Under the pieces are notes generated by a model. The model worked only from the letters and a program-made list of their open reading frames with translations, had not been told where the DNA came from and made no database searches. Position numbers and translations under genes: made by a program. DNA of 42,522 nucleotides, taken from the NCBI GenBank assembly GCA_012519285.1, contig JAAYQN010000018.1:1-42522 (forward strand), given 5' to 3'. This document shows, one piece after another, positions 1 to 42,522 of this stretch (within the stretch, counting starts at the first letter, position 1; each line of letters opens with the position of its first letter). The stretch is from Clostridiales bacterium. Its GTDB lineage: Bacteria; Bacillota; Clostridia; Christensenellales; HGM11417.

Positions 1-12
1 TATACTGTTCTT

Positions 13-98
13 GATTCATAGTGGCTTTTCCCTTTTGTATAATTTTGTTATGACAAACTTATTATACAAAGAAAAAGTTTCACTATGAATCTTTTTTT
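13..98 (+). terminator. Long-stem intrinsic terminator
   Basis: An 11-base arm at 13-23 pairs perfectly with 81-91. A second perfect 10-bp arm (34-43 with 61-70) lies inside it, and seven T residues follow at 92-98. This is the architecture of a Rho-independent terminator for a gene lying left of the window, but the stem is much longer than usual. The whole hairpin could also be a remnant of a small inverted-repeat element. Confidence 0.7.
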
Positions 99-173
99 AT
101 CCGTTGCACTTCATTTTACAATCTTCCTTACATAATATATTAACATTTTAAACAATTTTATAAAAGCAATTAA

Positions 174-202
174 TTGTATTAGAGCAAAAAATGTGATAAA
201 AT
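174..202 (+). promoter_or_regulatory. Sigma-A type promoter of the PH-like/lnt pair
   Basis: A -35 TTGTAT (174-179) and a -10 TAAAAT (197-202) are separated by 17 bases. They lie about 55 bases before the first gene. An AAGGTGG ribosome site follows at about 244-250. Confidence 0.55.
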
Positions 203-256
203 ATTTAAGGCTTAAAATAATAATAGCGGAGCCAAAAGCGAAAAGGTGGCGGTTAC

Positions 257-715
257 ATGGAAAGGTATAAGCTGAAACTGAACACGGTCGCGCTTGTTTT
301 GGCGATAGCCCTGCTGGCAGGGTGTACGGTTGCCGTGGTTTTCTGCGTGCTGGCCATCTTAAAGGCGCAGCTTGCCGTGGATTATTTCTCCAACATATTC
401 CTGCTGCTGCTAAACGCCCTCATCATCTTCAGCGTGGCGTGGTACCTCTTGAAGTCGGGTTATAAGCTCACCGACGACAACATCATCGTGCAGACGGCGT
501 TTTTCATCGACCTCATAAAGTACTACGATATAAGGAAGATATACTACTTTGCCACCGAAGATGAGCTCTACCTCGAGCTGAGCGGGCAATCGCACAACAT
601 AGTCAAGATAAACATACCAAGCGGCGACATCTCGAGGTTTACCCAGGAGCTGAAAAAGAGGATACCTCACATTCCCTATGAAGTAAGCTTAAGGATGGAA
701 AGCGATATTGAGTAA
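257..715 (+). CDS. Small membrane protein with PH-like domain
   Basis: The 152-residue protein has two hydrophobic helices (about residues 10-34 and 42-65), then a soluble part of about 80 residues. That part reads as a short beta-rich domain of the bacterial PH/DUF304 type, with a 'YKLTDDNIIVQ' opening followed by 'IKYYDIRKIYY', typical of that group. The ATG has an AAGGTGG ribosome site. Its stop is followed by lnt in the same reading frame, so the two are probably co-transcribed. The role is unknown; membrane PH-like proteins of this build are generally taken as envelope-associated. The family assignment rests on pattern only. Confidence 0.7.
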   Translation: MERYKLKLNTVALVLAIALLAGCTVAVVFCVLAILKAQLAVDYFSNIFLLLLNALIIFSVAWYLLKSGYKLTDDNIIVQTAFFIDLIKYYDIRKIYYFATEDELYLELSGQSHNIVKINIPSGDISRFTQELKKRIPHIPYEVSLRMESDIE

Positions 716-778
716 TTTTTTTTTAAGGTAAAGGGCCTTATCGAACAAAAGAGGTATTTCAAGTATGCGCTCGCGGCT

Positions 779-2299
779 TTGAGCGGGCTCGTAGCTTTTT
801 TGCCCATGATTGTCCCACAGCTCTTTCTGCTCTCGTGGGTGGGACTGGTGCCCTTATTGTTCGCCGTGATGGAGGGCAAAAAGGGTTTTTTCTTGCCTTT
901 TAAGCTGTTTCTCGTTTACGGCCTTTTCTATTACCTCTGCCTTTACACATGGTTTTTCTCCCTTCATCCCCTGTCGTGGCAGGGAGTGGACGACGTAAAG
1001 AGCATAATGATAATCACCCTACTTTGGCTCGCCATAAGCGTGGCGCAGGCGTTTCAGTGCTCGGTAAACGGGATTTTTTACAAAATTTTAAACCCCAAGG
1101 GGATTTTCAAGGCTATATCCATCCCCTTTATATGGATTCTGATCGAATGGTTGCAGGAGCTGACCATATGGGGCATGCCCTGGGGAAGGCTTGCCGTCTC
1201 GCAGAGCATGTTTTTGCCGGGGATACAATCTGTGTCGCTGCTGGGCTCCCTTTTCTTGAGCGGGCTGATTGTGGCGACAAACGCCTTTATAGCGTACGGG
1301 ATCTGGCAGGCCGATTTTTTAAAGAAGGCATGCCTCATCGCCGCGGGCATTTTCCTGGCAAACGCCGCTTTCGGCGCGGTGAGGCTGGCGGTTTTGTCGG
1401 GAAGGCATTACGGAGAGAGCGTAAAGGCTGCCGCTATCCAGGGGAACCTTCCCTCTTACGAGAAGTGGAAAAACGAAGGCAGAGACGCCTTTGACATCTT
1501 CATGGAGCTGAGCGAGCAGGCTGCAATCGAGGGCGCAAAGATAATCCTGTGGCCGGAGACCGCCATCCCCGTATATATCGAGCAGGATAACTTCTACGAT
1601 AAGGCTTACAGGCAATTTGCCAAAGAGCATAGCGTTTACCTCATCGCAGGAGGGTTTGTAAAGAGGGACGGGCAGAGCTACAGCGCCCTCGTAATGTACT
1701 CTCCCGACGGGAGCGGCGGGGTGGATGATGCCTATTTAAAGCGCCACCTCGTGCCCTTCGGAGAGTTCGTGCCGTACAGGGACATAGTGGTAAAGGTACT
1801 GCCCTTTTTGAGCAACTTCACTATGCTCGGCTCCGACTTGACCCAATCCGATGAGAGCATGATGCTTGAGAGCGAGTACGGCAGAATGAGCGGGCTGATA
1901 TGCTTTGACTCCATCTTTTCGCAGCTGGTGCGGGAGGACATAAAAAACGGTTCCGAGCTCATCCTCATCGGAACCAACGACTCATACTACGACAAGTTCG
2001 CTAACCCCTTCCAACACAACGCCCACGCCGTGCTGCGCGCGGTGGAATACGATAGGTTCATTTTGCGTGCCGCCAATACCGGCCTTTCCACCATTATTTC
2101 CCCCACGGGAAAGGTGGAAAAAAGCTCTCGGATGCGTACCGAATGTTTTGTCTCGGGCGAGGTGCCCTTCATCGGCGGCAGGACGCTTTACTCCTACGTG
2201 GGAGACCTCATGGTGTACCTATCTATGGGCGGGATGCTGCTCGGGGCGATATGGTTTAACAGAAAATTTTTGTTAAAGCTGATAAGGCGCAAAGTTTGA
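779..2299 (+). CDS. lnt: Apolipoprotein N-acyltransferase (Lnt-type)
   Basis: Lnt transfers an acyl chain from a phospholipid to the N-terminal cysteine of membrane lipoproteins. The first 205 residues hold several membrane helices. A nitrilase-type (CN hydrolase) domain follows, with the expected triad Glu260 (in WPETA), Lys321 (in KRHLVPFGE) and Cys375 (in ICFDSIF), numbered from the TTG at 779. A membrane helix with basic residues closes the protein, giving about 506 residues, normal for Lnt. The start is uncertain. TTG779 has no ribosome site, and the frame stays open back to a T9 run after the upstream stop. A TTG at 708 with GGAA upstream would fit if the run really held ten T residues. 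Lnt is classically a Gram-negative enzyme, so its presence here is notable. Confidence 0.85.
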   Translation: MSGLVAFLPMIVPQLFLLSWVGLVPLLFAVMEGKKGFFLPFKLFLVYGLFYYLCLYTWFFSLHPLSWQGVDDVKSIMIITLLWLAISVAQAFQCSVNGIFYKILNPKGIFKAISIPFIWILIEWLQELTIWGMPWGRLAVSQSMFLPGIQSVSLLGSLFLSGLIVATNAFIAYGIWQADFLKKACLIAAGIFLANAAFGAVRLAVLSGRHYGESVKAAAIQGNLPSYEKWKNEGRDAFDIFMELSEQAAIEGAKIILWPETAIPVYIEQDNFYDKAYRQFAKEHSVYLIAGGFVKRDGQSYSALVMYSPDGSGGVDDAYLKRHLVPFGEFVPYRDIVVKVLPFLSNFTMLGSDLTQSDESMMLESEYGRMSGLICFDSIFSQLVREDIKNGSELILIGTNDSYYDKFANPFQHNAHAVLRAVEYDRFILRAANTGLSTIISPTGKVEKSSRMRTECFVSGEVPFIGGRTLYSYVGDLMVYLSMGGMLLGAIWFNRKFLLKLIRRKV

Positions 2300-2354
2300 C
2301 CTTTGCCCATGGCGGCTCTTCGAGGCGTTGAGGCAGTCTTTTATAGCCACCTCA

Positions 2355-2418
2355 TTTGGCGCCCGTTAAAATCATTTCAAGCGCCCGCTCGAAGGCTTTA
2401 TTTTCGGCGCCCATAAAG
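2355..2418 (-). pseudogene. Possible short broken ORF after the DUF47 gene
   Basis: On the minus strand, just after the DUF47 stop, an ATG at about 2414 opens a 20-codon frame ('MGAENKAFERALEMILTGAK') with coding-like codon choice. A one-base shift near its end gives a further open stretch (NEVAIKDCLNASK). There is no ribosome site. It may be a decayed small gene or chance; no family is recognised. Confidence 0.2.
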
Positions 2419-2436
2419 AGGGCCCCATGGTAACTT

Positions 2437-3072
2437 TTAGCTGTTCTTCAGCACCACTCTCTCCATAAACTGGGTCATTTCGTCGCAGGCGTCGAAGCAT
2501 TTCTCGAAGGTGTCGAAGATATCCTTCCACATTATTGCCTCGTGAAGGTTTTCGTGGCGGTCGAAAAGCTTTTTCACGCAGTGGAAGTGGAGGTTGTCCC
2601 CCTCGGTCTCGAGGGTGCGTACCTCGATAATGTAGTCCTTGAGCCTCTTTGACTTTTTGAAGTTCCTGAACTCGTCGGTGGCGATGGAGAGCGAGGAGCA
2701 GCATTTTATGAGGTGTTCGCAGCACCTGAGCGCGTCGGGACTAATCCTTGCGATGTTGTACATGCTTATGTTCCTCAAGATGTCGTCTATGGCGTCCACC
2801 ACGTCGTCGTACCTGTTACACAGCGCCATTATGTCCTCGCCGTCGATGGGGGGCAAAAACTCCCTCGCCAGCTGTTCGGAAACGCGATGGCTGAGCTCGT
2901 CAGCCCTATTTTCTATCTCGTGAATCTGCTTTATCCTCTTCTCAAGGCTGACGTTCTCGAAGGATCGCAGCGTCTCCCACAACTTTTCGGCGGCGGCGAC
3001 GGCGCACTCGGCGTACTTTGTGAACACGTCGAAGTAGTCGAATCTGACTTTTTTCAAAGCGTTTGCCTCCAT
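2437..3072 (-). CDS. DUF47/PhoU-like phosphate transport partner protein
   Basis: This 211-residue, all-helical soluble protein resembles the DUF47 (TIGR00153, PhoU-like) family. Family features visible include the opening region with 'FDVFTKYAECAVAAAEKL', the central 'CNRYDDVVDAIDDILRNI', and the late 'LHEAIMWKDIFDTFEKCFDACD'. DUF47 proteins are nearly always encoded beside PiT permeases and are thought to modulate phosphate uptake. Here the gene lies 28 bases downstream of such a permease, so the two form an operon. The ATG is at 3072. No Rho-independent terminator is evident after the stop. Confidence 0.9.
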   Translation of the reverse strand: MEANALKKVRFDYFDVFTKYAECAVAAAEKLWETLRSFENVSLEKRIKQIHEIENRADELSHRVSEQLAREFLPPIDGEDIMALCNRYDDVVDAIDDILRNISMYNIARISPDALRCCEHLIKCCSSLSIATDEFRNFKKSKRLKDYIIEVRTLETEGDNLHFHCVKKLFDRHENLHEAIMWKDIFDTFEKCFDACDEMTQFMERVVLKNS

Positions 3073-3100
3073 TTAAAGTATTTAAAATGTTTTTTATCTG

Positions 3101-4147
3101 CTAAAAAATATTGATAAAGAGCTTGACCATCAGGTATCCCAGCAGCCCGCAGCCAGGGAAGGTCAGAATCCACGCAAACACCATATCCTTTACCACCCGC
3201 CAGTTTACGGCGGAAAGCCTGACCGAGGCGCCCACGCCCATTATCGCCGTGGTCTTGGTGTGAGTGGTGCTGACGGGAATGCCCGCGAGCGAGGAGAGCA
3301 GCAGGCATGCCGCCCCCGCGATGTCGGAGGAAAAGCCCTGATAGGGCTTTAGCTTTACCATGTCAAGCCCCACCGACTTTATTATCTTAAGGCCTCCTAT
3401 GGAAGTGCCAAAGCCCATGACCAGCGAACACAGCAGCATAAGCCACAGCGGCACCGAGGCGGCCGCCACATCCGACTGGCCGTTTATGAGGAAGAAGTTG
3501 AGCATGAAGATTCCCATAAACTTCTGCCCGTCCTGCGCCCCGTGCATGAAGGCCATAGAGCAGCTGCCGAAAATCTGGGCGCCACGGAAGAAATTGTTGG
3601 ACCTTCTCTTGTCGATGTTCCTAAACACCGCCTCGGTGAGCTTGGCCATCAGATAGCCCGACGAAAAGCCCATCCCCGTGGATATCGCGAGGCCATACAG
3701 CACCTTCTTCCACTCTTCCCCGTTTATCCCGGAAAAGCCTCCCTGGAGCGCTATTGCCGCGCCGGATAGGCCCGCTATCAGCGCGTGGCTCTCGCTGGTG
3801 GGTATGCCGAATGCCCACGCCGCGGTGGCCCACAGCACTATCGCGACCATCGCCGCGCACAGCGCAGCTATCGCCTGCTGCGTGTCCCCTTTAAAGTCCA
3901 CCATGTTGAATATGGTCATGGCGACCCTGGAGTTTACGAGGGTCATCACCAGCACGCCCAGGAAATTGAAGATGGCGGCGAGCGCTATCGCTTTCTTGGG
4001 GTGCATCGCCCTCGTGGATACGGAGGTGGCGATGGCGTTGGGGGCGTCCGTCCATCCGTTTACCAGGATGACGGAGAGAGTGAGCGCCACTGTAACAAGC
4101 AGCAGCGGATTGCCCGCAAGTTGTGATAGAAAATGACCTAATTCCAT
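3101..4147 (-). CDS. pit: Inorganic phosphate transporter, PiT family
   Basis: The 348-residue polytopic protein has the two PiT signature regions. Near the N-terminus is 'NGWTDAPNAIATSVSTRAM', the conserved GxxDxxNA-type motif that binds phosphate and cation. Later come 'FMHGAQDGQKFMG' and 'GIPVSTTHTKTTAIMGVG', the second half of the inverted repeat. It would import phosphate by cation symport across the cytoplasmic membrane. It is first in an operon with the DUF47 gene. A promoter on the same strand lies about 280 bases upstream, with a terminator-like hairpin between them. Confidence 0.93.
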   Translation of the reverse strand: MELGHFLSQLAGNPLLLVTVALTLSVILVNGWTDAPNAIATSVSTRAMHPKKAIALAAIFNFLGVLVMTLVNSRVAMTIFNMVDFKGDTQQAIAALCAAMVAIVLWATAAWAFGIPTSESHALIAGLSGAAIALQGGFSGINGEEWKKVLYGLAISTGMGFSSGYLMAKLTEAVFRNIDKRRSNNFFRGAQIFGSCSMAFMHGAQDGQKFMGIFMLNFFLINGQSDVAAASVPLWLMLLCSLVMGFGTSIGGLKIIKSVGLDMVKLKPYQGFSSDIAGAACLLLSSLAGIPVSTTHTKTTAIMGVGASVRLSAVNWRVVKDMVFAWILTFPGCGLLGYLMVKLFINIF

Positions 4148-4240
4148 AGCTTTAGTTATCGTCTGTCCCGCTTTATTTGATTTCCGTTGCGAATGTACTA
4201 CAAGGTTTTAGAAAAACATATGCAAGGCCTCAATACATAC

Positions 4241-4264
4241 AAAAAAGCCTGAAAAAGGCTTTTT
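4241..4264 (-). terminator. Terminator-like hairpin in the pit leader
   Basis: A 9-bp perfect stem (4242-4250 with 4256-4264) surrounds a 5-base loop. On the minus strand it ends in six T residues. It sits between the pit promoter and the pit start, so it could act as an attenuator. It may also be a plain terminator of a short transcript. Confidence 0.5.
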
Positions 4265-4426
4265 GGGAAAAAATGTAATAAAGGAAAGCTTCGAGTGGGC
4301 AAAGAGGCAAAATGGTAAAATTGAGGCTCGGTCCGCGATACTCCGAAGCCAAAGCCTTTATGTAAATGGTATTTTTTAACATCTTCATTCGCCAACGCTG
4401 CTTCATCTCCATAGCTTTACGATATA

Positions 4427-4455
4427 ATTATACATTATTTTAACTTTTTAGTCAT
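4427..4455 (-). promoter_or_regulatory. Promoter reading towards pit
   Basis: On the minus strand a -35 ATGACT (4455-4450, four of six consensus) lies 17 bases from a perfect -10 TATAAT (4432-4427). The resulting leader before pit would be about 275 bases. Confidence 0.55.
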
Positions 4456-4617
4456 TCGTTTTTGGCTGGGTGCTTTATTTGCGTTTAGAGAAAACTCTCG
4501 GCATGATTTTTCAAAAAGTTTGCAAAAAAGGTAAAAATAAGGCAAAAATATAGTATAATATATTCAATACAGCAGGCATTTAAGCAGCTTTAAATCAATT
4601 TTCCGGAGGTGAAGCAG

Positions 4618-6027
4618 GTGGGAACCATCCTTTCCGCATACCTCATGCCCCACCCTCCTATATTGATACCCGAGGTGGGAAGGGGCGAAGAGAAAAAGGC
4701 GCAGGCCACGCTGGACGCCATGGAAAAATGCGCCGGGCATATACAGGACAAGGGGCCGCACACCATAATTTTGATCACCCCCCACGGCCCGATGTTCCGC
4801 GACGCTGCAGCGGTCATGACGGAAAGCAGGCCGAAAGGAGATTTTTCGAGGTTTGGAGCCCCTAAGGTCAGAATGTCTTTTGAAAACGATGTTGAGCTCG
4901 CCGCGGCGATAATGGAAAAGGCAGCGCGCTCAAAGATTTCATGCGCGGCGCTCGACAAGAAAACGGCGTCCCGTTACGGCGTATCGCTGTCGCTCGACTG
5001 GGGGGCACTGGTGCCCCTGTATTTTGTGGCCAAACGGTACTGCGACTTCAAGCTGGTTCACCTTACCTATGCCCCATTTTCATATGAGAAGCTGTACTCC
5101 TTTGGCAAGGCAATACAGGAGGCTGTGGAAGGAAGCGCAAAGAGCACCTGCTTTATAGCGAGCGGCGACCTGTCTCACCGGCTGCGCCACGACGGGCCTT
5201 ACGGCTTCAATCCCATGGGGCCCAAACTCGACGGGCAGATAATGGCTCTTCTCGAAAAGGGCGACGTCGAGGGTTTTTTCGACATGGACCCCGTCATGGT
5301 GGAAGAGGGCGGCGAATGCGGCCTCCGCTCCGTCATCACGGCCCTGGGGACGTTGGATGGATACAAAATTCATCCCCAGGTCCTGTCCTACGAGGGCCCC
5401 TTTGGGGTGGGATACGGCGTCGCCGTAATGGAAAAGGGCGAAGCCGAGAGCTCAAGGCTTTTGGCGGACAAGCTGTTTGACAAAAAGCAGAAGAGAATGC
5501 GGAGGGTGCGCGAGCGGGAAGACGCTTACGTTCAGCTTGCGAGGAATACCCTTGAGGAATACGTTCGCACGGGCAAGATAATAAAGAGCAGTGACGACCT
5601 TCCCAAGGAGATGCTGAACAAAAGGGCGGGCGTCTTCGTCTCCATAAAAAAGGATGGGCAGCTGCGGGGCTGCATAGGCACCATCTCCCCCACAAGAAAG
5701 AACATTGCGGAAGAGATCATCCACAACGCCATAAGCGCGGGGACGCAAGACCCGCGCTTCGACCCCATGGAAGAGGATGAGCTTGAGGATTTGGTGTATT
5801 CGGTGGACGTGCTAATGCAGCCTCACCCCGTAAAATCCATAAGCGAGCTCGACGCCAAGAGGTACGGGGTAATAGTCAGGAGTGGGTGCAAGTCAGGTCT
5901 GCTCCTTCCCGACATCGAGGGAGTTGATACTGTGGAGCAGCAGATTGAGATAGCGCTCAAAAAAGCGGGCATCCGCCATGACGAGGGCTACACCATAGAG
6001 CGCTTCGAGGTGGAGCGCCACAAGTGA
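4618..6027 (+). CDS. amrA: AmmeMemoRadiSam protein A: LigB/Memo-like domain fused to AMMECR1 domain
   Basis: The N-terminal part (about residues 1-265) resembles the class III extradiol dioxygenase / Memo superfamily, with '[13 protein letters not shown]', 'ITPHGPMF' and 'SGDLSHR' carrying candidate metal-binding histidines. The C-terminal part (about 290-469) is an AMMECR1 domain with the hallmark 'LRGCIGTI', followed by 'DPRFDPM'. This fused layout is that of the AmmeMemoRadiSam system protein A; the biochemical role of the system in bacteria is not settled as far as I know. GTG at 4618 is chosen because GGAGG (4605-4609) lies 8 bases before it. The earlier in-frame GTG at 4609 overlaps that ribosome site. 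The radical SAM partner follows 25 bases after the stop. Confidence 0.87.
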
Positions 6028-6052
6028 GCCGCATTTAAAAGGTTTTGCGAAC

Positions 6053-7027
6053 ATGAGGGAAGCGCTGTATTACGCCAGGGAAAACGATAAGGTAAGGTGC
6101 CTGCTCTGCCCTCACCGCTGCCTTATCCCCGAGGGGAAAAGGGGCATCTGCCGGCAGAGGAAAAACCAAGGCGGAAAGCTCATAGCCGAAGGGTACGGCA
6201 TGGTTTCCTCAATCGCCATGGACCCGATCGAGAAAAAGCCCCTCTACCATTTTTACCCCGGCAGCAACATTCTCTCCGTGGGCGGGCTGGGGTGCAACCT
6301 TCGCTGCTCATTCTGTCAGAATTGGCACATCGCTCACAGCGAGCAGTCCCTCCATTATTTCTTACCCGAAAAATTGGTCGGGATAGCGCTCTCTTACGGC
6401 AGCGTAGGCATAACCTTCACCTACAACGAGCCCGTGATATGGTGCGAGTATATCCTCGATGCGGCGCCGCTTTTCAAGCAAAATGAACTGAAAGTGGTCC
6501 TTGTCACCAACGGCTTTGTAAACCCCGGGCCGCTCGATGATATGCTCCACTACGTTGACGCCTTGAACATCGACGTCAAGGCCTTTGACGAAAGTTTTTA
6601 CAGAGACGTGTGCGGCGGCAGCCTGGCCGCTGTGAAAGAGGCGGTGGAGCTTGCCGCTTTAAAGGCGCACGTCGAGATTACCACTTTAGTCATCGGCGGC
6701 CTTAACGACAACAGGGCGGAAATCGCCGGGCTCGCCCGCTGGCTCGCCCAAATTGATAAAGGCATCCCCCTGCACCTTTCAAGGTACTTTCCCAATTACA
6801 AGATGCAGCTTCCCCCTACCCCTGTAGATACCCTATACGAGTTGAAAGAAGTTGCAGGAGAATACCTCGACTACATCTATATCGGAAACGTGTGGGAAGC
6901 CGACAACGACACCTACTGCCCCGCTTGTGCAAACAAGATAGTGGAACGGGGAATTTCGGTCGAAGTAAAAGGGTTGCAATGCGGCAAATGCTCAAAATGC
7001 GGAAAGGAAATTCCGATAATACTATAA
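6053..7027 (+). CDS. amrS: AmmeMemoRadiSam system radical SAM enzyme
   Basis: This 324-residue radical SAM protein is related to pyruvate formate-lyase activating enzymes. The cluster motif CxxxCxxC is Cys81, Cys85 and Cys88 in 'GCNLRCSFCQNWHI'. An N-terminal cysteine set (CLLCPHRC, GICR) and a C-terminal zinc-ribbon-like set (CPAC, CGKCSKCG) are also present, as is usual for the family. 'FTYNEPVIWCEY' and 'LHLSRYFPNYKM' are further family blocks. It should cleave S-adenosylmethionine to form a radical; its target is unknown. It follows the AMMECR1 fusion gene directly, which supports the system assignment. Confidence 0.9.
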   Translation: MREALYYARENDKVRCLLCPHRCLIPEGKRGICRQRKNQGGKLIAEGYGMVSSIAMDPIEKKPLYHFYPGSNILSVGGLGCNLRCSFCQNWHIAHSEQSLHYFLPEKLVGIALSYGSVGITFTYNEPVIWCEYILDAAPLFKQNELKVVLVTNGFVNPGPLDDMLHYVDALNIDVKAFDESFYRDVCGGSLAAVKEAVELAALKAHVEITTLVIGGLNDNRAEIAGLARWLAQIDKGIPLHLSRYFPNYKMQLPPTPVDTLYELKEVAGEYLDYIYIGNVWEADNDTYCPACANKIVERGISVEVKGLQCGKCSKCGKEIPIIL

Positions 7028-7147
7028 TCAGTTTGATTAGCAAAAAGACGGAAGCCATATTAAAAACTATTCAGCAAAAAGAGTAACGCAAACACCATAA
7101 GCATTCAAATTACCATTTTTCAGCATCCGACAAAGAGCCAAAAAATA

Positions 7148-7195
7148 TTGAAAAGGATTTAAAATTATTTATAATATATGAGTATATGCTCATAT
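7148..7195 (+). promoter_or_regulatory. Promoter with ArsR-type operator
   Basis: A -35 TTGAAA (7148-7153) and a -10 TATAAT (7170-7175) are 16 bases apart. Directly behind the -10 is the near-perfect palindrome ATATGAGTATATGCTCATAT (7176-7195). AT-rich palindromes of this kind over the start site are typical operators of ArsR-family repressors. The degraded ArsR-like reading frame just downstream supports this. Confidence 0.6.
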
Positions 7196-7203
7196 AATGG
7201 TGA

Positions 7204-7400
7204 TATCATGATAAATATTTTAAATTATTGTCAGAGGAAAGCAGATTAAGGATTATCGCTCTATTGATGAAAAGAGAGATGTGCGTGTGTAAGCTCGCCT
7301 TAAGATGACGCAATCAAAGCTTCGAGACAACCCTGAGCTTTGGCAATACCTTAAGAAAAAAATCAATAAAAGCATTGATAAAAGTCGGCCTTATTGCTGA
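7204..7400 (+). pseudogene. Eroded ArsR-family regulator
   Basis: From 7222 a frame reads 'KLLSEESRLRIIALLMKRE' then MCVCKLALR. This is the recognition-domain start of ArsR/SmtB metalloregulators, including the CVC motif of the ArsR subgroup. The frame ends in a stop near 7305. A second piece in another frame (MTQSKLRDNPELWQYLKKK) resembles the family's C-terminal tail. There is no start codon in frame with the first piece. The DNA-recognition helix region between the two pieces is missing, so the gene is not functional as a full repressor. Confidence 0.6.
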
Positions 7401-7464
7401 CAATGTTATGTATAAAAAAAGCCATAGTGCTAAAAAGGATTAGCCTTAATCAAGGAGAATTAAA

Positions 7465-7608
7465 ATGTCAAATGAGGTATCCGGTAAAAATTTTGGAGAC
7501 TACCTCGCCATATTTGTTAAGCAAAAAAGTAATACATATCAAAAAAGTGGCAAAGATCCATCTCTTTTTAAAGGTAAGGTTGCAGGCTTTTCCAATGTCC
7601 TGCCTTAA
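7465..7608 (+). CDS. Hypothetical 47-residue protein
   Basis: An ATG at 7465 stands 5 bases behind a strong AAGGAGAA ribosome site and opens 47 codons (MSNEVSGKNFGDYLAIF...FSNVLP). It is too short to show a domain. Because it lies between an eroded arsR and the tRNA it could be the first part of a truncated gene once controlled by the ArsR operator. No family is recognised. Confidence 0.35.
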   Translation: MSNEVSGKNFGDYLAIFVKQKSNTYQKSGKDPSLFKGKVAGFSNVLP

Positions 7609-7636
7609 AAATATTTCTTCGTCCCGAACTGAATAA

Positions 7637-7665
7637 TTGACATTATTTACAAAATGCTATATAAT
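7637..7665 (+). promoter_or_regulatory. Consensus sigma-A promoter of tRNA-Leu
   Basis: A perfect -35 TTGACA (7637-7642) and a perfect -10 TATAAT (7660-7665) are separated by exactly 17 bases. The mature tRNA begins 19 bases after the -10, as expected for a strongly expressed stable RNA. Confidence 0.9.
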
Positions 7666-7683
7666 GTTTAAGCTCAAATGCTT

Positions 7684-7772
<89 letters not shown>

Positions 7773-7891
7773 TCTAAACCATTGAAATGGTCTGAATAAC
7801 CATCAATATTTGCTATTTTGAATAATAATCAAACTATAATTATTGTTATAAAATTTCATAAAAAAATGGTATAAATATTTATTATTGCTAT

Positions 7892-7978
7892 GTGAAAAAT
7901 GATATTGAAAAGCGCATTTTACTTGCTAAAAGCGACAACAGGCAGGCGGAAGAATTATTAATCATCATTTACTATTGA
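7892..7978 (+). pseudogene. N-terminal fragment of a sigma-70-family factor
   Basis: A GTG at 7892 opens 28 codons with 'EKRILLAKSDNRQAEELL' before a stop. The pattern of charged residues followed by AEELI is that of the first helix of sigma-70-family regulators, normally followed by a tyrosine and PFI/L. The frame ends where an unrelated repeat protein frame begins, so the gene was probably cut by a recombination event. The family call rests on a short match only. Confidence 0.4.
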
Positions 7979-8162
7979 CAGTAATTCAAATTATTTTAAA
8001 CTGCCTTTATCAACGGCGGATACATTTACATTCGGAGCAGGTGCTTTTATAGGAATATTTACAAAGCCCATAAATACAGAGCCGGCAGTTATACCTATTG
8101 CAAAAACAGGCGGTTCTCTTTCAACTGCCACTGTACATGAAGATGTATATGTAGAAAACGGT

Positions 8163-8864
8163 TTGACGCAAATTACAGTAACATCAGAGGATTTAACTCT
8201 TAACGAGGCGGGTTTACATTCATTTGATATGCAGTTTGTATTTCAAATAAACAGAGGTGAAATTCCACAAGAAGAATATTATAATGTAACATACGACGGA
8301 AACGGTGCAACGGAAAATGTGCCCAACGACAGCACAGATTATACACATAACCAAACGGTAGAGGTATCGCCTCAGGGCAATATGGAATATGACGGTTATA
8401 TATTTACGGGCTGGAATACCGAAAGCGACGGCAGCGGAACAGCTTATATCGCAGAAGATACATTCAATATAACAGAAGATACAACATTATATGCGCAATG
8501 GGTGGAAAGAGCGGAAGCTCAGATAGTAAGCATACCTTTTAAAGATGCATTTTTAAGCGGAAATGAATATGACGAACAAACAGCAACAGTTTTGGGAAAT
8601 ATGACATACGGTATGTTGCATTATATATATATTTATACTTCCACAACACCTAATATAACTATTTCTCAAATTGCAGAAGTTCAGTTTACGCCAACAAGTG
8701 CTTATGTCGAAATAATATATAAAAAGAATTCTACTGAAATAGGTTATACAGATGTAATTAATTTGCCTACAAATACCTCATCGCAAGTTGTAATATCAAT
8801 AGAAGTGTATCAGGAAGGGGAGCAGATAGCTGCAACAGCACTTTATTTGCGCAAACTTCCATAA
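8163..8864 (+). CDS. Listeria-Bacteroides-repeat (InlB B-repeat) protein, probably 5'-truncated
   Basis: Residues about 40-114 form one Listeria-Bacteroides repeat, with the blocks 'NVTYDGNGATENVP', 'YIFTGWNTESDGSGTAY' and 'NITEDTTLYAQW'. Such repeats occur in secreted or cell-wall proteins that bind surfaces. A beta-rich tail without a sorting motif or membrane helix follows. The first possible start is a TTG at 8163 without a ribosome site. The frame is open and protein-like back to 7962 (FGAGAFIGIFTKPINTEPAV), with no start codon and no signal peptide, so the 5' part of the gene has been lost. Composition is clearly more AT-rich than the flanking housekeeping genes. Confidence 0.65.
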   Translation: MTQITVTSEDLTLNEAGLHSFDMQFVFQINRGEIPQEEYYNVTYDGNGATENVPNDSTDYTHNQTVEVSPQGNMEYDGYIFTGWNTESDGSGTAYIAEDTFNITEDTTLYAQWVERAEAQIVSIPFKDAFLSGNEYDEQTATVLGNMTYGMLHYIYIYTSTTPNITISQIAEVQFTPTSAYVEIIYKKNSTEIGYTDVINLPTNTSSQVVISIEVYQEGEQIAATALYLRKLP

Positions 8865-8883
8865 TAATTTGTAATAGGTAAAT

Positions 8884-10746
8884 ATGAAAAAAAGCAAAAA
8901 AATTATTATAAGCATAATATCTTTATTTGTGGTATCGGTTATTACAGTATCGTCAATATTATTGTACCCATCATATCAAACATTAGGTGATGAGTATTAT
9001 CAAACAAGCCTTGACGAGCTTGAGGGAGCAATAAGAAACCCTTTAATGGGGCATTTAGCTCCTTTGGGAACGGATTGGTCGCCCGTTCCTGATACGATAG
9101 AAGAATTTTCAAAATTTTTAAAGGATAGACCTTATGGTACTTTATTTAGACAATACTTTAATTGGATAGAGCTTGAATATGATGTAAGTTCGGACTTTGA
9201 TTATTTTTTATCTCATGCGGAAACAAAACTTAAAAATCTAGAAAAGTATAATATAAAAGCCATACCCAGAGTAATATTAAATTGGCCGGGAAAGGAAGAC
9301 GAATATAACGGTATTTATTGGCCTGTTGATATGAACGATTATGATTATGACAGTACACAGTTTAGAGAAAGACTTGAGTTAATGGTGCAAAAAATGGGCA
9401 GGGCGTGGGATAATGACCCCAGAATAGCCTATATTCAAATGGGTATATTCGGGCAGTGGGGAGAACAGCACACGCCTTCTCCCAGCTCGGATATGCAGCA
9501 GTATGCGGCAGACCTTTTTAATGAACATTTTAAAAACAAGCTGATTATGGTAAGGTATCCCACAAGTGACTTTTTTCAAAATAATAATTACGGTCTATAT
9601 TGGGACGAATGGGGAAGTGATACACAATGGTCGGTATGGGACAGGATAGATATGGTTGTTTCACCCGAATATAAAGACCGTTGGAAAACAGCGGTATTCG
9701 GCGGTGAAAATACATTCAATCAGGCATTTGACCCCGGACTCAACGGCGGCAGGTTTAAAACATTCGGCTATAATACAACTTTTACCGCTGAACAAGCCTT
9801 TACAGAAAAAATACCTGAAATAATGAAATATTTAGGTCTTACACATACAAACCATGTAGAAATGGTTATGACGCCTTCTTATACCTCTTTAAGAGACAGC
9901 GCTAAAATAGGTTTTGACGTCGTTCAATCATTTATGGGATATAGAATGGTTATAGGCGATGTGAAATATACAAAAAATGTTACAAACAATGCTTTAAATG
10001 TTGAATTAGACATTACAAACAAGGGCTGTTCACCTTTTTATTATGATTGGAATATAGCATTAAGCCTGCTTGATACAAAGACAAAACAGCCAGTATATAC
10101 ACAAGTATTTGACAATATAAGCACAATGGATATTATGCCGGGCGAAGATTGGGATATACAGCAGGCAAAGTTTACTGTTCCGCCTCAAACTCATACATTG
10201 TCGCAAACTTTTAATATTCCTGAAAGCATAAAAAAAGGTAAATACATATTGGCTGTAACAATGCTTGACCCCGCCGGAATGGTTCCCGCTGCCCGTTTTG
10301 CTAATAATACCCAGGTTAAAGGCGGATATACGGCATTAGGTTATGTAGGTGTAAATAAAAAGATATGGTTTCCCGAATATAATCATTTTTTAAATTTCAG
10401 CGAGAAAAACGACTATGCAAATGATATTTCTATAAGATATTATAAAAATTTGGCAATGTTTGAAACTTTTGATATTGTTACGGAAAGCGGTATAAGCAGC
10501 GCCTATATAGAGTTTGATAAACCGTATAAAGTTATGAGCGCGGAAACAGTCTGGAACAATATGCCCGATTATGAATTATGGGTATCGGCAGACGGAGAAA
10601 ATTGGCAAAAAGGCGGCAATTTAATTACGGCAAAAAATAATACAGGCAGAAATATTATTTCAAAATCAAATGTAAAATATGTAAAGCTAAGCTTTGAGGA
10701 AAACAGCACAGCAATATTAAAGACATTTAACATTTACGGAGAATAA
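8884..10746 (+). CDS. Exported glycosidase-like protein (DUF4832/DUF4874-type) with discoidin-like tail
   Basis: An uncleaved or cleavable signal helix occupies residues 7-29. The next 320 residues resemble TIM-barrel proteins of the DUF4874/DUF4832 group: 'AIRNPLMGHLAPLG', 'GTLFRQYFNWIELEYD', 'IKAIPRVILNWPG' and 'MGIFGQWGEQHT', the last with a possible catalytic glutamate. Residues about 355-500 form a beta-sandwich. The C-terminal 110 residues look like an F5/8-type (discoidin) carbohydrate-binding fold ('YELWVSADGENWQKGG', 'VKYVKLSFEE'). It likely acts outside the cell on a polysaccharide, but the substrate is unknown. It lies 19 bases after the repeat protein and 23 before a lipoprotein gene, all equally AT-rich. 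Confidence 0.7.
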   Translation: MKKSKKIIISIISLFVVSVITVSSILLYPSYQTLGDEYYQTSLDELEGAIRNPLMGHLAPLGTDWSPVPDTIEEFSKFLKDRPYGTLFRQYFNWIELEYDVSSDFDYFLSHAETKLKNLEKYNIKAIPRVILNWPGKEDEYNGIYWPVDMNDYDYDSTQFRERLELMVQKMGRAWDNDPRIAYIQMGIFGQWGEQHTPSPSSDMQQYAADLFNEHFKNKLIMVRYPTSDFFQNNNYGLYWDEWGSDTQWSVWDRIDMVVSPEYKDRWKTAVFGGENTFNQAFDPGLNGGRFKTFGYNTTFTAEQAFTEKIPEIMKYLGLTHTNHVEMVMTPSYTSLRDSAKIGFDVVQSFMGYRMVIGDVKYTKNVTNNALNVELDITNKGCSPFYYDWNIALSLLDTKTKQPVYTQVFDNISTMDIMPGEDWDIQQAKFTVPPQTHTLSQTFNIPESIKKGKYILAVTMLDPAGMVPAARFANNTQVKGGYTALGYVGVNKKIWFPEYNHFLNFSEKNDYANDISIRYYKNLAMFETFDIVTESGISSAYIEFDKPYKVMSAETVWNNMPDYELWVSADGENWQKGGNLITAKNNTGRNIISKSNVKYVKLSFEENSTAILKTFNIYGE

Positions 10747-10769
10747 ATGAAAAAGGAGATATATAAAAA

Positions 10770-11297
10770 ATGAAAAAAATAAAAGTTGTATTAATACTAT
10801 GTTTGGCAACACTTGTTATAACACTGGCGGCGGGATGTAATTTATCTGATTTATTAGGCGGTCTTAACGAAAGTCCTGCACCTACACAAAATGATGATGA
10901 ATTTGAAGTAGAAGGAGTATTTACGCTTACGCAAATTACCGAAGAGCATCAAGACCCTTGCGACTATACAGGCGACCATAAAGACAGCATACCTTTAGGA
11001 ATATTGTTTATTGCTTATGGCAATTCAACAATAACTTTTGAAAGTACTGACGACCAATCCGGCACATTTACCGTAACGCTTTCAGAACTTGCAGAGGAAA
11101 ACGATAGTTACTTTACTGTAGAAAGCGGTACGTATCAAATTGAAGACGATACAATAACCTTAACAGACGGCTCTGAAGAAATGGAATTGATAATTGTAGA
11201 TAACAATATTACACTGGCTTTGCCTGAAATTGAAATTACAGAAGGAGAACATCAAGGACACATTGCGGTATATACTTTTGTGTTTACAAAAGAATAA
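10770..11297 (+). CDS. Lipoprotein with lipocalin-like beta domain
   Basis: The 175-residue product starts with a lipoprotein signal peptide ending in the lipobox LAAGC, so Cys23 would be lipid-modified. A short acidic, proline-containing linker follows. The rest is a beta-rich domain with 'VEGVFTLTQITE', 'STITFESTDDQSGTFT' and 'SGTYQIEDDTITLT', a pattern of strands seen in lipocalin-like secreted domains of Firmicutes. AAAAAGGAGA precedes the start. It is the last gene of the AT-rich block and probably functions on the outer face of the membrane. Its ligand is unknown. Confidence 0.7.
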   Translation: MKKIKVVLILCLATLVITLAAGCNLSDLLGGLNESPAPTQNDDEFEVEGVFTLTQITEEHQDPCDYTGDHKDSIPLGILFIAYGNSTITFESTDDQSGTFTVTLSELAEENDSYFTVESGTYQIEDDTITLTDGSEEMELIIVDNNITLALPEIEITEGEHQGHIAVYTFVFTKE

Positions 11298-11461
11298 TAT
11301 TTGGAAATAAAATTTTATGCCTTTATGTTAAAGTAAGCGTAACAAGGAGTATTGGCAAGGTTAAGCAAGGGTAAAATTTTAATGTTAATATTTTCCCATT
11401 GTTTGGCTTATTGATTTAATTTCTATAATTATGACCAACGACAACCTATTCCACCATAAAC

Positions 11462-11506
11462 AGTCCGTATTTTCATAATGATAAGAATATGCGGACTTGT
11501 TTTTTA
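11462..11506 (+). terminator. Intrinsic terminator at the end of the AT-rich block
   Basis: AGTCCG (11462-11467) pairs with CGGACT (11492-11497), extended by TATT/AATA. A T-rich tail follows (TGTTTTTTATT). It probably ends transcription from the lipoprotein gene and marks the right edge of the AT-rich block. Confidence 0.65.
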
Positions 11507-11619
11507 TTAAAGCCGATATGTACCCCCGCAGCATCGAGCAGAGACATAAGGCTATCTTCAAGGATTAAGACGCAGGACACGCAGCACTCATTATAAAGAT
11601 AAAAAACGGGAGCACTTTG

Positions 11620-11648
11620 ACGGCGGAGCGAAGGGGCTCTGCCGTTTT
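11620..11648 (+). terminator. Second terminator-like hairpin
   Basis: ACGGCGGAGC (11620-11629) pairs with GCTCTGCCGT (11636-11645) with one G-T pair, a 6-base loop, and a short T run. It lies upstream of the pot promoter and would insulate that operon. Confidence 0.5.
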
Positions 11649-11755
11649 CGTTTGCGCCAATAATGGCACTAAAAAGGGATTCGCGTCCTTTCCCCCATTT
11701 TACTTGGGCCTTTCCGAAGTTCAAAAAATATCGCAAAAAAGTTTTATCAAAACAA

Positions 11756-11783
11756 TTGACATTTAGACAAAAAACTATATAAT
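11756..11783 (+). promoter_or_regulatory. Consensus promoter of the pot operon
   Basis: A perfect TTGACA (11756-11761) and a perfect TATAAT (11778-11783) are separated by 16 bases. The leader to potA would be about 240 bases and is structured. Confidence 0.85.
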
Positions 11784-11834
11784 AGTGTGTGTTTGTTTAC
11801 TACAATTAAACAATCGGTTTAATATCACGTGACT

Positions 11835-11907
11835 TCAGGGAACGGCGCCGGGCGCTTTAAATCTGTATAACAAATCAAGGCATAAGCCAAAAGTTCCCTG
11901 ATTTTTT
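11835..11907 (+). terminator. Leader terminator/attenuator of the pot operon
   Basis: TCAGGGAAC (11835-11843) pairs perfectly with GTTCCCTGA (11893-11901), followed by six T residues. It encloses a 49-base loop with its own GC-rich mini-hairpin. Lying about 55 bases after the predicted start of transcription and ahead of potA, it has the form of an intrinsic terminator that could control read-through into the operon. Confidence 0.6.
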
Positions 11908-11934
11908 AAACCCAAAAAGAGGCATAGCCTTGAG

Positions 11935-12013
11935 GCAGCCCCTTTGGCAAGGGCGAAAATTTGCGAAGGCGATTATAAAAAGGCACTTTAAGATAAGCTG
12001 CCTGCTGCGGCAG
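11935..12013 (+). promoter_or_regulatory. Alternative RNA pairings before the potA ribosome site
   Basis: GGCAGC (11935-11940) can pair with GCTGCC (11997-12002). The latter overlaps a local hairpin, CTGCC (11998-12002) with GGCAG (12009-12013), which ends just before the AGGAGAGG ribosome site. The two folds exclude each other, and a small CCTT/AAGG hairpin lies inside the first. No known riboswitch class was recognised. Confidence 0.35.
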
Positions 12014-12028
12014 GGATGAGGAGAGGAA

Positions 12029-13543
12029 ATGACGGAAAACGCCGAAAAAATCATCGAAATGATTAACGTGACGCGCGAGTACTTCGACACCGTCGCGGTC
12101 GAAAACATGAACCTCTACATCCGGAAGGGCGAGTTCGTAACGCTGCTCGGTCCCTCGGGATGCGGCAAGACAACCACTCTGCGCATGATAGCGGGCTTTG
12201 AGATGCCAACGTCGGGGAAAATTTTCTTGAACGGCAAGGACATCACTCACCTCCCCCCCTACCTGCGCCCCGTAAACACTGTCTTTCAGAGGTACGCGCT
12301 CTTTCCCCACATGAACGTCTTCGACAACATAGCGTACGGCCTCAGGCAAAAGAGGGTGGCTGTCACCTACCGCGACGAGAAGGGCAGGGAGTTTACCCGC
12401 CTCGAGAAACTTTCTCATGATGAAATCGCAAAAAAAGTGGAAAAGGCGCTCAAGATGGTTGAACTCGAGGGCTTCGAGAGGCGCGCCATTCACACCCTCT
12501 CGGGAGGGCAGCAGCAGCGCGTGGCGATCGCGCGCGCCATAGTCAACGAGCCGCAGATACTGCTCCTCGACGAGCCGCTCGGCGCGCTCGACCTTAAGAT
12601 GCGCAAGGAAATGCAGTTCGAGCTAAAGCAGATGCACAGAAAGCTCGGCATAACCTTCATATACGTAACCCACGACCAGGAGGAGGCGCTCACCATGAGT
12701 GACACCGTCGTGGTCATGAACGACGGCGTCATCCAGCAGATAGGCACGCCCGAAGATATTTACAACCAGCCCAAGAACGTGTTCGTAGCCAACTTCATCG
12801 GCGAGAGCAACATCTTCAGCGGCACCATGGTGGGAAAGCTCAAAGTTAAGTTCGCGGGCGCAACCTTCGATTGCGTGGACGATTTCCCCAAAAACGAAAA
12901 GGTGGACGTGGTGGTGCGCCCCGAGGACATCATCCTGACCGAGGAGGGCGAAGGCCAGCTTTCCGGCAAGGTGATTGACAGCATCTTCAAGGGCATCCAC
13001 TACGAGATGACCGTAATAGCCGGCAAAACCGAAATCCTCGTCCAGAGCACACAGGAATGGCCCGTCGGCAGCTTCGTCGGCATAAAGGTTGACCCCGAAA
13101 ACATCCACATAATGAAAAAGGAATTCTACGAAAACAAGTTTGACGGCTACATCACTAAACGCAACACCGTGGTGTTCGGCGATGGCGAGTACGAGTGCGA
13201 CGTCACCCAGCTTTACCCGGGCAGCACGCTTGACGATGACGGCTATCTCGTCCTCGAGGGCGGCGAGAGGATTGACCTCACCGACAACGACGTGAAGGTG
13301 ACCGTGGGGCTTAAGGACATAGATCTTGCGGATGGCGAGGAAGGCGGCGGCGCCGTGGGCGAGATAATTTCCTGCATCTACAAAGGCGACCACTATCAGG
13401 TCATCGTGCGCACCCGCGAGAACGAGGAAGATTACGTGGTGGACACCGATTACCTTTGGAACGAAGGAGACATCGTGAGCGTTTCCATCGACAAATCCAA
13501 GATAAAGATGAAGCTCAAAGAGGAGGCAAAGGGCAAGAAATGA
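12029..13543 (+). CDS. potA: Spermidine/putrescine-type ABC transporter ATPase with extended C-terminus
   Basis: PotA hydrolyses ATP to drive polyamine uptake through PotB/PotC. All nucleotide-binding motifs are present: Walker [10 protein letters not shown] (residues 41-49), signature LSGGQQQR (157-164), Walker B ending in DE (181-182) and the switch His215. A TOBE-type regulatory region follows. The protein has 504 residues against the usual 350-380. The extra 130 residues ('[20 protein letters not shown]' onward) look like a second TOBE-like or other beta-rich unit rich in Asp and Glu. AGGAGAGG precedes the ATG. Its stop overlaps the potB start (ATGA). Confidence 0.93.
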
Positions 13544-14340
13544 AGCTAAGGTTTTCGCGCAGCCAGTTGTGCATCCCCTATGCTCTCTTTCTTGCGCTCT
13601 TCGTGGTGCTGCCGCTTGTCATCGTGTTCTACTTTGCCCTCACCGACAAGAGCGGCAACTTCAGCCTCGCCAACTTCAGCAGGTTCTTTTTTGACCCTGC
13701 GCTTATCTCCACGATGATAGTGAGCATGGCGATCGGGGCGGCTGCCACCATCATTTGCCTGCTGCTGGGCTACCCCGTGGCGTATATCCTGGCGAGAAGC
13801 GGCTGGCACAGAAAGAACGTGTTGCTCCTGCTCCTGGTGATGCCGATGTGGATAAACTTCGTGCTTAGGATAAACGCTCTCAAGGAATTCATGCAGCTCA
13901 TCGGCATTCTGGGCAAGTACAACTTCCTCAACACCGTGCTGGGCATGGTGTACGACTTTCTGCCCTTTATGATACTGCCGCTTTACACCACGCTGATAAA
14001 GATAGACAAGAGCCTACTTGAAGCCTCGGCGGACCTCGGCGCCACTCCCTCAACCACTTTCTTAAGCGTCACGCTTCCCCTTTCCACGCCGGGGATTTTG
14101 AGCGGCATTACCATGGTCTTTATGCCTACCATGACCGTCTACGTCATCTCCGACGCGCTGGGGCTCGGCCACGTGGTGATTTTGGGAAAGCAGATAGAGC
14201 ATTACTTTGGCAGCGGCGACAACTGGAACATGGGCTCCACAATCGCGCTGGTGCTGCTTTTGGTGATATTCGCGAGCACTTTCTTATCCAACAGGTTTAA
14301 GGACGAGGAGTCCGAGGAAAAAGGGAGGGCGCTGTGGTGA
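13540..14340 (+). CDS. potB: Spermidine/putrescine-type ABC permease PotB
   Basis: This 266-residue membrane protein has six predicted helices. The conserved binding-protein-dependent permease loop is '[16 protein letters not shown]', the EAA motif that docks on the ATPase. The N-terminal '[15 protein letters not shown]' and the mid-protein '[14 protein letters not shown]' are typical of PotB. It starts at the ATG at 13540, overlapping the potA stop by four bases. A longer frame upstream (from 13456) is only the shadow of potA. It ends with overlap into potC. Confidence 0.93.
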
Positions 14341-15128
14341 AGAAAAAGATTTTTTCATCGCTGATTCTGGCATTCGTGCTGCTGCTCACTTACGTCCCCA
14401 TACTGATACTGATAATATACAGCTTCACCGATTCCGCCTTTGTGGGCCAGTGGAAAGGCTTTTCCCTGGCGCTGTACCTCAGGCTGTTTTCCGACCGCGA
14501 GATAATGTTGATTGTGAAGGACACCATACTGCTCGCGCTCGCTGCCGCCTCCATTTCCACCATTCTCGGCACCGTAGGCGCCATCGGGATATATTACTCC
14601 AAAAAGCGCACCGCCAAGGCGATGAGCGCCATCTCCAACATTCCCATGATAAACGCCGAGATTATCACGGCGGTGTCGCTGGTGCTACTGTTTACCATGT
14701 TCTTCGGCGGCAAAAGCATGTTCTCGCTGCTTTCCGGGCACGTGGTGATAACCATCCCCTTCGTGGTGGTCTCGGTGATACCCAAGCTCAAACAGATGGA
14801 CGACAACCTATATGAGGCGGCTTTAGACCTGGGGGCGACTCCGCTCAAGGCGCTGCTTACCGTTGTCCTTCCCGAGATTATCCCCGGCATCGTGTCGGGT
14901 TTCATGCTGTCGGTGACGCTGTCGCTCGACGACTACATCGTGACGGCGTTCACCAAGCCTAACACTTTTAGCACGATAAGCACCTACGTCTACGAGAGCA
15001 TGAACAGGCCGGCCACGTCCAAGCTGCCCGAGCTTCGCGCGCTTTCCGCGATAATCTTCTTCGCAATACTTGGCGTGGCGCTGCTGTCGGCTTTTAGAAA
15101 AAATAAACAACAAGGAGATAGTTTCTGA
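14337..15128 (+). CDS. potC: Spermidine/putrescine-type ABC permease PotC
   Basis: This is the second permease subunit, with six helices and an EAA loop 'LYEAALDLGATPLKAL' that contacts the ATPase. 'SLDDYIVTAF' is a PotC hallmark. GTG at 14337 is preferred because GGGAGG (14323-14328) lies 8 bases upstream and it overlaps the potB stop. The adjacent GTG at 14334 is only 5 bases from it. An AAGGAGA ribosome site for the binding protein lies at its 3' end. PotB and PotC form the membrane channel. Confidence 0.92.
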   Translation: MKKKIFSSLILAFVLLLTYVPILILIIYSFTDSAFVGQWKGFSLALYLRLFSDREIMLIVKDTILLALAAASISTILGTVGAIGIYYSKKRTAKAMSAISNIPMINAEIITAVSLVLLFTMFFGGKSMFSLLSGHVVITIPFVVVSVIPKLKQMDDNLYEAALDLGATPLKALLTVVLPEIIPGIVSGFMLSVTLSLDDYIVTAFTKPNTFSTISTYVYESMNRPATSKLPELRALSAIIFFAILGVALLSAFRKNKQQGDSF

Positions 15129-15129
15129 G

Positions 15130-16650
15130 ATGAAGAGAGGTTTTTGGCTGCTAATCTGCTTCCTTCTCATGTGCGCGTATGCCTCCCCCATCTTGGGTAG
15201 GACGGAGAGCGCGGTCGCCCAGTCAAAGGTGCTGAGGATAGCAAACCTCGGCGAATACATGGCGGGCGATGAGGGTAAAGACATACCCGCATTGCTTGAG
15301 GTGTTCGAGGAAGAGTTTGATGTCTCGGTGGAATATTCCCGCTTTGACACCAACGAAAGGATTTACAACGACTTGAAGCTCAACAAGCAGGGAGACTCCT
15401 ACGGCTACGACCTGGTATGCGTTTCCGACTACATGATTCAGAAAATGATAAGGGAGGGCATGCTGGAAAAGATCGAAAACCCCGGCGTCAATATTCCCAA
15501 CTACATGCAAAACGTGTCGCCCTATATTCAGGAGGTGTTCGAGAAGGCAGGGATTTCCGAATACGCCGTGGGCTACATGTGGGGAACAATGGGCTATGTC
15601 TACAACGCCGACTACGTTGCCCATTCCGATGCCTTAAGCTGGATGGCGCTGTGGAACATCGATTACAAGGGCAAGGGCACCCTTAAAGACAGCATAAGGG
15701 ACACCTATTTTCTGGGCCTTGCCTACGTTCACCGCAACGAGCTGAACAGACTTGCAGGTAAATACGAGAGTGAGACCGCCTGTATCGAGGCGTTGCGCGA
15801 AGTCTATTCCGCAGGCTCTTCAGAACTTGAGGACGCTGAAGAGGATTATAGGGAATTTCTCAATTACTACGCCGGCGAGCTGTCAAGGCTGCTGAACGAT
15901 ACTTCCGCCGAGACCGTTGCGAAAGTTGAGGCTGCCTTAAAATCTGTCAGCCGCAACATCTTCGGTTACGAGGTGGATACCGGAAAAGATGACATGACTA
16001 CGGGAAAGGTCTACCTCAACTTAGCCTGGAGCGGCGATGCCGTGTACATCATCGAGGAAGGCGGCGAGCAGTTCTACTACGCTGTGCCGCGCGAGGGGAG
16101 CAACATCTGGTTTGACGGCTGGATAATGCCCAAGGGCGCCAACAAGGAGCTTGCCTACAAATTCATGGAATTCATCTCAAGGCCGGATATTGTCAAAGAG
16201 AACATGGAGGAGATCGGCTACACCAGCGTAATCGCCGGCGACGAGATTAAGGAGTGGATGATGGAAAAATACGAACTCGAAAGCTCGCCGGTGGAAGGGC
16301 TGCTGCGGGCTGACCTGACGTATTTCTTTAAAGGCACGGGCTCCGATGAAAAGGTTTACCTCTACTATCCCGAGGAGATGGAAGGCAGGGCACTTACCAC
16401 GCAATACCCCGACCTCGAGATAATCAACAGGTGCACCATTATGCTCGACTTTGAGGACGAGGCCCTCGCCCGCGTGAGCGACATGTGGGTTCGCCTGAGG
16501 GCAAACGTGTTGCCCCCGTGGGTCATAATCCTCGTGGTGGCAGCCGCGGCCGTGGCTATAGCCGCACTCGCAATAATTCTCATCAGGAGAAAGGGCGGCG
16601 GCCCCAGGGCCAAAAAGGGCTGGACAGCTGTAAAGACCGAGGCTAAGTAA
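15130..16650 (+). CDS. potD: Polyamine-binding protein PotD-like, with C-terminal membrane anchor
   Basis: This is the substrate-binding protein of the transporter. A signal peptide occupies about residues 1-24 with no lipobox cysteine. The binding fold starts with 'LRIANLGEYMAGDEGKDI' and includes 'VSVEYSRFDTNERIY', 'YMWGTMGYVYN', 'LNLAWSGDAVYI' and 'WIMPKGANKELAYKFMEFI', all PotD/PotF-like. Two things are odd. A charged helical insertion of about 70 residues lies mid-protein (around residues 210-280). A hydrophobic C-terminal helix (about 464-484) is followed by a basic tail, so the protein is probably tethered by that helix instead of lipid. It has 506 residues against about 350 usual. A strong terminator follows. 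Confidence 0.88.
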   Translation: MKRGFWLLICFLLMCAYASPILGRTESAVAQSKVLRIANLGEYMAGDEGKDIPALLEVFEEEFDVSVEYSRFDTNERIYNDLKLNKQGDSYGYDLVCVSDYMIQKMIREGMLEKIENPGVNIPNYMQNVSPYIQEVFEKAGISEYAVGYMWGTMGYVYNADYVAHSDALSWMALWNIDYKGKGTLKDSIRDTYFLGLAYVHRNELNRLAGKYESETACIEALREVYSAGSSELEDAEEDYREFLNYYAGELSRLLNDTSAETVAKVEAALKSVSRNIFGYEVDTGKDDMTTGKVYLNLAWSGDAVYIIEEGGEQFYYAVPREGSNIWFDGWIMPKGANKELAYKFMEFISRPDIVKENMEEIGYTSVIAGDEIKEWMMEKYELESSPVEGLLRADLTYFFKGTGSDEKVYLYYPEEMEGRALTTQYPDLEIINRCTIMLDFEDEALARVSDMWVRLRANVLPPWVIILVVAAAAVAIAALAIILIRRKGGGPRAKKGWTAVKTEAK

Positions 16651-16656
16651 GCATTA

Positions 16657-16693
16657 AAGGCGGTTTGGGTTTTCCCAAACCGCCTTCTCTTTT
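16657..16693 (+). terminator. Terminator of the pot operon
   Basis: A 13-bp perfect stem (16657-16669 with 16674-16686) around a TTTT loop is followed by a T-rich stretch, seven bases after the potD stop. Confidence 0.92.
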
Positions 16694-16787
16694 GCCTTTC
16701 AAAGTTTTAAAAAGCTTTATGAATTTACGATATTTTAAGCTTTAGCAGCAGTAAGAGCAGGGTTTTATCACCTGTTTAGATTTTCCC

Positions 16788-17000
16788 TTAAATCAGGTAA
16801 TCCAATTTGTTTTTCAATATGATTGAGATGATATCAATGACGTAGAAGACGGGAAAGATGATTACGTTGAGCAGCGCCAGAAGATATTGCCGCCTGTCTA
16901 TCCTCAGCAAAACGCCGAGGATGAGGTTGGTAAACGGTATTATCGCCAGGATTATGCTGACGATATACCCGAGGCCTAAATAACCGCCTGAATTTTTCAT
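16788..17000 (-). CDS. Small two-helix membrane protein
   Basis: The 70-residue product has two hydrophobic helices (about 9-33 and 39-62) split by 'RIDRRQ'. A GGGAG ribosome site stands before the ATG at 17000. It is not recognised as a member of a named family. It lies 56 bases downstream of the next gene on the same strand and may share its transcript. Confidence 0.6.
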   Translation of the reverse strand: MKNSGGYLGLGYIVSIILAIIPFTNLILGVLLRIDRRQYLLALLNVIIFPVFYVIDIISIILKNKLDYLI

Positions 17001-17056
17001 GAATTATCTCCCTTATCGCAACAGTTTCTCTTAGCTCTAAGCGGATGGCGAAAATT

Positions 17057-17398
17057 TTAGCTGTTGCCCTTTGATTTTAAAATCTCCGCCTTCACCCTGT
17101 TGTACTTTTCGGATATCTGCAGAAGGTACCTCTGCCTGGCGCTGTAACTTAAGGAATTTAAACATTCCTGGTCGGCGAGCTGCGCGATGGGATTTATGGC
17201 GTCCTCCTCGATAAGCTTTTTCACCTTTTCGTAAAAGAGCCTTTCCTTTTCCTTGTTTTCGCTGTCAGAAAAGCTTGACCTAACTATGTCGTGGTAACTC
17301 TTGTTGAAGGCATTCTTATGGTAGCCGTTTATCAGCCTCATTTTGGCGTCGGCCGCAAGGATCTTGAGATTGCTTTTCTTCTTTTCAGTTTTTGACAT
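17057..17398 (-). CDS. Hypothetical charged helical protein
   Basis: The 113-residue product is soluble, lysine-rich and mostly helical, with no recognisable domain (opening MSKTEKKKSNLKILAADAK). The ATG at 17398 is chosen because GGAG lies 8 bases before it. An earlier in-frame ATG at 17437 would have to be read through that ribosome site. The C-terminal half ('YSARQRYLLQISEKYNRV') suggests an amphipathic helix. Function unknown. Confidence 0.6.
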   Translation of the reverse strand: MSKTEKKKSNLKILAADAKMRLINGYHKNAFNKSYHDIVRSSFSDSENKEKERLFYEKVKKLIEEDAINPIAQLADQECLNSLSYSARQRYLLQISEKYNRVKAEILKSKGNS

Positions 17399-17573
17399 AA
17401 CCGGAGCTCCTGTTACTTGGATTTGGCTTAAAGCCATCGAAAAGCCTCATCTTATGCTCAAAAACCCTTATAGCAAAAGAGGGCAAACTCCTTTGGTTTT
17501 TCGCGCTCTCGCCGGGCTCTAACTTTTGCTTTTTGCCACTACGGCTTTATCTTGCGCAGAAATTTTATCCCGT

Positions 17574-17608
17574 TTAAAAAAATAACGTCTGGATTACCTC
17601 AGACGTTA
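17574..17608 (-). terminator. Terminator of rpsU
   Basis: On the minus strand TAACGTCTG (17608-17600) pairs with CAGACGTTA (17591-17583), and seven or more T residues follow. It begins 15 bases after the rpsU stop. Confidence 0.88.
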
Positions 17609-17622
17609 CGTTATAGCTTGTC

Positions 17623-17802
17623 TTATGACCTGGAATAGCGCTTTCTCGCAGCCTCAGCTTTCTTCTTTCGTTTCACGCTCGGTTTCTCGTAATGTTCCCT
17701 CCTTCGCAGGTCGCCTATGATTCCGTCGCGTGAACATTTACGCTTGAAACGGCGAATGGCACTGTCCAAGGACTCGTTTTCGCCTACTTTGACACAAGAC
17801 AT
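17623..17802 (-). CDS. rpsU: 30S ribosomal protein S21
   Basis: The 59-residue basic protein reads [20 protein letters not shown] and continues with '[20 protein letters not shown]' and a lysine/arginine-rich tail. These are the hallmarks of S21 (VxxxEsldxAlRRFKR and [10 protein letters not shown]). It joins the small ribosomal subunit near the anti-Shine-Dalgarno and aids initiation. An AAGGAGGG ribosome site precedes the ATG. The gene has its own consensus promoter and terminator, so it is monocistronic, as often in Clostridia. Confidence 0.97.
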
Positions 17803-17865
17803 CTAGACTTCAACCCTCCTTAAGCTTAAAAAGCGGTGTTAATCGGCTTCGACAATATAAATATA

Positions 17866-17893
17866 ATTATACATATTACATAAATCTTGTCAA
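17866..17893 (-). promoter_or_regulatory. Consensus promoter of rpsU
   Basis: On the minus strand a perfect TTGACA (17893-17888) and a perfect TATAAT (17871-17866) are 16 bases apart. The leader is about 55 bases. Confidence 0.9.
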
Positions 17894-17915
17894 CAAAAAA
17901 AGGGCGGGCCTGCCA
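17894..17915 (-). terminator. Weak terminator after the HIT gene
   Basis: A short GC-rich hairpin (GGCAGGCCCGCC on the minus strand) is followed by seven T residues, just after the HIT stop and directly before the rpsU -35 box. The stem is short, so some read-through into rpsU is possible. Confidence 0.5.
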
Positions 17916-17920
17916 AAAAA

Positions 17921-18259
17921 TTACGCGGGCGTCCAGCCCATCTTCTGGCCCGCCAGAATGTGTATGTGAAGGTGCGGCACGGTCTGAAGCGCGTCTTCGC
18001 CCTGGTTTACAACCAGGCGGTAGCCGTTTTCAAGGCCCAGGATGGGTATGAGCTCCTTAAGCTTTTTGAGGCAGCGGCCCAAAACCTGCGCCTGCCCGTC
18101 GCTCATGTCCGCGAGAAACTTATAATGCTGCTTGGGGATGAGAAGGTAATGCTTGTTTGCCGCGGGGTTGATGTCCTTTATCACGATGCACTCGTCATCC
18201 TCATAGAACTTCTGCGAGGGAAGATTGCCCTCTATTATCTTGCAGAACACGCAATCCAT
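17921..18259 (-). CDS. HIT-family nucleotide hydrolase
   Basis: This histidine-triad protein of 112 residues opens with MDCVFCKIIEGNLPSQKFYE and carries the catalytic triad in 'VPHLHIHILAG' (HxHxH) near its end. HINT-type members hydrolyse nucleoside 5'-phosphoramidates such as AMP-lysine. The ATG at 18259 has AGGAGA 8 bases upstream. A longer frame beginning at 18307 merely overlaps mtaB. It is the last gene of the seven-gene chain. The exact substrate is not determined. Confidence 0.93.
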   Translation of the reverse strand: MDCVFCKIIEGNLPSQKFYEDDECIVIKDINPAANKHYLLIPKQHYKFLADMSDGQAQVLGRCLKKLKELIPILGLENGYRLVVNQGEDALQTVPHLHIHILAGQKMGWTPA

Positions 18260-18284
18260 AACAATTCTCCTTTTTCTTTTTATC

Positions 18285-19535
18285 TCAAGGCGCCTCAACT
18301 TCCGCAAGGCGCGCCCTGACGCCGTCTGAATACCTCTCGTAAGGGATAACGCTGTAAATCTCGTTGAGCTTTAAATTACCCTCGGCGTAGAGCTTTAGGT
18401 AATTCTCGCTGTAGCCGCTGCAGAGCCCGCCCTCAAAACTCTCGGTCAAAAGCTGCCTCACCTTGCCGAGGTTTTGGCTGATAAACTGCCCCTTAAGCCG
18501 GAACTTCAGCCGCTTAAGCTCCTCTTCCCTTTCCTTCACGATAGCCTTGTCCAGTGGCTTGAGCTTTGCCGCCGCCGTGCCCTCCCTGGGCGAGTAATTG
18601 AAAATGTGGATGTCTGAAAACCTCGCGCGCCGCGCCACCTCGAGAGTCTTTATAAAATCCTCCTCGCTCTCGGTGGGAAAGCCGCATATGATGTCGGTTG
18701 TCACGGCCGCCTCGGGAAAATACTCGCGGATGAGCTCCACCGAGCTCAAAAATTCCTCGGCGGTATAGTGCCGGTTCATGCTCTTTAGCACCCTGTCGCT
18801 CCCCGACTGAAGGGAAAGGTGGAAGTGCGGGCAGAACTTTTTCAGTTTTTTGAGCGCTTCGAGCAGGTTGCGGCCCGCTATCCCCGCCTCGAGTGAGCCT
18901 AGCCTTATCCTCACGTCGAGGTCGGACAGTTGCTCAATGAGCTTGTCCAGCCCTCCCTCATAGTCCGATATGTTAATCCCCGTGAACACGAATTCCTTAA
19001 CGCTGCCTGAGAGGGAGGCTATCTCCCGCCTTATGCTCTCGGGGTTTCTGCTCCTGCTCCGCCCCCTGAGGTAAGGTATTATGCAGTAAGAGCAAAAGCT
19101 GTCGCACCCGTCCTGAATCTTTACAAATGCCCTGGTGCGGAGGTTGCCCTTTCTCAGGACATCCTCGTAAACGCCTGAGGGAGGGCCCACGAAGACGCCT
19201 TCTCTGCCCAAAAGGTTCACTATCTCCCTTTTGCCCGCGGTGCCGCACACCACCTTGACGTTCTTTTTCCCGATAAAAGCCTGCGCGTCTTTCTGTGAGG
19301 CGCAGCCCACGATGTAGATAGGGGCGTCGGGATTTAGCTTATGAATCTTGGTTATCATCTGCCGGGACTTTCTTTCCGCTTCCCTGGTGACGGCGCAGGT
19401 ATTGATTATATAGGCGTCGCACACAGAGAGCTGGTCGGTGACGCTGCAGCCTCTCTCCCGCAGCGCGTCGGCTATGCTCTCGCTCTCGTATTGGTTTACC
19501 TTGCAGCCCAACGTAAAGACGCAGACCCTATTCAA
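18285..19535 (-). CDS. mtaB: tRNA t6A37 methylthiotransferase MtaB
   Basis: This radical SAM enzyme adds a methylthio group to t6A37 of ANN-decoding tRNAs. The N-terminal UPF0004 domain holds cluster cysteines in 'TLGCKVNQYES', 'INTCAVT' and 'VGCASQ'. The radical SAM motif is 'CDSFCSYCIIPYLRGRSRSR'. A C-terminal TRAM-like region ends the protein. I take the TTG at 19535, overlapping the rsmE stop and 8-9 bases behind GGGG. The alternative TTG at 19556 would add seven residues. The start is thus translationally coupled to rsmE. About 416 residues, usual for MtaB. Confidence 0.93.
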   Translation of the reverse strand: MNRVCVFTLGCKVNQYESESIADALRERGCSVTDQLSVCDAYIINTCAVTREAERKSRQMITKIHKLNPDAPIYIVGCASQKDAQAFIGKKNVKVVCGTAGKREIVNLLGREGVFVGPPSGVYEDVLRKGNLRTRAFVKIQDGCDSFCSYCIIPYLRGRSRSRNPESIRREIASLSGSVKEFVFTGINISDYEGGLDKLIEQLSDLDVRIRLGSLEAGIAGRNLLEALKKLKKFCPHFHLSLQSGSDRVLKSMNRHYTAEEFLSSVELIREYFPEAAVTTDIICGFPTESEEDFIKTLEVARRARFSDIHIFNYSPREGTAAAKLKPLDKAIVKEREEELKRLKFRLKGQFISQNLGKVRQLLTESFEGGLCSGYSENYLKLYAEGNLKLNEIYSVIPYERYSDGVRARLAEVEAP

Positions 19536-20271
19536 ATGCCCATTCCCCCGCTTCAAAGAGGATGGCGGACGCCGCCGCTATCGCCGCCGTGTCGGCCTTT
19601 AAGACGGTCTTGCCCAGCGTGACGGGCTTAAAGCCCTTTTGAAGGGCCAGGCTCACCTCTTCCTCGGCAAAGCCGCCCTCGGGGCCTATCGCCACCGCGA
19701 CGCTAATCCCCCGCTCTACGCCGGAAAGCGCTTCCTTTAAGGTGGCCTTTCTCTCCCCCTCATACGCTATAATCTTTATGTTGTAGTCCTCCACGCTGTC
19801 GAGAGCGACATTAAAGCCCATTATTTCGGTTACCTCCATAGGCACTGCGCGCTTGCATTGCTTTGACGATTCCAGCGCAGCGCGGCGCAGCCTCTCCGCC
19901 CTGTTGCTCTCCCCCCTGACCACGCAATTTTTGCTTACGAAGGGGATGAGCAAATGCGCGCCGAGCTCGGAGAGCTTGACCGCCTGCCAATCACCTGCGT
20001 CGCCCTTGAGCAGAGCGCAGAGCATGGCCAGCCTGATGTGGGTGTGCCTGTGGTTTTTCTCCTTTGAAAGCACTTGCAGCTGCGCCCTCTTCTTGGTAAT
20101 GGCGATTATCTCGGCGGTATAGTCGTAGCCGTCGCCGTTGAGCAAAATGACCTTATCACCCTTTTGATGGCGCATGACGTTGGCAATATGGTTGTGCTCA
20201 GGGCCCTCTATGCTGACCAGGCAGCCCTCGCCGAGCGGTACTTGCGCAGTATATCTCTTAAGGTCAGCCAT
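19528..20271 (-). CDS. rsmE: 16S rRNA m3U1498 methyltransferase RsmE
   Basis: This SPOUT methyltransferase for U1498 of 16S rRNA has 247 residues. An N-terminal PUA-like domain contains 'HIANVMRHQKGDKVILLNGDG'. The knotted C-terminal domain contains 'VAIGPEGGFAEEEV' and 'LGKTVLKADTAAIAA', which bind S-adenosylmethionine. It overlaps prmA by eight bases and mtaB by a few, so the three ribosome/tRNA modification genes are coupled. Confidence 0.95.
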   Translation of the reverse strand: MADLKRYTAQVPLGEGCLVSIEGPEHNHIANVMRHQKGDKVILLNGDGYDYTAEIIAITKKRAQLQVLSKEKNHRHTHIRLAMLCALLKGDAGDWQAVKLSELGAHLLIPFVSKNCVVRGESNRAERLRRAALESSKQCKRAVPMEVTEIMGFNVALDSVEDYNIKIIAYEGERKATLKEALSGVERGISVAVAIGPEGGFAEEEVSLALQKGFKPVTLGKTVLKADTAAIAAASAILFEAGEWAFE

Positions 20272-21196
20272 ACTGTTTCCTCATGGAAAGGGCAAACCAT
20301 TCGCCCTTCCTCAAAACCCTTATCTTCTCAAACCCCGCCTCCTCATAGGCGTCGGTTACGCCGACCAGCTTGCCCTCGATTATCCCGGAAAGGATGATGG
20401 CGCCGCCCTTTTTCAGGCGGGCGCAAACCTTGTCTCGGTAGCCGATGAGCACCTCCGCCACTATGTTCATCAGCGCCAGATCGCAGCTGATATGGGGAAG
20501 CTCTCTCGAAATATTAGCCTTGTCCTCCACGCCGTTAAGGTGGACGCAATTTGCGGAAGCCTCAAGCGCAAGGGAATCGATGTCCATAAAGTATGCTTTT
20601 TGCGCACCAAGCTTTAAGGCGCACACTCCTAAAATGCCGCTGCCGCAGCCTATATCGAACACAGTTTTTCCCGCAAGATCAAAATCCTGCATAAGCTCTA
20701 TGCACATCGCCGTGGTCTCGTGCTCGCCCGTGCCGAACACCATCCCGGGGTCAATCAGCACCTTGGCCTTGCCTTTTGCCTCAAGCTCTATCCACTTGGG
20801 GCAAATGACTATTTCGCCGATATGGATTGGCCTAAAGTGGTTTTTCCACGCGTCCCGCCACTTGCTGTCGTCGATATCCCTCGTTACTATCTCCAGGGAG
20901 CCGAAGTTCAAGCCGCCTCCGCTGTTTTCCTTCATCTTATTGAACGCCTCTTGTACACGCTCGAGCTGTTCCTGCCACGAGCCAATCGGCGCATAGCCTT
21001 TGACTATGGCGACGCCGTCAGGCATGTCTAAGAGCTTGTCGTCAACGTAATCCCATGCGGCGTGGCTTTTCAGCAGCTCCACGATATCCTTCTTGTCGCT
21101 TATGCTGACGCCGCTGCCGCCCTCGCTGAAGAAGGCGTCCGCCACGAGGTCGGCTGCCTCGCTTGTTGTGTAAACCGATATCTCCTTAAACGTCAT
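20264..21196 (-). CDS. prmA: Ribosomal protein L11 methyltransferase PrmA
   Basis: PrmA methylates lysine and N-terminal amino groups of ribosomal protein L11. The 310-residue protein opens with 'FKEISVYTTSEAADLVADA'. Its S-adenosylmethionine site is 'KTVFDIGCGSGILGVCALKL', preceded by 'DPGMVFGTGEHETTAMC', the PrmA hallmark. 'DLALMNIVAEVLI' is the catalytic N-[IVL]-x-A block. It overlaps plsY upstream by 11 bases. Confidence 0.95.
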   Translation of the reverse strand: MTFKEISVYTTSEAADLVADAFFSEGGSGVSISDKKDIVELLKSHAAWDYVDDKLLDMPDGVAIVKGYAPIGSWQEQLERVQEAFNKMKENSGGGLNFGSLEIVTRDIDDSKWRDAWKNHFRPIHIGEIVICPKWIELEAKGKAKVLIDPGMVFGTGEHETTAMCIELMQDFDLAGKTVFDIGCGSGILGVCALKLGAQKAYFMDIDSLALEASANCVHLNGVEDKANISRELPHISCDLALMNIVAEVLIGYRDKVCARLKKGGAIILSGIIEGKLVGVTDAYEEAGFEKIRVLRKGEWFALSMRKQYG

Positions 21197-21899
21197 CGCC
21201 GGTTTCCCTTTTCTTCTTGCGCCTCTTGGGCTTTAATATGTCGATTAGCCTGGTTTTGTGCTCCTTCCCCATCATAAGCCTGTAGAGGTTGCTCCTGTGC
21301 GCGAACCACGTCAAAAAACACATTCCCAGCAGCAAAAAGCACAACGCAAGAAGGTTTGTGTCGGCGGGATAGGAGCTGTTGTACCTGTAGCCCTCTATGC
21401 AGCACATCAGCGTTATCATTATGAGATTTCCCACCGAGCCGTATTCAAATAGGATTATATATATTAAGGATATGGCTAAGGCAATGAGGGTGAGTACGGG
21501 GTTTATGATGAGAAAAACCCCCAGCGTCGTCGCTATGCCCTTGCCGCCCTTGAACCTGAGCGTGACGGGGTAAATGTGCCCCAGCACCGCGAAAAAGCCG
21601 GCTGTGTACATGGCGATGAACGTCGCTATCTCCTTGCCGCCGCTCAGTCCGAGATTTTGGAATATCATCTTAGCGGCAAAGACGGGCAGCGCGCCCTTTA
21701 TTATGTCGAGGATAAGAGTCAAAAGGCCCATCTTGGCACCGAAATTCCTCATCATGTTCATGGTGCCGGGGTTGCCGCTCCCCAGCTCCCTGACGTCCTT
21801 GTTGCGGCTTCTCGACAGCAACACCGCGAAGTTGATGTTGCCGATAAAGTACGCCGTCAAGGCTATCAGAAACAGTATCCACAATGCCTTGCCCTGCAT
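21186..21899 (-). CDS. plsY: Glycerol-3-phosphate acyltransferase PlsY
   Basis: PlsY transfers an acyl group from acyl-phosphate to glycerol-3-phosphate, the first step of phospholipid synthesis. This polytopic 237-residue protein has the three family motifs 'GSGNPGTMNMMRNFG', 'RFKGGKGIATTLG' and a late 'RSNLYRLMMGKEHKTR' region. An extra lysine/arginine-rich tail (KPKRRKKKRE) is present. It lies 10 bases after der, within the same operon. Confidence 0.93.
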   Translation of the reverse strand: MQGKALWILFLIALTAYFIGNINFAVLLSRSRNKDVRELGSGNPGTMNMMRNFGAKMGLLTLILDIIKGALPVFAAKMIFQNLGLSGGKEIATFIAMYTAGFFAVLGHIYPVTLRFKGGKGIATTLGVFLIINPVLTLIALAISLIYIILFEYGSVGNLIMITLMCCIEGYRYNSSYPADTNLLALCFLLLGMCFLTWFAHRSNLYRLMMGKEHKTRLIDILKPKRRKKKRETGDDV

Positions 21900-21909
21900 A
21901 GAAACCTCT

Positions 21910-23229
21910 TCATTCCGACTTGCTTTTTGCCTTAATCCTTATGGTAGTGCCATCCAACCCCAGTGCCTGCCTTATACGGTTTTCCAGGTACCTTTCGTAC
22001 GAGAAATGGAGCAGCTTTGCGTCGTTGCAGAAAAGCACAAAGGTGGGGGGCTTTATCGATGCCTGAGTGGCGTAGTAAATCTTAAGCCTTCTTCCCTTGT
22101 AGGAAGGCGGCTCGGAAACCGATACCGCGTCTGCGATTATGTCGTTAAGAATACCCGTTTGGACGCGAAAGCAGCTCTTCTCATACACGTAATCGGCGAG
22201 GGGGAAAATCCTGCCTGCCCGCTTTCCCTTAAGCGCCGAGATGTAGACGCTCTTGAAGTAATTCATGAACTTGAGCTTTTCCCTTAAATCCGCCTCAAAT
22301 TTGTTGACGGTGTGTGAGTCTTTGCCCTCTATCTTGTCCCATTTGTTCATGGCGACGATAGCGGGCTTTCCTTCCTCGTGGATGTAGCCGCATATCCTGA
22401 CGTCCTGCTCGAAAACGCCCGCCTCTGCATCGATGACGACGACGCACACGTCAGCCCTTTTGATGGCGGCGAGCGCGCGCATGACGCTGTATGCCTCCAC
22501 GTTATCGTCGATGGAGCGCTTCCTGCGGATGCCGGCGGTGTCAATTATGTTGTACTTTTTGCCCTCGTATTCGAGCAGGGTATCCACGGCGTCCCTGGTG
22601 GTGCCGGGGATGTCGCTCACTATGGTCCTCTCGTACCCCACCAGCTTGTTTACGAGGCTGGATTTGCCGGCGTTGGGCCTTCCCACGACCGCTATATTTA
22701 TTATATCGCTCTGCCCGTCGTCTATGACCTCTTCGGGGAAATTTTTTATAAGCTCGTCTAAAAGCTCGGCGATGCCGTTGCCCGAAATGGATGAAACGGG
22801 AAAGACGGCGTCAAAGCCGAGGCTGTAAAACTCGTAGGCGGAGGGCAAAAAATCATTGTTGTCGACCTTGTTCACCGCGACGAAAACCTTTTTGTCGCTC
22901 TTTCTGAGAATGGCCGCGACCTCATCGTCATCCGAAGTCACGCCCGTGCGGCAGTCGGTAACTAATATGATGAAGTCGCCGGTCTCAAGCGCCACCTCGG
23001 CCTGCCTCATTATGTGCTTCTTTATGATGTCGTCGCTGTCGGGATCGAGGCCGCCCGTGTCGATGAGCGTAAAATGCCTGCCGCACCACTCCGCGTCCGC
23101 ATAAATGCGGTCCCGGGTGATGCCCGGCGTGTCCTCCACTATGGAAATCCTCTTGCCTATGACTTTGTTGAAGAAAGTGGACTTGCCCACGTTGGGCCGC
23201 CCCACTATCGCGACCAAAGGTTTTGCCAT
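21910..23229 (-). CDS. der: Ribosome-assembly GTPase Der (EngA)
   Basis: Der has two consecutive GTPase domains and a KH-like C-terminal domain and assists 50S subunit assembly. Both P-loops are seen: 'VAIVGRPNVGKST' near the N-terminus and 'AVVGRPNAGKSSLVN' at about residue 180. The switch elements 'DTPGITRDR' and 'DIPGTTRDAVD' and NKVD/NKWD specificity motifs are also present. ATG at 23229 overlaps the DUF512 stop (TGATG) and lies properly behind GGAGAGG. The GTG one codon earlier is too close to it. About 439 residues. Confidence 0.97.
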   Translation of the reverse strand: MAKPLVAIVGRPNVGKSTFFNKVIGKRISIVEDTPGITRDRIYADAEWCGRHFTLIDTGGLDPDSDDIIKKHIMRQAEVALETGDFIILVTDCRTGVTSDDDEVAAILRKSDKKVFVAVNKVDNNDFLPSAYEFYSLGFDAVFPVSSISGNGIAELLDELIKNFPEEVIDDGQSDIINIAVVGRPNAGKSSLVNKLVGYERTIVSDIPGTTRDAVDTLLEYEGKKYNIIDTAGIRRKRSIDDNVEAYSVMRALAAIKRADVCVVVIDAEAGVFEQDVRICGYIHEEGKPAIVAMNKWDKIEGKDSHTVNKFEADLREKLKFMNYFKSVYISALKGKRAGRIFPLADYVYEKSCFRVQTGILNDIIADAVSVSEPPSYKGRRLKIYYATQASIKPPTFVLFCNDAKLLHFSYERYLENRIRQALGLDGTTIRIKAKSKSE

Positions 23230-24500
23230 CACACCTCTCCTGTCAGCGCGTCGAAGAAGCTGTAGCCGTTTGCCTCACATACCTTTACGTCGGCGCCCAG
23301 CCTCTTTTCAAGATCGGCCACGCTCACGCCATCCAAAAACACGTTCTCAAATTGTCTGAGCATGGAGCGAGGGATAAGCACTTCCTTTCCCTTCGCCCGC
23401 TCCCCCAGCGCCGAGATTATGTCGCCCGCGGTGATTAGGCCAGTCACCGTGACACTGTCGCCGAAAAAATTATTCTCAACAGCTGCCACCTCGACGCTGG
23501 GCAAATAATTTATCGTCTGGTAGCGCTCCACCAGGAAGCAGATAAAATTGAAAGAGCTCTTTCCCGTTACGACGACCACTTCCCTCTGCCTGGGCCGCGC
23601 CTTTGAGAGCACCTGCTCAAACTCCCTCTCGAACTTCCTTATAAGGCCGACACCGTTTTCTATCTGCTCAAACTCGCCGTATCTCTCATAGGGCAGAAGG
23701 GCTATGCCTGCCTTCAGGTACATTTCGTCGGAACAGTAGCAAAAGCCGGGGTACCTTTGGCATATCCCTATCGCGGCGAGCGCCTCTTTCTTGCCCACGG
23801 GCGGAATTTGGGGCAGCCCCTGCCTATGCTTTGTAAGGCCCACCGGCACAACTGCGACGCTCTTTACGTTGGGGTAAAAACCGTACAATTTTTCCAGCGT
23901 GTCTTCAAGCACCTTGCCGTCGTTTATGCCGGGGCAGAGCACGACCTGGCAATGCATCTGTATCCCGTGCGAGGAAAATTTGCCGATAAGCTCCATCGCT
24001 CCCCCCGCCCTGCGGCTGCCCATCATCCTGCGGCGCACCTCGGGGTCGGCGGCGTGTACGGATATATACAAGGGACTGAATCTCCTCTCGATTATCCTGT
24101 TAATGTCCGCCTCGCTCAAATTGGTCAGTGTAATATAGTTTCCCGTTACGAGGGAGAGGCGGAAATCGTCGTCCTTTACGTAGAGCGATTCCCTCAGGTT
24201 TTTGGGAAGTTGGTCGATAAAGCAGAACACGCACCTGTTCTGGCAGCGCCTAGGCACGATTTCGGCGCTCTCGTCAAAATCGAGGCCAAGCCGCTCGTCG
24301 GGATATTTTTCTATATCATGCTCTTCCACCCTACCGTCGGCTTTTCTCACGGTGAGGGAAAATTTTTCAGCCGCGTCGAAGTAAAGGTATTCGAGGATAT
24401 CGGCGTCATAGCCGCCGCCGAAATCCAGAATGACGTCGCCGGACTCAAGGCCGATCTCCCAACCGACGCCGCCTTCACACACCCTGGCTATCTTTAACAT
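23229..24500 (-). CDS. DUF512 radical SAM protein with N-terminal PDZ-like domain
   Basis: The protein (423 residues from ATG 24500) starts with a PDZ-like segment of about 60 residues. It has the radical SAM cysteines Cys86, Cys90 and Cys93 in 'RRCQNRCVFCFIDQLPKN' and the family-defining 'DDFRLSLVTGNYITLTNL'. The C-terminal DUF512 region contains 'VVVVTGKSSFNF' and 'VTVTGLITAGDI'. It is conserved next to der in Clostridia; its reaction is not known. The frame is open 117 codons further upstream, but that part is low-complexity and lies over the promoter. A -10 box ends 6 bases before the ATG, implying a leaderless transcript. Confidence 0.9.
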   Translation of the reverse strand: MLKIARVCEGGVGWEIGLESGDVILDFGGGYDADILEYLYFDAAEKFSLTVRKADGRVEEHDIEKYPDERLGLDFDESAEIVPRRCQNRCVFCFIDQLPKNLRESLYVKDDDFRLSLVTGNYITLTNLSEADINRIIERRFSPLYISVHAADPEVRRRMMGSRRAGGAMELIGKFSSHGIQMHCQVVLCPGINDGKVLEDTLEKLYGFYPNVKSVAVVPVGLTKHRQGLPQIPPVGKKEALAAIGICQRYPGFCYCSDEMYLKAGIALLPYERYGEFEQIENGVGLIRKFEREFEQVLSKARPRQREVVVVTGKSSFNFICFLVERYQTINYLPSVEVAAVENNFFGDSVTVTGLITAGDIISALGERAKGKEVLIPRSMLRQFENVFLDGVSVADLEKRLGADVKVCEANGYSFFDALTGEV

Positions 24501-24506
24501 ATAATA

Positions 24507-24535
24507 ATTATATTGCAAAACAGCCTTAAAGTAAA
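24507..24535 (-). promoter_or_regulatory. Promoter of the DUF512-der chain
   Basis: On the minus strand -35 TTTACT (24535-24530) and a perfect -10 TATAAT (24512-24507) are 17 bases apart. The expected transcript start falls on the ATG at 24500, and no ribosome site is present. Confidence 0.6.
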
Positions 24536-24764
24536 GCATAAGGGTCGCTAAAGGCCTTTCATGCATTTTCTCATTCATTTTTGGGAAAAATATGAGATTG
24601 GCAAAGAGAAAAGGCTTATAAGTATTTTTTCTCATCCATTTTTTTGAATAACCCCGCCTTTGGGGCAAAAAACTATGGGTGGGCGGAAAACGCGAATTTG
24701 CTTTTGAAAGAAATGTACGTTTTATTGATTGAAGCTCTTTAAATAAAATCACAAGGTGAACAGA

Positions 24765-25433
24765 ATGCGTATAGCGAGCAAAATCTTGGGAATTATTACT
24801 TTTTTGTTTTCCTTGGCATCCTTTTTGGTTGCGTATTTTAAGTCGGTGCACAGCCCGGTGGAATACAAGTACGTGCTGCTGCTGTGCGCAGTCGCGGCAC
24901 TGTTCGCGTTATTGCCTCCCATTGTCTCAAAGGTGTTCAAGTGGCAGATGCCGTATTTTCTCAGGATTTTCCTCTACGTGTACATAATCTGCGGGATAAT
25001 TCTTGGCAACGTGTACGATTTTTACTACCGCATACGGCTGTGGGATAAGCTGCTGCACTTTTTCAGCGGCATTCTGTTAATGGTTTCTGGCATCATTTTG
25101 ATAAATATCTTTACCGAAAAGGGTTATATCAGGCTTAACCGGGCCTTTACGGTCGTCGTAGCGCTGCTGTTTACAATGGCAATAGGGAGTATCTGGGAAT
25201 TTATAGAATACGGAATAGACTGCTGGCTCGACGTCAATATGCAGCGCTACATGCTTCCTGACGGCACACTGCTGAGAGGGCAGGATGCAGTCCACGACAG
25301 TATGCTGGATATGATAGCAGCTTTTGCGGGCGCGCTCATAACCTCGATATATCTTGCCATAAGGGGAAGCTTCCGCAGCAAAGCCGCGGGCAAGCTTTCA
25401 GCCGCCGACATGACCGACAATCCGACGGCGTAA
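24765..25433 (+). CDS. DUF2238-like integral membrane protein
   Basis: The 222-residue protein has about six membrane helices. Family-like blocks are 'LWDKLLHFFSGILLM', 'TMAIGSIWEFIEYGIDCW' and 'GQDAVHDSMLDMIAAFAGA', which carry conserved Asp, His and Glu residues of the DUF2238 (YjdF-type) group. Function is unknown. The ATG at 24765 is chosen because AAGGTGA (24753-24759) lies 5 bases before it. The GTG at 24756 sits inside that site. It is transcribed divergently from the DUF512 gene, with 260 bases between. Confidence 0.75.
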   Translation: MRIASKILGIITFLFSLASFLVAYFKSVHSPVEYKYVLLLCAVAALFALLPPIVSKVFKWQMPYFLRIFLYVYIICGIILGNVYDFYYRIRLWDKLLHFFSGILLMVSGIILINIFTEKGYIRLNRAFTVVVALLFTMAIGSIWEFIEYGIDCWLDVNMQRYMLPDGTLLRGQDAVHDSMLDMIAAFAGALITSIYLAIRGSFRSKAAGKLSAADMTDNPTA

Positions 25434-25505
25434 ACATCGCCGCAATCAAAGCTAATAGGAGAAAATCCTCTTATTGTTTGAGGAATATACTTAATTAAAG
25501 ATAAA

Positions 25506-25550
25506 CAATAAAAAAGGACAACCGTTGCAATTCCTTGCCGGGTATGTCCT
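25506..25550 (-). terminator. Distal terminator of the ABC ATPase gene
   Basis: On the minus strand AGGACA (25550-25545) pairs with TGTCCT (25520-25515), with an inner CCGGCAA/TTGC..CGG stem. A run of T residues follows. It lies about 100 bases after the ATPase stop, behind a nearer hairpin. Confidence 0.6.
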
Positions 25551-25614
25551 CGCCTTGCATTTAAAAGGGGGGCGCAGGGGCTTTTCCCAGGCCTCTGCGT
25601 TATTCAAAAAGTAA

Positions 25615-25640
25615 AGCCGCGAGGGTTTTTCCCCGCGGCT
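25615..25640 (-). terminator. Proximal terminator of the ABC ATPase gene
   Basis: AGCCGCG (25615-25621) pairs with CGCGGCT (25634-25640), extended by GGG/CCC around a T-rich loop. On the minus strand TTTACTTTTT follows. It begins 10 bases after the ATPase stop. Confidence 0.8.
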
Positions 25641-25649
25641 GCTTATATT

Positions 25650-27218
25650 TTACTTTTCAGATTCAAAGAACACTTCCCTGGTCTCCGCGCTGAGTACCTT
25701 GTACCTGTTCAGGGCCACCTTCAGCACGGCGCCTTCCTCAATGTCCATATTGGTGGGGACGTTGACGAATACCGTCTTGGGCGTCTTGTCTGCGTTCTCA
25801 TCCTCGGTGTAATTGAGGTTTAAGGTTAAGTATTTCTTGAACCCAATCTGCTCGACATTGGCGACGGAAGCCTCGATGGCATCCTTGCCCTTGGCGTTTA
25901 CGCTCACGGCGTCGTTTTCAACATAAACGAGCACCTCGGAACCGAGGAAGTTGTCCTTCGCGGCGGAAGAGAGCTTGACGGGCAGCTTTTTGTTGCCTAT
26001 CCTCACGCACTCTTCCTCTAAGATGCCGGGAACGTTGCTGCCGTTGAACTCGTCGTCCCTCTTGAGCAGCGACATCTGGTTGGACTTTAAGAACAGGTGT
26101 ATGTGCAGAGCATCGAATGCGAGCTTGACCACCTCGTCCCTCTGAACCTTGGTGCGCGCATCGACCCTCGCCACCATGGTGGTGGAAGTTTCGTCCACTA
26201 TCTTGTCACTGCTCTGGGAGCTCAGGTCGAGGTTGCAGTACAGCAGCGTCTCGGAGCCGAGCTTTTCGACGACCTCAACCTTGCACTCGACGATGGTGTC
26301 GGGCGAGTTGGCGATGAATACCTCCTCGTCGTGGATATCCTCGGGGCGGACGCCGAGCATGACGGGCGTCTTTTCCTCGACGAGCTTGGCGAGGTCAATT
26401 ATCTTGGCGGATTTTGCCTCTGGCAGCACTATCCTGTTGTTCTCGAACACGACGTTGACCTTGCCGTTTACCAGTTCGAGGTGGGCGTCGAAGAAGTTCA
26501 TCTGCGGGGTGCCGATAAAGCTCGCGACAAATTGGTTGACAGGGTAGTCGTAGAGGTTTTGGGGCGAGTCCACCTGCTGGATGTAGCCATCCTTCATGAC
26601 GACAATCCTCGTACCCATGGTCATAGCCTCGACCTGGTCGTGGGTAACGTATATGAATGTCGTCGCCAGCCTGTTGTGGAGCTTGGTTATCTCAGTCCTC
26701 ATCTGGGCGCGCAGCTTGGCGTCGAGGTTGGAGAGAGGCTCGTCCAACAGAAACACCTTGGGCTCGCGCACTATCGCCCTTCCCAGCGCGACGCGCTGTT
26801 TCTGGCCGCCAGAGAGCGCCTTTGGCTTCCTCGAGAGGAGCTGCTCGATGCCGAGAATCCTCGCCGCTTCCTTAACCCTCGCATCGATCTCAGCCTTGGG
26901 CATCTTGCGGAGCTTCAAACCGAAGGCCATGTTGTCGTAAACCGTCATATGCGGATAAAGCGCGTAATTTTGGAAAACCATCGCGATATCTCTGTCTTTC
27001 GGGACGACGTCGTTGACCAAACGGCCGTCAATGTAAAGCTCGCCGTTGGAGATGTCCTCAAGCCCGGCTATCATGCGCAGCGTCGTGGACTTTCCGCAAC
27101 CCGACGGGCCGACCAAGACTATGAACTCCTTGTCATTTATGCCGAGGGTGAAATCGGATACAGCCTTGACGCCGTTGGGGAAAACCTTGCTGACGTTCTC
27201 TAAGTGAACACTAGCCAT
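25650..27218 (-). CDS. ugpC: Sugar ABC transporter ATPase (MalK/UgpC/MsmK type), extended
   Basis: This is the ATPase of a carbohydrate ABC importer. Motifs are Walker [10 protein letters not shown] (residues 37-45), signature LSGGQKQR (135-142) and Walker B with DE (159-160). The '[18 protein letters not shown]' Q-loop region and the TOBE region ('[15 protein letters not shown]') are typical of UgpC/MsmK. No permease or binding protein is adjacent, so it may serve several importers encoded elsewhere, as MsmK does. The protein has 522 residues against the usual 370. An extra Asp/Glu-rich C-terminal region of about 150 residues is not explained by the family. AGGAGG precedes the ATG. Confidence 0.92.
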
Positions 27219-27518
27219 TTAAAACCATCATCCTCCTAATATTTCTGAATTTGTATGTTATTATTTTACACCTTTTTGGCAAATTTAACAATATTTATTG
27301 ATGGAAAAAGTATATAAAAAATCTGTATAAGATGCACAATAATTGCCTTTCTTCGGCACCTCAGAAAAGGCAATCCTTAGGAAAAAATCCCGTGAGAAAG
27401 CTGCTAAAGCGATAGGCTTCTGCGCAATATTTAGACGGGCGCCTTTTTCAAAACCGCGAAACGGCCGCAAAATGTCGCCTCTTCGGCAAGTTGCTTTGCT
27501 TTTTATATATAAAAAATA

Positions 27519-27556
27519 CTTGCATAAATATGCAATTTCATGTATAATATTCAACA
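27519..27556 (+). promoter_or_regulatory. Two tandem ARG-box-like operators
   Basis: Box 1 (27519-27536) contains the palindrome TTGCATAAATATGCAA. Box 2 (27539-27556, CATGTATAATATTCAACA) matches the Bacillus-type ArgR/AhrC box loosely. Their centres are 20 bases apart, about two helical turns, as for hexameric ArgR. They cover the spacer and -10 of the argC promoter, so arginine-bound ArgR would block polymerase. Confidence 0.65.
27520..27548 (+). promoter_or_regulatory. Promoter of the arginine operon
   Basis: A -35 TTGCAT (27520-27525) and a perfect -10 TATAAT (27543-27548) are 17 bases apart, 32 bases before the argC TTG. Confidence 0.85.
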
Positions 27557-27580
27557 ATAACACGTTTTGGGAGAAGAAAA

Positions 27581-28621
27581 TTGATAAAGGCCTCTATAAT
27601 CGGCGCAAACGGCTACACTGGGCTGGAGCTGATGAACCTTTTAAGCTGCCACCCGCAGGCAAAAATCGCTCACATCGTCTCGAGGAGTAACGCGGGGATA
27701 AAGGCGCGCCAGCTTTACCCCAGCCTGCACCGCCTGGGCGAAAAGCGCTTTGAGAATTTGGACCTGGACGCCATAGCGGAGGGCAGCGACGTCGTCTTTT
27801 CGGCGCTGCCGCACTCGGCGAGCGCTGAGGTATGCGGAAAGCTCTGCCGAAAGGGATTAAAGGTAATTGACCTGTCGGCAGACTTTAGGTACAGGGACAA
27901 AAGCGTCTACGAGCAATGGTACAAGGTCAAGCACCCCTGCCCCGAGCTCTGCTCCCGGGCCGTCTACGGGCTGCCGGAGATTTACAGGGAAAAGATAAGG
28001 GGGGCGCAGATTGTCGGCAACCCCGGCTGCTACACTACCTGCTCAATACTTGCCCTCTATCCCCTGCTCAAAGAAAAGGCGATCAGCCCCGACGGCATAA
28101 TCATCGACGCCAAGAGCGGTACCAGCGGGGCGGGCAGAAAGGCCGAGGCGGACCTCTCTTTTTGCGAGGTCAACGAGAACTTCAAGGCGTACGCCGTGAC
28201 GACGCACAGGCACACTTCGGAGATTGAGCAGGAGCTGTCGCTCGCTGCGGGAAGGGCCGTAGCCCTCTCCTTCACCCCCCACCTTTTGCCCATACAGAGG
28301 GGGATCCTTGCCACCATATACTGTGAGCCCGAACGGGGAGTTATGGACGGGGATATCTACTCTGTTTACCAAAAATACTATGCAGGTGAGCCCTTTGTCG
28401 TCATAAACGAGGAAGGGGTTTTCCCGGAGATTAAGCACGTTAGGCATTCCAATTACATATCCATAGGGTTTAAGCTCGACAAAAGGATCAATCGCCTGAT
28501 AATCATAAGCGCGCTCGACAACCTTGTAAAGGGCGCGAGCGGCCAGGCCATCCAGAACATGAACATAATGTTCGGGCTCGACGAGCATGCCGGCCTGGAG
28601 CATCTCTCAAGGTATATTTAG
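27581..28621 (+). CDS. argC: N-acetyl-gamma-glutamyl-phosphate reductase
   Basis: ArgC reduces N-acetylglutamyl phosphate to the semialdehyde with NADPH, the third step of arginine synthesis. The nucleotide-binding GANGYTG motif lies at residues 8-14 and the catalytic Cys150 in 'GNPGCYTT'. 'HRHTSEIEQEL' and 'FTPHLLPIQRGIL' are further family blocks. Length 346 is normal for the short form. The start is a TTG, 7 bases behind GGGAG; no ATG is suitable. It heads the operon argC-argB-argD-argF-GNAT. Confidence 0.97.
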   Translation: MIKASIIGANGYTGLELMNLLSCHPQAKIAHIVSRSNAGIKARQLYPSLHRLGEKRFENLDLDAIAEGSDVVFSALPHSASAEVCGKLCRKGLKVIDLSADFRYRDKSVYEQWYKVKHPCPELCSRAVYGLPEIYREKIRGAQIVGNPGCYTTCSILALYPLLKEKAISPDGIIIDAKSGTSGAGRKAEADLSFCEVNENFKAYAVTTHRHTSEIEQELSLAAGRAVALSFTPHLLPIQRGILATIYCEPERGVMDGDIYSVYQKYYAGEPFVVINEEGVFPEIKHVRHSNYISIGFKLDKRINRLIIISALDNLVKGASGQAIQNMNIMFGLDEHAGLEHLSRYI

Positions 28622-28638
28622 CCCCAAAGGAGACGGAT

Positions 28639-29496
28639 ATGCAAAAACTCATCGAAAAGGCAAACATCTTGGCGGAAGCCCTTCACTACATACACAAGCT
28701 GGCGGGAAAGACTGTTGTCGTAAAATATGGAGGCAACGCCATGCAGAGCGAGGAGATAACCAAGACCATTCTGGAAGACTTAGCGCTGCTAAAAATTGTC
28801 GGCGTAAACCCCGTGCTGATTCACGGCGGCGGGCCGGAGATAAACGCCTTGCTGAAGAGCCTCAACATCCAGCCCGTCTTCCACAACGGTCTGAGGGTAA
28901 CCGACAAGGACACCATGAACGTGGTGCAGATGGTGCTCTGCGGCAAGCTTAACAAGGACATAACCAGCAAGCTTAACAACCTCGGCGTAAAGGCCATCGG
29001 CATATGCGGCAAAGACGCCAGGCTAATCGAGGTAAGGAAAAAGAGCAGCGACGTAGACCTCGGCTTTGTGGGCGAGATAATGAGGATAAACACCAGGCTG
29101 ATAGAGCACCTCGCCAACGACGAATATATCCCCGTCATTGCCTCGGTCGGGTGCGACGAGGAAGGTAACAGCTACAACATCAACGCCGACACCGCCGCCG
29201 CGGAGATCGCCTGCGCCATGAAGGCGGAAAAGCTCATATTTTTAACTGACATCGACGGAATAAGGATGAACAAGGATGACCCGACAACATTGATTCCCAT
29301 CATCACCATCGCCGAAGTCGATAAGCTAATTAGCCAAGGCATTATCAGCGAGGGCATGATTCCCAAAGTGATAGCGTGCGTAAAGGGCGTGAAGATGGGG
29401 ATTAAGCGCACCCACATCATAAACGGCACCATCCCCCATCCCATCATGCTGGAGATATTCACGGACACCGGCATCGGGACTATGATAACTGAATAA
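28639..29496 (+). CDS. argB: Acetylglutamate kinase
   Basis: ArgB phosphorylates N-acetylglutamate, usually the arginine-inhibited step. The 285-residue protein shows the amino-acid kinase motifs 'VVKYGGNAM', 'VLIHGGGPEINALL' and the late 'ISEGMIPKVIACVKGV'. The N-terminal extension helix (residues 1-20, 'LIEKANILAEALHYIHKL') is that of the hexameric, arginine-sensitive kinases. It lies 17 bases after argC with AAAGGAGA upstream. Confidence 0.97.
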   Translation: MQKLIEKANILAEALHYIHKLAGKTVVVKYGGNAMQSEEITKTILEDLALLKIVGVNPVLIHGGGPEINALLKSLNIQPVFHNGLRVTDKDTMNVVQMVLCGKLNKDITSKLNNLGVKAIGICGKDARLIEVRKKSSDVDLGFVGEIMRINTRLIEHLANDEYIPVIASVGCDEEGNSYNINADTAAAEIACAMKAEKLIFLTDIDGIRMNKDDPTTLIPIITIAEVDKLISQGIISEGMIPKVIACVKGVKMGIKRTHIINGTIPHPIMLEIFTDTGIGTMITE

Positions 29497-29505
29497 GGTG
29501 ATGAC

Positions 29506-30711
29506 ATGGACTTTGACGAAATAGTGCAAATTCAGGACAACAGGGGCTTTGACGTGTTCAGTCGCAACCGGATATGCCTCACCTACGGCGAGGGCTGCAA
29601 ACTGTACGACACCGAGGGGCGGCAGTACATAGACTTTATGGGCGGCATCGCGGTAAACTGCTTAGGCTACGGCAACGCGAAGCTCGTCGAGGCGATAGAG
29701 AGCCAGTGCAGGAAGCTGATGCACTGCAGCAATCTCTTTTACGAGGAGCAGCAGGCAAGGCTTTTGAAAGCGCTCACCGAGGGCACGGGCTTTGCGAGGG
29801 CTTTTCTGTGCAACAGCGGCGCCGAGGCAAACGAGGCTGCGATAAAGCTTGCGAGAAAGTACTATCATGACAAGGGGCAGGGAAAATACAGGTTTATCAC
29901 CGCCCTCAACTCCTTCCACGGCAGGACGCTCACCACAGCCACGGCGACGGGGCAGGAAAAGTATTCAAAGCCCTACGCCCCTCTCACCCCCGGCTTTATA
30001 TACGTCCCCTTCAACGACATAAAGGCGCTCGAGGAAGCGCTGCTCGACGACGAAGTTTGCGCCGTCATGCTCGAAACCATACAGGGCGAGAGTGGTGTGA
30101 TACCCGCGACAAAAGAGTACCTCGAGGCGGCGAGGAAACTTACAGAGGAAAGGGGCATCCCGCTCATAATAGACGAGGTGCAGACGGGCGTAATGCGCTG
30201 CGGAAGGCTGTTTTCCTTCCAGCTTTACGGCATAATGCCCGATATCGTTACGCTCGCAAAGGGGCTGGGAGGGGGCTTTCCCATAGGCGCCATGCTGGCG
30301 GTGGAAAAGGTGGCGGACGCGTTCAAGAAGGGCGACCATGGCTCCACCTTTGGGGGAAATCCCCTGGCGTGCGCCGCGGCAGTTGCCGTCTTATCGCAGG
30401 TAAACAGCGTCGCCTTCGGGGATGAAGTCAGAAGAAAAGGCGATTTTTTCAAAGAGCTCTTAAAAGGCCTCTCAAAATATCCCTTCGCCGGCGAGCCTCG
30501 GGGAGAGGGCCTGCTCATAGGTCTTCCCCTCTCTTTGGAGGTTGATGGAAAGAAGGTGGCAGAGAAGATGCTCGGCGAGGGGTTTATCATAAACTGCGCG
30601 GGCTCCAACACCTTGAGGTTTGCCCCGCCGCTCATCATAAGCGAGGGCGAGATAAGCGCCATGACGGCGGCGCTCGATAGGGTTTTATCGCAATTTTCAA
30701 AAACGGAGTGA
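29506..30711 (+). CDS. argD: Acetylornithine aminotransferase
   Basis: ArgD transfers an amino group from glutamate to N-acetylglutamate semialdehyde using pyridoxal phosphate. Class III aminotransferase features are 'CNSGAEANEAAIKLARKY', 'FHGRTLTTATATGQ', 'LIIDEVQTGVMRCG' and the lysine of 'DIVTLAKGLGGGFPIGAML' that binds the cofactor. Length 401 is normal. AAGGTGAT stands before the ATG. The stop TGA lies in the ribosome site region of argF. Confidence 0.96.
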   Translation: MDFDEIVQIQDNRGFDVFSRNRICLTYGEGCKLYDTEGRQYIDFMGGIAVNCLGYGNAKLVEAIESQCRKLMHCSNLFYEEQQARLLKALTEGTGFARAFLCNSGAEANEAAIKLARKYYHDKGQGKYRFITALNSFHGRTLTTATATGQEKYSKPYAPLTPGFIYVPFNDIKALEEALLDDEVCAVMLETIQGESGVIPATKEYLEAARKLTEERGIPLIIDEVQTGVMRCGRLFSFQLYGIMPDIVTLAKGLGGGFPIGAMLAVEKVADAFKKGDHGSTFGGNPLACAAAVAVLSQVNSVAFGDEVRRKGDFFKELLKGLSKYPFAGEPRGEGLLIGLPLSLEVDGKKVAEKMLGEGFIINCAGSNTLRFAPPLIISEGEISAMTAALDRVLSQFSKTE

Positions 30712-30716
30712 AAGCC

Positions 30717-31661
30717 ATGGACATCAATAAATACCGTCCTACGGGAAAAATCGGGAACAAGCACTTTTTGACCTTTTTGGATTATTCCACGGAAGAAATC
30801 TTTGAGCTGCTTTACACCGCAAAGAGGCTAAAGGCTGAGCACAAGGCGGGAGTAAAGCACGGCGCGCTTTCCGGAAAAACCATAGCGCTCATCTTCGCCA
30901 AATCCTCAACGAGGACGAGGGTCAGCTTTGAGATGGGGATAAGGCAGCTCGGCGGGCACTCGCTCTTTCTCTCCGCCGCCGACATACAATTAGGGCGGGG
31001 AGAAACAATCCACGACACCGTCAAGACGATGGAGAGGTTTGACATAAACGGCATAATGATACGCACCCACAAGCACAGCGACGTGGAGGAACTCGCCATG
31101 TACGGCACCATCCCCATTATAAACGGGCTGACCGACCTCTGCCACCCCTGCCAGGTGCTCGCCGACCTGCTCACCATATGGGAGCATAAGGGGAAGCTTG
31201 AGGGAATTAAGCTTGCCTACCTCGGCGACGGCAACAATATGGCAAACAGCCTGCTCGCCGGCTGCACGAGGGCGGGCATGGAAATCGCCATCGGCTGCCC
31301 GGAAGGCTACGAGCCCGACCAGAGGTTCGTCGAGGATGCCATGAAAACGGGCAGGGCAACGGTAACGCATGACCCCGCCGTCGCCGCCCAGGGCGCCGAC
31401 ATAATCTATACCGATGTTTTCTTCAGCATGGGCCAGGCTGCAGACGGAAAAAAGTACGAGTCGCTCATCTCCTATCAGGTAAACAGGCGGCTCTTTGCGT
31501 ACGCCAAGCCGGACGCTCTGTTTATGCACTGCCTGCCCGCCCACAGGGGACAAGAGGTCACCGAGGACATAATAGACTCCCCCGCTTCGATAATCTTCGA
31601 CCAGGCGGAAAACAGGCTGCACGCCCAGAAGGCCATCCTCTATCACCTTTACGGAGGCTGA
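30717..31661 (+). CDS. argF: Ornithine carbamoyltransferase
   Basis: ArgF makes citrulline from ornithine and carbamoyl phosphate. The carbamoyl-phosphate motif STRTR is at residues 64-68. 'HPCQVLADLLTIWEHKG' and the ornithine-binding 'HCLPAHRGQEV' follow. Length 314 is normal. ATG at 30717 is chosen because GGAG (30705-30708) lies 8 bases before it. The GTG at 30708 overlaps that site. The transcript continues into the GNAT gene. Confidence 0.96.
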   Translation: MDINKYRPTGKIGNKHFLTFLDYSTEEIFELLYTAKRLKAEHKAGVKHGALSGKTIALIFAKSSTRTRVSFEMGIRQLGGHSLFLSAADIQLGRGETIHDTVKTMERFDINGIMIRTHKHSDVEELAMYGTIPIINGLTDLCHPCQVLADLLTIWEHKGKLEGIKLAYLGDGNNMANSLLAGCTRAGMEIAIGCPEGYEPDQRFVEDAMKTGRATVTHDPAVAAQGADIIYTDVFFSMGQAADGKKYESLISYQVNRRLFAYAKPDALFMHCLPAHRGQEVTEDIIDSPASIIFDQAENRLHAQKAILYHLYGG

Positions 31662-31665
31662 TTTT

Positions 31666-32169
31666 ATGGCTGAGATAATGAGGGCCACTTTGGACGACGT
31701 AAAGGGCATTCACGCCATTACGCAGCTCGCCTTTAAAATGTACCGCGATGAGATAGAGAGCGACGTGCCGCTTAAGGCGCTCACCGAGACAGAGGAGGAC
31801 ATAGCTTGCGATATCTTAAGCAACCACGTATATGTGGCCAAGGTGGGCGGCAAGGTGCTTGGCAGCATAAGGATAGAAAAGCTCACCGACGACCTGGCTT
31901 ACATATACCGCTTTTCGGTGCACCCCGACGAGCAGAACGCCGGGATAGGCACCGAGCTGTTAAGCCATGCCATTTCCGAGTGCGCCAGGATGGGCTTTGC
32001 GGCGGTGGCGCTGCACACCAATGCCAAGTACTTCAAGCTGGCAAGGTACTATTACGGCAAACAGTTCTATGTGCACTCCACCAACGCCGAACGCGGGTAC
32101 ATAAGGGCGCTCTTCGTCAAGGAGCTTAAGGACAAAGAGGTGGACCTCTCTAAGGCGCTCGAAAAATAA
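31666..32169 (+). CDS. GNAT acetyltransferase, candidate N-acetylglutamate synthase
   Basis: The 167-residue GNAT protein has the acetyl-CoA-binding motif A 'YRFSVHPDEQNAGIGTELL' (Q/RxxGxG/A) at about residues 82-100. The C-terminal 'RYYYGKQFYVHSTNAERGYI' resembles motif B. It begins four bases after argF, at the end of the arginine operon. That operon lacks argJ and any argA-type gene in this window, so the first step (acetylation of glutamate) has no assigned enzyme here. Short single-domain GNAT proteins are known N-acetylglutamate synthases in some bacteria, which makes this an attractive candidate. The substrate is inferred from context only. Confidence 0.8.
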   Translation: MAEIMRATLDDVKGIHAITQLAFKMYRDEIESDVPLKALTETEEDIACDILSNHVYVAKVGGKVLGSIRIEKLTDDLAYIYRFSVHPDEQNAGIGTELLSHAISECARMGFAAVALHTNAKYFKLARYYYGKQFYVHSTNAERGYIRALFVKELKDKEVDLSKALEK

Positions 32170-32173
32170 TTAC

Positions 32174-32237
32174 GCAAAATCCCACGCCAAACAAACTGCG
32201 CGCGATAAGGAAAACCCTCGTCACGCGCTTATTTTGC
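32174..32237 (+). terminator. Possible terminator of the arginine operon
   Basis: GCAAAAT (32174-32180) pairs with ATTTTGC (32231-32237) and GCGCG (32198-32202) with CGCGC (32224-32228), giving a large hairpin just after the GNAT stop. The T run is short, so this is tentative. Confidence 0.4.
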
Positions 32238-32275
32238 ATAAACGCCGGAGCTACCTTGCCACAATAAAAAATGTT

Positions 32276-32304
32276 TTGTCTTTTCGTTTTATCTGTGTTA
32301 TAAT
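32276..32304 (+). promoter_or_regulatory. Promoter of the DtxR-like gene
   Basis: A -35 TTGTCT (32276-32281) and a perfect -10 TATAAT (32299-32304) are 17 bases apart. The leader is only about 22 bases. Confidence 0.8.
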
Positions 32305-32332
32305 GGCTAAAATAGGGCAAAATGGAAGGATA

Positions 32333-32704
32333 ATGGAAAATTTAACCTATACCATGGAAAATTACCTTGAGGCCATATATGAGCTGAGCAAGGTAAACAA
32401 TTACGCGAGGATATCCGATATCGCCAAAAAACTCAACGTCTCCAAGGCGAGCGCGAGCAACGCCATGCAGACGCTGCTTAATAAGGGCCTCATCGCCACG
32501 CAAAAGTACAGGGAGATTTACCTTACCGAAGAGGGAAAAAGGCTCGCCGAGCTCACCTCAAAAAAACATGACGTCATCCGGGACTTCTTTATAAACGTGC
32601 TCAAAGTGGACGGCAAGGTGGCAGACTGCGATGCCTGCGCCATCGAGCACGTGATAAGCAGCGATTCGGTAAACGCCATGAAGGAGTTTATGGAGAAAAG
32701 GTAG
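32333..32704 (+). CDS. DtxR/MntR-family metal-responsive regulator
   Basis: The 123-residue protein has a winged-helix domain ('MENYLEAIYELSKVNNYARI', 'IAKKLNVSKASASNAMQTL', 'KYREIYLTEEGKRLAE') and a dimerisation/metal-binding part. That part carries 'KKHDVIRDFFINVL', 'DCDACAIEHVIS' and a terminal 'MKEFMEKR', the arrangement of MntR/DtxR proteins. It lacks the SH3-like third domain, as does MntR. Fe2+ or Mn2+ is the likely ligand, with the Cys in DCDAC pointing to iron or zinc-like binding. The ATG at 32333 lies behind GGAAGGA. A frame open to 32234 crosses the promoter. Confidence 0.82.
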   Translation: MENLTYTMENYLEAIYELSKVNNYARISDIAKKLNVSKASASNAMQTLLNKGLIATQKYREIYLTEEGKRLAELTSKKHDVIRDFFINVLKVDGKVADCDACAIEHVISSDSVNAMKEFMEKR

Positions 32705-32731
32705 CTCTTTAAAAAACTTCAATGCCATAGA

Positions 32732-32762
32732 AAAAGGGCTTTGCTGAAAGCCCTTTTTTGTT
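32732..32762 (+). terminator. Terminator of the DtxR-like gene
   Basis: AAAGGGCTTT (32733-32742) pairs perfectly with AAAGCCCTTT (32747-32756) around a GCTG loop, followed by T residues. Confidence 0.93.
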
Positions 32763-32875
32763 TGCCAAAAAAGCGGAGCTGCCACCTTGCGCAACTTTGC
32801 TTATGATATGCAAAAATGAACTTTGTTTTCCCGCTTTCCCATCGCCTTTGCCCTCTGGCAGCATCTCGTCTTTTA

Positions 32876-32904
32876 TTGACTTTTTGCGCGCCGTGTGGTA
32901 ACAT
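32876..32904 (+). promoter_or_regulatory. Promoter of the MATE gene
   Basis: A -35 TTGACT (32876-32881) and a -10 TAACAT (32899-32904) are separated by 17 bases. The spacer between the preceding terminator and this promoter holds nothing else recognisable. Confidence 0.6.
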
Positions 32905-33022
32905 TGTATGGAAATTTATGGTGTGATTGTAATTGTTTTTCCCGTATCGGGGTTGGCAGAACGGGCGCGTTTTGCCCTTATTTTTTTCATCAATCAATGC
33001 GCGGAAAACGTTCCCGCTTTAT

Positions 33023-34480
33023 ATGGAAAATATGCGGACGCTTAAGGGAAAAAGCTCAAAGATAGAGATGACACGGGGGCCGGTGTTTGGCAAGATATTG
33101 CTCTTCGCGGTGCCCCTTCTGCTCACCAACGCGCTTCAGGTGCTCTACAACGCCGCTGACATGATAGTGGTGGGAAGGTTTTCAAGCGCCGAAGGCGCCG
33201 TGGGAGCAATCGGGGCGACGGGGCCACTCATAAACCTCATGCTCAACCTGCTGTTTGGCATAGCAGTGGGCGCCAACGTGGTCGTGGCGAGATACATAGG
33301 CGCAGGGAACGAGGAGAGAACCCGCCGCGCGGTGCATAGCTCCATGCAGATAGCTATCCTTTGCGGCCTGGTCTCCATGGCGATAGGGCTACTCTTTTCA
33401 AGGCAGCTGCTCGAGCTCATGAATTCCGACCCACAGCTCATCGACATGTCGGACACGTATATTAAAATTTATTTCCTCGGCGTCCCCTTTTCATCGCTGC
33501 TGAACTACGCTTCGGCTATCTTGCGCGCAAAAGGCGACACCACCACGCCCTTTGCGGTGTTGTCGGTGTCGGGAATGCTGAACGTCATCCTCAACGTCGT
33601 ATTCGTCGCCGGTTTTGGCATGGACGTCGACGGCGTCGCCATAGCGACGGTAATCTCCACCATCGCCTCCACCGTGGCAGTGCTTGGGGTAATGGCAAAG
33701 GGAGACGACTGGTGCCGCCTCGAGCTCAAGAGAATGGTCAGCTTTGATCTGCCGACCATTCGCTATATCGCGAGGATAGGGTTTCCCGCCGGTGTCCAGG
33801 GCACGCTCTTTTCGCTGTCAAATGTCTTTATCCAGAGCGCCGTCAATGGCTTCGGCCCCGCCGTAATAACCGGCAATTCCATAGCTGTAAACGTGGAGGG
33901 TCTCGCCTACACCGCCACCAATTCCATCTACCAGGCGGCAATCACCTTCACGGGGCAGAACGTGGGCGCGAAAAAGCCCGAGCGTCTGGGAATGATAATG
34001 CGCTCGTGTTACTTTGCCACCTTCTGCATAGCGATAATCACTTCCTCTCTGATTTTGGCGTTCTCGCGAGAGCTGACCATGCTGTACATAAATGAGGAAA
34101 CCGCTAACGTGGCGGCGGTTCTCGATGCCGCGCTGTTTCGCTATAAGGTCGTAATCACCACCTATTTCCTGCTCGCTTTTATGGAAGTGGGCTCGGGGCT
34201 GGTGCGCGGTATGGGAAAATCCTTCCTCTCCACGGCGGTGTCATTCGTAGGCTCCTGCCTTTTGCGTATAGCGTGGATATACACCGTGTTTGCCATGTTC
34301 CCTACCTATGCTGTGCTGCTCATGGTCATGCCCATTTCGTGGGGGGTCACCGCGGCGACGCATTTGATCTGCGCCCTTATTTTGAGAAAAAGGCTGCTCA
34401 AGCAGATTCGGCTCGAAAGAGCCCAGACGCAGCAGGAGGCACAGCAGAAGCAAGAGGAGCGGAAAATGACTACTGCGTAA
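33023..34480 (+). CDS. MATE-family multidrug/cation exporter
   Basis: This twelve-helix exporter of the MATE superfamily shows the typical opening 'FAVPLLLTNALQVLYNAADM' and 'GRFSSAEGAVGAIG'. The seventh-helix counterpart is 'IGFPAGVQGTLFSLSNVFIQ'. It would pump organic cations or drugs out using an ion gradient. The start is uncertain: ATG codons at 33023, 33032 and 33068 are all possible. I give 33023 as the longest after the promoter, though the family usually begins near 33068 (MTRGP). A 90-base longer frame to 32933 is unlikely. A strong terminator follows. Confidence 0.88.
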   Translation: MENMRTLKGKSSKIEMTRGPVFGKILLFAVPLLLTNALQVLYNAADMIVVGRFSSAEGAVGAIGATGPLINLMLNLLFGIAVGANVVVARYIGAGNEERTRRAVHSSMQIAILCGLVSMAIGLLFSRQLLELMNSDPQLIDMSDTYIKIYFLGVPFSSLLNYASAILRAKGDTTTPFAVLSVSGMLNVILNVVFVAGFGMDVDGVAIATVISTIASTVAVLGVMAKGDDWCRLELKRMVSFDLPTIRYIARIGFPAGVQGTLFSLSNVFIQSAVNGFGPAVITGNSIAVNVEGLAYTATNSIYQAAITFTGQNVGAKKPERLGMIMRSCYFATFCIAIITSSLILAFSRELTMLYINEETANVAAVLDAALFRYKVVITTYFLLAFMEVGSGLVRGMGKSFLSTAVSFVGSCLLRIAWIYTVFAMFPTYAVLLMVMPISWGVTAATHLICALILRKRLLKQIRLERAQTQQEAQQKQEERKMTTA

Positions 34481-34513
34481 ACTAATGGCAGCACTATCCC
34501 TTCAAGAATGCGC

Positions 34514-34541
34514 AAAGCCCCGCTGCTGCCAGCGGGGCTTT
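34514..34541 (+). terminator. Terminator after the MATE gene
   Basis: AAAGCCCCGCT (34514-34524) pairs perfectly with AGCGGGGCTTT (34531-34541) around a 6-base loop. It lies directly between the MATE gene and the convergent uxa remnants and may work in both directions. Confidence 0.85.
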
Positions 34542-34554
34542 TAGATTTGCCATT

Positions 34555-34675
34555 TTACAGCGTTACGCCTCCCTTCCATATCGCGAAATCCCGATAATTG
34601 TTTTCCTCGCTTCTGATCTTTTGCCGTTTGCCACTTCGACGATGAGGTCGAGCAATTTGTCGCTTAAACTGTCAA
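34555..34675 (-). pseudogene. uxaA: C-terminal remnant of altronate dehydratase (uxaA)
   Basis: On the minus strand the frame 'SDKLLDLIVEVANGK' passes, after a one-base shift, into 'IRSEENNYRDFAIWKGGVTL' and a stop at 34557-34555. This is the characteristic C-terminus of UxaA-type altronate dehydratases (LDLI.EVASGK.T..E....EFAIWK.GVTL). The rest of the gene is absent, and the frameshift confirms decay. It directly follows a remnant of uxaB, as uxaB-uxaA order would predict. Confidence 0.7.
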
Positions 34676-34900
34676 ACTGTCTGTCTCAAGCAGCGCACCG
34701 TAGGGTGCTTGAAGGCGTATATGTCCTTATACCACGTAAGCCCCTTCAGCGCCACCACGCCGCCTCCGTAGCCCTTTTCGTTGAGCTTCTGTACAATAAA
34801 AACACGCGAAGGCGCGCAGGAAGTTGCCTTCCCCGAACATCAGCACCTTTTCGGGGAGCTTTCAGCTCAGCCCGGCGTTTTTTCTGTTCAATTCCCTCAT
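34676..34900 (-). pseudogene. uxaB: N-terminal remnant of tagaturonate reductase (uxaB)
   Basis: From an ATG at 34900 the minus strand reads MRELNRKNAGLS, a stop, then 'PEKVLMFGEGNFLRAFACF'. After a frameshift come 'FIVQKLNEKGYGGGVVALKG' and 'YAFKHPTVRCL'. This is the start of UxaB (VLQFGEGNFLRAF...KLNE.G). The gene breaks off near 34690 and joins uxaA tail sequence, so an internal deletion removed most of both genes. It lies divergent from the LacI-type regulator. Confidence 0.72.
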
Positions 34901-34905
34901 TTTTA

Positions 34906-34934
34906 TTGATTTTCCTGAAAATTTATGTTATATT
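34906..34934 (+). promoter_or_regulatory. Promoter of the LacI regulator/uxaC pair
   Basis: A -35 TTGATT (34906-34911) and a -10 TATATT (34929-34934) are 17 bases apart. The operator palindrome begins two bases after the -10. Confidence 0.7.
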
Positions 34935-34935
34935 T

Positions 34936-34951
34936 ATGTAAGCGCTTACAT
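34936..34951. promoter_or_regulatory. Perfect LacI/CcpA-type operator (cre-like)
   Basis: ATGTAAGCGCTTACAT is a 16-base perfect palindrome with central CG, matching every fixed position of the Gram-positive cre consensus. It covers the predicted transcript start. It may be the operator of the adjacent LacI-family regulator, a CcpA site, or both. Confidence 0.8.
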
Positions 34952-34989
34952 TTATAAAGGGCAAAAATATGTCAACCGGGCGGGATTTT

Positions 34990-35970
34990 ATGAACATTTA
35001 CGATATCGCAAGGCTGGCGGGCGTATCCATCGCTACGGTCTCGCGCGTCATAAACGGCAAGGGTTACGTCAACAAGAATACAAGGGAAAAGGTTTTAAAG
35101 GTCATCACGCGGCACAATTACACGCCCAAAAAGTCAGCCCAAAACCTCTCCACGGGAGCCTCGCTCAAGCTGATCGGCATCGTTTGCTACAACATCGAGG
35201 ACCCCTACTACGCCAAGGCGGTGGCGGTGCTCCAGAGGGACCTCAATCGCTTCGGGTACGATATAATCTTGAGCTGCACGGGAGAGAGCAGAAAGCAAAG
35301 GCAAAGCTGCATCGACATGCTGATATCAAAAAACGTGGACGCCATAGTGTTTATCGGCTCGGTGTTTGCGGGAAAGAGCGAGCAGGTCATTTTAAACGCA
35401 GCGAGGCACCTTCCCGTGTTTATCATCAACGCCAAGGTGGAGGGCAAAAACATCCACTGCGCCTATTGCGACGAGAGCGACACTGTGTACGAGTGCGCCA
35501 GGGCGTTGTTTGAAAGGGGAAGGAGAAAACTCGCCTTTTTCTACGACGTGGAGACCTACGGCTCAAGCAAGAAGAGAGAAGGCTTTTTGAGGGCGGTTAA
35601 AGACCTGGGCATAAGCGAAAAGTACGTCATGAAATGCCCTCCCGACCTTGAGGGGGCCTGCCGGGAGTTTGAGCAGTTCTGGGAAGAAGGCAAAGCGGAC
35701 GGCGCGATGTGCTCAAACGACGAGCTGGCGGCGGGCATCTTAAAGGCCGCTCGGAAGATGGGAATAAGCGTGCCGGGGCAGCTTTCCGTGATAGGGTATA
35801 ACAATTCGCTGATAGCCCGCTGCACCTCTCCCGCGCTTTCCAGCCTCGAGAACAACGTCGAAAAGCTGGCTGAGTTTACGGCAAAAAACATAAGCGATTA
35901 TTTTTCCGAAAACCAAGCTGTGTTAGATTTTAAGGCCGATTTCAAATTGATAATAAGGGAAACTTTATAA
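34990..35970 (+). CDS. LacI-family transcriptional regulator
   Basis: The 326-residue regulator has the LacI helix-turn-helix 'NIYDIARLAGVSIATVSRVI' at its N-terminus and hinge 'SAQNLSTGAS'. A periplasmic-binding-protein-like sensor domain follows ('LIGIVCYNIEDPYYAKAVAV', 'GAMCSNDELAAGILKAARKM', 'LSVIGYNNSLIARCTSPAL'). It probably senses a hexuronate-derived sugar, since uxaC follows 10 bases after its stop. I take the ATG at 34990 (family start MNIYDIA), behind GGGCGGGA. The ATG at 34969 would add seven residues. The promoter and palindromic operator immediately upstream suggest autoregulation. Confidence 0.9.
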   Translation: MNIYDIARLAGVSIATVSRVINGKGYVNKNTREKVLKVITRHNYTPKKSAQNLSTGASLKLIGIVCYNIEDPYYAKAVAVLQRDLNRFGYDIILSCTGESRKQRQSCIDMLISKNVDAIVFIGSVFAGKSEQVILNAARHLPVFIINAKVEGKNIHCAYCDESDTVYECARALFERGRRKLAFFYDVETYGSSKKREGFLRAVKDLGISEKYVMKCPPDLEGACREFEQFWEEGKADGAMCSNDELAAGILKAARKMGISVPGQLSVIGYNNSLIARCTSPALSSLENNVEKLAEFTAKNISDYFSENQAVLDFKADFKLIIRETL

Positions 35971-35980
35971 GGAGGAGAAT

Positions 35981-37372
35981 ATGGAATTTTTAAGCGACGA
36001 CATTTTGCTCACCTCGCAGCTTGCCAAGGATCTCTACCGCTCTTACGCGAGGGACCTTCCCATTATCGACTACCATTGCCACATTGACCCAAAAGACATC
36101 CTGCAAGACAAGAAATTTGAAAACATAACGCAGCTGTGGCTGTACGGCGACCATTACAAGTGGCGACTTATGCGAAATTGCGGCGCGGACGAAAGGTTTA
36201 TCACGGGAGGTGCCGACGACTTCCAGAAGTTTGAGGCATTCGCGAGGTGCCTTCCCCGCTGCATAGGCAACCCCATATACGTATGGTGCCACATGGAGCT
36301 GAAGGGGTATTTCGGCTACGAGGGGGAGATAAACGGCAGCATGGCGAGGCGCATCTTTGATTTTACCAAAGAAAAGCTTGCGAGCTCCGAATTCTCGGTG
36401 AGAAACATTATAAGGCGCTCCAACGTGGAGATAATCTGCACCACTGACGACCCCGCCGACGATTTGAGCGCGCATATCCAGCTTAAGAGAGAGGAAAACC
36501 TGGGATTTAAGGTGCTTCCCTCCTTCCGCCCCGACAGGGCAATACATGTCGAGAAAAAGGATTTTCCCCGGTACGTGGAAAAGCTACAAGCGGCAAGCGG
36601 CGTGAAGATAGATGGCATAGAGAGCTTAAAGGAGGCCTTGTTAAAGAGGCTTGACTTTTTTCACAGGCAGGGGTGCAAGGTGTCCGACCACGCCCTGGAC
36701 AGCTATATCTATCGCGAATGCGGGGACGCCGAGGCAGAGCGCATTTTTCAGAAGGCTATTGCGAGGCAGCCCCTTGACGAGCTTGAGGTCGAAAAGTTCC
36801 AGACATATATGCTGCTCTTCCTCGCAAAAAAGTACGCCGGTTACGGTATGGCCATGCAGCTTCATTATAACTGCCTGAGGAACAACAACAGCGTTATGTC
36901 CCGAAAACTTGGGTCCGACACGGGCTTTGACAGCATAAACAGCTCCCGCTCTCCCGTTAAACTCGCAAGGCTTCTCGATGCGCTCTATGAGGAAGGCTGC
37001 CTGCCAAAGACCATAGTTTATTCCCTCGACCCCAACGACGATAAGCTGATAAACACCATAATCAACTGTTTCCAAAGCGAAGCGGTGGGCAAGCTCCAGC
37101 ACGGCAGCGCGTGGTGGTTTAACGACACCAAATGCGGGATAGCCTCCCACCTTGCCACCCTTGCCGAATACAGCGTGCTGGGGAATTTCATCGGCATGCT
37201 GACCGACAGCAGGAGCTTTACCTCCTATATAAGGCACGACTACTTCCGCCGCCTGCTGTGCGACTTTGTGGCAAACCAGGTAAATAACGGGGAATATCCG
37301 AATAATAAGGAAAACCTCAAGACCCTGATTGACAACATCTGCTATTATAACGTAAAGAATTACCTTTTCTGA
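35981..37372 (+). CDS. uxaC: Glucuronate (uronate) isomerase
   Basis: UxaC interconverts D-glucuronate/D-fructuronate and D-galacturonate/D-tagaturonate. The 463-residue protein opens with the typical 'LPIIDYHCHIDPKDILQDKK' metal-site region. It contains 'MQLHYNCLRNNNSVMSRKLG' and 'GIASHLATLAEYSVLGNFIG', and ends with 'RLLCDFVANQVNNGEYP'. AAGGAGGAGA precedes the ATG. It is intact, while the genes for the next galacturonate-branch steps (uxaB, uxaA) survive only as fragments on the other side of the regulator. The enzyme may feed a fructuronate branch encoded elsewhere. Confidence 0.96.
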   Translation: MEFLSDDILLTSQLAKDLYRSYARDLPIIDYHCHIDPKDILQDKKFENITQLWLYGDHYKWRLMRNCGADERFITGGADDFQKFEAFARCLPRCIGNPIYVWCHMELKGYFGYEGEINGSMARRIFDFTKEKLASSEFSVRNIIRRSNVEIICTTDDPADDLSAHIQLKREENLGFKVLPSFRPDRAIHVEKKDFPRYVEKLQAASGVKIDGIESLKEALLKRLDFFHRQGCKVSDHALDSYIYRECGDAEAERIFQKAIARQPLDELEVEKFQTYMLLFLAKKYAGYGMAMQLHYNCLRNNNSVMSRKLGSDTGFDSINSSRSPVKLARLLDALYEEGCLPKTIVYSLDPNDDKLINTIINCFQSEAVGKLQHGSAWWFNDTKCGIASHLATLAEYSVLGNFIGMLTDSRSFTSYIRHDYFRRLLCDFVANQVNNGEYPNNKENLKTLIDNICYYNVKNYLF

Positions 37373-37387
37373 AAATACGAAAACATT

Positions 37388-37570
37388 TTATCGCCAAGGT
37401 GTGCTTAAACGCCTCGCTTCGTGTCCTGATTGAGAGGCGTCAAGCTGCTCCTCCCATCTCGTCAGAAAAGAATATTTATAATCCTCTTTTGTGTCTACTT
37501 TTATAGGATAACTTCAAGTGCGAATATTATATGGTACTTGCAATTCCATTTCGTATGTGCTAAACATCAT
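37388..37570 (-). pseudogene. Small ORF interrupted by an in-frame TGA
   Basis: On the minus strand an ATG at 37570 opens 61 codons ending in TAA at 37390-37388, with a single in-frame TGA at codon 19 (37516-37514). The second part reads 'KVDTKEDYKYSFLTRWEEQL'. GGAGGA lies 10 bases before the ATG and is buried in a long hairpin. TGA is used as a normal stop by neighbouring genes, so this is most likely a broken small gene, or two very short ones. No family is recognised. Confidence 0.35.
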
Positions 37571-37580
37571 TATTCGTAAT

Positions 37581-37631
37581 TCCTCCTTCGGTTTTAAAGT
37601 GCGGAACCCACTTTATTTTACCAAAGGAGGA
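37581..37631 (-). promoter_or_regulatory. Ribosome-site-sequestering hairpin
   Basis: Arms 37581-37592 and 37620-37631 pair over 12 positions with one mismatch, and inner arms 37596-37601 and 37609-37614 pair perfectly. On the minus strand the 3' arm is the AAGGAGGA ribosome site of the small ORF, base-paired to a CCTCC on the 5' arm. Such a fold would hold translation shut until something opens it. The surrounding 355-base spacer has no other recognisable feature. Confidence 0.5.
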
Positions 37632-37727
37632 TATCTTTTTCTACAGACTGACAAGGATTTGAAAATCCCTGTTTCTTTTTGCAGTTCTATTCTAACTTAA
37701 AACACTCCGCTTTCCGTTAAATACCTG

Positions 37728-40700
37728 TTAGTTTTCACGCTTATGGTTACCTCTGAAAATATTCTTTCTTTTATCAATATCGCTTAAGACATACATTACA
37801 AAGCTTATTGCAGTGAGGGCAATAAATGCGATTGTTAAGATGTTTATTATCAGTTTCCACCATACAATAACGGGCTGCAGACGCGTCAGATTGGAGTAAC
37901 CATCCATTGCCGCGCTGTAGTTGACTATAACGTAAAGCAGTCTGTGCATGGATTCCCTCAGCTTTATGTTAAATGTGGGGCTGTTTTTCATTTCTTGCGT
38001 AAATCCGCTGAGGGTTCCCTTATCGAGGAAACAATCTGTACCGTTCATAAATCCGTCATCGTATACCATGAACAATTTGCCGTTTGAACCCGCCATATCG
38101 GTAAGCGTATACCCATCAAACGACCACTCTGCTCTGAGAATGTTTATCATAAGGTTATCGCTTGCGCTCGTCCATAAACAGCCTGCGCGGTTAAAAGATG
38201 TCATTATTGCATGAGCATTGCCCATATCGGGACGGAGAGCATATTCCCATGGAAGCAGATAGATTTCTCTTGCCGCCTGTTCATTCATCCAGATACAGAT
38301 ACCGTTACGGTTGGTTTCCTCATCATTAAAGATAAAATGTTTGGGATGAGCAATAACACCTTGAGCCTGCATTGTCTTTATTTCGTACATAGCAGTGATA
38401 CCGCTAAGGTACGGGTCTTCCGAGAAATATTCTGCCGCTCTGCCACCAAACGCAACACGGTGGATATTTAATCCGGGAGCATACAGGCCATGAAGATTTT
38501 TCTGCTTTGGGTCATGGTCGCTGCGCGCATCGGCCGCAATTGCTTCTCCAACCTTTTCAAATATCTCTACGCTGAATGTCGAAGCAATAATTCCCTCACA
38601 GCTCATGGATGAGTACCCCTCTGCGGTATTGCTTACGCCATATGGGCCATCATCCTCATCAGTCATGGGCTTTGCCACACTTGGAAGCGCGGGAGTAAAA
38701 CCGTAACAGTTTGTAAGCGTAATGAACATATCTTCCTGTGAAATTCTGTTTAAAAGCAAATCCCATTTAGGGTCTGAATATTTTAATCCCTCTAACATTG
38801 CAAGGGTAAGGTCAGAGCTGAAATCGTTAAATTTTGGCATTGTGGCGCCTTGCTCCTCAACTATGGTCTTATGGCTTGTGATATCATACTTTTCCGATAC
38901 CAAATTGGTGAGCGCAAGAATGGTCTCCTGAGTGGGAAGCGTGCCAAGCCAATTGTTACGCGAAACATAGACCACATCGCCATTATCTGTCTTATTATTG
39001 ACTACGCCTGAGAAGCGGTTAGGGTCCATAAAATCCAGTTGATTTACTATCTTTGTGCCGTTAGGAGTATCGCTGAGAGTTGTAGGAGTGTCATGAGTCC
39101 TTGCGGAAGATAATGAGAATACCTCCGCATCGACCGTCGGCTGACTGAGTACTTTCTTTGCCAAATTTGCGTCGCCTGCAGCGTCAATTCTGCTGTTTTC
39201 CTGCGTATAATTTTTTGCGGCCAAGATATTATTTATGGCATCGTGCGAATCCTTTGCAACAGTAAGGTAATAATCACCGCTATTTAGGATATATGTTTGC
39301 GCATTCTCCGCGTCATACATTCTGAATTGCTCAAAGGCAATTTTCATACGCTCCATATTCTTCTTATCCTGAATGGTTGCGCTCAATATTTGACTCTGCT
39401 CAGGCTGCAGAAGGTCAGTTTTTCCAAAGCCGACCAATTCTACCGAAGGCACCTCGACCCCAAACATGCGCGTATAGTCGTTATATGGCTTCTGTAGGTA
39501 AATCTGAACAACTTCTTTACCGGCTCTTTCTCCCACATTGGTTACGGTAACGCTTACGTTGAATGCAACCGTCTTATTGTTTTCATCCTTCTGTTCCGTT
39601 ATTGTCAGATTGCTGTATTCAAATTCTGTGTATGATAACCCGAATCCAAAGGGATAAGCGACCTCAGACCAGTAATCGTATTCCCCCACTCCCGCATTCA
39701 TCATAACATAGTCTTCGTAACGGGTTTCAAAATAACGGTAACCTATATATACGCCTTCCACATAGACGCCATAGTATTTCTGAGAGCTGTTCAGTCCCAA
39801 CTCGGCCGTATTTGCATATTCGGATGAAAAGCCATTATTTACCTTCCAATCCATTGCTGCAGGCGAGGCAAAATTGTTCTTTAAGAAGGTATCGGAAAGC
39901 CTGCCCGAAGGATTGATTTCACCAACAAGCGCCTTTGCGACTGCTTTCATGCCTGTTGCGCCGGGAAGTCCTATCCACATTGCCGCATCCACGCCATAGT
40001 TTTCATTGAAAAGAAAATCACATTGAATAGTTACCGCCGAATTGATTAGAACAATTATATTGTCGATGTCGCCCATTCTCTTCATTATTGCAAGCTGCTC
40101 GAGGATATCAAGTTCGTTTCTGGAAAGCGAAAGGTGGCTTCCGTCAATACCGTCGCTTTCCGTCCAAGAAATATCAACGCCTTCTCCGCTTTCACGGGTT
40201 ATGACGGCAATGACCGAACCTCCATGTTCTTTATACTCATCGCTTATTCCCTCTGACTTATATACGCTCCATGGGGGTTCGTCTATTTTAAATACTCCTC
40301 CCTTTATCCCGCGCCCGCTTTTACCCGCGCCGTTTTTCAAGAAGTTGTATATCTTTTCATTTACCTGAAGGTTTGTCTCTTCTTCGATTGCCTCTTTAAG
40401 GTCATAGAGTTTACCTTGACGGCGTACGCCGGGACCATGGGTGGCATAGAAAATTTTAGCCGAGCCGCTGAGCGCAAAAGAAACTTTTGCATTAGGAGCA
40501 AGCGGTAAAGCGTTATTATCATTTTTCAGCAGAACAAGTCCTTCTCCCTGAACTTCCTCGTTCACAGCGCGGTAATACTCTTCAATTTCAGCCGCGGTCT
40601 TTAAAGGGGGTCGGCTGATTATTTTTTCCGAAGTGCCATTTTTGAGTTCAACTTCAATATAATCCTTTGTCCCCAAAAAAGAATGTATTTCATTATTAAA

Positions 40701-40808
40701 CGGGACGATTGCCGCATTTATCACAAACATGACAACCATAAATGAAGCAAAAAATACTTTCAGTGTTTCCCATGATTTCTTTTTTAATAATCTCTTAAAT
40801 GTTTTCAT
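37728..40808 (-). CDS. Membrane-anchored GH3 glycosidase with swapped domain order
   Basis: This is a 1026-residue glycoside hydrolase family 3 protein. The usual order is reversed. The alpha/beta sandwich domain comes first ('EVQGEGLVLLKNDNNALPL', 'GLPGATGMKAVAKALVGEIN', 'AYPFGFGLSYTEFEYS'), then a fibronectin-III-like domain (about residues 430-520). The catalytic barrel comes last ('GLYAPGLNIHR', 'VIAHPKHFIFND', 'WSFDGYTLTDMAGS' with likely nucleophile Asp904). Hydrophobic helices near residues 16-38 and 980-1005 suggest anchoring at both ends, with the enzyme outside. It probably releases beta-linked glucose or xylose residues; the substrate is not determinable. TAGGAGATT precedes the ATG. 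Confidence 0.9.
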   Translation of the reverse strand: MKTFKRLLKKKSWETLKVFFASFMVVMFVINAAIVPFNNEIHSFLGTKDYIEVELKNGTSEKIISRPPLKTAAEIEEYYRAVNEEVQGEGLVLLKNDNNALPLAPNAKVSFALSGSAKIFYATHGPGVRRQGKLYDLKEAIEEETNLQVNEKIYNFLKNGAGKSGRGIKGGVFKIDEPPWSVYKSEGISDEYKEHGGSVIAVITRESGEGVDISWTESDGIDGSHLSLSRNELDILEQLAIMKRMGDIDNIIVLINSAVTIQCDFLFNENYGVDAAMWIGLPGATGMKAVAKALVGEINPSGRLSDTFLKNNFASPAAMDWKVNNGFSSEYANTAELGLNSSQKYYGVYVEGVYIGYRYFETRYEDYVMMNAGVGEYDYWSEVAYPFGFGLSYTEFEYSNLTITEQKDENNKTVAFNVSVTVTNVGERAGKEVVQIYLQKPYNDYTRMFGVEVPSVELVGFGKTDLLQPEQSQILSATIQDKKNMERMKIAFEQFRMYDAENAQTYILNSGDYYLTVAKDSHDAINNILAAKNYTQENSRIDAAGDANLAKKVLSQPTVDAEVFSLSSARTHDTPTTLSDTPNGTKIVNQLDFMDPNRFSGVVNNKTDNGDVVYVSRNNWLGTLPTQETILALTNLVSEKYDITSHKTIVEEQGATMPKFNDFSSDLTLAMLEGLKYSDPKWDLLLNRISQEDMFITLTNCYGFTPALPSVAKPMTDEDDGPYGVSNTAEGYSSMSCEGIIASTFSVEIFEKVGEAIAADARSDHDPKQKNLHGLYAPGLNIHRVAFGGRAAEYFSEDPYLSGITAMYEIKTMQAQGVIAHPKHFIFNDEETNRNGICIWMNEQAAREIYLLPWEYALRPDMGNAHAIMTSFNRAGCLWTSASDNLMINILRAEWSFDGYTLTDMAGSNGKLFMVYDDGFMNGTDCFLDKGTLSGFTQEMKNSPTFNIKLRESMHRLLYVIVNYSAAMDGYSNLTRLQPVIVWWKLIINILTIAFIALTAISFVMYVLSDIDKRKNIFRGNHKREN

Positions 40809-40826
40809 GCTTCAATCTCCTATTGG

Positions 40827-41336
40827 CTATTTATTGCCTTCTGCTGCTTTTTCGGCTTTGTAATAGCCTTTTTTAAGTATCAAAGCAGAAGTTATTATAA
40901 ATACCATCGCAATGAGTGTATTTATAAGCTGGGAGAAGTAGCTGTTTGCGAGAAGAGGTTCCACAGGATCTCCGATCGTTCCCGACACTATCGGATAGAG
41001 TATTGTGCCTATAAGCGAATATTCGGCAAGTATGCTCATAAAGAAGCTGTATATCAATGCGACAAAAGCAATATATAGGCAAAAACGCCGGTATTTAATG
41101 ATCTCGGATATAACAGGTTTCTCTTTTAAATAAAATTCGGCAATGCTTGCAACAACAGCAATTAAAATAAAAATTATCGCAACAATGTGTCCGGTTACAA
41201 CCTCACGTGAAACCACTCCGCCATTGAACTCCGAGGGGCAGTTTAACAGATATAATAAGAATGCGGCTATTACCAGACCCAATGAGAAGATAGTCAGATA
41301 AAAGTTTACTTGTTTATAGAAATTTTTTGTTTTCAT
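40827..41336 (-). CDS. Hypothetical four- to five-helix membrane protein
   Basis: The 169-residue protein has hydrophobic helices at about residues 11-31, 48-71, 82-105 and 130-150. An outside loop between the first two contains 'NCPSEFNGGVVSREV'. It ends in a lysine-rich tail. No family is recognised. The ATG at 41336 follows GGAGGG; the frame extends 14 codons further without a ribosome site. It lies 18 bases before the GH3 gene and is presumably co-transcribed with it, so it may support that enzyme in the membrane. Confidence 0.65.
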   Translation of the reverse strand: MKTKNFYKQVNFYLTIFSLGLVIAAFLLYLLNCPSEFNGGVVSREVVTGHIVAIIFILIAVVASIAEFYLKEKPVISEIIKYRRFCLYIAFVALIYSFFMSILAEYSLIGTILYPIVSGTIGDPVEPLLANSYFSQLINTLIAMVFIITSALILKKGYYKAEKAAEGNK

Positions 41337-41361
41337 TATTCCCTCCGACGAGATATGATTT

Positions 41362-41397
41362 CTTTCCGTTATAGGCACATAGGCCTATAACGGAAAG
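41362..41397. repeat. 15-bp perfect inverted repeat between genes
   Basis: CTTTCCGTTATAGGC (41362-41376) and its exact complement (41383-41397) flank a six-base loop. There is no T run on either strand, so it is not a standard terminator. It may stabilise or separate the messages of the two minus-strand genes. Confidence 0.65.
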
Positions 41398-41416
41398 ATG
41401 GTGATGGCGAATTATA

Positions 41417-42366
41417 TCAGCCTCTGATAACATTTGGTCTCTCATAGAACTTGTAATCGGTCATGGTAAGCTCTGTGGATGAATATATGTAAATACAGTC
41501 TATTATAGGAGCTTCCGCATGGAATGTGCCTCCATGGTTATTGTTGTTGCCAACATAAAGAGAAATTACGTTACGTCCCTGATTAAGCGAGAGTTTATCA
41601 GTAATGAAGCAATTTTCAAAAGGTGTCTTGTTTTGCGACAGGTCTGCACTATCAACAAGGTTAGCCATAGGCATATAGAGACCGTCATATTCAATCCAGG
41701 TTAACGGAATGTCACCATCCCATTCTCCGTTAACGACAATCTTAAATTCCTCATCAGACAGATAATTGTATACGACTCCGTTTACTACCTTTGTGGTAAA
41801 GAATTCATATGATTCGCTTGAGACACGGAGATATAAAACAGCGTCCGAAATAGCATCTTCTGCGTATATTTCAAAATCAAGGAAAGCTCCGTTGTAATAG
41901 AGTTCTCTTACAAAATAGCCGTTGCTTACATCTCCGCCACTTACAAAGGTGTGATCCATTATCATCTGCTCCTCAAAGGAGTTTGTGGATGTGCCTTGAC
42001 CAGTCTTTCCGGTAAAATCAACAGCTTCAGCTTCAAATGTGTATTTTTTCAGCATATTTCCATAAACGTCTATATCTTCCGTTAAATTCATGTTGTTGCT
42101 GAATTTTATAGTAAAAGCCTTGTCTCTGAACCAGCCGGCAAAGTAATAATCGTTTACTTCCGGGTCAGCGGGAGCATTGCTGCCCACCGTTCCATTAAAC
42201 TCTACCGATACGGTAGCATACAGAACGTCGCCGTCGCCTATATTATAGAAATATCTTACCGTGACATTATCATGGGTTTCGCTGTCCTCAATCCACTTAG
42301 CATAAAGCGTCAAATCGCTTGTTACGGGGATATCAAACGTAAATTGGTTATTACAGCTTGCTTCGG
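41417..42366 (-). pseudogene. Carbohydrate-binding repeat protein, 5' end cut by an insertion sequence
   Basis: On the minus strand the frame begins inside a Listeria-Bacteroides repeat ('HTEASCNNQFTFDIPVTSDL', then TLYAKW). A second repeat follows ('VRYFYNIGDGDVLYATVSVE', 'YYFAGWFRDKAFTIKF'). The last 210 residues begin with 'YTFEAEAVDFTGKTGQG', the style of CBM6/CBM35 carbohydrate-binding modules. No sorting motif follows. The frame is open into the IS end at about 42369, and the first internal ATG (42313) sits mid-repeat, so the true 5' part, with any signal peptide, is missing. The GH3 and membrane genes downstream may have lost their promoter. Confidence 0.75.
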
Positions 42367-42368
42367 TG

Positions 42369-42522
42369 TGATATGCCCCCCCTAAAATTGTACCGGTTTG
42401 AAAGTTAGTAATGATATAATAAAGGCGAGAGCTAAAAGGAGATTACTAACATGGCAAGAAAAAATTATTCTACGGAACAAATTATTGTAATTTTGCGCAA
42501 GATGGAAGTTTTGTGTGGACAA
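42369..42522 (+). mobile_element. Left end of an IS3-family insertion sequence
   Basis: The element seems to begin at TGATATGCCCCCCC (42369), followed by a leader with TATAAT at 42415-42420, an AAGGAG ribosome site and the orfA start. It continues past the window. The boundary was placed where the interrupted repeat protein stops resembling its family, so it may be off by a few bases. Confidence 0.7.
42451..42522 (+). CDS. IS3-family transposase OrfA, partial
   Basis: The 24 visible codons read MARKNYSTEQIIVILRKMEV and LCGQ. This matches the N-terminal helix-turn-helix of IS3-family OrfA proteins (RKRFSTEQI..ILREAEV). OrfA binds the element ends, and the full transposase is normally made by frameshifting into orfB, which would lie beyond the window. 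AAGGAGA lies 8 bases before the ATG. Confidence 0.85.
   Translation, partial: MARKNYSTEQIIVILRKMEVLCGQ

Follow-up and report, generated by a model that had tools for sequence, protein, structure and literature searches.

A single-domain GNAT acetyltransferase carried in clostridial arginine operons is a probable N-acetylglutamate synthase

The last gene of an arginine operon in a Clostridiales genome, from an uncultured clostridium of gut type, encodes a 167 amino acid GNAT acetyltransferase, which is probably the N-acetylglutamate synthase (NAGS) that starts arginine synthesis. This is the best reading because the gene is linked to arg operons, because it and argJ exclude each other at the operon level, and because 45 of the 69 genomes that bear the gene have no argJ. 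An earlier note on this DNA had proposed that the gene may be the missing synthase; the conserved arg context and the exclusion of argJ lend strong support to that proposal. The protein is a member of a clear clostridial family that lacks a name and travels with arg operons. A paper naming this family was not found among the open-licence literature.

The window, i.e. the whole stretch of 42,522 nucleotides that was analyzed, is contig C28 of a MAG of 1.30 Mb (94 contigs, 86.4% complete) from the order that contains Christensenella. The gene order is argC-argB-argD-argF-GNAT (Table 1). The earlier note had listed these four arg genes, and all of them exceed curated NCBIfam cut-offs, at the equivalog level for argC, argB and argF and at the subfamily level for argD. 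It had also described the fifth gene as a single-domain GNAT four bases past argF, with which both the coordinates and the PF00583 match agree: the argF stop codon ends at position 31661, exactly 4 bases before the GNAT open reading frame, which starts with ATG. The gene that follows encodes an MntR-like regulator and is preceded by a promoter-like site (TATAAT at 32304). The operon therefore plausibly ends with the GNAT gene.

Table 1. Features of the arginine operon and its downstream edge in the window
Feature	Position	Strand	Evidence
argC, N-acetyl-gamma-glutamyl-phosphate reductase	27581..28621	+	TIGR01850, 442 bits (cut-off 233.6)
argB, acetylglutamate kinase	28639..29496	+	TIGR00761, 262 bits (cut-off 151.3)
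argD, acetylornithine aminotransferase	29506..30711	+	TIGR00707, 481 bits (cut-off 410)
argF, ornithine carbamoyltransferase	30708..31661	+	TIGR00658, 401 bits (cut-off 280.9)
Single-domain GNAT acetyltransferase, proposed N-acetylglutamate synthase	31666..32169	+	PF00583, 54 bits; kept in arg operons of relatives; AlphaFold2 model, pLDDT 92.7
Promoter-like site TTGTCT-17-TATAAT, TG before the -10	32276..32304	+	Consensus scan; says nothing on function

Homologues scoring at least 66 bits are found in 20 of the 61 genomes of the order, this one included, and all 20 are located in arg clusters. A motif scan based on sequence alone, run over about 85,000 species genomes, yielded 61 loci, all clostridial and some in the same genomes as the order set. 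In 60 of these at least one arg gene is part of the locus; the remaining one is truncated at a contig edge. These linkages (20/20 and 60/61) rule out chance co-location. The gene directly upstream of the GNAT in the 61 loci is argF in 53 cases, carB in three, argB in two and argD in one, with a median gap of 16 bases. The layouts include argCBDF-GNAT, argD-carB-argF-GNAT (Ruminiclostridium), argCBD-carB-GNAT (Christensenella), argCB-GNAT and argDF-GNAT-argCB. Since the upstream gene varies, the GNAT is tied to the pathway and not to one fixed neighbour, and survival of the arg link through rearrangement of the operon indicates a role in the pathway.

The GNAT gene is missing from all 14 intact argJ operons of the order, which read argC-argJ-argB-argD and in many cases have argH upstream. 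By comparison, among the 23 genomes in which argC is of the TIGR01850 type and the operon is argJ-less, 19 carry the GNAT gene. In the four exceptions (G001, G021, G050 and G053) the operon runs into a contig end; every one of the 19 argJ-less arg operons that are uncut has the GNAT. Fisher tests for the order gave significant results, however the genomes are non-independent, so that the counts outweigh the p-values. In a tree of 68 GNATs the argJ state needs eight changes, at least six of them on well-supported branches. In genomes with both genes, argJ is solitary and located elsewhere. This is the case in about a third of the carriers, and if argJ is bifunctional there, the GNAT would be dispensable in those genomes, which is a counterpoint to the proposed role. 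Gaps in MAGs fail to explain the absence of argJ, since the argJ-less carriers include two Pumilibacter isolates as well as two genomes of Christensenella type that consist of a single contig. Among the 43 argJ-less carriers tested, none has a two-domain ArgA (TIGR01890) over the cut-off. None has an S-NAGS over its cut-off, however the control genomes also showed none over it and the sensitivity of that search is thus unproven.

The argC genes of the order fall into two kinds: one is of the TIGR01850 type, and the other is shorter, with about 315 aa and scores of 130–184 bits, below the cut-off. The shorter kind (loci L053–L068) sits in argC-argJ-argB-argD operons. One argH-argC-argJ-argB-argD-argF operon (L154, G060:C5) looks degenerate: its argC has an internal stop codon, argJ is a fragment and argB is in pieces.

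The genome that contains the window was searched for the remaining arginine genes. There is no match to argJ (PF01960) anywhere in the assembly, by a search that gave positives in 10 of 14 control genomes; at 86.4% completeness this absence is no proof, but it gains support from the closed relatives which also have no argJ. Four amino-acid kinases are present, i.e. ArgB, a PyrH-like protein, a LysC-like protein and an unclassified open reading frame of 281 aa. The last is too short to hold a GNAT domain, thus the assembly has no two-domain ArgA. The statement in the earlier note that neither argJ nor argA is present holds for the whole assembly. The window protein itself is a single domain, unlike the classical NAGS (TIGR01890), which has kinase and NAT in one chain. 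The only other PF00583 matches are two proteins which, as read from their sequences, appear to be an Eis-like protein and RimI, the latter encoded next to tsaE and tsaB, so neither was retained as a candidate synthase. Both argG and argH are found together on contig C47, and as argH is a separate gene there, it is not an H-NAGS or argH(A) fusion. The arginine pathway is present in this genome except for the known first enzyme and the known acetylornithine-to-ornithine enzyme.

The window protein displays a single GNAT domain (PF00583, E-value = 2.3e-14). Its membership in the GNAT superfamily is shown by this profile, by an AlphaFold2 model with a confident GNAT fold, by PDB matches that are all GNATs, and by the invariant glycines G93 and G95. 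Outside of the CoA motif, the family alignment shows R82, S138, Y145 and R147 to be invariant and R69 to be near-invariant. These residues could hold both carboxylates of glutamate and would suit a dicarboxylate substrate. The last beta strand of the model begins at R147. In gonococcal NAGS, R416, R425 and S427 bind the product and R425 is glutamate-binding (PMC4490483); the strand of R147 appears, by topology rather than by superposition, to correspond to the strand of R425 and S427.

PDB sequence and fold searches were rejected as a guide to function, as they return many GNATs, none of them diagnostic. No NAGS is among the 50 nearest folds, and some of the best structural neighbours acetylate the N-terminus of proteins, e.g. 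Ard1 and RimI. None of the known NAGS models picks out the family: its members resemble these models weakly, to no greater extent than they resemble RimI and other GNATs. An hhalign comparison with E. coli ArgA gave a probability of 12%, which represents generic GNAT similarity only, and the nearest NCBIfam models of the family are of mixed functions.

The substrate, the reaction and the part played by ArgB are predicted as follows. Acetyl-CoA would bind in the usual GNAT cleft and its acetyl group would be transferred to glutamate in the first step of arginine synthesis. The acetylglutamate would then pass to the ArgB, ArgC and ArgD enzymes encoded in the same operon. In argJ-less arg operons the GNAT would replace ArgJ or ArgA; where a lone argJ is present too, it would supply priming acetylglutamate for the cycle and not a linear feed. 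Feedback by arginine would probably act on ArgB, possibly also via an ArgB-GNAT complex, since the GNAT has no kinase-like domain and ArgB has an arginine-sensitivity motif. This is the C-terminal motif H-x3-LE-x-FT-x2-G-x-GT (sequence HPIMLEIFTDTGIGT), which we take to be the one associated with arginine-sensitive kinases. The motif was also considered as a means to tell linear from cyclic pathways, but it occurs in both operon types and is uninformative. A counterpoint to the proposed reaction comes from M. tuberculosis, where the Km of the single-domain NAGS for glutamate is very poor (PMC4490483).

The GNAT might instead acetylate another metabolite, such as ornithine, citrulline, arginine, agmatine or glutamine, for overflow control or storage. 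The fold does not reveal the substrate specificity of a GNAT, and the mixed NCBIfam neighbours fit such a role. However it would leave the operon-level exclusion with argJ unexplained, and the first step would be without an enzyme in the 43 argJ-less genomes that have no two-domain ArgA. We consider it unlikely.

The step from acetylornithine to ornithine bears on a further alternative. The earlier note had the GNAT completing a linear pathway. The core of that idea, a NAGS, stands by context and by the exclusion of argJ, but the linear route is so far unsupported, as an argE-class deacetylase is not recognisable in the assembly. A linear pathway in this genome is plausible. What the assembly does encode is an M20D amidohydrolase, along with a dipeptidase of the PepV type and an M28-like aminopeptidase. 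A homologue of the M20D protein in G001, a genome of the same family, has 53% identity and is located about 650 bases from the asd-like match of its contig, which suggests that the M20D amidohydrolase may serve lysine synthesis. Eight argJ-less carriers with arg genes (G003, G016, G043, G027, G063, G067, G069 and G077) show no match to M20D or the ArgE class. The deacetylase gap in several argJ-less genomes may mean that their pathway differs from the textbook one.

These eight carriers would fit a GNAT that performs the full task of ArgJ, moving acetyl from N-acetylornithine to glutamate via enzyme-bound CoA in a cyclic pathway that needs neither ArgJ nor ArgE. The arginine-sensitivity motif of ArgB would fit as well, as control at the level of the kinase is found in cyclic pathways. 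On the other hand, PepV-type M20 peptidases, identified in those of the eight that were examined, G003 included, are possible deacetylases, and G028 has a true ArgE/DapE-family deacylase alongside the same GNAT. CoA-dependent deacetylation of an amide is an uphill reaction unless tightly coupled, and we know of no GNAT with an ArgJ-like acetyl recovery in arginine synthesis; both count against this explanation, which we regard as very unlikely.

In G027 (L036:7228–8601) and G069 (L197:6125–7498), argB is followed by the GNAT gene in the same frame with only a stop codon between them. The gap in G027 is 9 bases. In either genome TIGR01890 aligns across the two genes, with 182 bits in G027. Adjacent and in frame, the two genes match the domain order of the classical NAGS, and this is consistent with an older proposal that a short NAGS may associate with a kinase (PMC1382215). 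A single-sequence fold of the G027 read-through as one chain gave a pLDDT of 33 and is uninformative. A split synthase-kinase made up of GNAT and ArgB, in which, without ArgJ and ArgE, the GNAT also recovers acetyl from N-acetylornithine via bound CoA in a cyclic pathway, is a highly improbable extension. Just as improbable is an enzyme that acetylates proteins or peptides, acting on Arg enzymes or an N-terminus, and is co-transcribed by happenstance: it would account for Ard1 and RimI among the structural neighbours, but that similarity is generic to GNATs, the genome has a separate RimI, and the arg link persists across several operon layouts.

A different association of ArgB was observed in proteins of about 790 aa in which a MurE ligase is fused to a complete kinase domain of the ArgB type (L309:2312–4666 on G107:C37, and also L307 and L308). 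The L309 fusion, the one that was scored, exceeds the TIGR00761 cut-off with 235 bits. The genomes concerned also have an argB in an arg cluster.

Recruitment of NAGS has occurred repeatedly, giving S-NAGS, O-NAGS, H-NAGS, C-NAGS, ArgA2 and NAGS-K (PMC3827942, PMC4490483, PMC9026213, PMC7311316). S-NAGS (M. tuberculosis ArgA type, PRK07922) is, like the GNAT described here, a single domain of 150–180 aa proposed to acetylate glutamate without an amino-acid-kinase domain. However the window protein scores 20.5 bits against a PRK07922 cut-off of 180, and 11 of 20 family members match that model weakly. S-NAGS has been described in genomes that have argJ (PMC1382215), whereas the present family occurs mostly in argJ-less genomes as an arg-operon gene. 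O-NAGS (ArgO, from the argCOBD operon of Campylobacter jejuni) is also a short GNAT-related protein encoded within an arg operon; ArgO has 146 aa as opposed to 167, in a comparison by description only. ArgA2 (Bacteroidetes BT3761, Caldithrix Cabys_1732) is likewise an arg-operon GNAT of argA-less genomes recognised by genome context. Bacteroides ArgA2, with which the family is again compared by description only, is assigned to succinylated intermediates with ArgF3, and an NCBIfam search with the family matched no model named ArgA2 or Cabys_1732. The classical two-domain ArgA and NAGS-K share their domain order with G027 and G069, but there argB and the GNAT gene encode separate polypeptides. 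C-NAGS (Corynebacterium glutamicum Cg3035) is a NAGS recruited from the GNAT superfamily, as is proposed here; unlike the window protein, it has 335 aa, lies outside of arg operons and is confined to Corynebacterineae (PMC3827942). Thus the GNAT resembles the short NAGS proteins on evidence of context and is placed in no named family. As a NAGS it would add one more case of independent recruitment of a single-domain enzyme.

A proposed synthase of Veillonella and Dialister, ArgA3, has been described as a homologue of N-acetylcysteine deacetylase (PMC9026213). It seems at least as likely to be an acetylornithine deacetylase as a NAGS.

Since the library that was searched contains neither a name nor a model for the family, genome-based predictions of arginine prototrophy for Christensenellales, Pumilibacteraceae, Ruminiclostridium and related Clostridia may break down at the initial step. 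A second gap is also exposed, i.e. the acetylornithine deacetylase that is missing in argJ-less genomes. If the NAGS reading is true, the first gap would be filled for dozens of genera, and an independently recruited single-domain synthase would join S-NAGS, O-NAGS, C-NAGS and ArgA2.
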